A DNA stretch of 38,690 nucleotides from Dethiobacter sp. (lineage in GTDB: Bacteria > Bacillota > Dethiobacteria > Dethiobacterales > Dethiobacteraceae): NCBI GenBank assembly GCA_018333635.1, contig JAGXTL010000024.1:1-38690 (forward strand). The letters are read 5' to 3'. The notes under the pieces are model-generated. The model saw only the letters and a list, made by a program, of their open reading frames with translations. It did no database searches and was not told the DNA's origin. How positions within the stretch are numbered: position 1 is the stretch's first letter; every line of letters begins with the position of its first letter. Shown here piece after piece: positions 1-38,690 of the stretch. The translations under genes were made by a program, and so were the position numbers.

Positions 1-3
1 ATA

Positions 4-561
4 GTGCTGCAAAAACCACTATTATTCGCTAGGGAGTTAATCAGCAGAAGCCTCAAGGTGGGGGGCTGTGCCGTTGATGCCACCAGCGGCAATGGGCACG
101 ATACCGTATTCCTTGCTGAATTGGTGGGTCGGGATGGGTCGGTGCTGGCATTTGATATTCAGCCGCAGGCTATTGCCGCCACACGAGAAAGACTGGCAGC
201 AAAGGGACTGCTGGAAAGAGTCAGAGTTGTCGAAGACAGTCACGCCAAAATGGCAGATTACAGTCAGGCGGCGTTTGATGCAGTCATGTTTAATCTCGGT
301 TATCTGCCTCATGGCGACCATACCATTGTAACTAAGCCAGAATCTACAGTTACCGCGCTTTGTTTCGCCGCAAAACAACTAAACATAGGTGGCATCATCA
401 CCATTTTGGTTTACACGGGCCATGAGGGAGGAAGAGAGGAATGGGAAAAAGTGTGGGAGTTTTCTGCGGCACTGCCGCAGCAGTTGTTTACTGTGCTGGA
501 GTATCGCTTGATTAACCAGAAAAACAATCCGCCATTTTTGCTAGCTATTACGCGGCTTTAA
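4..561 (+). CDS. mnmM: tRNA 5-aminomethyl-(2-thio)uridine methyltransferase MnmM (YtqB family)
   Basis: A class I SAM-dependent methyltransferase of the YtqB family (Pfam rRNA_methylase), which in Bacillus makes the last methylation of the mnm5(s2)U34 wobble base of tRNA. Motif I is visible as DATSGNGHDT near residues 24-33, an acidic residue at the end of strand 2 follows (AFDIQ), and the family signature FNLGYLPHGD lies near residues 96-105. At 185 residues it is about the usual family length. The GTG at base 4 is the first start in the window. Because the window begins there, the SD is not visible and the true start could lie a few codons upstream. The 3' end overlaps the convergent QueG-like gene by 21 bp. 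Family assignment is firm; the exact function is inferred from the family. Confidence 0.85.
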   Translation: MLQKPLLFARELISRSLKVGGCAVDATSGNGHDTVFLAELVGRDGSVLAFDIQPQAIAATRERLAAKGLLERVRVVEDSHAKMADYSQAAFDAVMFNLGYLPHGDHTIVTKPESTVTALCFAAKQLNIGGIITILVYTGHEGGREEWEKVWEFSAALPQQLFTVLEYRLINQKNNPPFLLAITRL

Positions 562-1263
562 GGCAGGCTTGCCAATAGGACATGCCGCTAGACATAAACC
601 GCAGACCCGTTTGCCGAAGCGGTCACGCACCTTGTTTTGATATTGATCACAAAGTTCAGGTTTGAGCCGCTCTGCTAAAGGTGTGTCTGGTGTGAAGATA
701 ACTCCTTCGATGGCTTGGGCTGGACATTCTTTCATACATAAGCTGCAGTTGCCGCAGATGAGATCAAGAGGTTTGTCGGGCGGCAACGGCGCGCTGGTTA
801 ATACTGTCCCCAGTCGTACGCGGGGGCCGTGCGCCTGAGTGATAAGACAACCGCTTTTGCCTATCCAGCCCATTCCTGCCAAATATGCTGCGATCCGATG
901 AGGAAAAATGCTGTTTAAGCGATCTGTCCCCGTTCGCTGCGAAGAAGGTACCGGGAAAGTCTCGTAGCCTCGCACCTCTAGCATGGTTGAGAGGCGGATG
1001 GACAAGTCATCAATCAGCGTATTAACGGCACGGTAGTAGTGCAGATAAGTGTTAGAAGGTCCTTCCTGCAGTTCCTCGATAATTGAGCGGGGGAAGGGGA
1101 TAATGAAAGAGACGGCGCGCTGGAAGCGTGCCAAACGCGGATCTGCATGCAACTGAATTGCTTTTTCGGCTGCTGTCAGATCGGCAATTCCTGCGGCACC
1201 GGCACCGGCGTTAATCAGTGCTGTTAATAGCGTTTCTTTAAATTTTTGCAGCTCTAGATTCAT
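541..1263 (-). CDS. Short QueG-like 4Fe-4S double-cluster protein
   Basis: A 240-residue relative of epoxyqueuosine reductase QueG, which performs the last step of queuosine synthesis in tRNA. The family core GCLITQAHGPRVRLG is followed by two ferredoxin-like cysteine clusters, CGNCSLCMKECP near residue 170 and CGLCLAACP near residue 221, enough for two [4Fe-4S] clusters. QueG itself is usually about 310-380 residues. This protein stops straight after the second cluster and lacks any C-terminal HEAT-like extension, so it may be a QueG paralogue with another substrate. The ATG at 1263 follows a good SD (GAGGTGGAG on the minus strand) and the promoter at 1285-1313. It ends inside the 3' end of mnmM, so the two transcripts converge and overlap. 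Confidence 0.75.
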   Translation of the reverse strand: MNLELQKFKETLLTALINAGAGAAGIADLTAAEKAIQLHADPRLARFQRAVSFIIPFPRSIIEELQEGPSNTYLHYYRAVNTLIDDLSIRLSTMLEVRGYETFPVPSSQRTGTDRLNSIFPHRIAAYLAGMGWIGKSGCLITQAHGPRVRLGTVLTSAPLPPDKPLDLICGNCSLCMKECPAQAIEGVIFTPDTPLAERLKPELCDQYQNKVRDRFGKRVCGLCLAACPIGKPALKPRNS

Positions 1264-1284
1264 AACGGCTCCACCTCATTTGCT

Positions 1285-1313
1285 AGAATACCATTTTCGA
1301 CAGCAAAATGCAA
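1285..1313 (-). promoter_or_regulatory. Promoter of the QueG-like gene
   Basis: Read on the minus strand: TTGCAT, a 17-base spacer, then TATTCT preceded by TGG (extended -10). It lies about 20 bases upstream of the ATG at 1263. Confidence 0.55.
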
Positions 1314-1401
1314 AATTTAGGGAAAAATAAAAGAGGAAATCAAATATTAATCTTGAATAGGTTCCTAGCGTTGTGCCGTGCTAGTTAGGTGGTGGATCTC
1401 A

Positions 1402-2370
1402 TTGAAAAATATAGAGATGTGTGATGAAAATTTAGTACCTCTTAGACAGCTGGAAGAGGGGCTAACAACAATATTAGGCTCTGCCGGGTACCCAATGGAG
1501 AAAATTAACGACCATTTATTGTGTTCATCAGGCAAGCGAATTCGACCGGCACTTTTTTATCTAGCCTTGGGTTTTTGGGGAGAAGAGTCTGCGGCTCACC
1601 TGCCGGTGGCTTTAGCCATCGAGCTGATCCATACGGCAACCCTTGTTCATGATGATGTTGTGGACTGTTCGGTAAAGCGCCGTGGTAACCAGACAATTAA
1701 TGCGGTTTGGGGACAACAGACAGCAGTTCTTACCGGAGATTATCTCTTTGCGGAAGCATTTAGTTTGCTGGCAGCTTACGGTAATATTGATGTTTTAAGG
1801 AAGATGGCTGCCCTGGTAAAGGAAATTAGCGAGGGTGAAATTCAGCAGCAGCAGGAATGTTACCGCGCCGACATTAGCTATGCCGATTATTATGAACGAA
1901 TTTCAAAAAAAACAGCTCGTTTTTTTAGTGCATGCACCAGCTGTGCCGGCTTAGTATCGGGTGCGGATAATGAAAGTATGGCCGCGCTTTCTGAATACGG
2001 TTTTCATTTAGGCATGGCTTTTCAAATTGTTGATGATTTGCTTGATTTCCTCGGCAGCGAAGAAGTAACCGGCAAGCCGGTGGGCGAAGATTTGCGCCAG
2101 GGGATACTTACCTTGCCGGTCTTGCATCTGCTTAACATATCGCCTTATAGGGAAGAATTTACTGCAAAAATTTCCCGTCGTCAAATTGATGACCAATTTA
2201 TTGCGAGAATAACTCAGGAATTGAAAGCTAGCAAGTGCCTCGAATATGTACAAGCCGTTGCCGTCGGCTTTGTTCAGCAGGCAAACAAAAACGTCGGCAG
2301 GCTCCCTTTCCACCCCAATCGGGAAACACTAAGGAAACTTGGCAACTTTATTGTGGATAGACGGTTCTGA
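1402..2370 (+). CDS. Polyprenyl diphosphate synthase (isoprenoid chain elongation)
   Basis: A trans-isoprenyl diphosphate synthase that condenses isopentenyl diphosphate units into the long side chain of quinones. The first aspartate-rich motif (HDDVVDCSVKRRG) and the second (QIVDDLLDF) are both intact, as are GKRIRPAL near the N-terminus and GDYLFAEAF. At 322 residues it matches the medium/long-chain class (HepT, IspB). The reading frame is open from GTG 1378, but the SD AGGTGG at 1387-1392 is placed for TTG 1402, which I prefer; ATG 1414 is a third option. No HepS partner is visible, so chain length cannot be stated. It lies 130 bp upstream of rex, which has its own operator. Confidence 0.85.
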   Translation: MKNIEMCDENLVPLRQLEEGLTTILGSAGYPMEKINDHLLCSSGKRIRPALFYLALGFWGEESAAHLPVALAIELIHTATLVHDDVVDCSVKRRGNQTINAVWGQQTAVLTGDYLFAEAFSLLAAYGNIDVLRKMAALVKEISEGEIQQQQECYRADISYADYYERISKKTARFFSACTSCAGLVSGADNESMAALSEYGFHLGMAFQIVDDLLDFLGSEEVTGKPVGEDLRQGILTLPVLHLLNISPYREEFTAKISRRQIDDQFIARITQELKASKCLEYVQAVAVGFVQQANKNVGRLPFHPNRETLRKLGNFIVDRRF

Positions 2371-2399
2371 AAAAAACAATGTACTTTATTTTGCAGTGT

Positions 2400-2417
2400 G
2401 TGTTAAAATATTAACAA
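2400..2417. promoter_or_regulatory. Rex operator
   Basis: GTGTTAA, four bases, TTAACAA: an inverted repeat matching the known Rex box (TTGTTAA N4 TTAACAA) at 13 of 14 arm positions. It overlaps a -10-like TAAAAT (2404-2409) and lies about 85 bp upstream of the rex start, which suggests that Rex represses its own gene when NADH is low relative to NAD. Confidence 0.7.
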
Positions 2418-2500
2418 GTTTGTCGGCGGCATTTTTGTCGGCAGCAGACGGACAGATATTTGTCTGAACAATAATTTTTAGATTTGAGGGGGAAAGTTGA

Positions 2501-3178
2501 ATGCCGCGAGAGAAAAAACCGCAAAATCCGCCAGTGAAGGATAAAAAGGGCTCAAAAACCTCAAAATCTCTTATTAAAAGGTTGCCGGTTTACTTACGCA
2601 TTCTGGACAATTTAATCCGCAGGGATGTGGATATTATTTCCTCACGAGTCCTTAGTGACGAAACAGGCTTTACAGCGGAACAGATTAGAAAAGACCTCGC
2701 TACTTTTGGAGCTTTCGGCACACGCGGCACCGGTTACAACACAAGTTATCTGCGAGAAAAGCTGTTGAAGATTACCGGGCTGGATAAACAAATCAGAATT
2801 GTTGTTGTAGGTTCCGGCCATCTAGGCAAGGCGCTTACCCGCTATAACATCCTGAAAAACCCTTATGTGGAAATAGCCGGTATTTTTGACGCTAATCCTG
2901 ATGAGCTGGATAACGAGATTCTCGGCATAAAAGTACAACCCATGGAGGACTTGCCGCTGCTGATTAAAGAGCAAGGCATTAAAGTTTCCATGATTACTGT
3001 GCCGGCTGAAGTGGCTCAAGAGGTGGTTGATTTGCTGGTGGAAAACGGAATTACTGCTATTTTAAATTTTGCTCCCACTAAGCTGCGCGCTCCGGCAAAT
3101 GTGCACATTCATAATGCAGATTTGACTATTGAGCTGCAGAGCTTGATCTATTACTCGCTGGAAAGGGAAAAGGAGTAG
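2501..3178 (+). CDS. rex: Redox-sensing transcriptional repressor Rex
   Basis: Rex senses the NADH/NAD+ ratio and represses fermentation and respiration genes. The protein has a winged-helix DNA-binding domain (roughly residues 22-90, with the family sequence SSRVLSDETGFTAEQIRKDL and the following FGAFGTRGTGYN) and a Rossmann domain with the NAD(H) motif VVVGSGHLGKAL near residue 100. The C-terminal helix swapped between subunits ends in YYSLEREKE. At 225 residues it is slightly longer than usual because of a lysine-rich N-terminal tail of about 20 residues. ATG 2501 follows GAGGGGG at good spacing. The operator at 2400-2417 indicates autoregulation. Confidence 0.95.
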   Translation: MPREKKPQNPPVKDKKGSKTSKSLIKRLPVYLRILDNLIRRDVDIISSRVLSDETGFTAEQIRKDLATFGAFGTRGTGYNTSYLREKLLKITGLDKQIRIVVVGSGHLGKALTRYNILKNPYVEIAGIFDANPDELDNEILGIKVQPMEDLPLLIKEQGIKVSMITVPAEVAQEVVDLLVENGITAILNFAPTKLRAPANVHIHNADLTIELQSLIYYSLEREKE

Positions 3179-3204
3179 TCGATTCACAAGTAAATTTTAG
3201 GTTG

Positions 3205-3233
3205 TTGACTTTTTAATGCCTGTTGTGTATACT
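3205..3233 (+). promoter_or_regulatory. Promoter of the tRNA operon
   Basis: TTGACT, 17-base spacer, TATACT, ending 19 bases before tRNA-Asp. A near-consensus sigma-A promoter fitting a stable-RNA operon. Confidence 0.75.
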
Positions 3234-3252
3234 AGAAAAGCGCCAAGAGTCC

Positions 3253-3329
3253 GGAGCTGTGGTGTAGAGGCCTAACATGCCTGCCTGTCACGCAGGAGAC
3301 CGCGGGTTCGAATCCCGTCAGCTCCGCCA
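3253..3329 (+). tRNA. tRNA-Asp (GTC)
   Basis: Cloverleaf with acceptor stem GGAGCTG/CAGCTCC, anticodon loop CTGTCAC giving GTC, T-arm GGTTCGAATCC, and encoded CCA at 3327-3329. First gene of a five-tRNA operon. Confidence 0.97.
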
Positions 3330-3340
3330 TAATATTTAGC

Positions 3341-3416
<76 letters not shown>

Positions 3417-3417
3417 T

Positions 3418-3492
3418 GCGGAAGTAGCTCAGTGGTAGAGCATCGCCTTGCCAAGGCGAGGGTCGCGGGTTCGAATCCCGTCTTCCGCTCCA
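3418..3492 (+). tRNA. tRNA-Gly (GCC)
   Basis: Acceptor stem GCGGAAG/CTTCCGC, anticodon loop TTGCCAA giving GCC, encoded CCA at 3490-3492. Only one base separates it from tRNA-Phe. Confidence 0.97.
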
Positions 3493-3564
3493 TTATCAAT
3501 TAGCTGAAGAATGTGCTTCGTGCCTTATTTAAGCCGAAGGCATTGTTATCAATAAAGCAGGCAG

Positions 3565-3639
3565 GGCGACATAGCCAAGTGGTAAGGCAGAGGACTGCAA
3601 ATCCTTTATCCCCCGGTTCAAATCCGGGTGTCGCCTCCA
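3565..3639 (+). tRNA. tRNA-Cys (GCA)
   Basis: Acceptor stem GGCGACA/TGTCGCC, anticodon loop CTGCAAA giving GCA, discriminator T and encoded CCA. A 72-base spacer separates it from tRNA-Gly; I see no further gene in that spacer. Confidence 0.97.
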
Positions 3640-3655
3640 TTTATTTTTTTAAAGC

Positions 3656-3743
3656 GCCGGAGTGGCGGAACAGGCAGACGCAAGGGACTTAAAATCCCTC
3701 GGGCTTTTAGCCCGTACCGGTTCGACCCCGGTCTTCGGCACCA
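3656..3743 (+). tRNA. tRNA-Leu (TAA)
   Basis: Type II tRNA with a long variable arm (CGGGCTTTTAGCCCG). Acceptor stem GCCGGAG/CTTCGGC contains one G.U pair, the anticodon is TAA, and CCA is encoded at 3741-3743. Last gene of the operon and the left border of the accessory stretch. Confidence 0.97.
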
Positions 3744-3802
3744 CACTGATTAACAGCGAGATTGTGTAATCATGCTTTGCGGGCGGATTATGCAGTCTTT
3801 TT

Positions 3803-4247
3803 TTAGTATTTCCTGCAGTTGGGCATGAAAAAACCTGCCGAAACAGGCGGGTTGTAAAGTTGTATGGTGCCATTATTTTCGTTTTCAGGTAAAAGGGTGG
3901 AGTTAGATTCCGTTTCCGAGGCCAGCAAGGCGTTTATGCTTTCTATCAATATCGGAAGGCTTTTGGTAATGGTTCCCCATAAAACGGCAAGGTCGACATT
4001 TTCGTAGTCGTGAACAATCCTGTTACGCATCCCTGATGCTGCGCCACGGAATTTACGGATGGGCTGATTGTGTGCTTTCGCTGACATCATTAGTAAGTTC
4101 TCCGATCTGACTGACGCAAAACGCAGACGCTGCGATGGTTTTTCTGTCCTGCATAAAAGCATCATACGTCATACCTTGAATATATTCACCGGTTTCTTTG
4201 GCATAACCAGTAATTTTTTGCAAGATAATCCTATCCTTGCCTGTCAT
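3803..4247 (-). pseudogene. HEPN-domain toxin of a MNT/HEPN pair, frame-shifted
   Basis: A HEPN (DUF86/HepT-like) RNase toxin read in two frames. The first part begins at ATG 4247 (MTGKDRIILQKITGYAKETG) and runs to QIGELTN. The rest, AHNQPIRKFRGAASGMRNRIVHDYENVDLAVLWGTI in sequence but in another frame, carries the family's R-x4-H catalytic motif (RNRIVH). The frame change falls near 4080-4095 and needs a one-base correction. The second frame then runs about 35 residues past the usual family end, through a terminator-like hairpin. The start overlaps the antitoxin stop by 17 bases, the usual arrangement. As written, full-length toxin cannot be made without frameshifting, or the sequence has an error. 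Confidence 0.7.
3828..3851 (-). terminator. Terminator of the MNT/HEPN operon
   Basis: On the minus strand, a short GC-rich hairpin (CCGCC / GGCAGG with one bulged A and a six-base loop) is followed by six T. It lies inside the C-terminal extension of the shifted HEPN frame, which suggests that the ancestral gene stopped before it. Confidence 0.5.
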
Positions 4248-4542
4248 AGAGCAATACCCCTTCATTTTGAATTTCAATGTAGATGAGGGAGTTTTGTTTG
4301 ATTTCGGTGATTTCAAAAAGGTCAACCTTTTTGCCCAATGTTTCAGTTATATCCTCCAAAACACCGTAAAATTCAATGTTAAGAAGCTCGCCGCGGCTGT
4401 CTATGACGATATCGATATCGCTGCTCTCGGTGGCCTTGCCTTTTGCGTAGGAGCCAAATAGTACGGCCTTGTAAACAGGCGCCGCGTCAAAGACAGGTTT
4501 CAAACGGCTGCGAATCTCATCGAGGGGATAAACAATACTCAT
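4231..4542 (-). CDS. MNT-type nucleotidyltransferase antitoxin
   Basis: A minimal nucleotidyltransferase, the antitoxin partner of HEPN RNases; characterised members inactivate the toxin by adding AMP to a tyrosine near its active site. The polymerase-beta-fold signature GS-x10-DxD is intact (GSYAKGKATESSDIDIVID, near residues 31-49). Three ATG codons in a row follow the SD AAAGGG (4556-4551); the third (4542) has the best spacing, giving 103 residues. The gene is intact while its toxin partner is shifted. A promoter lies at 4564-4592. Confidence 0.8.
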   Translation of the reverse strand: MSIVYPLDEIRSRLKPVFDAAPVYKAVLFGSYAKGKATESSDIDIVIDSRGELLNIEFYGVLEDITETLGKKVDLFEITEIKQNSLIYIEIQNEGVLLYDRQG

Positions 4543-4563
4543 CATCATCACCCTTTCGTTTAT

Positions 4564-4592
4564 ATGATAACGAAAATGGCAAGGAATTGCAA
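4564..4592 (-). promoter_or_regulatory. Promoter of the MNT/HEPN operon
   Basis: Minus strand: TTGCAA, 17-base spacer, TATCAT, just upstream of the SD of the antitoxin. Confidence 0.5.
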
Positions 4593-4602
4593 TAATCAGC
4601 AC

Positions 4603-4931
4603 CTTTATTCCCTAACATGTAAGAGACTTGGAACCTCAATCTGCCCGCACCCTGACCCTCTCCCATTGGCACTCCTAGGGGGACACCCCTAAGAGGGACA
4701 GGTGATTTGTCCCACTCGTCCACGCGACCACCCCGCCCTTGCGGGCACCCCTCCAGGGGAGGGAAATTTGGGGGGTGTCGCAGGACGACTCCTTTTCGGG
4801 CGGGTTTCAGTGAGAATAGGTGTCTAGTGTAATATCTTATTATATAGACAACCTGTCCAATGTAAATTATGTAGCCAAATCGTCTAATATCTTTCAATAG
4901 GTGCAAAACAGGTGTAAAACCAACCTTATGG
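4603..4931. repeat. Repeat-rich intergenic stretch with an interspersed GC-rich palindromic element
   Basis: No gene is supported here. The stretch carries several GC-rich palindromic pieces. The segment 4724-4769 recurs at 36024-36069: the first 40 bases are identical and the rest has one mismatch. Its core is CCGCCCTTGCGGGC followed by CCCCTCCAGGGG, both self-complementary. Further imperfect palindromes (CCTAGGGGGACACCCCTAAG) lie around 4673-4692. Base composition is much richer in G+C than the flanking genes. An open frame on the minus strand across this region (4517-4906) is low-complexity and not a gene. Confidence 0.7.
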
Positions 4932-4979
4932 GTGTTTTTTTTTCTGAATGTGCCCGGCAGGAGCGTTTGCTCGATGGCA

Positions 4980-5008
4980 TTGCATACCTATCATACTCCT
5001 GATATAAT
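4980..5008 (+). promoter_or_regulatory. Promoter of the Phd/RelE-type operon
   Basis: TTGCAT (4980-4985), 17-base spacer, TATAAT (5003-5008), 25 bases before the antitoxin ATG. Antitoxins of this class usually bind their own promoter. Confidence 0.7.
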
Positions 5009-5033
5009 ACTATCAGAGAAAGGGGATGACGTA

Positions 5034-5306
5034 ATGAACATTAAACCGTCAACATCATTGAGGAATGAGTATACGCAAATATCTGAGCTTGCAAGAAAGA
5101 CAGGTGAGCCAATCATCATCACTAATAAAGGTGAGGCGGATCTCGTCGTTCTGAGTATAGACGCTTTTGAGGAAAGGGAAAAAATGTTTCGTCACAGAGA
5201 CAAGGTATACGAGGCAGAAATCGCGCGTCTGAACGGCATGCCCACTTATACCCCGGAGCAGCTTCATGCGGAGTTGGAGGCTCTTTATGCAGCCGCCGAA
5301 AAGTAA
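5034..5306 (+). CDS. Phd/YefM-family antitoxin
   Basis: A 90-residue antitoxin of the Phd/YefM fold. The N-terminal DNA-binding and dimerisation part reads MNIKPSTSLRNEYTQISELA and is followed by the family pattern GEPIIITNKGEADLVVLSIDAFE. The C-terminal part, rich in E, A and L, would wrap the toxin. ATG 5034 is chosen because AAGGGG lies 8-10 bases upstream and the promoter at 4980-5008 fits it; the frame is open further upstream (to 4932), but that would place the promoter inside the gene. The end overlaps the toxin start by 20 bases, so the two are translationally coupled. Confidence 0.85.
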   Translation: MNIKPSTSLRNEYTQISELARKTGEPIIITNKGEADLVVLSIDAFEEREKMFRHRDKVYEAEIARLNGMPTYTPEQLHAELEALYAAAEK

Positions 5307-5604
5307 GCTGATCTACCTCGCGCCGGCAAGAGAGGATGTCCTTGATATTGCCAGATACCATCTCGAAAAGGTCGGCGTTAACTCCGTGAGGAATATCACG
5401 GGGGAAATCGAGGAAATAATTGGTCGCCTGGCATATTTTCCGCTTATGGGACAGACGCATCCCGATCCCATACTTGCTGAAAGTGGATACCGAAAGCTAC
5501 TTATTACTCCCGTATACGTCTGCATCTATAGAGTGTTTGGTGAAGGCGTCTACATTTATCGTGTAGTCAACGGCAAAACAGACTACCCCAAGTTACTCAA
5601 ATAA
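5287..5604 (+). CDS. RelE/ParE-family toxin
   Basis: A 105-residue toxin of the RelE/ParE superfamily. The usual features are visible: a basic first strand and helix (SKLIYLAPAREDVLDIARYHLEKVG), the central IGRLAYFPLMGQTHPDPILAESGYRKLLI, and the final strands VYVCIYRVFGEGVYIYRVVNGKTDY. RelE members cut ribosome-bound mRNA and ParE members poison gyrase; the sequence alone does not settle which applies here. ATG 5287 lies inside the last codons of the antitoxin; the frame opens at 5266 without a better SD. Confidence 0.8.
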   Translation: MQPPKSKLIYLAPAREDVLDIARYHLEKVGVNSVRNITGEIEEIIGRLAYFPLMGQTHPDPILAESGYRKLLITPVYVCIYRVFGEGVYIYRVVNGKTDYPKLLK

Positions 5605-5662
5605 ACAAAACATTACTTTGTTGCTGTTCTTCGGCACTTACAAAAATCAGTCACTTTTGAAA

Positions 5663-5699
5663 AAAGCAAGACCACTCTCATGGGTGGTCTTCTTGCTTA
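5663..5699. terminator. Terminator-like hairpin
   Basis: AAGCAAG plus ACCAC pair with GTGGT plus CTTGCTT across a short loop and a three-base bulge. The T-run is on the minus-strand side, so it works best for transcription coming leftward. On the plus strand it could still end the RelE-type operon. Confidence 0.45.
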
Positions 5700-5806
5700 A
5701 GATTGTTAAAACCGTCCAGCCAATCCGGGCAGGCATTGGATACTTTTGGCAAACGTATAGAATCTTGAAGCCGGTTCAGAATAATGGCAATGGAGGGATG
5801 AGAGAG

Positions 5807-6262
5807 ATGAACGACAGGTTTACAAACGGCTTCATCGCCGGAACGGTAGCAGGTGTGACTATGTGTATCATAAATTACATTTCCAAACAAATTGGGATTG
5901 TTGATTTATTATATTTAGATTGGGCGGCAGCATTGCTATTCGGTCATCAACACGAAACTGTTCCTCAGGCTCTGGTCGGACAAGCAGGCAAGCTGTTTTT
6001 CGCCGGTCTTTTAGGGAGTTTGTTTGCCTTCTGGCTGATTATCGTAACCGACAAATATCTTTTCTTTAAGGGCATCGTTTTTGGCGTTGCGGTGTGGTTT
6101 GGAGTTCATGCTGCGGCAACACTCTTTAAACTCTCCCCCATGATTCCCATTAATTCCGACACAGTATTTGTTTATAAAGTTGAAGCCGTCATCTTTGGGG
6201 TCGTTCTGGCTGAATCTATGCGCAGGTTATCCGCGAGGGAGGAAAAGAGCTGCGGGAATTAG
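5807..6262 (+). CDS. Small integral membrane protein, unknown function (paralogue of the 6292-6816 gene)
   Basis: A 151-residue hydrophobic protein with about four predicted membrane segments: near residues 8-25 (FIAGTVAGVTMCIINYIS), 60-80 (LFFAGLLGSLFAFWLIIV), 87-107 (GIVFGVAVWFGVHAAATLF) and 123-140 (VYKVEAVIFGVVLAESM). I do not recognise a named family. It shares layout with the convergent neighbour: an N-terminal RF-x-x-G start, a helix break of similar length, and a KG-x-x-FG motif before the third helix. ATG 5807 is chosen because GGAGGG lies 9 bases upstream; the frame is open back to 5618 but without coding character. Confidence 0.6.
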   Translation: MNDRFTNGFIAGTVAGVTMCIINYISKQIGIVDLLYLDWAAALLFGHQHETVPQALVGQAGKLFFAGLLGSLFAFWLIIVTDKYLFFKGIVFGVAVWFGVHAAATLFKLSPMIPINSDTVFVYKVEAVIFGVVLAESMRRLSAREEKSCGN

Positions 6263-6291
6263 TCGCCTGCTGGGCGTGTAGTGGCAAGCAG

Positions 6292-6816
6292 TCATTTTGG
6301 CGTCGTGAAGTCGCTTAGCTTAACCGAAGGGTAAGGCGCGGAGTTAGGTAGCTGCTTATTCTGCGGAAAAAGGGCTGGATCGCCCAGAGTAGTTGCTGTC
6401 AGTGCGGCAGCAGCGCCAAAGACTGCGTGGCCAACCATTTCACTAAGGACAGTTTTCGGCGACAAAGGTCCTACTAGGGTAGCCCCCATGGTAGAGAGAA
6501 CGCCGTATAAGCTGACCCACGTAGCCTCACCGAATGCCAAGCCTTTTATTAGCGCTTTATCTTTGCCGGTGAAGGCAAGCATGTATACTGTGCCCACGCC
6601 AAGGATAGTAGCCACAACATTATCGGCTACAATCCCTACTATTTTTCCGGAGGAGCTGTATGCCTGGTGCGCAGGAAGGAGCATCCCTGCCGATTTTTCC
6701 TGTCCTGTTATTTCAGCCCAGTTTTTCTTCTTTGCAAATGACATTAACGACATTTTAATCACGTTGCCCGCTAGTCCGCAGGCGATCCCTAAAATGAATC
6801 TGTCTCTTATTTTCAT
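6292..6816 (-). CDS. Small integral membrane protein, unknown function (paralogue of the 5807-6262 gene)
   Basis: A 174-residue protein with about four membrane segments and a polar C-terminal tail of some 28 residues. It starts MKIRDRFILGIACGLAGNVIK, comparable with MNDRFTNGFIAGTVAGVTM in the gene facing it. Its third helix begins KGLAFGEATWVSLYGV, comparable with KGIVFGVAVWFGVHAA. I do not recognise a named family. ATG 6816 follows AGAGGA on the minus strand. Its end lies 29 bases from the end of the facing gene. Confidence 0.6.
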   Translation of the reverse strand: MKIRDRFILGIACGLAGNVIKMSLMSFAKKKNWAEITGQEKSAGMLLPAHQAYSSSGKIVGIVADNVVATILGVGTVYMLAFTGKDKALIKGLAFGEATWVSLYGVLSTMGATLVGPLSPKTVLSEMVGHAVFGAAAALTATTLGDPALFPQNKQLPNSAPYPSVKLSDFTTPK

Positions 6817-6919
6817 AGTAAAATCCTCTTTGTTTTGACGTTAAATCACTATTTTTAGTTTGCCCGGGAGGAGTGTTTAAAAACATAACTTTTTAATATT
6901 TTTTACAGCTATGCGAAGC

Positions 6920-7795
6920 TTAAAGTCCCCGTAAATATTCATTTTTGAGCAGCAGATAGTCACCTAAGGCCTGCTCAGTTTCTGCTAATAACCGTTCCTT
7001 GTCAAGTGGCAGCAAGCCGCCGACGGCAAAATAATTAGAGGCATGGTTAGAACGAAAGAGGCAATTCTTAACTTCCAGGCAGGCAAGCATCATTTTTAGC
7101 TCCAACAGCACTTCGCGTGGAGAGAGCAACGAAAATTCACCGCCAGCAATTCTCGCGGCAAGTGGAGTGCTCTTTTCTGTCATCAGTGTGAGCGCTGCCA
7201 GGTATTCCGGGTCGATTTGGGAAACGACCTCGGCTGTGTGCAGTGCGTGTTGACGGGAATGTTTTTTGCCGCCGAGTCCTAGGATTACTGTAAGTGAAAG
7301 CTCTATCCCGGCAGCGCGCACTTTGCTTGCTGCTTTTATCATTTCCTGGGGGGTAACCCCCTTCTTAACTGCTTGGAGCACCTCGGCATCTCCGCTTTCC
7401 AGGCCAAAATAAGCCAGTTTTATGCCGGCTTGACGAATAGCAACCAGTTCTTGTTCTGTTTTGGCTAGAATATTTTTCGGGCCGGCATAGATGGAGATGC
7501 GCTCCGCTTCCGGAAATGAATCTGTCAGCTTTTTGAGGATGGCTAGTAATGCCTCAGTTTCCATGGCCAGCGCATCACCATCAGCCAGAAAAATACGTTG
7601 CACCTTGCCGTAGTTGGCTCTGGCCCAACTGATATCCTCATAGACTTCCTCCAGGCTGCGAACGCGAAATTTTTTCTTGCTATACATAGAACAAAAAGTA
7701 CAGGCATTGTGTGAACAACCAATAGTTGCTTGCAGAATCAGGCTTTGTGCCTCGCTTGGCGGCCGGTATAGGGGAGTTTCGTAATTCATTCTCAA
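6920..7795 (-). CDS. Radical SAM protein
   Basis: A 291-residue radical SAM enzyme. The cluster-binding cysteines C27, C32 and C35 are spaced C-x4-C-x2-C (GCSHNACTFC), not the canonical C-x3-C-x2-C. After them come the SAM-binding elements typical of the Elp3/HemN-like group: FLADGDALA, a GPKNI strand, and YFGLESGD followed by GLGGKKHSR. There is no B12-binding domain and no TRAM or extra cluster domain. The substrate is unknown. ATG 7795 follows a usable SD (GGAGTGA). It is divergent from the TrkA_C-domain gene. Confidence 0.85.
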   Translation of the reverse strand: MRMNYETPLYRPPSEAQSLILQATIGCSHNACTFCSMYSKKKFRVRSLEEVYEDISWARANYGKVQRIFLADGDALAMETEALLAILKKLTDSFPEAERISIYAGPKNILAKTEQELVAIRQAGIKLAYFGLESGDAEVLQAVKKGVTPQEMIKAASKVRAAGIELSLTVILGLGGKKHSRQHALHTAEVVSQIDPEYLAALTLMTEKSTPLAARIAGGEFSLLSPREVLLELKMMLACLEVKNCLFRSNHASNYFAVGGLLPLDKERLLAETEQALGDYLLLKNEYLRGL

Positions 7796-7826
7796 TCACT
7801 CCTTACAGTTTATCGGAAGGGGAAGC

Positions 7827-7855
7827 TTGTAGCGCAGTAACGCCTGTGGTATAGT
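7827..7855 (+). promoter_or_regulatory. Promoter of the TrkA_C-domain gene
   Basis: TTGTAG, 17-base spacer, TATAGT preceded by TGG (extended -10). It lies about 50 bases before the preferred GTG start at 7904. Confidence 0.55.
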
Positions 7856-7903
7856 TTTAGAAAAGCTTTCGTGTCAGTAAAAAAGTTAGTGGAGGCGGCT
7901 GTT

Positions 7904-8585
7904 GTGGGGATAGAGCTTGCATTGCTATTTCTGATTTTTGTGCTTATTTTTCTGATTATAGAGATTGCCACAGTTATGTTTAAGTTGACCGGCTTGGATC
8001 GTGATACGGCTCAGTTTCAAGCCGTTTCCATCATTTCTGCAAATGGCTATACCACAGTAGAATCAGAGCTAATTACCGGGCATCCGGTCAGGCGGAAAAT
8101 TGCTGATGGCGCTGATGATCAGCGGTCCTATCGCGCTTGCTTTCGTTATCTCCATCATTGTCAGCATCCTAAATGTCGGACTGGGAGGAATTAAAGATAT
8201 TCTCTTGTTTGGCGTCATTCTCCTTTTGCTTTTCTTCTTTTTACGTAATCCCAGATTTATTACCTTCTTTGAAGGGTATTTAGAGAAAAATTTAGAGAAA
8301 AGGTCGGATTTTTGTCAGTTAAGTGAGGAGGCCTTATTTAACTTTGATGAATATACTGTTTCTGAAGTAGTTTTGACTAGTGAGGATGCGCCGCTGTCAA
8401 ACCGTACATTGAAGGAAACTCGGTTGCAAGACTGTGGTATTATTGTTTTATCCATTAACCGCAATGGCAATGTCACCCATACGCCGCGAGGTGATGATAT
8501 TTTGTTGCCGGGAGATACTTTGCTCCTTTATGGTCGCGCAACTCAAATTAAAATGTATACCGAACCGGCTGCTAACCAAGCTTAA
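7904..8585 (+). pseudogene. Membrane protein with C-terminal TrkA_C (RCK_C) domain, frame-shifted
   Basis: Two frames together make one protein of about 226 residues. Frame 1 (GTG 7904, SD GGAGG at 7891-7895) gives a membrane helix and FKLTGLDRDTAQFQAVSIIS and runs to HPVRRK. Frame 2 continues LLMALMISGPIALAFVISII, a third helix, and then a soluble domain ending EDAPLSNRTLKETRLQDCGI...GDTLLLYG, a TrkA_C/RCK_C ligand-binding fold. Removing one A from the AAAA run at 8096-8099 restores one frame. This could be a real inactivating insertion, a phase-variable tract or a sequencing error. RCK_C domains bind small ligands and gate cation transport; the exact role here is unknown. Confidence 0.7.
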
Positions 8586-8653
8586 AGCAAAACTTTTTCG
8601 CAATTTAAGTTGTGAAGTTATGCACTTTCCGTTCATAAATCAGAAAAATATAC

Positions 8654-8682
8654 TTGAAATTTGCTTGTTTTTGCTTTATTAT
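8654..8682 (+). promoter_or_regulatory. Promoter of the biotin-dependent carboxylase operon
   Basis: TTGAAA (8654-8659), 17-base spacer, TATTAT (8677-8682): near consensus. Transcription should begin about 8689, leaving a leader of roughly 230 bases before the first gene. Confidence 0.7.
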
Positions 8683-8688
8683 CTTACG

Positions 8689-8795
8689 TAATGGAAATTT
8701 TCAAGAGAGTAGTTACGGAGGGCATCTAGCGGATAGTGATATCGGTTACATGCAGTCCGGTATATGTGTTCGCTACATATATGCCGGACTTTTTA
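8689..8795 (+). promoter_or_regulatory. Attenuator-like leader with terminator and alternative pairing
   Basis: A strong hairpin at 8755-8789 (GTCCGG...CCGGAC with an AT-rich upper stem) is followed by five T, as in an intrinsic terminator, yet it stands 130 bases before the coding region. Upstream, ATATCGG (8739-8745) can pair for 7 bp (one U.G) with 8757-8763, which is the 5' arm of that terminator. The two structures therefore exclude each other, the hallmark of transcription attenuation. The segment 8700-8740 would hold any sensing part. It matches no riboswitch class that I recognise. Confidence 0.55.
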
Positions 8796-8921
8796 GCAGC
8801 TATTTTCCCCCATGTTTTCCAAAACTGCCGGTACTGGTTACTTCTCCAAATTTATTTGCTTGATCAAGACCAGGATGTTTATTTTCATTGCCGGCAAAAC
8901 AAAGGAAGAGGTGTTGTGGTT

Positions 8922-10379
8922 ATGCTAAAAGCTATAAATAAAGTTTTGGTAGCTAATCGGGGTGTGCCGGCGGTACGAGTTATGCATACCTGTATTGACC
9001 GTAAAATCCAGACTACCGCTGTTTACAGCACTCCCGATCGCTTGGCTCGTCATGTGGCGGTGGCTGATTCTGCGGTGCATATCGGTGATGCACCGCCCGG
9101 TGAGTCTTATTTGAATATGGATAAAATTATTGACGCGGCACTGAAAAGCAAAGCTGATGCTGTCCACCCCGGATGGGGTTTTTTGGCCGAGAATGATGAA
9201 TTTGCCAGGCGTGTTCTTGCTGCCGGGCTAACTTGGATTGGACCTGAACCTAATGTAATCAGGGACATGGGTGATAAAATTAAAGCGAAGGAAATTGTGG
9301 AAAAAGTTAATGTGCCGACCATCCCTGGGATTAACATAGTTAATACGGAAGAAGATATTACCCGCTGGCTTCGGGATAAAGACGTGGCCTACCCCATAAT
9401 TATCAAGGCAGCCGCCGGAGGCGGCGGTAAAGGGATGGTCAAAGTGGAGTCCGAGGCTGAACTGACTAGGGCGCTGGCGCAAGTGCGCTCAGAGGCGCAA
9501 AAGTCGTTTGGCAATAACAAAGTACTGGTGGAAAAATATATTGAGCGTGGGCGCCATATTGAAGTGCAAATTGTGGCAGACAAGTTTGGTAATGTTGTCC
9601 ATCTTTATGAGCGAGAATGTACTCTGCAGCGACGCAATCAGAAAATCATTGAGGAGGCGCCATCTCCTTCACTTAGCGAAGAGTTAAGGCAGGAAATTTG
9701 TGGTAAGGCAGTGGCGCTGATGAGGCAAATTGGCTACTCAACTGCAGGAACGGTAGAGTTTCTTTTTGATTCTGCCACGCAGAAGTATTATTTTTTGGAA
9801 GTAAACACTCGTCTGCAGGTGGAACATGGCATTACGGAACTGATTACAGGTCTTGATATTGTCGGGATTATGCTGGATGTGTCAATGGGCAAGAAGTTGC
9901 CTTTTGTTCAGAATGATATCAGGCCTAACCGTTGGGCAATGGAAGCGAGACTTAATGCGGAGGATCCCCGCACCTTCAGCCCCTCATTTGGGAGAATAAG
10001 CCGACTGCATGAACCGCACGGTCCCGGTGTGCGAATCTCTTCCGGTGTTTATGAAGGGGCAGATATCCCATCATATTATGACTCGCTTATTATGTTAGTG
10101 ATGTCAGCCGGCGCAGATCGGGCTGATGCGATCCGCGTTATGGATCGGTCGCTGAGCCGCAACTTGAGGGTTGAAGGGGTTAAGACCTTAGCTCCGCTGC
10201 TTTTAAGCATTATCCGGCACCCGTCCTTTATTGCGGGTGAATTCTCTACCCGATTTATCGAGGAAAACATGCGTGATTTGGTAGCAACCTTTGTTGAGGT
10301 AGACCATGAAGACGAAGCGCTAAAAGTGGCCCGGTTTGTGGCGGAAATATCCGCCCTCGGTCCGCAAGCCTGGATGTGA
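8922..10379 (+). CDS. Biotin carboxylase subunit of a biotin-dependent carboxylase
   Basis: The ATP-grasp subunit that carboxylates biotin with bicarbonate and ATP (AccC/PycA family), 485 residues. Visible features: KVLVANRG at the N-terminus, the glycine-rich ATP loop KAAAGGGGKGM near residue 162, ECTLQRRNQK near residue 232, and EVNTRLQVEH near residue 293 with the catalytic arginine. Several normally fixed positions differ: EIAVR is VPAVR, QVEHPVTE is QVEHGITE, and the usual AIECRINAEDP is AMEARLNAEDP. ATG 8922 follows GAAGAGGTG. The frame is open from 8736, but that part crosses the leader and has no coding character. The partner subunit starts 10 bases after the stop. Confidence 0.9.
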   Translation: MLKAINKVLVANRGVPAVRVMHTCIDRKIQTTAVYSTPDRLARHVAVADSAVHIGDAPPGESYLNMDKIIDAALKSKADAVHPGWGFLAENDEFARRVLAAGLTWIGPEPNVIRDMGDKIKAKEIVEKVNVPTIPGINIVNTEEDITRWLRDKDVAYPIIIKAAAGGGGKGMVKVESEAELTRALAQVRSEAQKSFGNNKVLVEKYIERGRHIEVQIVADKFGNVVHLYERECTLQRRNQKIIEEAPSPSLSEELRQEICGKAVALMRQIGYSTAGTVEFLFDSATQKYYFLEVNTRLQVEHGITELITGLDIVGIMLDVSMGKKLPFVQNDIRPNRWAMEARLNAEDPRTFSPSFGRISRLHEPHGPGVRISSGVYEGADIPSYYDSLIMLVMSAGADRADAIRVMDRSLSRNLRVEGVKTLAPLLLSIIRHPSFIAGEFSTRFIEENMRDLVATFVEVDHEDEALKVARFVAEISALGPQAWM

Positions 10380-10389
10380 GGGAAAAATT

Positions 10390-12411
10390 ATGATGCATAA
10401 TATTCTTGTTAAGCCTGGAATGACGCCCCGGGAAATCACAAAGGCTGTTCGTGAACTGCCGGGGGTATGTCTCACATCCACCGGGATGCGCGATGCCGGC
10501 CAATCCGATTATAAGAACCGGCTGCGGCATCACGATTTGGCCGAATTGGCTCCTTTTTACAATGAGATGGGTCTCTTTAGTGCGGAATGCCATGGAGGAG
10601 CCCGCTGGCATGTAGGGATTATGAGCCGGAGAGAGAGTCCCTTTGTTGAGCTTCGCAGTCTGCGTGAGAAAATGCCTAATGTGCTATTACAAACGCTGGT
10701 ACGGGAAGCAAGTCTCTGGGGTTATCGACCCTACCCTCGCAATGTTATAGAATATGTGGTTTCTGCTGTTGATATTGATGTCTGGCGCTGCTTTTCCTTC
10801 TTAAACGACATTCGCAACATGCGTGTAGTGGCAGATGTGATAATGAGACGTGGCAAGCTGTTTGCGCCTACGCTTTCTTTCACTCAGGCTGCTTGGGCGT
10901 CAGATGAGTATTATCTCAGTCTAGTACGGGAAATTGTTGCTCTTTGCGGTGGCACTGAAGAAATCATTTTAGTGATTAAAGATATGGCTGGCGTAGGTAG
11001 TCCCAAACGTATTGCCAACTTGGTAGACAGTATTAAGTCGGCATACCCTGAACTGGTAGTTCAATATCATCGTCATACTACAGACGGTTTAGCCATGCCC
11101 GCTTTGTTAGCAGCTGTCCGCTCGGGAGCTCAGATTGTTGATGTGGAGGAGGATTCACTGACTCGTTTTTATGGTCAGCCTCCTATTCTTAGTGTGCAGG
11201 CCTATTTAGAAGAATCGGGTATTCCTGTGCATCTTAATCGTGCTGTGGCGGAAGAAGCGGTGCAAAAGGTGAGGGAATGGATAAGTCAGTATGAATGGGC
11301 AGAGTCGCCGTTTAAAGGCTTTGATCATGGTGTGCTTGCGCACAGAATGCCGGGGGGTGCGTTTCCCAGTTCTTTTGAACAGGCACAACAGGGCGGGTTT
11401 TTACACTTAATGCCTGCTATCCTTACCGTAATGTCATTTTATAATCAGATGATCCATTATTTTGATGTCACTCCCGGTTCACAGATTACCTGGACTACCT
11501 GTAGCGGGATGGTCAATAAATACGCCAAGGAAAAGGGCGAAGTGGGCGTACGGCACCTGATTGCCCTGCTCAAAAAGTTTGTTGATAAAGAACAAAATTT
11601 CTCAGCTTTGGAGCAAGAGGAACAGAAGGAGTTGCTGCGACTTTTTGCGAATGCACCGGGTGACTTTAAGAATCTGCTCCTGGGCCGTTATGGTCGGCTT
11701 CCCATCGGTTGGCCTGCCGAATGGGTCTATAAAAGTGCTTTTGGCGCTGAGTATACTCAAGCGCTGCAAAATAGAGAAGACGCCTCTCCGTTAGACTCGC
11801 TGGAGGATGAAGACTTGACTGCCGCACGAAGTGTTTTGGGCGCTGAAATTGGTCGACATCCTTCTGAGGAAGAGTTTATTCTCTATTTGATGCACCCGAA
11901 AGATACTGTGGAATACGTTGAATTTAAAGAACGCTTTGGCGAGGCGCCATATGTATTGCCTACCAAGGTTTGGCGCGAAGGGCTGAAAAAGCCAGGCGAT
12001 AAAGTGGAATTTGAAATTGAAGGTAAGCCTTTTTGTATTGAGCTTGTTTCCATTGGCGGTGAGCATGAGGGATTGGTTCACGTTGTCATGCGTGTAAATA
12101 ACAAGACTCGGGTTTATACTGTCACGACGCCTAGGGTAAAAAGGGCAGAAACAAGGATGGCAAAGGGCGAAAAGGATGTTCCCTCACCAATTAACGGTAC
12201 AGTTTGGCGTCAAGGCAATCCAAAGCGCGGCCAGTTAAAAGTGGGAGATATTGTCAGCAAAGGCGAAGAAATTGCTAATATCGAAGCGATGAAGATGGAA
12301 ACTACTGTCGTCGCGCCCTATGACGCACAGATCAGTGAAATTGTTTTTAAACTTAACGATATTGTACAGGAAGGTCAGATTTTATTCGTCTTGGAAAGGG
12401 CTAAAGAATAA
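10390..12411 (+). CDS. Divergent carboxyltransferase plus biotin-carrier subunit (pyruvate carboxylase B-like)
   Basis: A 673-residue protein laid out like PycB/OadA: a TIM-barrel carboxyltransferase, a middle PYC_OADA domain, and a C-terminal biotinyl domain with EAMKMET (biotin on K635). The metal site is kept: D35 (in RDAGQS), the lysine of IKDMAG (K196), and H227/H229 of HRHTTDG. The rest of the active site is altered. RDAHQS is RDAGQS, MPGGQYTNL is MPGGAFPSS (so the catalytic Thr/Ser position is Pro), and the usual MDSMSG..SQP is EDSLTRFYGQP. The substrate may therefore not be pyruvate. ATG 10390 or 10393 follows GAGGGA. It is followed by the terminator at 12450. Confidence 0.85.
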   Translation: MMHNILVKPGMTPREITKAVRELPGVCLTSTGMRDAGQSDYKNRLRHHDLAELAPFYNEMGLFSAECHGGARWHVGIMSRRESPFVELRSLREKMPNVLLQTLVREASLWGYRPYPRNVIEYVVSAVDIDVWRCFSFLNDIRNMRVVADVIMRRGKLFAPTLSFTQAAWASDEYYLSLVREIVALCGGTEEIILVIKDMAGVGSPKRIANLVDSIKSAYPELVVQYHRHTTDGLAMPALLAAVRSGAQIVDVEEDSLTRFYGQPPILSVQAYLEESGIPVHLNRAVAEEAVQKVREWISQYEWAESPFKGFDHGVLAHRMPGGAFPSSFEQAQQGGFLHLMPAILTVMSFYNQMIHYFDVTPGSQITWTTCSGMVNKYAKEKGEVGVRHLIALLKKFVDKEQNFSALEQEEQKELLRLFANAPGDFKNLLLGRYGRLPIGWPAEWVYKSAFGAEYTQALQNREDASPLDSLEDEDLTAARSVLGAEIGRHPSEEEFILYLMHPKDTVEYVEFKERFGEAPYVLPTKVWREGLKKPGDKVEFEIEGKPFCIELVSIGGEHEGLVHVVMRVNNKTRVYTVTTPRVKRAETRMAKGEKDVPSPINGTVWRQGNPKRGQLKVGDIVSKGEEIANIEAMKMETTVVAPYDAQISEIVFKLNDIVQEGQILFVLERAKE

Positions 12412-12449
12412 AATTCCCCTCATATGCAATTAAATACGCAATAAAATAA

Positions 12450-12478
12450 CCTGTCAGTAATGACAGGCTTACTTTTTT
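12450..12478 (+). terminator. Terminator of the carboxylase operon
   Basis: CCTGTCA, GTAA loop, TGACAGG, then CTTACTTTTTT. Confidence 0.85.
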
Positions 12479-12479
12479 A

Positions 12480-12554
12480 TGGTGGGTCGTAGTGGATTTG
12501 AACCACTGGCCCCTACCGTGTCAAGGTAGTGCTCTCCCCCTGAGCTAACGACCC
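12480..12554 (-). tRNA. tRNA-Val (GAC)
   Basis: Minus-strand cloverleaf with acceptor stem GGGTCGT/ACGACCC, anticodon loop TTGACAC giving GAC, and encoded CCA. A solitary tRNA gene with its own promoter at 12577-12605. Confidence 0.97.
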
Positions 12555-12576
12555 GATTATTTCTGAATGCATAGTA

Positions 12577-12605
12577 ACTATAACAGAAAAAAGGGAAAAT
12601 AGCAA
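12577..12605 (-). promoter_or_regulatory. Promoter of tRNA-Val
   Basis: Minus strand: TTGCTA, 17-base spacer, TATAGT, ending about 22 bases before the tRNA 5' end. Confidence 0.6.
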
Positions 12606-12757
12606 GTTTGAAGCCAATCTTCTTGCACAATATTCTGCAAAATTATATTGAGAAATCGTGATAAATCTGTTATGCAGTAAAAATATTTTTCTCAAGTATA
12701 ATCAAAGCAAAAGCAGTAAAGCATAACTCCAGTATTATATTTTAAGGAGGATAATAG

Positions 12758-12928
12758 ATGCGCGTTTCAAAAGAGTCAAGTCCGATTACAAGGGTAAAAT
12801 GTATCGTAAACACTTGTGAGTATTGGGATAAAGGAGAGCATTGTCTTGCTTCTTCGATTGAGATCCAGCCTCAGGATGCTTCAGATACGGAAGAGACAGA
12901 TTGCGCCACATTCAGGCCTAAGCATTAA
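12758..12928 (+). CDS. DUF1540 small cysteine-rich protein
   Basis: A 56-residue protein read directly from the sequence. It begins MRVSKESSPITRVKCIVNTC and has four cysteines in the DUF1540 pattern: C15, C20 (followed by EYW), C29 (CLASSIEI) and C49 (TDCATF). The spacing suggests a small metal-binding fold. DUF1540 proteins are common in spore-forming Clostridia and Bacilli, often in tandem copies, and their function is unknown. ATG 12758 has a perfect SD (AAGGAGG, 12744-12750) at 7 bases, and a strong terminator starts at the stop codon, so this is a monocistronic gene. A TATAAT stands at 12697-12702, without a convincing -35. Confidence 0.88.
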   Translation: MRVSKESSPITRVKCIVNTCEYWDKGEHCLASSIEIQPQDASDTEETDCATFRPKH

Positions 12929-12960
12929 AGAAAAGACGTGCGTAGCACGTCTTTTCTTTT
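12927..12960 (+). terminator. Terminator of the DUF1540 gene
   Basis: A 15-bp perfect stem (AAAGAAAAGACGTGC and its complement) with a three-base loop, running into T-rich sequence. It overlaps the stop codon. Confidence 0.9.
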
Positions 12961-13026
12961 GGGTGTGTCCGGGATGGGCGGCGAAGCCTTTCCAATACGC
13001 ATGAATGAAGGGCACCTTGGTTTAAA

Positions 13027-13055
13027 GTATACAATTTTTTTCTCAATCATATAAT
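13027..13055 (+). promoter_or_regulatory. Possible sigma-E-like promoter of ytxC
   Basis: GTATACA, 14 bases, CATATAAT. This resembles the mother-cell sigma-E pattern (-10 CATACAAT). CATATAAT also stands just before yunB (33714-33721). The same hexamer TATAAT could also serve sigma-A, although no -35 fits well. Confidence 0.35.
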
Positions 13056-13077
13056 ACTAGGGAAGGAGGAGGTGCCA

Positions 13078-13971
13078 ATGTCCCTATATGCAATTGCCGT
13101 AAAACATAAGACGCCTGATCTGCCGGAAAAGCTGGGAGTAGGGATGTTTTTTTTTCGTAAAATGGGCTGGCAAATAAGCTTCGTAGAGAAGCTGATCAAT
13201 CAGTGGCCTCATTTGTTTTGTAAGATTGAAAACAGTCAAGGTGCTGAACTTGAACAGCAGGAGCTGTTTAGTAAAATTTTAGCCGAAAACCTGGCAATTT
13301 TTATAATGGAGGAACAGGCCAGTCACTATCTTGAAGAAATAGTTGGGCAATCATATTTTTATTTTCCCCGTCATGAGCGACGGGAAATTTTATTGCTGGC
13401 AGTAAAGCATTATGAAAGCGAGCGAACCAAAGAGCCGGGAGAGCAACTTTTTGGAGAAGTGCGGGAGGCATTGGAGGTTTATCTAGCACGAAGACAATAT
13501 TTAAATTTACACGGGTTTATTCTTTTTCGTTTGCGGACTTGGCTTGAATTTTTGCGCAGGAATGTTGACAGAGCTGTGGATGATTTCCTCTGGGAAAAGG
13601 AATACCAGGAATTTATTGAATTACTAAAATATTTTATGGCACTGCAGGAGCCAAAAATTAAGCTAGTGCATGTGACACTGGATAAATTAGGGTTTGTTCT
13701 GCTCCTTGACCAGCATTTTAAGCCGGTGGAGCAGTGCCGGCAAGATATTCAGTGGGGCGTCTGCGACAGTGCCGCAGACGTTGAAAACCAGTTGGTGAGT
13801 ATGTTGATTAGTGCGGCTCCGCGTCGCGTGGTGCTGCATAAACAGATATATAACTTATATCCTAAGGCAGCGGAAACACTAAAACATGTCTTTGAGAGCA
13901 GGGTGACCTTTTGCAGGCGTTGTAAGCTCTGCCTGAGTGAGAATATCTATCTTACATTAAAAGAAAAATAG
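13078..13971 (+). CDS. ytxC: Sporulation-associated protein YtxC
   Basis: A 297-residue member of the YtxC family (Pfam YtxC), found in endospore formers. The match is to the family as a whole: a mixed N-terminal part, a helical middle (LNLHGFILFRLRTWLEFLRRNVDRAVDDFLWEKEYQEFIELL) given here in part, and a C-terminal domain ending FCRRCKLCLSENIY. The C-terminal CRRCKLC cysteines are notable. In Bacillus, ytxC also lies directly upstream of thrS and infC, which supports the call. ATG 13078 has the SD AAGGAGG (13063-13069) at 8 bases. The biochemical role is not known. Confidence 0.85.
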   Translation: MSLYAIAVKHKTPDLPEKLGVGMFFFRKMGWQISFVEKLINQWPHLFCKIENSQGAELEQQELFSKILAENLAIFIMEEQASHYLEEIVGQSYFYFPRHERREILLLAVKHYESERTKEPGEQLFGEVREALEVYLARRQYLNLHGFILFRLRTWLEFLRRNVDRAVDDFLWEKEYQEFIELLKYFMALQEPKIKLVHVTLDKLGFVLLLDQHFKPVEQCRQDIQWGVCDSAADVENQLVSMLISAAPRRVVLHKQIYNLYPKAAETLKHVFESRVTFCRRCKLCLSENIYLTLKEK

Positions 13972-13999
13972 AGCGCCGCAATCGCAGCGCTCTATTTTT
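13964..13999. terminator. Bidirectional terminator after ytxC
   Basis: AAAAATAGAGCGC, ten-base loop, GCGCTCTATTTTT. It includes the ytxC stop codon. Confidence 0.85.
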
Positions 14000-14044
14000 C
14001 TTTTCTGCATTTGTGGTAAAATGAAGTATGAAAGGAGAGAGCGA

Positions 14045-14632
14045 ATGATTTTTGTTCTTTTGCCTTTGACCGGTGCGGTGATTGGCTGGGTTACTAATGT
14101 ATTAGCGATTCGTCTGCTTTTCCGGCCGTTACAACCGTTTCGCTTAGGACCTCTTACCTTTCAGGGGCTTATTCCCAAACGCAGAGGGCAGATTGCCTAC
14201 ACTGTTGGAGAAGTGGTAGCAGAGCAGCTGTTTTCTGTGGACGAGTTGGCGGAACAACTGGACATGCCGTCTATCCAGCAGGAATTGGAGCGGCTGGTTT
14301 GTATTGCAGTCGATCGCTGGTGCGCAGAAAAAATAGGGGTGCTGCCCAAGTCTGTGCGTCATACTCTTAGTCAGAGGTTGAGCGATTTGGTGACGACTGA
14401 AGTTGCGCATCAATTCCCGCGAATGGTCGAATTGCTTGTCACTCACATGCGGGAGCAGGTGGATGTACGCGCTATCGTAGAAGGAAAGATTAATGCATTA
14501 CCCCTGCTCGCGGTGGAGGAGATTGTGCTAAGTGTGGCCAGAAGTGAACTGAAGCAGATTGAATTGTTTGGAGCAGTTCTTGGTTTTTTGATTGGTTTGA
14601 TGCAGGCGTTGCTGGTGTTCTGGCTTGCTTGA
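14045..14632 (+). CDS. DUF445 family membrane protein
   Basis: A 195-residue DUF445 (YheB-like) protein. The N-terminal family signature is clear: a membrane segment GAVIGWVTNVLAIRLLFRP followed by GLIPKRRGQIAYTVGEVV. A helical soluble part follows, and a C-terminal membrane segment (LFGAVLGFLIGLMQALLVFW) closes the protein. Full-length members in Bacillus are about twice as long, so this is the short form. ATG 14045 follows AAAGGAGAG. It lies between ytxC and thrS with its own 5' gap. Function is unknown. Confidence 0.8.
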   Translation: MIFVLLPLTGAVIGWVTNVLAIRLLFRPLQPFRLGPLTFQGLIPKRRGQIAYTVGEVVAEQLFSVDELAEQLDMPSIQQELERLVCIAVDRWCAEKIGVLPKSVRHTLSQRLSDLVTTEVAHQFPRMVELLVTHMREQVDVRAIVEGKINALPLLAVEEIVLSVARSELKQIELFGAVLGFLIGLMQALLVFWLA

Positions 14633-14701
14633 TGCTTTGAGCTGGCAAGAGTCAGTGATTGTGCCTGTGAAGTAATTTTACGGAGAATGGAGTGGTGAAT
14701 T

Positions 14702-16609
14702 TTGCCTAAGGTGACATTAACGGATGGTTCTGTGCGGGAATATCCCGAAGGTGCCCGCGTGGCCGATATTGCCTATGAACTGGGCGGCCGCCTGAAAAAA
14801 GATGCGACAGCCGCAAAAGTAAACAATGTTGTCAGAGATTTGTCAGCAGTTTTGCCTGGAGAAGCCGAAGTGCGTTTTTTGCTTTTTGATGACGACGAAG
14901 GGGCGGAAGTTTATCGTCATACATCCAGTCATATCCTAGCTCAGGCGGTGAAACGCCTGTTTGCAGATGTGAAATTGGGGATTGGCCCTGCCATCAAAGA
15001 CGGCTACTATTATGATTTCGATTACAGTGAGTCATTTGTGCCGTCTGATTTAGAGAAGATTGAGGCGGAAATGGCAAAGATAATCAAAGAGGATTTGCCG
15101 TTGGAACGTTTTGAGCTGAGTCGGGAAGAAGCGGCGTCTTATTTTGAAAAATTAGGCGAAGGTTATAAAGTCGAACTGGTCCGAGATTTGCCGGCAGATG
15201 CGGTGATTAGTTGTTACCGTTGCGGAGACTTTGTAGATTTATGTGCCGGACCCCATTTGCCTTCTACAGGCAAAGTGAAAGTGGTAAAACTATTAAACTT
15301 AGCGGGTGCTTACTGGCGCGGCAGTGAAAAGAATCCGATGCTGCAAAGGATTTACGGCACCTCTTTTCCAAAGAGAGCGCTTTTGGATGAATACCTGCAT
15401 CGGCTGGAAGAAGCAAAAAAGCGTGACCATCGCAAGTTGGGCCGTGAACTCGATTTATTCAGTATTCAGGAGGAAGGTCCTGGTTTCCCATTGCTGCACC
15501 CAAGGGGAATGGTTATTCGCAATGGACTGGAAGCCTACTGGCGTGAGGAGCACCGCCAAGCCGGCTATGAGGAGATTAAGACTCCGATAATTTTAAACAG
15601 GGTGTTGTGGGAGCGTTCAGGTCACTGGGCGCATTATAAAGAAAATATGTATTTCACACGTATTGAGGAGCAGGATTTTGCAGTTAAGCCGATGAATTGT
15701 CCAGGGGCTATGTTACTGTTTAAAACAAAAATGCATTCCTACCGGGATTTGCCAATTCGCATGGCAGAGCTGGGACTTGTGCACCGCCACGAACTATCAG
15801 GCGCATTGCACGGTTTAATGCGTGTGCGAGCCTTTACCCAGGATGATGCTCATATTTTTATGCTGCCGTCACAAATTAAGGACGAAGTGGCGAGAGTAAT
15901 AGAACTGACAGATAGAATGTACCATCTTTTTGGTTTTGAATATCACGTGGAACTGTCCACTAAGCCGGAAAAGGCCATGGGCTCGGCTGAGATGTGGGAG
16001 ATTGCCACCGCTGCGCTGCGCGATGTGCTGGAAGAGCGGAAGATTACTTATTTAGTTAATGCGGGAGACGGGGCCTTTTACGGACCTAAAATTGATTTCC
16101 ACCTTAAAGATTCTATCGGCCGGACCTGGCAATGCGGTACTATTCAGCTTGACTTTCAGATGCCGGAGAAGTTTGATTTAAACTATGTGGGTGAAGATGG
16201 GCAGAAGCATAGGCCAGCGGTGATTCATCGGGTGATATATGGCTCTATTGAGCGGTTTATGGCGGTGCTGATTGAGCATTTTGCCGGAGCTTTCCCTGTT
16301 TGGTTGTCGCCCCAGCAGGTAGCGGTGCTGCCGATTACGGAGAAGTTTCATCAATATGCTAAGGATGTGGCTGCCAGGCTATGGGCAGCAGGCGTCCGGG
16401 TGGAAGCCGATTTGCGCAATGAAAAGGTTGGCTACAAAATTCGCGAGGCGCAATTGCAAAAAGTTCCTTACATGTTGGTTGTGGGGGAAAAGGAAGAAGC
16501 TGCCGGAACTGTAGCTGTAAGAGAGCGCACATCAGGCGAAGCCGGCACAATGAAGATCGAGGAGTTTATTGCAAAAATTAAGCTTGACATTCAGGAAAAG
16601 CGCCGTTGA
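14702..16609 (+). CDS. thrS: Threonyl-tRNA synthetase
   Basis: Charges tRNA-Thr. All ThrRS domains are present in 635 residues: the TGS domain (residues 1-62), the editing domain with HxxxH (HTSSHILAQ, H73/H77) and CYRCGDFVDLCAGPH near 171, the class II catalytic core with motif 2 (PMNCPGAMLLFK near 331, including the zinc-binding cysteine) and motif 3 (GSIERFMAVLIEH), and the anticodon-binding domain at the C-terminus. The start is TTG 14702, supported by GGAGTGG at 14689-14695; no ATG fits. The 69-base upstream gap is too short for a T-box, unlike many Firmicute thrS genes. The stop codon overlaps the -35 of the next promoter. Confidence 0.97.
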   Translation: MPKVTLTDGSVREYPEGARVADIAYELGGRLKKDATAAKVNNVVRDLSAVLPGEAEVRFLLFDDDEGAEVYRHTSSHILAQAVKRLFADVKLGIGPAIKDGYYYDFDYSESFVPSDLEKIEAEMAKIIKEDLPLERFELSREEAASYFEKLGEGYKVELVRDLPADAVISCYRCGDFVDLCAGPHLPSTGKVKVVKLLNLAGAYWRGSEKNPMLQRIYGTSFPKRALLDEYLHRLEEAKKRDHRKLGRELDLFSIQEEGPGFPLLHPRGMVIRNGLEAYWREEHRQAGYEEIKTPIILNRVLWERSGHWAHYKENMYFTRIEEQDFAVKPMNCPGAMLLFKTKMHSYRDLPIRMAELGLVHRHELSGALHGLMRVRAFTQDDAHIFMLPSQIKDEVARVIELTDRMYHLFGFEYHVELSTKPEKAMGSAEMWEIATAALRDVLEERKITYLVNAGDGAFYGPKIDFHLKDSIGRTWQCGTIQLDFQMPEKFDLNYVGEDGQKHRPAVIHRVIYGSIERFMAVLIEHFAGAFPVWLSPQQVAVLPITEKFHQYAKDVAARLWAAGVRVEADLRNEKVGYKIREAQLQKVPYMLVVGEKEEAAGTVAVRERTSGEAGTMKIEEFIAKIKLDIQEKRR

Positions 16610-16634
16610 CTTCTTGCTTGGATTATGTTATATT
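16606..16634 (+). promoter_or_regulatory. Promoter of the infC-rpmI-rplT operon
   Basis: TTGACT (16606-16611, overlapping the thrS stop), 17-base spacer, TATATT with an upstream TGT (extended -10). The predicted start point (about 16641) falls at the 5' edge of the leader structure. Confidence 0.7.
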
Positions 16635-16636
16635 GA

Positions 16637-16693
16637 GTTGACCTAAGAAGAAGCCACCGCTTCTCACCCTAAGGCAGAGCCCCATGGGTCAAC
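16637..16693 (+). promoter_or_regulatory. L20-type ribosomal protein leader
   Basis: GTTGACC (16637-16643) pairs with GGTCAAC (16687-16693) around two inner helices (AGAAG...CTTCT and others). The position and shape match the L20 leader of Firmicute infC-rpmI-rplT operons, where L20 binds its own mRNA to cause premature termination. A second hairpin, AACGCAGG...CCTGCGTT, lies at about 16736-16759. Confidence 0.65.
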
Positions 16694-16836
16694 AATAATC
16701 GCCAGATTAAGTGAGCGTATTTTTTGTTGAAGATGAACGCAGGTGGATTCGCCTGCGTTATTCCCGTTGCAGAGGAAACCATAAAGAGCTTCCTGCGCAA
16801 TACTGGTGCTAATTATTTTTTTGGAGGTGATGCAAG

Positions 16837-17349
16837 ATTAGCAAGGACTTACTTGTTAATGAACAAATCCGTGCCCGGGAAGTCCGGGTGGTTGACACGG
16901 ATGGTGCTCAGTTGGGGATTATGCCATTGAAAGAAGCGTTACGTTTGGCCGCTGAGAAGAATCTTGACCTCGTGGCTATGTCTCTTGCTGCCAAACCGCC
17001 TGTCTGCCGTATCATGGATTTTGGGAAATACAAGTTTGAACAGAGCAAGCGGGAGAAAGAAGCCCGCAAAAACCAGAAGATTATTACTGTCAAGGAAGTT
17101 AAGGTCCGTCCTAATATTGAAGACAATGACTTTAACGTGAAACTGAAAAATGCCCGTCGGTTTCTGGAAGCGGGAGATAAAGTAAAGGCTACCGTAATGT
17201 TTAGAGGCCGGGAAATTACCCACCCTGAAATGGGTCAGAAACTGCTTCTGCGGATGGCGAAGGAAGTGGAAGACCTGGGCAATGTGGAACGTGTCCCTAA
17301 GGTGGAAGGACGGAACATGATAATGATTCTGACGCCGAAATCGAACTAG
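16837..17349 (+). CDS. infC: Translation initiation factor IF-3, ATT start codon
   Basis: IF-3 binds the 30S subunit and checks the initiation codon. The protein starts at ATT 16837 ([20 protein letters not shown]), directly behind a strong SD GGAGGTGA (16823-16830), and is 170 residues long. Starting at the first GTG (16888) would cut off the conserved N-terminal sequence. The N-domain ([19 protein letters not shown]), the linker rich in K and R, and the C-domain ([28 protein letters not shown]) are all present. A rare AUU start is the classic basis of IF-3 autoregulation, because IF-3 itself rejects non-AUG/GUG/UUG starts. Upstream L20-type leader; rpmI follows 14 bases later. Confidence 0.95.
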
Positions 17350-17363
17350 GAGGGAAACTTGCT

Positions 17364-17558
17364 ATGCCTAAGATGAAGACACACCGTGGCGCCGCCAAGC
17401 GCTTCAAAAAAACGGGAACCGGCAAATTTAAGCGTAGCCATGCTTATGCGCGACATATTCTGGAGAAAAAAACTCCTGGCCGCAAGCGTCGGCTGCGTAA
17501 AAATACTTTGGTCAGCGCCTCAGACACCAGGCGTGTGGCCAGGATGTTGCCAAACTAA
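17364..17558 (+). CDS. rpmI: 50S ribosomal protein L35
   Basis: A 64-residue basic protein of the large subunit. The family sequences [20 protein letters not shown] and [20 protein letters not shown] are intact. ATG 17364 follows AGGAGGG. The second gene of infC-rpmI-rplT. Confidence 0.97.
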
Positions 17559-17605
17559 ACGCAAACACATACTAAAGAATACAACAATGCAAGGAGGGTT
17601 TTCCC

Positions 17606-17959
17606 ATGCCAAGGGTTAAACGGGGCGTGACCGGCCGGGCGCGTCATAAGAAAGTAATCAAGCTTGCCAAAGGTTATTTTGGCGCTAAGAGTAAATTGTT
17701 CCGCACAGCTAACCAGGCAGTAATGAAGTCGCTTGCTTATGCTTACCGCGACCGCCGCAATTTAAAGAGGGATTACAGAAGGCTGTGGATTGCCAGGATT
17801 AACGCAGCTGCCCGGGTGAATGGGATGTCTTACAGTCGCCTAATTAATGGGCTGAAGCGTGCCGGCGTCGATATTAACCGCAAAATGCTTGCTGAGCTGG
17901 CTGTCAATGATACGGAAAGTTTCAGTCAATTAATTGGTGTTGCTAAAGAAAACCTGTAA
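17606..17959 (+). CDS. rplT: 50S ribosomal protein L20
   Basis: A 117-residue protein, needed early in 50S assembly and the expected autogenous repressor of this operon. Starts [20 protein letters not shown] and contains the conserved [22 protein letters not shown] 17606 sits 12 bases behind AAGGAGGG. Last gene of the operon. Confidence 0.97.
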
Positions 17960-17983
17960 TAAGAATATTTAACAATCTTTAGA

Positions 17984-18015
17984 GTCAGAAGTTTTTGCTT
18001 CTGGCTTCGCCTTTT
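17984..18015 (+). terminator. Terminator after rplT
   Basis: GTCAGAAG, TTTTTG loop, CTTCTGGC (one G.U pair), then TTCGCCTTTT. The T-run is modest, so read-through into the potassium genes is possible. Confidence 0.55.
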
Positions 18016-18032
18016 AGGAGGTGACAGGAGCT

Positions 18033-19373
18033 TTGTATCTCAATCCGTTTCAGGCACGCAAAGTATCGCCGCCAAAAATTTTGGTAGGCGGTTTTGCTGC
18101 TCTCATTTTGCTTGGCGCCATTTTGCTCTCACTGCCTGCCGCCACTCACACCGGGCGAATCCCGTTTTTGGACGCTTTGTTTACAGCGACTTCCGCCGTG
18201 TGCGTAACCGGACTAGTTGTGGTAGATACCGGTACATATTTTACGAGGTTTGGACAGACGGTGATTCTGTTCTTGATTCAGATTGGCGGATTGGGATTTA
18301 TGACTGCCGCCACCTTGGTATTTATTATCTTGGGCAAGAAAATTACTTTGCGGGAACGACTGGTGATCCAGGAGGCGATGAATCAGATTTCCCAGCAGGA
18401 TCTGATCAGGCTTGTCTTTAGAGTTGTGCTGCTGACTTTCGCTATTGAAGCCATTGGTGCATTGTTGTTAAGTACAAGATTTATTCCTCAATATGGTTTG
18501 TGGACGGGCCTTTTTTACGCGGTTTTTCATGCCGTCTCAGCCTTCTGCAATGCCGGCTTTGACCTGGTAGGCGGATTTGCCAGTTTGACCCCATATGTCT
18601 ACGATCCGGTGATTCTCTTGACAATCGCCGGTTTGTTCATCTTTGGGGGTCTGGGTTTTACTGTAATTATGGAGGTTCATCAGAAGCGCCGGTTTGTTCG
18701 ATATTCGCTCCATACGAAAATGGTGCTATTAATCACAGCTATTTTGTTATTGCTGCCTACCGTGGCTATCTTTGCTTTGGAATACAACAACCCCGCCACG
18801 CTTGGGCAGCTTACTCTAGGCAATAAAATTGTAAACGCTTTCTTTACTGCGGCGACGCCAAGAACGGCCGGGTTTAATTCTTTGCCAATGGACGGACTTT
18901 TTCCTTATACACTTTTTCTTATAATTGGTTTAATGTTCATTGGCGCTTCTCCCGCCTCAACCGGCGGCGGGATAAAGACGACCACGTTTGGCGCGCTGGT
19001 GGTGGCGGTGATTTCCACTATTCGGGGAAGAGAGTTTCCGCTCGTCTATAGCAAGCAGATTCCGGTTGAAATTTTACGTCGCGCTCTTTCCATTGCGATG
19101 ATTTCTTTTTTTCTGGTTTTTCTTGCTACTTTTGCCTTACTCATTACTGAGGGAGGCTCATTACTAGATATGCTCTTTGAAGTTATGTCAGCTTTTGGTA
19201 CAGTGGGGCTCTCTACCGGGATCACGCCTGAGCTTTCCCCCGCCGGCCGTATGATTATTATTATAGTCATGTTTGCCGGCAGAGTGGGTCCGCTGACACT
19301 CGTGTTCTCGTTAGCGAAGAGAATGCAGAAGGCGCCTGTTAAATATCCTGAAGAGAGAATCATGATCGGTTAA
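18033..19373 (+). CDS. ktrB: Potassium uptake channel subunit, KtrB/TrkH family
   Basis: The ion-conducting subunit of a Ktr/Trk system, 446 residues in four repeated membrane-pore-membrane units. The four selectivity-filter loops are readable: SAVCVTGLVV, SAFCNAGFDL, TPRTAGFNSL and SAFGTVGLSTG, each with the key glycine. KtrB-type length and the lack of a long TrkH N-terminus favour KtrB. The frame is open from GTG 18021, but that codon overlaps the SD AGGAGGTG (18016-18023). TTG 18033 has proper spacing and gives MYLNPFQARKVSPPKILVGG. The regulatory subunit follows 13 bases after the stop. Confidence 0.93.
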   Translation: MYLNPFQARKVSPPKILVGGFAALILLGAILLSLPAATHTGRIPFLDALFTATSAVCVTGLVVVDTGTYFTRFGQTVILFLIQIGGLGFMTAATLVFIILGKKITLRERLVIQEAMNQISQQDLIRLVFRVVLLTFAIEAIGALLLSTRFIPQYGLWTGLFYAVFHAVSAFCNAGFDLVGGFASLTPYVYDPVILLTIAGLFIFGGLGFTVIMEVHQKRRFVRYSLHTKMVLLITAILLLLPTVAIFALEYNNPATLGQLTLGNKIVNAFFTAATPRTAGFNSLPMDGLFPYTLFLIIGLMFIGASPASTGGGIKTTTFGALVVAVISTIRGREFPLVYSKQIPVEILRRALSIAMISFFLVFLATFALLITEGGSLLDMLFEVMSAFGTVGLSTGITPELSPAGRMIIIIVMFAGRVGPLTLVFSLAKRMQKAPVKYPEERIMIG

Positions 19374-19386
19374 AGGAGTGAATTCT

Positions 19387-20043
19387 GTGAAGGCTAGACA
19401 GTTTGCGGTGATTGGAATCGGACGTTTTGGTGCCAGCGTTGCAGCAAAGCTGTATGAAATGGGCTATGATGTCCTAGCCATCGATACTAGCGAGTCCAGG
19501 ATTGATGGAATTGTGGACAAAGTTACTCATGCGGTTGTGGCCGACTCCACTAGTGAAACAGCGCTGAAATCGCTAGGGATTAGCAATTTTGATGTGGTTA
19601 TAGTGGCCATCGGACAAGATATTCAGGCTAGCATTCTTACTACCCTGGTGCTAAAAGAGATGGGCGTAAAGCAAATTGTTACCAAAGCACTAACTGAGCA
19701 GCATGGTAAAGTATTGCAAAAAATTGGCGCAGATAGAATTGTTTTCCCTGAACGTGATATGGGTATCCGTGTAGCCAATAATCTGGCAGCCGCTAATGTG
19801 CTTGATTTTATCGAGCTGTCGCCTGACTTTAGCATCGTGGAGTTTATCGCAACTGCTGAAATGGTGGGAAAGTCTTTAAAGGAGTTGGATTTTCGTGCAA
19901 AATTCGGCGTAAATGTCTTGGCTATCCGTACGGCTGACAAAAATATCAGCGTATCGCCAGGCGCCTCCGACAGAATTCAAGCCGGAGATTTGCTGATTAT
20001 GGTAGGAGAAAACACTAGTCTGCAAAGAATGGGCGAATCCTAG
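19387..20043 (+). CDS. ktrA: Potassium uptake regulatory subunit, KtrA/TrkA family
   Basis: A 218-residue RCK protein that forms the cytosolic ring gating KtrB. The N-terminal Rossmann (RCK_N) domain has FAVIGIGRFGASVAAKL and the acidic nucleotide-binding end LAIDTSESR. The C-terminal RCK_C domain (from about residue 138, LDFIELSPDFSIVEFIA) ends in GDLLIMVGENTSL. It should bind NAD(H) or ATP/ADP in the first domain, and in Firmicutes the second often binds cyclic di-AMP. GTG 19387 has AAGGAG at 8 bases, better than GTG 19378. It is co-transcribed with ktrB. Confidence 0.93.
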   Translation: MKARQFAVIGIGRFGASVAAKLYEMGYDVLAIDTSESRIDGIVDKVTHAVVADSTSETALKSLGISNFDVVIVAIGQDIQASILTTLVLKEMGVKQIVTKALTEQHGKVLQKIGADRIVFPERDMGIRVANNLAAANVLDFIELSPDFSIVEFIATAEMVGKSLKELDFRAKFGVNVLAIRTADKNISVSPGASDRIQAGDLLIMVGENTSLQRMGES

Positions 20044-20044
20044 C

Positions 20045-20839
20045 ATGTCTTCTGTGATAGAAAGCGCCCAAAATCAATATCTAAAGCTATACCGCAGCCT
20101 AAAGAAGAGACAAGTACGTGATGAGCTGAAGCTGCTGCCGCTTGAGGGCATCAAGCTGGTTAGCGATGCTCTTTCCCGAGGTTCTGTTCCTCGCTTAATT
20201 CTTCTGAGGGAAGATGTAGAGATGGACAAGTTCCCTTTTCTTTTGCCGCTCTTAGGAAACATTTTAATTGTCCGTGTGGCAGAAAAACTTTTTGATGGCA
20301 CAGCTTTTACAGATTCTCCGCAGGGAATCATTGCCATCACTGAAAAGCCCGGCTATGCATTGACAGAGCTTTTTGTCGGCTCTGCACCGCTTATTTTAGT
20401 GGTTGACGCTGTGCAGGATCCGGGGAATTTGGGAACGATGTTGCGCTCGGCGCTTGCCGCCGGTGCCTCCGGCGCAGTGCTGTTGCCGGGAACGGTGGAC
20501 AGCGCTAATCCAAAGACTCTACGCGCGGCTATGGGGGCCCATTTTGCTATGCCGGTAGTGGAGGCAACGACTGCCGAACTGTTATGTGAACTGCGACTGC
20601 GGCAGATTCCGCTGGTTGCCGCCGCCGCGACGTCTGCTATTTCCTACAACTGCTTTGACTGGTCTGTGCCGGCTGCGGTAGTAATCGGCAACGAAGGAGC
20701 GGGAGTTTCGCCTGTCGTGGCGGAAGCTGCCGACGCATGGGTTGCGATTCCGCTTGCCGCAGCAGTGGAATCGCTTAATGCTGCCGTTGCTATGTCTGTT
20801 ATTTTTTTTGAAGCCGCTCGTCAGCGCCGAAAGCTTTAG
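20045..20839 (+). CDS. TrmH/SpoU-family RNA 2'-O-methyltransferase (YsgA-like)
   Basis: A SPOUT-class methyltransferase, 264 residues, acting on ribose 2'-OH of rRNA or tRNA with SAM. The N-terminal substrate-binding domain is followed by the three SpoU motifs: DAVQDPGNLGTMLRSALAAG, AVVIGNEGAGVSP and IPLAAAVESLNAAVAMSV. The same family (ysgA) lies just upstream of pheS in Bacillus, so the context is ancestral even though yteA now stands between. ATG 20045 lies one base after the ktrA stop and has no strong SD, which suggests translational coupling. The target base is not known. Confidence 0.88.
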   Translation: MSSVIESAQNQYLKLYRSLKKRQVRDELKLLPLEGIKLVSDALSRGSVPRLILLREDVEMDKFPFLLPLLGNILIVRVAEKLFDGTAFTDSPQGIIAITEKPGYALTELFVGSAPLILVVDAVQDPGNLGTMLRSALAAGASGAVLLPGTVDSANPKTLRAAMGAHFAMPVVEATTAELLCELRLRQIPLVAAAATSAISYNCFDWSVPAAVVIGNEGAGVSPVVAEAADAWVAIPLAAAVESLNAAVAMSVIFFEAARQRRKL

Positions 20840-20842
20840 GGA

Positions 20843-20886
20843 AATACAGAAGATTTCTTGAATCATCTTCTTGCCTGTGCTATAAT
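20843..20886 (+). repeat. 44-bp direct repeat carrying a promoter, copy 1
   Basis: Identical to 21757-21800. It contains TTGAAT (20858-20863), a 17-base spacer, and TATAAT (20881-20886) with TGC before it (extended -10). An inverted repeat AGAAGAT...ATCTTCT overlaps the -35. The homology extends left to AAAGCTT at the end of the methyltransferase gene, with a six-base gap. Nothing coding follows on this strand; a transcript would run about 65 bases into the hairpin at 20917-20955. Confidence 0.95.
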
Positions 20887-20916
20887 CCTGCCTTTGACAG
20901 CAAATAAACTGAAAAA

Positions 20917-20966
20917 GAGGCCGTAACTCCCATGAATAAAGGAGTTTGCGGCCTTCATGTTTTTCA
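20917..20966 (-). terminator. Terminator of yteA
   Basis: On the minus strand, AAGGCCGCAAACTCC pairs with GGAGTTACGGCCT across a loop and is followed by CTTTTTC. On the plus strand the same hairpin is followed by CATGTTTTT and could end a short RNA from promoter copy 1. Confidence 0.75.
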
Positions 20967-20983
20967 GAAATATGTAGGGAAAA

Positions 20984-21589
20984 CTAGTCAGGAAGCTGAT
21001 CGCGGTATTCTTCGTTCGAGATGCGATCCGTATCTTCAACGGCACCGTTTGTTTCATCATTTTCATCGTTCGTTTCTTCGTAATAAACATGGTTTAGCTT
21101 GTTGTACTGAGCTACGTCCTGCCACGCATCCTCGCCGTCATAGCCCGTATAATCTTTATCCCCCATATAGGAGCGGGCAAACGGCAGGCTTAGTTCCTCA
21201 ATGGGCCTGGGATAATTGTGCGGGGGAACCTCCGTTTTGCGTTTGCAGTGAATACAGAACTCAGCGTAGGGAATGGCGTCAAGCCGGTCAGCGGGAATTG
21301 TTTTCCCGCAATTTTCGCAGACACCGTAGAGACCCAGATCCATTCTTTCCAGCGCTTTGTCCACCTTCCTCAGAATCAGCAAGTTTTTCTCGTGCAGTGA
21401 AATATCTTTGGCCCGCTCATAATTTTCACTGGCGATGTCGGCCGGATGGTTGTCGATGACAGAAAGTTCCTGTGTTGCATCCCGCAACCCCTGGTGCTCC
21501 TGCAAGCCCTCCGTTACATCCATCTGGTCAAGCAGTTCTTTTTTCATTTTATCCAGTTGCTTCCTGTGGCGTATAAACTTTGTATTCAT
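20984..21589 (-). CDS. yteA: DksA/TraR zinc-finger regulatory protein, YteA type
   Basis: A 201-residue relative of DksA in the YteA family seen in endospore formers. An N-terminal coiled-coil region contains HPADIASENYERAKD, the family mark. It is followed by the four-cysteine zinc finger C91-x2-C94-x17-C112-x2-C115 (CENCGKTIPA...FCIHC). The C-terminus is long and acidic. The acidic coiled-coil tip used by E. coli DksA to reach the RNA polymerase active site is not obvious. ATG 21589 follows CAGGAGG. It runs against all its neighbours and is flanked by the 44-bp direct repeats, so it probably entered this place between the SpoU gene and yqzL-pheST. Confidence 0.88.
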   Translation of the reverse strand: MNTKFIRHRKQLDKMKKELLDQMDVTEGLQEHQGLRDATQELSVIDNHPADIASENYERAKDISLHEKNLLILRKVDKALERMDLGLYGVCENCGKTIPADRLDAIPYAEFCIHCKRKTEVPPHNYPRPIEELSLPFARSYMGDKDYTGYDGEDAWQDVAQYNKLNHVYYEETNDENDETNGAVEDTDRISNEEYRDQLPD

Positions 21590-21756
21590 TGCTTGTCAGC
21601 CTCCTGCCATTCTGTTTTTCACAATGCGGACAATTCCTGCGATATAATACCTGATAATCGGATTAACATACATAATCAGCTCTGCTTAGCCTGCTTGTAT
21701 CTTGACATATTTATACATATACATATAGTATTTGGTCTACAAAAGGATTAAAGCTT

Positions 21757-21800
21757 AATACAGAAGATTTCTTGAATCATCTTCTTGCCTGTGCTATAAT
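21757..21800 (+). repeat. 44-bp direct repeat carrying a promoter, copy 2 (promoter of yqzL-pheST)
   Basis: Identical to 20843-20886. TTGAAT at 21772-21777, a 17-base spacer, TATAAT at 21795-21800 with TGC before it. Transcription should start at about 21807, just before yqzL, the T-box-like leader and pheST. A weaker promoter, TTGACA (21702-21707) with TATAGT (21724-21729), lies upstream. Confidence 0.95.
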
Positions 21801-21838
21801 GAAGGCAGTCCCATTCCATGAATAAGGAGTGGTCTGCG

Positions 21839-21937
21839 ATGTTTAATGCTGACCTGTTTTGGCGGTTTTTTGAAAGAACCGGTTCTGTAACAGCATATCT
21901 TTTGTATAAGCAGATGGTGACAAGCAGAAGAGGCTAA
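21839..21937 (+). CDS. yqzL: YqzL-family small protein
   Basis: A 32-residue reading frame found by eye. It starts MFNADLFWRFFERTGSVTAY and ends with LLYKQMVTSRRG. The pattern FW-x-x-FERTGS-x-x-AYLLYK matches the YqzL family of tiny proteins in spore formers, whose function is unknown. ATG 21839 has the SD AAGGAG (21824-21829) at 9 bases. It sits 39 bases after the start of transcription expected from promoter copy 2 and directly before the pheS leader. The inverted repeat ATGCTG...CAGCAT within it may also fold in the RNA. Confidence 0.72.
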   Translation: MFNADLFWRFFERTGSVTAYLLYKQMVTSRRG

Positions 21938-21939
21938 AG

Positions 21940-22071
21940 GCAATGATGGGACGAGTACGTGCGCCAAGCTGCGGAGCCTCCGGTACAGAACAAGAGTGAT
22001 TGGCGTGTCTGTTCAGCATGTCTGATGCTGCGGAAGTTTGCTTTCGTCCCTTTTTTGGGGCGATATTTTTT
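21940..22071 (+). promoter_or_regulatory. T-box-like attenuator leader of pheST (short or decayed)
   Basis: The leader opens with GATGGGACGAGTACGTG, like the 5' end of T-box stem I (AGTA element), and continues with CGCC...GGCG pairing around AAGAGTGATTGGCG, which recalls the AGAGAG...GGTTGGTG distal loop. It ends in a clear terminator: TCGTCCC (22044-22050), six T, GGGGCGA, then ATATTTTTT. GGGACGA near 21948 can pair with TCGTCCC, an alternative to the terminator. The conserved T-box bulge TGGNACCGCG is not present; CTGATGCTGCGG stands in that place. At about 130 bases it is shorter than a full T-box. Confidence 0.5.
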
Positions 22072-22109
22072 ATTCCATTGCTTGTTAGAAAAGGGAGTGA
22101 AGGCGTTCC

Positions 22110-23135
22110 GTGCAGAAAAAACTTCAGGAAATACATAACCAAGCCGTTGCAGAAATTGCTGCAGTGCAGACAGAAGATGAATTAAAACAAGTTCAAGTCC
22201 GTTTTCTGGGCAAAAAAGGAGAGATGACTTCCCTTTTGCGTGGAATGGGACAGCTGCCGCCGGAAGAACGTCCGCTGGTGGGAGGCTTGGCGAATCAGCT
22301 TAGGGATGAATTGACGAATCTTTTTACCGCGCGTGAAGAAGAGCTGCGCAGTACGGCTCGCCGCAAGGCAATGGCTGATGAGCAGGTAGATGTGACACTG
22401 CCCGGTAAGCCGCCCATGATCGGCCATTTACATCCTCTGACACTGATCATGGATGAAATTGCCGAAATTTTCCTCGGGATGGGTTTTACTATTAAAGAGG
22501 GTCCGGAAATTGAGACAGAATATTATAATTTTGAGGCGCTGAATATTCCCAGGGAGCATCCGGCACGGGAGATGCAGGATTCTTTTTATATACGGCCGGA
22601 GGTTTTGCTGCGTACCCACACATCACCGGTGCAGATCAGGACCATGGAAGAGTTGGCACCGCAGGTGCCGGTACGGATAATTGCGCCGGGAAAAGTATAC
22701 AGACGCGATGATGATGCTACCCATTCCCCAATGTTTCACCAGGTTGAGGGGTTGGTGATTGACCGTGATATTTCCCTTTCCGATTTAAAAGGCACTTTGC
22801 TTTTGTTTGCTCGTCAGATGTTTGGACCGAAGCAGCAGGTACGATTACGCCCCAGTTTCTTCCCGTTCACTGAACCGAGTGCGGAAGTAGATATTGCTTG
22901 TGTGATTTGCGGCGGCCAGGGTTGTCGTGTCTGTAAAGATAGTGGCTGGATTGAAATTCTCGGTTCAGGCATGGTACACCCTCGGGTGCTGGAGTTGTCC
23001 GGATACGATCCGGAAGAGTATACTGCTTATGCGTTTGGCATGGGCGTGGAGCGTGTTGCCATGCTGAAATACGGGATTGGCGATCTGCGGATGTTTTTTA
23101 GTAATGATATTCGTATGCTACGGCAATTCAGCTGA
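22110..23135 (+). CDS. pheS: Phenylalanyl-tRNA synthetase alpha subunit
   Basis: The catalytic subunit of the (alpha-beta)2 enzyme, 341 residues. An N-terminal coiled coil (to about residue 85) binds tRNA-Phe. The class II core shows motif 2 with [18 protein letters not shown] and motif 3 with GFGMGVER-like sequence ([18 protein letters not shown]). [14 protein letters not shown] is the usual phenylalanine-site sequence. [17 protein letters not shown] is a cysteine-rich insertion common in bacterial PheS. GTG 22110 is the start, behind AAGGGAG. It ends 25 bases before pheT. Confidence 0.97.
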
Positions 23136-23160
23136 GCAGGCAAGCAAAGGAGGAACTGGC

Positions 23161-25566
23161 GTGCGTGTGCCATATACATGGTTAAAGGATTTTATCGAGA
23201 TAGAGTTGACGGCTCAGGAATTGGCGAATGTCCTGACTAATGCCGGCATTGAAGTGGAAGAAATCACAACGCTGAAGGTGGATTTTAGCGGGGTGGTAGT
23301 TGCCGAAGTGCTGACGGTGGAAAAGCATCCTGAAGCTGACAAGCTGTTTGTGGCCCGTGTATGGGACGGAGTAGAGGAGCATACTGTGGTAGCAGGTATT
23401 GCCAATATGCAGCCCGGAGACAGGGTGCCTCTTGCTAAGCCGGGAGCTGTGTTGCCCGGAAATTTGCAGATTAAGAGAGCTAGACTGCGAGGTGTGGAAT
23501 CTGCAGGTATGCTTTGTTCCGCTGCAGAACTCGGCCTTGCTCTAAATCCCAATGCGGAAGGTATTCTTATCTTAGACGAGAATACACCGCTCGGCCAATC
23601 ACTGGCAGAAGCTCTTTACTTAATGGACCCGATTCTTGTTCTGGGGCTTACGCCTAACCGTGCGGATTGCTTGGGTTTGCTGGGGGTTGCACATGAGGTG
23701 GCCTCCCTGACAGGAAAACCGGTGCAGATGCCAAATATTACCGCTAACATTTTGCCGTTATCTTCTCAGGCACCAAGGATTAGCATTAAAGATCCGAAAT
23801 TATGTGCCCGCTATGCGGGGTTGTTGGTGCGAGATGTACGCATTGCTCTATCTCCGCTTTGGATGCAGGTTCGCTTGCTGCAGGCCGGGGTACGTCCGAT
23901 CAACAATATCGTCGATGTGACTAACTATGTAATGTGGGAATGGGGACAACCGTTACATGCCTTTGATTATGCCACACTTGCAGAGGGTAGGATTGATGTA
24001 CGGCTTGCCTTTGAAAATGAGTTTCTTGTTACGCTTGACAATGTGGAGCGACCGTTAACAGGAGAGATGCTGCTGATTGCTGATGCGTTGCGGCCCATAG
24101 CCATAGCAGGGGTGATGGGTGGTTTGGCAACGGAAGTGACTGCGAAAACAACAAGCGTTTTATTGGAGTCGGCTCATTTTGATCCCACCTCTATCCGTCG
24201 CACAGGCCGCAGTCTGGGTCTTTATTCCGAAGCACAGCAACGCTTTGAAAAAGGAGTGGACGTCAACGGTTGCACCGAGGCAATCCTGAGGGCTTCACGC
24301 TTGATAGAATTGTTGGGTATCGGCTGCCTAGATGGGCAAGTGGTTGATGAATATGTTGCTCCACGCTACCCGAATCAAATTCGACTTCGTCCTGAGAGGG
24401 CGCGGAAGCTGATTGGTTTGGAGATTTCCCAGTTGGAGATGGCTTTGATTTTTCGTCGACAAGGGTTCTTTGTGGGCGAAGGAACTCAACTACATGTGAC
24501 TGTTCCTACCCGTCGTCAGGATTTGCTGCTGGAAGTCGATCTGATTGAAGAAGTGGCGCGAATTCATGGCTATCATAAAATTGGCAGCACACTACCTACC
24601 GGCGCCATGACTCAGGGCAGACTTACAGACAGGCAGCAGCTGCTGAAAAAAACAAAGCAGACACTGCAGTCTTGCGGCTTCGCGGAAGTGATCAATTACT
24701 CATTTATCAGTCCGCAGGATGCGGAAAAGCTCCAAATACCGGCAAATAGCCGGCTGCGCCAGGCAATTCACCTAGCCAATCCGTTATCGGAAGAGCAAAG
24801 TGTGATGCGGACACAATTAGTTAGCGGCTTATTATCGACCATCGCTTACAATAAAAACCGAAATCAGCACGACCTAATGCTGTTTGAGCAAGGTTCAGTC
24901 TATTTTGCCCGGGAGTTGCCCGAGAGTTCTGCTGACGAACGCACCGTTTTGGGAATTGCTATAACCGGGGCGTTCCCGGGAGAGCACTGGCTGCAAAAAC
25001 CGTTGGTAACAGATTTTTTTGACATTAAAGGGACGGTAGAGACAATTTTTGCGCGACTAGGCAGTAAGTCGGCAACATATCTGCCGGCGGAAATTCCTTG
25101 GTGCCAGCCTGGTCAGAGCGCAAGTATTGTATTAGCTGGTGAAGAAGTTGGCTGGCTAGGCAAAATCCACCCTGATGTGGCAGAAAGATATGACATTGAT
25201 AAGTCGGTATATATGACAGAGCTTGATTTGCAGGCCGTGTTATCACGCGCAAATTTGTATCCTGAATATGTTGCGTTGCCGCGCTATCCGGCTATGCTGC
25301 GGGATATGGCAATTGTCGTGCCTGATGCGGTCAGCGCTGCGGAGGTTATTAGCCTAATACGCGAGGCCGGCGGCTCGCTGGTGGAAGAAGTAAACTTGTT
25401 TGACTTGTATCGAGGGCCTCAAATTCCGACAGGATGTCGCAGCTTGGCTTTTGCTGTCAAGTACCGCGATAAGCTTAGGACGCTGAGTGACGAAGTGGTA
25501 GCGCGTCAGCACCAAAATATCGAAGAAGCCCTGGCTGCCAGGTTTTCTGCCAGTTTGCGCCGATAA
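23161..25566 (+). CDS. pheT: Phenylalanyl-tRNA synthetase beta subunit
   Basis: The large subunit, 801 residues, with tRNA recognition and editing functions. Domains in order: a short N-terminal part (MRVPYTWLKDFIEIELTAQE), an EMAP/OB-fold tRNA-binding domain (about 40-150, with VEKHPEADKLFVARV), B3/B4 editing domain (about 205-380, including RPINNIVDVTNYVMWEWGQP), B5 domain, a class II-like core, and the C-terminal ferredoxin-fold anticodon-binding domain (from about 705, PRYPAMLRDMAIVVPD). GTG 23161 has AAAGGAGG at 7 bases; the frame is open further upstream only inside pheS. Confidence 0.97.
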   Translation: MRVPYTWLKDFIEIELTAQELANVLTNAGIEVEEITTLKVDFSGVVVAEVLTVEKHPEADKLFVARVWDGVEEHTVVAGIANMQPGDRVPLAKPGAVLPGNLQIKRARLRGVESAGMLCSAAELGLALNPNAEGILILDENTPLGQSLAEALYLMDPILVLGLTPNRADCLGLLGVAHEVASLTGKPVQMPNITANILPLSSQAPRISIKDPKLCARYAGLLVRDVRIALSPLWMQVRLLQAGVRPINNIVDVTNYVMWEWGQPLHAFDYATLAEGRIDVRLAFENEFLVTLDNVERPLTGEMLLIADALRPIAIAGVMGGLATEVTAKTTSVLLESAHFDPTSIRRTGRSLGLYSEAQQRFEKGVDVNGCTEAILRASRLIELLGIGCLDGQVVDEYVAPRYPNQIRLRPERARKLIGLEISQLEMALIFRRQGFFVGEGTQLHVTVPTRRQDLLLEVDLIEEVARIHGYHKIGSTLPTGAMTQGRLTDRQQLLKKTKQTLQSCGFAEVINYSFISPQDAEKLQIPANSRLRQAIHLANPLSEEQSVMRTQLVSGLLSTIAYNKNRNQHDLMLFEQGSVYFARELPESSADERTVLGIAITGAFPGEHWLQKPLVTDFFDIKGTVETIFARLGSKSATYLPAEIPWCQPGQSASIVLAGEEVGWLGKIHPDVAERYDIDKSVYMTELDLQAVLSRANLYPEYVALPRYPAMLRDMAIVVPDAVSAAEVISLIREAGGSLVEEVNLFDLYRGPQIPTGCRSLAFAVKYRDKLRTLSDEVVARQHQNIEEALAARFSASLRR

Positions 25567-25648
25567 CGGCAATACAGCGTTCAGGAGAAGGGAAATTGTC
25601 AGATTGAGGCGAATAATAGAGGGATAAAAGATGGGGAGGTCGGTTGCC

Positions 25649-25915
25649 TTGACCCAAACGGAACCTAAAAATCGTGTCCATGTAAAAATTTATGGTGAGG
25701 ATTACACCATGAGGGGGTCTGCAACTCCTGATTATATGAAGCGGGCAGCTCATTACGTGGATGAAAAAATGAGGCAAATCGGGCAGACTAACAGTAGGTT
25801 GGGAATCAGCAGAATCGCTGTGCTGACTGCTATTAATCTGGCGGATGAACTGTTTTTGCTGCGCAAAGAATTACAGGAACTCGAAACCATTCTCGATCAG
25901 AAAACAACGCGATGA
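25649..25915 (+). CDS. zapA: Cell division protein ZapA
   Basis: ZapA binds FtsZ and promotes bundling of the division ring. The 88-residue protein has the usual beta-strand opening NRVHVKIYGEDYTMRGSAT followed by YMKRAAHYVDEKMRQIG, and a C-terminal coiled coil (ELFLLRKELQELETILDQ). TTG 25649 fits the SD GGGGAGG (25633-25639); ATG 25631 overlaps that SD and is less likely. Its stop overlaps the cvpA start (ATGA). Confidence 0.9.
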   Translation: MTQTEPKNRVHVKIYGEDYTMRGSATPDYMKRAAHYVDEKMRQIGQTNSRLGISRIAVLTAINLADELFLLRKELQELETILDQKTTR

Positions 25916-26469
25916 GCAATTGGTTGGATATTTTGATTATTTTTATCTTGCTTTTTTCTGCCATTATGGGTTGGCGGCGAGGGCTTGTCCGCCAGTTTTT
26001 TGACGTGGCAGCCGTTTTTGCCTCGTATTTGGTAGCGCTGCGTTACGGCAGCCAGTTTGTCCTGCTTCTTGACAGTTACCTGCCTTTTTTTCGTTTGCTC
26101 CCTGCCTGGGTTAATAATCCTACACCGTTTGGCCTTGTCTTGGGTGACATTCTTCTGCGCCTCTTTGGCTTTGCTCTTCTGTTCTTTTTGGTGCGTATGT
26201 TTTTCCGGCTGCTGGCAGGGATGGCGCACAGCTTTTTTTCCCTGCCGGTACTAGGCACAGTAAATGCCTTAGGCGGGTTAGGGTTAGGTCTATTAAAAGG
26301 CATGCTTTTTGCTTTGATTCTGGTAGCAGTAGCCAATCTAATTGCTACGCCATTTTGGGAAAAGGCACTGGAAAACTCTGTGGCGGCGTCACACATTATG
26401 GATATCTGGCCTGTCGTCTATCAACAAATGCTACATTTCCTGATGCGTGAGAATCCTGTTCTGCTCTAA
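25912..26469 (+). CDS. CvpA-family membrane protein
   Basis: A 185-residue protein of the CvpA family, with four predicted membrane segments. The family start WLDILIIFILLFSAIMGWRRG followed by LVRQFFDVAAVFASYLVA is clear. Members affect colicin V production and purF expression in E. coli; in Firmicutes (YshB) they sit next to zapA, and the role is unknown. ATG 25912 overlaps the zapA stop by 4 bases, so translation is coupled. In Bacillus the next gene is polX, which is absent here. Confidence 0.88.
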   Translation: MSNWLDILIIFILLFSAIMGWRRGLVRQFFDVAAVFASYLVALRYGSQFVLLLDSYLPFFRLLPAWVNNPTPFGLVLGDILLRLFGFALLFFLVRMFFRLLAGMAHSFFSLPVLGTVNALGGLGLGLLKGMLFALILVAVANLIATPFWEKALENSVAASHIMDIWPVVYQQMLHFLMRENPVLL

Positions 26470-26478
26470 TTATAGCTT

Positions 26479-26507
26479 AACCGTGTATAAAGCACGGTTG
26501 TTTTTTT
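26479..26507 (+). terminator. Terminator after cvpA
   Basis: AACCGTG, seven-base loop, CACGGTT, G, then seven T. It separates cvpA from mutS2. Confidence 0.88.
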
Positions 26508-26534
26508 ATTAGAATTTTTAGGGAGGTGAGGTTT

Positions 26535-28889
26535 GTGGAGAGAGAAATTAGATTGCTGGAATTTGACAAGATACGCGCTCTCCTGTCGGCGCAGACGGTT
26601 ACGGCTATGGGTAAAGAGCTGGCTGAGGATCTGCTTCCTACAGACGATCCTTTATTGGCAGAACGTTGGCAGAAGGAAACTACAGAGGCGGTTTCATTGC
26701 TGACACGTCGTCAACTAGAGTTGGAAGTTATTGGTGATCTGCGACGCCTGTTGGAGTATGCCGCGCGTGGCAGCATGCTTGGGGAAGAGCAGTTGCAGTC
26801 TGTTGTCAGCTTGCTTAATGCAGTCGCCAAGCTAAAACTTTATTTTAAAGAAACAGCAGATTTCCCTATTCTAGCTGGCTTGGCGGAAAGAATGGACGCG
26901 CTGCCGCTGCTGCGGGAAGAACTAAAGCGCTCCTTGAATGAGGACGGACGGCTGCGTGACGACGCCAGCCCGGAGCTGCTGCGGTTACGGCGTGCGATTA
27001 CTGCGGGTGAAAGGGATTTGCGTGAACGGTTTGATAAGTTTATCAAAAATCCGATGCAGCAGAAATATTTACAGGAAAATCTAATTACGGTGCGTGGGGA
27101 TCGCCTGGTTATCCCTGTGCGACTGGAGTACCGGGCGCAAGTGCCCGGTATAGTTCATGACCAATCTTCCAGCGGAGCCACCCTTTTTATTGAGCCGATG
27201 TGGGCAGTAGAAGCCAATAATAAATTGACAGTTAACAGACGGCTGCAGGAGCGGGAGCGGGAAAGTATTTTAGTTCGCTTATCGCAGTGGATTGGTGCCG
27301 AGCAAACAGCATTGCAGCTTTCTTTAAACTTTTACGGTGAATGTGATTTCATCCGAGCAAAGGGCAGGCTTAGCTTGGCACAAAAAGCTGTGGAGCCTAG
27401 CTTAAATAGCCGCGGATTTATTAAACTTAATGCAGGCAGGCATCCTCTTCTGACAGGTGAGGTGGTTCCCATCTCATTGGAAATGGGAGAGTGCCTGCGT
27501 ACGCTGGTGATCACCGGTCCGAACACCGGCGGAAAAACTGTGACGTTAAAGACAGTTGGTTTGCTTACGCTAATGGCCCAAAGCGGTTTGCATGTGCCGG
27601 CGGGAGCAGGGACTGAGTTAGCAGTTTTTCCCTGGGTTTTTGCAGACATTGGCGATGAACAGGACATCAGCCAGTCGCTTTCTACGTTTTCTGGGCATCT
27701 GAAGAATATCATAGAAATTATCGGAAATCTTGCACCAGGCTCACTGGTCCTTTTGGATGAGGTGGGAGCAGGGACCGATCCTACCGAAGGCGCGGGTTTA
27801 GCGATGGCTATTTTGGAGTATTTGCATAGTGCCGGCGCAGTGACTGTGGCTACCACACATTATAGCCGCTTAAAGGCTTTTGCTTATCTCACAGAGGGGA
27901 TGGATAATGCTTCAGTAGCTTTTGACGTGGCCACTTTGCGGCCTACATACCAGTTAATGGTAGGCATACCCGGGGTGAGCAATGCTTTTAATATCGCACG
28001 ACGTTTAGGTTTGCCCGAGGAGATCATTAGCCGCGGCTATGATTTTCTTTCTAATGAAGAAGTGCGGTTTGAAGAAACTGTAGCGGATCTTGTGGCAGAC
28101 CGGCGCAGGATGGAGTTGGCATCTAACCAAGCCCAGGACGATAAAAAACGGGCAGAGCTATTGTTTCTGCAGGCAAAAGCAGAAAAAGAAGAGCTGGTGA
28201 GGAAAAAAGCAGACATTTTGGAATCTGCTCGCCGGGAAGCACAGGAAACGGTCATTAGAGCTAAGCGTGAAGCCCAACAGTTATTAAAGGATTTGCGCAG
28301 AAAGGTTGAAGCGGACAGACAGATTTTAACCGCGGAAATTGATGACGCCGCTGAAAGACTGCAGGGATTAGAAGGATTCATAGCTGATTTGGCTCTGCCT
28401 GTGTCGCCGGAAAAAAGGTTGGCAGCGGCGGAAGTGATGATCGGGATGGGTGTCTATGTTCACAGTTTGGGACAGCAGGGTACCGTAGTGCATAAAACCG
28501 GGCGGCAGGTGCAGGTTCAAATGGGGGCAATAAGAGTGCAGGTGGAAGTAAGCGATCTTTCTTTAAGACAGCCTGCGAAAAAACTGGACAACCGGCAAAC
28601 GCTATCACCTTTACCGATGGGACGCAGTTCCCTGTCCCGGGAGCTAGATTTGCGTGGACTTACGCTTGATGAGGCGGAAATAAAAGTAGATGATTACTTG
28701 GCGGAAGCGACTGTGGCCGGGCTGCAAGAAGTGCGCCTTATTCATGGGAAAGGGACTGGGCGCTTGCGGGCCGGACTCAAGCAGTATTTACAAGGTCATG
28801 ACTGCGTGGAGTCTATGCGCATAGGGCAACCTAGTGAAGGCGGTACGGGAGCCACGGTAGTTAAATTAAGGGCGGAACTTCGTTCCTGA
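26535..28889 (+). CDS. mutS2: MutS2 ATPase with C-terminal Smr nuclease domain
   Basis: MutS2 suppresses homologous recombination and, in Bacillus, rescues collided ribosomes. 784 residues: N-terminal lever/clamp region, ATPase domain with Walker A GPNTGGKTVTLKT (about residue 328) and Walker B LVLLDEVGAGTDPTEGAG (about 404), a long coiled coil (about 515-620, rich in K, E and R), a KOW-like part (VYVHSLGQQGTVV), and the Smr domain (from about 700; LDLRGLTLDEAEIKVDDYL, with HGKGTGRL at 736). There is no mismatch-binding N-domain, as expected for MutS2. GTG 26535 fits the SD GGGAGGTG; GTG 26526 overlaps it. Confidence 0.95.
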   Translation: MEREIRLLEFDKIRALLSAQTVTAMGKELAEDLLPTDDPLLAERWQKETTEAVSLLTRRQLELEVIGDLRRLLEYAARGSMLGEEQLQSVVSLLNAVAKLKLYFKETADFPILAGLAERMDALPLLREELKRSLNEDGRLRDDASPELLRLRRAITAGERDLRERFDKFIKNPMQQKYLQENLITVRGDRLVIPVRLEYRAQVPGIVHDQSSSGATLFIEPMWAVEANNKLTVNRRLQERERESILVRLSQWIGAEQTALQLSLNFYGECDFIRAKGRLSLAQKAVEPSLNSRGFIKLNAGRHPLLTGEVVPISLEMGECLRTLVITGPNTGGKTVTLKTVGLLTLMAQSGLHVPAGAGTELAVFPWVFADIGDEQDISQSLSTFSGHLKNIIEIIGNLAPGSLVLLDEVGAGTDPTEGAGLAMAILEYLHSAGAVTVATTHYSRLKAFAYLTEGMDNASVAFDVATLRPTYQLMVGIPGVSNAFNIARRLGLPEEIISRGYDFLSNEEVRFEETVADLVADRRRMELASNQAQDDKKRAELLFLQAKAEKEELVRKKADILESARREAQETVIRAKREAQQLLKDLRRKVEADRQILTAEIDDAAERLQGLEGFIADLALPVSPEKRLAAAEVMIGMGVYVHSLGQQGTVVHKTGRQVQVQMGAIRVQVEVSDLSLRQPAKKLDNRQTLSPLPMGRSSLSRELDLRGLTLDEAEIKVDDYLAEATVAGLQEVRLIHGKGTGRLRAGLKQYLQGHDCVESMRIGQPSEGGTGATVVKLRAELRS

Positions 28890-28928
28890 ACACCCCGCAA
28901 GGGTAAAGGGGGAATTACCCTACACTAC

Positions 28929-28968
28929 AGAGAATTCCCCGACGTTTCAGGACGTCGGGGAATTCTCT
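28929..28968. terminator. Long convergent hairpin between mutS2 and the PBP gene
   Basis: A perfect 17-bp stem (AGAGAATTCCCCGACGT and complement) with a six-base loop. It contains the stop codon region of the minus-strand gene. Neither side has a good T-run. A second, smaller hairpin (GGGTAA...TTACCC) lies at 28901-28920. Confidence 0.7.
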
Positions 28969-31618
28969 AATTTCTATTATTGCCGCGATTACTTCTAGTG
29001 TCATTTCCATTGTTTGATGATGAATCGGGATTTTCTGGCTGCTGTGTCTGCGGTTGCTGTGATAAATCTTGCACCGTTACACTTATTGAAGCCCTTTCCG
29101 AGCTTACTCCTTCTGCGCTGATAGCAAGTACCTGGTAACTATAGTATCCGGGGATCAACCCTTGATCTGTAAAATTAAGCTTGTCTGTTTCATGCTCATT
29201 TAATAATTCGAAACTGCCCGACCCAGGATCCCTGCGGTAAATGAAGTAGCCGCGTGCATTGCTGACTACCGTCCAAGTTAACGTTAAGTTTCCTTCCTCG
29301 TCTACGGCAGCCTCTAAATTCTGAGGCATATCAGGTCTGAAGGTATGCAGCGGACAAACTCTCGAGGGGGGCATTAGTGCCGCATCTGCCGGCCTGAGGC
29401 CGGCGCCGCCACGCCAGCTGTCCGTGGTGGTTATAAAAGGCGGACGGTCGAGAAAAACTCTCTTTTCCCGCACATTCTCGGGGCAAAACTGACCGGCCAG
29501 CAAGCCAGACTGAGTAGAAATTTCCAGCTCCACATGGATATCGCAGGTCTGAGTGGGGACATTACGCGGCAAAAACCAGTCGGAGGCGAGATGTTCAGGA
29601 GGACAGTTGGTTCCGGGGCGCAGGCCGCTTTTGCTACAGACAGTTACTTTTACCAAGTTGTCAGGTCTTGTAAAATCTCTCTCGGGGAGTTCTCGGTGAA
29701 TAAATTTCAGGATGGGGTTCATGAAGGGATTGGTATGTCGACCTGAAGAGAAATTGCCATCAGTTGTTTTATCGGGCCACCTGTCACGGCCCAGCCAAAA
29801 TACCGTCACATAGTCAGGTGTGTAGGCAGCCAGCCAAACATCGCGGGATAAATCGCTGGTTCCGGTTTTGGCAGCTAGCGGGCGACCGATGCGGACACCG
29901 GCTGCAGTTCCGCGGAGCACCGCATCTTTTAAAACATCTGTGGTGAGCCAGGCAGCTTCGGGGCTGAGAACATCTTCACCCTTTAGTTTGTTTTCATAAA
30001 TTATTTTTCCCTCGCTGTCAGTAATCTTTGTAATGGTGGCAAAGTCGGTGCGGACACCCTCATTAGCCAACACGGCAAAAGCTTGTGCTACCTCATAAAC
30101 ACTAAAGCCGGTCCCGCCGCCTCCCAGGACAATTCCCAGTTCGTTTTCAGGAGGCAGATTAGCAATACCCATCCGTTCCGCGTACTCTTTCCCTTTGGAA
30201 ATGCCCACTTGCTGAAAAAGGCGGACGGCAGGCAAATTAAGGGAGCGTAAAAGGCTATAACGGTTCGTCACCAGACCGTTATATTCTCGGGGGTTGTAGT
30301 TAGTGGGTCGAAAATTACCCCATTCGCCCGGGGCATCGTCAATAATGGAGCCGGGGCTGGCGATTCCTTCGTTAAATGCCGGCGCGTAAGCCAGAATGGG
30401 TTTTAGTGTGGAGCCGGCCGGCCTCTGACCTCTTATGGCGCGGTTCATGCCATTTGTTTCAGGGTCATGGTCACGGCCGCCTGACATGGCAACAATATGG
30501 CCGGTGGCGGGTTCTGCCACAATTACCGCCGCTTGAACAGGTGATAAGTGGTCGTCATTGCGAATTCTAGGGTACAGGGCATCATTATCAATCGTTTCTT
30601 CAATGAAGGCCTGTTTTTCCCTGTCAAGCGTGGTATAAATGTGCAGACCGCCGCCATAGAGCACATCCCAAATTTCGCCGGCACTTAAAGTGGCAAATTG
30701 AGATGTCTCGGCCAAAATATTGTGGGCATCTTCTAAAACTTGATTGCTGAACCAAGGAAAGGGCATCAACTGTTCAGGTCTTTCGACCAGTGCCAGTTCT
30801 TCTTCACGAGCTTTTGTCGCATCTTCTTCGGTAATCATTCCTAAATCAACCATGCGGGAGAGCACTAAGCCTTGTCTGCTTTTTGCTTCAGCTATGTTGC
30901 GCCAGGGAGAATATCTGCCCGGCAGATTAGGAATGCCAGCCAGGATGGCCGCCTCCGCCAAAGTCACTTCTCGGGAGCTTTTGCCAAAATATGTTTGTGC
31001 CGCCGCCTCCACGCCGTAGGCATTGAAATCGAAGAAAATAAAGTTAAGATACATAGATAAGATTTCGTCTTTTGTGAACGTTCGCTCCAGTCGGTAAGTA
31101 AGATAAAGCTCCTGGATTTTTCGCCGCATAGTACGATCTCTTGGGTCAAAAAATGCATTTTTTATTAGTTGCTGAGGAATGGTGCTGCCGCCCTGCAGAG
31201 GGCCGGAACTCCTAAACAGATTGCTATAGACGGCACGCATAATCCCGCGTATGTCCAAACCGGGATGTTCAAAAAAGCGCGCATCTTCAATGGCAATAAA
31301 AGCATTAATCAGGTCTGGAGAGATCTGACTTAGCTCAACTGGGATTCTGTTTTGTGTCCCCAGAAGCCGTGAAATCAGAACGCCGTCTCTATCGTACATA
31401 AATGATGTTTGCGACGGGAGAAGTCTTTCCGGATCCCATTCAGGGACTTCAGCCAAATAAGCGGAAACCACATGATATGTAGCGGAAGCCGAAGCTAAAA
31501 AAAGCAATACACATGAGATTAAGGCAAAACGGATAAGCCTTTTTTTGCGTGATTTCTTCTTTTCGTTATGCTTGCCGCCTGCCGTTATCTTTCTTTGGTT
31601 ATTGTTATGCGGGGTCAT
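28967..31618 (-). CDS. Class A penicillin-binding protein 1A (glycosyltransferase/transpeptidase) with FN3 domain
   Basis: A bifunctional peptidoglycan synthase, 883 residues, anchored by one membrane segment (about 28-48) after a lysine-rich cytoplasmic tail. The GT51 domain has the catalytic EDARFFEHPG, GGSTIPQQLIKN and the downstream family motifs. The transpeptidase domain has SxxK as STLK in RPAGSTLKPI (serine near 403), SLN in LLRSLNLPAV, and KTGTS (near 585). A fibronectin type III module follows at about 764-860 (NLEAAVDEEGNLTLTW...YSYQVLAISAEG), and the tail is rich in N, Q and S. Cysteines between the transpeptidase and FN3 parts are many (CSKSGLRPGTNCPPEH). ATG 31618 follows GGGAGGGAG. 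Confidence 0.93.
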   Translation of the reverse strand: MTPHNNNQRKITAGGKHNEKKKSRKKRLIRFALISCVLLFLASASATYHVVSAYLAEVPEWDPERLLPSQTSFMYDRDGVLISRLLGTQNRIPVELSQISPDLINAFIAIEDARFFEHPGLDIRGIMRAVYSNLFRSSGPLQGGSTIPQQLIKNAFFDPRDRTMRRKIQELYLTYRLERTFTKDEILSMYLNFIFFDFNAYGVEAAAQTYFGKSSREVTLAEAAILAGIPNLPGRYSPWRNIAEAKSRQGLVLSRMVDLGMITEEDATKAREEELALVERPEQLMPFPWFSNQVLEDAHNILAETSQFATLSAGEIWDVLYGGGLHIYTTLDREKQAFIEETIDNDALYPRIRNDDHLSPVQAAVIVAEPATGHIVAMSGGRDHDPETNGMNRAIRGQRPAGSTLKPILAYAPAFNEGIASPGSIIDDAPGEWGNFRPTNYNPREYNGLVTNRYSLLRSLNLPAVRLFQQVGISKGKEYAERMGIANLPPENELGIVLGGGGTGFSVYEVAQAFAVLANEGVRTDFATITKITDSEGKIIYENKLKGEDVLSPEAAWLTTDVLKDAVLRGTAAGVRIGRPLAAKTGTSDLSRDVWLAAYTPDYVTVFWLGRDRWPDKTTDGNFSSGRHTNPFMNPILKFIHRELPERDFTRPDNLVKVTVCSKSGLRPGTNCPPEHLASDWFLPRNVPTQTCDIHVELEISTQSGLLAGQFCPENVREKRVFLDRPPFITTTDSWRGGAGLRPADAALMPPSRVCPLHTFRPDMPQNLEAAVDEEGNLTLTWTVVSNARGYFIYRRDPGSGSFELLNEHETDKLNFTDQGLIPGYYSYQVLAISAEGVSSERASISVTVQDLSQQPQTQQPENPDSSSNNGNDTRSNRGNNRN

Positions 31619-31716
31619 AATTTTCTCCCTCCCTTACAGCGCTTAATTATGCCATAATTATATCACAAGCAGCAGATTACGGTAAACGAACAAATTCTCG
31701 CGTTGTTGAAAACGCT

Positions 31717-31745
31717 TTGCAAACAAGACTTCCATGTGGTAGAAT
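31717..31745 (+). promoter_or_regulatory. Promoter of tyrS
   Basis: TTGCAA, 17-base spacer, TAGAAT with an upstream TGG (extended -10), about 50 bases before the tyrS start. No T-box or other leader structure fits in the remaining 5' region. Confidence 0.6.
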
Positions 31746-31797
31746 AAATGAGAATTTGAGCAGGAAGCCGTAGCTTTGGCAGATGGGGGTGGTTAGC

Positions 31798-33009
31798 TTG
31801 AACGTCTTGCAACAATTTGAAATTATTAAGAATAATACGGTAGAAATCATCGCAGAAGAAGAGTTGCTAAAAAAACTTAACTATTCTGTCTCGACGGGAA
31901 AGCCTCTTCGTGTAAAGTTGGGGCTGGATCCTTCAGCGCCTGATTTGCACCTGGGACATGCTGTTGTCTTACATAAACTCCGTGAATTTCAGGAATTGGG
32001 ACATCATGTCATTATTATCCTGGGTGATTTTACCGGTCGCATAGGCGATCCGACAGGCCGGTCCGAGGCGCGCCGACAACTGACAGACGAAGAAGTACTG
32101 CAAAACGCCGCCACTTACCGTGAGCAGGTATTTAAAATTCTAGACCCAGTTAAAACAGAGCTTGTTTTTAACAGCGAATGGCTTGCCAAGTTGAATTTTG
32201 CCGATGTGATAAAATTGGCTGCCTGCTACAACGTGGCTCGGATGTTGGAACGAGAAGATTTTTCTAAGCGTTATAGAGAGCAGCAGCCAATTGGCATTCA
32301 CGAATTTTTTTATCCCTTGATGCAGGGATATGACTCTGTATTCCTGCGCGCTGATGTTGAATTTGGCGCTACAGAACAAAAATTTAATTTGTTGATGGGT
32401 CGCCATTTGCAGCGTGAGTACGGCCAAGCCCCACAGGTTTGCATTATGATGCCTATTCTTGTCGGCCTAGACGGCACTCAGAAAATGAGCAAATCTTTGA
32501 AAAATTATATTGGCATCACTGAGGAACCAAGTCAAATGTTTGGCAAAGCAATGTCTATGTCTGACCGGCTGATGCCGGAATACTATAAACTTGCTACCGA
32601 CTACACCATGGGGCAAGTAGCAGAAGTAGAAAAATCTCTAGCAGATGGGTCCCTCCACCCTCGCGATGCCAAACTTCGTTTGGCCCGCAGGATTGTTCAG
32701 CTTTATCACGGCAAAGAAGCGGCAGAACAGGCGGAGGCGGAATTTAAAAATATCTTCCAGCAGGGCAATCTGCCAAATGATATACCGGAAATTGATATTT
32801 CTCCTATTGCTGAGGGGAGTAAGGTTAGTTTGTTGAAGCTGCTCACTTTTGCCAACATGGCAGCGAGCAGCAGTGAGGCTAGAAGGCTAATCCAACAGGG
32901 CGGGGTAAAAGTAAACGATGAAAAGGTAGATGAAATTGAAGCTAAGATTTCTACTGCAGCCGGCACCGTCATTCAGGCCGGAAAACGCAAATTTATAAAG
33001 ATAAAATAA
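31798..33009 (+). CDS. tyrS: Tyrosyl-tRNA synthetase
   Basis: Charges tRNA-Tyr; 403 residues. Class I signatures HLGH ([11 protein letters not shown]) and KMSKS ([13 protein letters not shown]) are intact, the nucleotide loop [13 protein letters not shown] follows, and the C-terminal S4 RNA-binding domain starts near residue 340 ([31 protein letters not shown], given in part by its pattern). It resembles the TyrZ-like (TyrRS type 2) group. TTG 31798 has GGGGGTGG just upstream and is preferred; ATG 31783 has no SD but adds only five residues. It is monocistronic. Confidence 0.95.
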
Positions 33010-33036
33010 ATCTGTCCACTGCGTGCGGATTTTCGG

Positions 33037-33073
33037 AAAAACAGGGATAGCTCTTCAGTCCCTGTTTTGTTTT
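33037..33073. terminator. Bidirectional terminator between tyrS and the 2H phosphoesterase gene
   Basis: AAAAACAGGGA, eleven-base loop, TCCCTGTTTT, G, TTTTT. It serves both converging genes. Confidence 0.88.
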
Positions 33074-33079
33074 TATTAT

Positions 33080-33643
33080 TCAAATGTCTGTGCCTTCTAG
33101 CGCAAACTGCCCCAAAATATTTAGCGGCGGAAAATCAGGCGCCCATAGTTCCAGCTTAGAGACATGGGCTGTTCCCGTTGGGGCATGTTTTTTCACGATT
33201 TCACAAGCTTGGTTGAACTCAGTGTTGCTCCATTGTCTGCCCGCAAAATGGGGGCTTACAAGGCTGATATGGAAATCCCAGCGTGAGAAAGAATGTGGGG
33301 AAAACCCAGCTTTCAAAAGAGTGCCCTCAAGTTTTCCCGCCAAGTAACTGAGTGGTTGAGATTGAATGTCTACCCCCACCGAGAGGAAAGGTGCTTTAAA
33401 ACAGCTCTTCCCTTGAATTCGCACAGAGAAAGGGGACAAAGAACTGAACATCCCTCGCAATACCGGAACGGCAAGTTCAAGTTCTTGGCTGCGGTTAAGT
33501 ACCCCTACGGTAAGGTGCAGAGTAGGATAGGGTTCGGTATACATCTTGAATTTGCGGGAAATAAGTTTTTGCAATCTTAAAAGTTCAGTCATAATGACGC
33601 CGTCAGGAATGGCAACAATGTAGAAGGGTTTAGGCGGTTGCAC
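33080..33643 (-). CDS. 2H phosphoesterase superfamily protein (LigT/2'-5' RNA ligase-like)
   Basis: A 187-residue member of the 2H superfamily. The two catalytic H-x-[T/S] motifs are visible: HLT at residue 43 (LHLTVGV) and HIS at residue 125 (FHISLVS), at the spacing usual for the two-lobed fold. Members hydrolyse or ligate 2'-5' or cyclic 2',3' phosphates in RNA or nucleotides. The substrate here is unknown. ATG 33643; no strong SD is visible. It ends 7 bases past the terminator it shares with tyrS. Confidence 0.75.
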   Translation of the reverse strand: MQPPKPFYIVAIPDGVIMTELLRLQKLISRKFKMYTEPYPTLHLTVGVLNRSQELELAVPVLRGMFSSLSPFSVRIQGKSCFKAPFLSVGVDIQSQPLSYLAGKLEGTLLKAGFSPHSFSRWDFHISLVSPHFAGRQWSNTEFNQACEIVKKHAPTGTAHVSKLELWAPDFPPLNILGQFALEGTDI

Positions 33644-33743
33644 CTTACTCGCCCCTTTTCACTTCATCGTTTTCAGAGGAAGATATTTTTTAACATGCAC
33701 CTTTCGCTATCCTTTGCATATAATGTATGGGGATGGTGATGTA

Positions 33744-34421
33744 ATGCTGGGCCGCAGGGTAAATATCAGCCGGCAAGCGATTGTTTTTTTTGTTTTAGCA
33801 GCTTTTTTATTTACTGTAATCCGTCTCTTTATGTTTATTGAGCAAAGTATGCGTCCTGCCATCTTATCGATAGCAAGTGCTCGTGCAAATATTATTGCTA
33901 CTGAGGCGATTAACGAAGCGGTTAGGGAAAAATTTGCACGCGACGTTTTTTATCAGGACTTGATTCATCTGGAAAAAAACAGGGAAGGCAGAATTGTTAT
34001 GGCGCAGACAAATATTATGGCGGTAAACAAGTTGCTGGCGGAAACCACCTTGGAGGCACAGAAAGCGCTTGCCGCTCTAAAAGGGGAGAGAATTCACATC
34101 CCAATTGGGCAGATACTAGGCAGCAACTTGCTCGCTGGCTTAGGTCCCCGGATACAAATCACACTGATACCAGTCGGTTTTGTGAATACTTCCGTCGTTG
34201 ATCAGTTTGAAGAAGCGGGGATTAACCAAGTGCGTCACAAAATTTACTTTAACATCCAAGCAGAAGTCGAAATTGTTATTCCTTTTTTATCGAGGACAAC
34301 TAAGGTTTCCAGTATGATTCCGATTGTTGATGCCATCTATCCCGGTGATGTGCCGGATACTGTTATCGACCTACAGTTTCCAGCGGGGCAGACGGTCCCG
34401 TTGCCTTTCCCTGTAGAATGA
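33744..34421 (+). CDS. yunB: Sporulation protein YunB
   Basis: A 225-residue protein of the YunB family, required for efficient sporulation in Bacillus and expressed in the mother cell. One N-terminal membrane segment (IVFFVLAAFLFTVIRLFMFI) is followed by an extracytoplasmic part with the family pattern A-x-x-AINEAV and IPIGQILGSNLLAGLGPRI. The C-terminus contains EVEIVIPFLSRTTKVS, also typical. ATG 33744 follows GGTGAT; the frame is open from 33714. CATATAAT, a sigma-E-like -10, lies at 33714-33721, although I see no matching -35. Confidence 0.88.
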   Translation: MLGRRVNISRQAIVFFVLAAFLFTVIRLFMFIEQSMRPAILSIASARANIIATEAINEAVREKFARDVFYQDLIHLEKNREGRIVMAQTNIMAVNKLLAETTLEAQKALAALKGERIHIPIGQILGSNLLAGLGPRIQITLIPVGFVNTSVVDQFEEAGINQVRHKIYFNIQAEVEIVIPFLSRTTKVSSMIPIVDAIYPGDVPDTVIDLQFPAGQTVPLPFPVE

Positions 34422-34474
34422 AGATTTCGGGCAACTTGTTTGTTGATGCAAAATTGGCTGTTTGTTTCAACAGC

Positions 34475-34503
34475 TTGAAGCCGTCATGATAATGTTATAC
34501 AAT
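34475..34503 (+). promoter_or_regulatory. Promoter of the small membrane protein gene
   Basis: TTGAAG, 17-base spacer, TACAAT, 27 bases before the ATG at 34531. Confidence 0.6.
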
Positions 34504-34530
34504 GTACATATTGAAAGGAGGTCAAGAAAA

Positions 34531-34746
34531 ATGACCTTGATAGCGCCTTTTTTTATGCTTCCTATGTTTCTTATTTGGTTTGTAGGTTTGATCTTTCTTG
34601 TGGCCGCAGTTCTCGCCGTATATTACTATGTAGTGGGCAAGGATGAAGAATATCGACGAGCTAAGGGAGTTGCTGTTAAGATGTTTTACATTGTTGTCGT
34701 ATTTTTTGTGCTTGTACTTATATTTTTGATACCGATGCGTGGTTAG
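34531..34746 (+). CDS. Small two-helix membrane protein, unknown function
   Basis: A 71-residue protein with two membrane helices: residues 3-31 (starting APFFMLPMFLIWFVGLIFLV) and 49-68 (FYIVVVFFVLVLIFLIP). Between them stands a short charged loop, VGKDEEYRRAKGVA, probably cytoplasmic. No family recognised. ATG 34531 has a perfect SD (AAAGGAGG, 34514-34521) and a promoter at 34475-34503, so it is a real, monocistronic gene. Downstream, a weak GGGT...ACCC hairpin followed by TTTTTA may end it. Confidence 0.7.
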   Translation: MTLIAPFFMLPMFLIWFVGLIFLVAAVLAVYYYVVGKDEEYRRAKGVAVKMFYIVVVFFVLVLIFLIPMRG

Positions 34747-34772
34747 TTCTTTGGGTGGACTGCATACCCTTT

Positions 34773-35699
34773 TTATTGCTTAGCCACAGCGACAATATTT
34801 TCAGGTGCCAATTTTGCAGTTGGTTTGCCGGTCATAGAAACCAGGCTCACCCCGGCAATGACGATGACGCCTCCCAATAACTGTCCTGCCACCAGTGACT
34901 CTTGTAAAATGACAGCCCCTCCCAACACACCGAAAACAGGCACCAAGTTAAGAAAACTGGTAATGGTGGCGCTCCCTAGCGTTTTTAGAGCGTAAAGATA
35001 TAAAAAGTAGGCGACGGCAGAACAGAAAATGCCGAGATATGCCAGGTTAAAGAGCACAGCCCCGCGCAATACGCCAATATCTACGCCTGCAGGCAAAGCG
35101 AAAATACCCAGCAGGATCATGCCCACAAGTGATTGTTGAAGGTTGATGGAAATGCTGTCATACTTCTGCATGAGAGGTTCGTTGATGCGGGTGTATACTA
35201 CCCACGAACAGGCGGCCCCAAAGATTAAGAGATTGCCTTTTAAATTGACCAGTGACAGCGCTCCTTCGCTGCCTGAACGGATAATCAGAAAAACCCCCAC
35301 GAAAGATAGAAATACACCAAGCCAGCGTGAAAGGCTGGCTTTTTCATGTAAAAAAATAGCACCCGCCATGACATTTATCACTGGTATTGTAGCAATAATC
35401 AAAGAGCCGGTTCCGGCAGTAGTGAAGCGCAGGCCATTATTCTCAAAGATAAAATATAGAAATATGCCGAATGCACCCCCAGCAATAATCCGTGGCATGT
35501 CAACTACGTGGACGAAACTTTTTTTTGTCACGAAGAAAATAGCGCCAAGAACTAATGCTGCAAGGATCATGCGAAAAAAAGCAATCTGAATCGGCAGGAG
35601 TGAATCAAGCAACACTTTTGTGCTGGTATAAGATAAACCCCAGAGTAGAGTAGTAGTTAGAATAGCTAAGACGGCGCGCAGTTTGCTGATATTTTCCAT
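34773..35699 (-). CDS. EamA/DMT-family transporter
   Basis: A ten-helix inner-membrane carrier of the drug/metabolite transporter superfamily, 308 residues in two EamA repeats. The first starts AVLAILTTTLLWGLSYTSTKVLL, here given in part as WGLSYTSTKV, and the second near residue 150 (NLLIFGAACSWVVYTRINEP). The family feature LNLVPVFGVLGGAVILQE is near residue 243. Substrate unknown; members export amino acids, sugars or drugs. ATG 35699 follows GAGAGG, with a promoter at 35738-35767. Confidence 0.88.
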   Translation of the reverse strand: MENISKLRAVLAILTTTLLWGLSYTSTKVLLDSLLPIQIAFFRMILAALVLGAIFFVTKKSFVHVVDMPRIIAGGAFGIFLYFIFENNGLRFTTAGTGSLIIATIPVINVMAGAIFLHEKASLSRWLGVFLSFVGVFLIIRSGSEGALSLVNLKGNLLIFGAACSWVVYTRINEPLMQKYDSISINLQQSLVGMILLGIFALPAGVDIGVLRGAVLFNLAYLGIFCSAVAYFLYLYALKTLGSATITSFLNLVPVFGVLGGAVILQESLVAGQLLGGVIVIAGVSLVSMTGKPTAKLAPENIVAVAKQ

Positions 35700-35737
35700 G
35701 GAAAACCTCTCTTCTTAATCTTGTCATAAATCGTTTC

Positions 35738-35767
35738 ATTATACCATGTTGCCGGTAAAACTCGCAA
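35738..35767 (-). promoter_or_regulatory. Promoter of the EamA transporter gene
   Basis: Minus strand: TTGCGA, 18-base spacer, TATAAT with an upstream TGG (extended -10). Confidence 0.65.
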
Positions 35768-35769
35768 CG

Positions 35770-36110
35770 CTGAATGGTTTGTCTAGTTGCCTCTTACCAT
35801 CCAAGCGTTTTTAAACGACTTTCTTGCTACAGTTAAAAGTGCTTGCCAAGTGGGTTATCTTTCTCGCTACTTGTTGCTACAGCGGTCGTAAGCTTTGAAC
35901 CAAAGAAGACCTGCGGCATTGGGAAAAGGCTCGACTTTGCTAAAATGCTTGCTAAAGCAGGCATGAAAAGGATAATATGTATAAGCGGATAAAAAATTGT
36001 GTTCTGTGAGTTTGAGGCGGTATGCGACCACCCCGCCCTTGCGGGCACCCCTCCAGGGGAGGGGAATTTTTGTAGCAGGAAATTATATGGGAAACGCGTA
36101 GCGTCTTCTG
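35770..36110. other. Intergenic stretch without a gene, carrying repeat copy 2
   Basis: I see no gene between the EamA promoter and the Smr-like gene. The main feature is the repeat at 36024-36069. The rest is AT-rich and may hold decayed sequence. A minus-strand open frame over 35833-36360 has an unnatural composition and overlaps the Smr-like gene, so it is not accepted. Confidence 0.6.
36024..36069. repeat. Interspersed GC-rich repeat, copy 2
   Basis: Matches 4724-4769: 40 identical bases from GCGACCACC onward, then one mismatch and AATTT. Built from two small palindromes (CCGCCCTTGCGGGC-type and CCCCTCCAGGGG). Confidence 0.9.
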
Positions 36111-36123
36111 AGGAGTGATGATG

Positions 36124-36465
36124 ATGCAAAAGAAAGTAGCGGAGGTAAATTTGGAAAGTGAGATGCCTACGGTTGAAATCGCTATCCAAAGGATGAAAAA
36201 CTCTCTGACAACATATAAGCGTCAAGGTTATAAAGCAGTAATTCTTATACATGGTTATGGTTCCACCGGCGTAGGAGGCAGTATCAAAGCGGCAGTCATA
36301 AGGTGTCTTGGCGAGAGCAGCATGAAAGGAATAGTAAGAACATTTGCTACGGGAGAGCAATGGTCAAACAGAAAAAGAGAACTGGTGGGAATGTGCAAAG
36401 CTCTGGAGGATTTTGAACATAAAATAGCTAACAATTATGGAGTTTCAGTCGTGATCTTGAGATAG
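36124..36465 (+). CDS. Free-standing Smr-like domain protein
   Basis: A 113-residue protein similar to the Smr domain at the end of MutS2. The pattern is E-x-AIQRMKNSLTTYKRQGYKAVILIHGYGSTGVGGSI, here with the key HGYGSTGVGG where MutS2 has HGKGTGRL. The first acidic patch of Smr (LDLRG or LDLHG) is not seen; VNLESEMPTVEIAIQRM stands in its place. Smr domains cut DNA or RNA. The start is uncertain: ATG 36124 is 8 bases after AGGAG, with ATG 36118 and 36121 and GTG 36115 in the same frame. It is followed by the terminator at 36494. Confidence 0.65.
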   Translation: MQKKVAEVNLESEMPTVEIAIQRMKNSLTTYKRQGYKAVILIHGYGSTGVGGSIKAAVIRCLGESSMKGIVRTFATGEQWSNRKRELVGMCKALEDFEHKIANNYGVSVVILR

Positions 36466-36493
36466 TTGACAGGCAAAACAGATCCTCGGCAAT

Positions 36494-36537
36494 AAAAAAG
36501 ACGCTTCGCGTTTTCTTTCAGTTGACGCGTCTTTTTT
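36494..36537 (+). terminator. Terminator of the Smr-like gene
   Basis: AAAAAAGACGC, 22-base loop, GCGTCTTTTTT. The 11-bp stem is perfect. Confidence 0.8.
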
Positions 36538-36540
36538 ATC

Positions 36541-36640
36541 CGCTAGGGGCTGCCGCCCCTTCGGCGGGCCTGCGGGCCCTGAGCACCTTTTAGTAGGGGC
36601 GGGTTTCAAACCCGCCCGGGGCGCGCCCCTTACAAACCCC
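36541..36640. repeat. Cluster of GC-rich palindromes
   Basis: Several adjacent palindromes: GGGGCTGCCGCCCC, GGCGGGCCTGCGGGCCC (imperfect), GGGCGGGTTTCAAACCCGCCC (10-bp arms, one-base centre) and GGGGCGCGCCCC (perfect 12-mer). No gene is seen. The G+C content is far above the neighbouring genes, and the elements resemble REP-type intergenic repeats. Confidence 0.7.
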
Positions 36641-36662
36641 CAAGCATAGGATCGTAGCTTCC

Positions 36663-36691
36663 CTGAAAGATATAATTTCCTATGCTATAAT
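36663..36691 (+). promoter_or_regulatory. Promoter-like element abutting a terminator
   Basis: CTGAAA, 17-base spacer, TATAAT with TGC before it (extended -10). The -10 overlaps the left arm of the terminator at 36689-36726, so any transcript would end almost at once. Confidence 0.4.
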
Positions 36692-36726
36692 AAAAACGGC
36701 ACTGATTTTATCGTGCCGTTTTTATT
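36689..36726. terminator. Terminator of the glycosyltransferase gene (bidirectional)
   Basis: AATAAAAACGGCAC, ten-base loop, GTGCCGTTTTTATT: a perfect 14-bp stem with T-runs on both strands. Confidence 0.88.
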
Positions 36727-36782
36727 ATGAAAGCTAAAAGCAAACATGTAGTTTGTATAAAGGTTCTACAGTGCTTAGGACC

Positions 36783-38210
36783 TCAGGAGATGGTTTTTGT
36801 GCGAACTTCTTGAGTACGAGGGGTTTTCACCCAAACTTTAGGCTGGCGGTGTAAAGCCCTGAGCGCCAATGCTGATGTAAAGGGCAAGATGATGAAAAAG
36901 CCGACTATGGGCAGGACTGCCAGCTGGAGCACCGGCAAGAAGCGCAGAAAACCACTTGGTGCGACTGAGAAGTTGATATACTTGCGATACCTGTAAAACA
37001 GATAGAATGTGAAGCTAAAATAGAGAGGTGCGAACAGAGAGAAAGTTGAGCGGACTGCCTCCGGTATCATGTTCGGCTCCACCTTGCCTTGCGAAACCAA
37101 GATGAAAAATATTAAAGGAACCAGCGCGAGCGCCTGATAAAGATACCACTGTGCATGCCCCTTCCAAAACAAAGTGCGTAAAAGCGGCAAGCGTATGTGA
37201 TTTGGATAACCCTTGGCAGAACTCAATTTGTCAAAAACCTGCAGGTGTCCGCTGCCCCAGCGTAAGCGTTGGCGATAGTATGCCTTGTAAGTAGCAGGCG
37301 TTTGTTCAGTGCTGACAAGAGGGATATACTCAGGCCATTCCCCGGTTTCAAGGTAAGCACGCACACCAAGCTCTAAATCCTCAGAAAGAATAGAATGGTC
37401 GTATCCGCCAATTCTCAGCAGGAGCTTATGCTCGACATGCAGATTTGTTCCGCCAAGAAAAGGGATATGTCGCATAAGAATAGGCAAATACCATTCATGG
37501 GCCAACGCCTGATATAGAGCGATCACTTTATTAAGCGGGCCAAGCTGGTAGAAGTTGCGCACCTGAAAGACAGGTCCCTGCCATAATTTTTGTTTGCCCG
37601 CTGTGGCAATGTAGCGGTTAGCTAGATGAAGCAGAATATTTTTCTCAGGTCTGCTTTCCGCATCAAAAAAACTGCAGATAGTTGTTTTAGCACAGATGAA
37701 TTGTAACCCGTAATTCAATGCTCGCGCTTTTGTGGAAGTCACTTCCCTGCCTAAACATATCCCATCAATTCGTCCTTCAAAGTCATAAGGGACGACCACG
37801 TTTTTCAATGTAGGCACATTATCTCGGGTGGCAAATTCTCTGATCTTTTCTTCCACAACATCTTGGGTTGTGATTTTATTGATATCATTCTTTTTAGAGT
37901 CAAGTTCTTTTCCATCGGTAATTACAACGATTTCGTATAGATTGTGAGGGTAGTTAAGCGCAGCCAAGTGTTCAATAGTGTTGGCGATAACCTCTGCTTC
38001 GTCTCGAGCCGGAATCATCACGGAGAAGCGGGGAACAGGCAGATTATTTTTCTCAGCTTCTTCCATCACCTTTTGGGCTGAGAGAAGATCAAGTTTTTTC
38101 CAGTAATATCTTCTGGAGATGAATCCCCAATAAATGTAACGAAGAAACAAAAAAGCCACCAAAATTGTTAAAAGAAAACTTACCAGATACAAAAATTCTG
38201 GCATGTCCAT
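36783..38210 (-). CDS. Membrane glycosyltransferase, family 2 (cellulose synthase/NAG transferase-like)
   Basis: A processive-type GT2 enzyme, 475 residues. One N-terminal membrane segment (about 7-30) precedes the catalytic domain, and about four C-terminal segments follow (about 350-450). The catalytic signature is complete: D99 (VVITDG), D183 in FFDAESRPE, E277-D278 in SEDLELG, and Q314-x2-RW (QRLRWGSG). The intact QxxRW points to polymer synthesis or secretion (for example poly-GlcNAc, hyaluronan or cellulose-like chains), although no partner exporter or deacetylase is nearby. ATG 38210 follows GAGGAG at 8 bases. The gene is monocistronic and divergent from the rRNA operon. Confidence 0.85.
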   Translation of the reverse strand: MDMPEFLYLVSFLLTILVAFLFLRYIYWGFISRRYYWKKLDLLSAQKVMEEAEKNNLPVPRFSVMIPARDEAEVIANTIEHLAALNYPHNLYEIVVITDGKELDSKKNDINKITTQDVVEEKIREFATRDNVPTLKNVVVPYDFEGRIDGICLGREVTSTKARALNYGLQFICAKTTICSFFDAESRPEKNILLHLANRYIATAGKQKLWQGPVFQVRNFYQLGPLNKVIALYQALAHEWYLPILMRHIPFLGGTNLHVEHKLLLRIGGYDHSILSEDLELGVRAYLETGEWPEYIPLVSTEQTPATYKAYYRQRLRWGSGHLQVFDKLSSAKGYPNHIRLPLLRTLFWKGHAQWYLYQALALVPLIFFILVSQGKVEPNMIPEAVRSTFSLFAPLYFSFTFYLFYRYRKYINFSVAPSGFLRFLPVLQLAVLPIVGFFIILPFTSALALRALHRQPKVWVKTPRTQEVRTKTIS

Positions 38211-38406
38211 CCTATCGTCTCCTCAATAATAAAAGTATTTTGCAGAAAAAATGTTTATGGATTGAATTGAACACGATTGCAGAAATAACCACCTTTCTTT
38301 GATGTCGCTCAATTAAATATACACGACTTATGCAGTTCCTGTAAAGATAGATGATTTATGGTAATTTGTTTTTATCACAGTCCGTGCACGCGGTCAATTA
38401 TATTTA

Positions 38407-38435
38407 TTGACAAAGGTCAGCAAACATGTTAGGAT
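38407..38435 (+). promoter_or_regulatory. rRNA operon promoter P1
   Basis: TTGACA, 17-base spacer, TAGGAT. First of two tandem promoters in front of the rRNA operon. Confidence 0.7.
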
Positions 38436-38496
38436 ATGACTTGTGTCGCAGCGAACTGAACAAGAAACAGCATATCGGCGTCTCACAAAATGGTGC

Positions 38497-38525
38497 TTGC
38501 ACGGACAGTGAAAAGCTGGTATAAT
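38497..38525 (+). promoter_or_regulatory. rRNA operon promoter P2
   Basis: TTGCAC, 17-base spacer, TATAAT with an upstream TGG (extended -10), 90 bases after P1. The tandem arrangement resembles Bacillus rrn operons. Confidence 0.8.
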
Positions 38526-38563
38526 AAAGTTCCTGTTGAGCGAGATAGACAAGCAGAGCGGGA

Positions 38564-38690
38564 TGTTCTTTGAAAACTAAACAGGAAACGCCATGCGAAG
38601 TAAGCATTGTTAAAACGATGCGAATAAATTGTTTTGTCGAGGCGAAGGCAACCCATGAGGGGTTAAGCTTTTGAACCGGACAAGCGAAAT
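38564..38690 (+). promoter_or_regulatory. rRNA leader with boxA (5' of 16S rRNA)
   Basis: TGTTCTTTGAAAACT (38564-38578) is the boxA antitermination element typical of Firmicute rRNA leaders. The following sequence, ending CCGGACAAGCGAAAT, is the 5' processing-stem region. The mature 16S rRNA should begin just past the window; no part of it is included. The gap from 38211 to 38400 shows no gene. Confidence 0.8.

Follow-up and report, generated by a model that had tools for sequence, protein, structure and literature searches.

Genes and repeats at the locus

The window analysed here, a stretch of 38,690 nucleotides from a Dethiobacter sp. genome (G000), carries the opposing gene yteA between a SpoU-type RNA methyltransferase gene and the yqzL-pheST unit, and yteA is enclosed by two copies of a 44-bp sequence (Table 1). 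The two copies agree at 44 of 44 positions by exact comparison within the window, they form its longest exact repeat, and no third copy occurs in it when up to three mismatches are allowed (0 expected from 100 shuffles). Each holds TTGAAT and TATAAT separated by 17 nt, with TG preceding TATAAT, a promoter of the extended sigma-A type. The exact match and the promoter scan thus agree with the original prediction, which had described two identical segments with one such promoter in each.

Table 1. Features of the SpoU-yteA-pheS region (window coordinates)
Feature	Position	Strand	Basis or remark
SpoU-type RNA methyltransferase, left neighbour of the insertion	20045..20839	+	open frame; TIGR00186 and related models, all under cut-off
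Left copy of the 44-bp duplication	20843..20886	+	orphan promoter; TTGAAT 20858-20863, 17 nt, TATAAT 20881-20886; drifted counterpart in G001
Right end of IS1634-family element: tip CCTGCCTTTGACAGC and hairpin	20887..20979	+	similarity to IS copies, fold
yteA (DksA/TraR-type zinc-finger protein), passenger inside the duplication	20984..21589	-	TIGR02890, 160.7 bits (cut-off 134.4); PF01258
namZ remnant (3' end and flank)	21727..21756	+	similarity to G001, where namZ is intact
Right copy of the 44-bp duplication	21757..21800	+	presumed to be the functional promoter for yqzL-pheST; conserved in 8 other genera
yqzL, first gene of the yqzL-pheST unit	21839..21937	+	PF14006 for frame 21818-21937; start region aligned across genera
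pheS, gene downstream of the duplicated promoter	22110..23135	+	open frame; matches in 8/8 genera searched

The similarity had also been thought to continue on both sides of the 44 bp, which is not what the sequences show. On the left, where AAAGCTT was taken as the extension, the left copy reads AAAGCTTTAGGGAAATACAG and the right copy AAAGCTTAATACAG, and AAAGCTT is absent from the SpoU end of G001, G002 and G003; the SpoU end of G011, from another genus, has GAAGCTT. On the right, the shared element was said to be CCATGAATAA(A)GGAGT, the Shine-Dalgarno region of yqzL. Its distance from TATAAT is 43 nt at the left copy and 15 nt at the right one, and its occurrence at the left copy corresponds to the loop of the IS hairpin described below, a loop that varies among related IS copies.

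In the sister species G001 the order is yteA, namZ, right promoter copy, and the exo-muramidase gene namZ carries both NamZ_N and NamZ_C. Positions 21727-21830 of the window are 92% identical to G001:C91:18243-18343, and the G001 namZ ends at about 18250, so that the window retains just the last bases of namZ and its flank.

Three further elements were observed. A promoter-like site on the forward strand (21702-21729, TTGACA-16-TATAGT, 11/12) closely precedes the right copy and might also feed yqzL-pheST; G001 has different DNA at this place. The yqzL leader (21807-21838, CATTCC...GGAGTGGT) does not vary among the 11 sequences aligned, which represent 9 genera, namely the window and the SpoU-yqzL gaps of L347-L354, L356 and L357; its hairpin would enclose the yqzL ribosome-binding site and is possibly a translational control element ahead of pheST. 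G006, outside that alignment, deviates. Finally, an exact 40-bp G+C-rich palindrome-like repeat (4724-4763 and 36024-36063, 31 kb apart) looks like a dispersed genome repeat.

An IS1634-family right end beside the left promoter copy

The sequence to the right of the left copy is repeated elsewhere. A search of the source genome found it again on contigs C12, C107 and C111, and a query with 20840-20990 matched 13 of 59 genomes, G000 counted, although among these the G003 match was to the promoter alone and those of G010 and G033 spanned only 21-26 bp. The identity of 20887-20979 is 94% to G000:C12 and G000:C107, and 71-96% over 72-107 bp to other genomes. When aligned, the copies start with CCTG(A/C)CTTTGACAGC or near variants, followed by a strong hairpin (fold z = -4.9 and -4.3 on the two strands). 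In fuller copies this block comes after the stop codon of a transposase, as it does after the transposase on G000:C107, and the transposases of these relatives belong to the IS1634 family by NF033559 (cut-off 100; partial protein of G000:C107, 146 bits; 584-aa protein of G043, 365.5 bits). By sequence similarity, 20887-20979 is therefore assigned as the right end of an IS1634-family element.

The tip of this right end, at 20887, is the first base after the left 44-bp copy and abuts its -10 box, and G000 and G001 have the junction at that same base. The original prediction had read the locus as an insertion of yteA that duplicated the promoter. Insertion and duplication are supported; the agent is revised to an IS1634-family element, whose remaining right end had gone unseen.

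Only this end is found at the locus. The left tip CGTTAGTTTGACAGC, defined from left ends in G001, G000, G006 and G031, is absent from the window even with three mismatches allowed, so no complete element is enclosed by the repeats and a single end carries the case. As a possible substitute for the left end, 21727-21756 was considered; by eye, it bears no convincing resemblance to the left tip. The remnant has no transposase of its own, a protein that IS copies with the same right end do encode. Of the two related tips of an IS, the right one alone is present, and the sequence is filed as a right-end remnant and not as an IS. Nor do the passenger genes lie between two IS copies, as they would in a composite transposon. 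A target direct repeat is present in the form of the exact 44 bp, one copy of which is bordered by the IS tip.

The IS hairpin is likely the terminator of yteA. The scan for consensus terminators does not list it; its loop of about 10 nt is over the limit of the scan, and the label therefore rests on the fold and on the position after the transposase in fuller copies. A search of 20700-22200 against Rfam gave no match up to E 5.

In G000 (C107), G031 and G006, several contigs break off within or next to IS1634 right ends; the numbers of complete copies and of their repeats are therefore probably too low.

Age and history of the insertion

The original prediction had proposed a search for relatives with a single promoter and without yteA in the SpoU-pheS gap. 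Such relatives exist: the congeners G002 and G003 have one promoter copy each, and in all eight other genera examined SpoU and yqzL are adjacent, with a short gap, one promoter and no yteA between them. It had also suggested a recent event, which does not fit G001. That species has the same arrangement, the same junction and two promoter copies at a four-fold-site divergence from G000 of 0.319 (0.274 for G000-G002 and 0.265 for G000-G003, both nearer to G000 than G001 is). On this comparison of sequences the insertion is old. The left copy of G001 has drifted, with two changes in a 40-nt core that shows no difference between the right copies of G000 and G001, and the single copy of G002 has one of these two changes.

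In G000 and G001 the sole match to yteA is this locus, so that its old neighbourhood lacks the gene there. Sixteen of the 19 genomes searched had yteA, and there was no match anywhere in G002 or G003, both drafts about 93% complete. In the seven other genera with a yteA match the gene adjoins a DUF5665-like gene (7/7, names assigned by eye and not by family search), with a further gene between the two in G007, mostly near ileS, lspA and lgt. SpoU or pheS was found in the flank (up to 1.5 kb) of none of the 14 yteA loci outside the genus, in a search that counted SpoU, pheS, ktrA and namZ queries.

The absence of yteA from G002 and G003 is unexpected under a simple gain in G000 and G001. A clade of these two is not rejected in a four-protein tree (AU p 0.32), and the tree is compatible with either history. 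The single promoter of G002 and G003 may be an excision product instead of the pre-insertion state: because yteA is found in neither of them, and is missing from its old neighbourhood in G000 and G001, a precise deletion between the repeats that removed yteA is a live possibility there.

Long duplications made by IS1634 elements

Exact repeats around 60 scored IS1634 copies measure 17-705 bp, with a median of 126 bp. A complete relative in G043 lies between exact 54-bp repeats that end in TTGACA...TATAATAAT at the same IS end, and the repeats around ten G021 copies measure 60-352 bp. Two contigs of G001, one bearing a left end and the other a right end of the window's clade, have exactly 73 bp in common, ending in TTGACT...TAGAAT. 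The left end is at least 47 bp upstream in 58 of the 60 copies, and 44 bp upstream in the window. The 44-bp repeat with an IS tip at its edge fits these measured duplications, near the low end of their lengths. The same procedure found no repeat above 12 bp at eight G021 loci with two more distant kinds of transposase, whose element ends were not established.

Long repeats of this family are on record. In the accessible text of a 2008 review (PMC2266710), the usual IS1634-family repeat is 5-6 bp, long repeats are called atypical, variable direct repeats of 8-514 bp are given for IS1634 of Mycoplasma mycoides and IS1549 of Mycobacterium smegmatis, and no mechanistic model is said to have been put forward for their variable long duplications. 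The window's IS relatives share the family of these two elements by the NF033559 matches of their transposases. Long IS1634 duplications are thus already known, and with the IS end recognised there is nothing unusual in the local repeat.

Right ends and -10 elements

The position of the right end directly after TATAAT is shared with many other copies. At 48 of 67 right-end junctions the junction hexamer matches TATAAT in at least four of six positions, against a background of 5-8%. By group the counts are 15/20 for the window's clade, 10/11 for G021 and 23/36 for distant copies, where the hexamer was taken one base further back; positions in the same flanks gave 5.2%, 6.0% and 7.9%. The tip pattern gave 21 junctions in the window's clade, of which 20 were used, the orthologous G001 site being left out. 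Excluded from the junction set from other loci were those with no recognisable tip or almost no flank, and L156, L170 and L194, at which exact repeats are present.

With the -35 element included, the 20 sites of the window's clade reach a score sum of 175, or 164 without the window's own site, against a background of 108.0 (sd 5.6; best of 20,000 draws 128). Taken singly, 12 of the 20 reach p 0.05 and 8 do not. When the flanks of 28 copies were joined into empty sites (28 of 30 rows, L164 and L194 being dropped for doubtful edges), the right-end promoter sum was 248 against 182.7 (sd 5.7; best draw 207), 15 single sites reaching p 0.05 and 13 not. The left-end junctions of the same set had a mean of 6.58 (26 sites) against a background of 6.53.

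This scoring had been chosen after the sites were seen, and was then applied unchanged to other genomes. Eighty-eight loci were picked by hand, mostly in genomes of few contigs, from the matches listed and the eight G021 loci mentioned above. Thirty-two of the 88 passed, having a repeat of at least 30 bp that is bordered by a C...TTT tip; another 14 had longer repeats but broke the tip rule, and 42 were without a 30-bp repeat. The 32 copies gave a sum of 259 against 206.4 (sd 6.0, z 8.7), 11 of them reaching p 0.05 singly, and their left ends had means of 6.78 and 6.44 on the two strands against 6.45.

The junction corresponds to the downstream edge of the -10 element at most sites of the window's clade, and lies inside it or at its upstream edge in several distant copies. 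In distant clades, TTGACA was found 12 nt before the junction hexamer at 13 of 67 junctions, with 3.1 expected; several of these sites, once joined empty, have a better -10 about 5 nt further on, and the junction is then at its upstream edge.

A right end of the same kind follows the TATAAT of the pheST promoter in G006, from another genus (G006:C45:15099, L013), apparently through an insertion independent of that in the window. The C45 contig shares 113 bp with G006:C57:1-113 (L207), which may be a duplication or an assembly overlap.

The promoter preference is a property of some IS1634 clades only. Judged by lineage means, with the numbers of copies in brackets, the right ends of G234 (1), one type in G346 (2), G171 (4), G072 (2), G021 (10) and G285 (4) are on promoters, and even within such lineages single copies sometimes do not score. 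Copies of G258 (5), G323 (4), G280 (2) and G239 (1) have long repeats and background promoter scores, and promoter targeting was accordingly rejected as the cause of all long IS1634 duplications; such lineages make long duplication and promoter preference separable. L148, a member of the window's own clade, also scores at background.

Right ends off promoters are seen in the IS1634 copies L305-L309, L263-L266 and L319-L320, whose repeats are 34-524 bp long.

Interpretation

We consider it very probable that the repeat is the scar of an old IS1634-family insertion that duplicated the pheST promoter, its transposase and left end having been lost later. This reading draws on the repeat, the IS right end, its place after TATAAT, the sharing of both with G001 and the single promoters elsewhere. 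The element would have inserted between SpoU and yqzL. Its right end would have been joined immediately behind the -10 box of the pheST promoter, and the opposite end some 44 bp further upstream, past the -35 box. Filling of this wide stagger would have duplicated the 44 bp, which we take as the target duplication of this IS, and left the promoter in two copies. The right copy would still drive yqzL-pheST, while the left copy would fire into the IS hairpin and probably yield a short RNA at most. After loss of the transposase and the left end, yteA, and in G001 namZ as well, would have ended up between the remaining right end and the right copy; yteA perhaps entered through a one-ended transposition of an aberrant kind, or else took the place of the IS interior.

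It could also be argued that yteA arrived by some other integration or rearrangement that duplicated the promoter, the IS right end being a later arrival or a bystander terminator. The absent left IS end and the yteA stop codon, only about 4 bases past the IS-homologous stretch, would suit such a history; however, in both G000 and G001 the IS tip follows the 44-bp copy with no base between them, a position seen in many copies of the clade, and we regard another route as improbable. Selection might instead have kept the pair, either for a short or antisense RNA from the left promoter against the 3' end of yteA or because both copies are needed. The perfect identity in G000, despite a four-fold divergence of about 0.3 between congeners, speaks for this, but in G001 the changes are all in the left copy of the core, G002 and G003 manage without a second copy, and the IS hairpin would be expected from its fold to stop the transcript before yteA, so that maintenance by selection appears highly improbable. 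The source assembly is a draft of 137 contigs, which might raise the suspicion of an artefact; a second, separate genome, G001, shows this structure too, in diverged sequence and with one more gene enclosed, and we give an artefact practically no weight.

With the scar of an IS1634-family insertion as the preferred reading of the locus, a broader proposal can be made, to which we would give an even chance: that several IS1634 clades target promoters, with the right end placed at the -10, the left end upstream of the polymerase, and the host gene spared. The target would be the open promoter complex, in which the exposed -10 strand would receive the right end, while the left end would join DNA on the upstream side of the polymerase bound there; the rarity of short duplications would follow from this. 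The downstream gene would be spared because the copy adjoining it keeps a whole promoter. The link between right ends and promoters could otherwise reflect the survival of tolerated insertions, since those that duplicate a promoter should be nearly neutral for the downstream gene. Shifts of a few bases, or other intergenic sites, should be equally tolerable, yet only a few bases separate the -10 from the right end, and at the left-end junctions the scores stay close to background; survival without targeting thus seems rather doubtful.

The locus differs from known members of the family in several respects. IS1634 and IS1549 likewise have long, variable direct repeats, whereas the window has a right end alone, accompanied by a passenger gene. 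ISPfe2/Tn6097 of Paracoccus and ISGka5 of Geobacillus are of the same named family as the window's IS. According to the accessible text of PMC3281130, ISPfe2 copies move passenger genes as a composite transposon, whereas the window has one end and not two IS copies; 6-bp direct repeats are given for ISPfe2 and ISGka5 in the accessible parts of PMC3281130 and PMC8024623, against 44 bp here. As to promoters as targets of IS1634 or IS1549, no statement was met, the word 'promoter' being absent from the main text of PMC2266710, and no account of promoter targeting by IS1634 was found in the open-licence full-text literature searched, as far as its text was accessible (including PMC2266710, PMC8024623, PMC8944449, PMC9330008, PMC6352166, PMC3281130 and PMC4549789).

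For genome annotation the locus is a warning that a promoter present twice beside a hairpin can mark the scar of an IS, and that passenger genes could vanish without trace through recombination between such repeats. A right end anchored at the -10, with the opposite end free to vary upstream, gives a testable lead on the long duplications of the family. If the proposal is true, transposition would be guided by transcription and would spare the host, and in these clades one end of the long duplications would be explained. The pattern points to a way for an IS to enter a compact genome while the genes there stay active.
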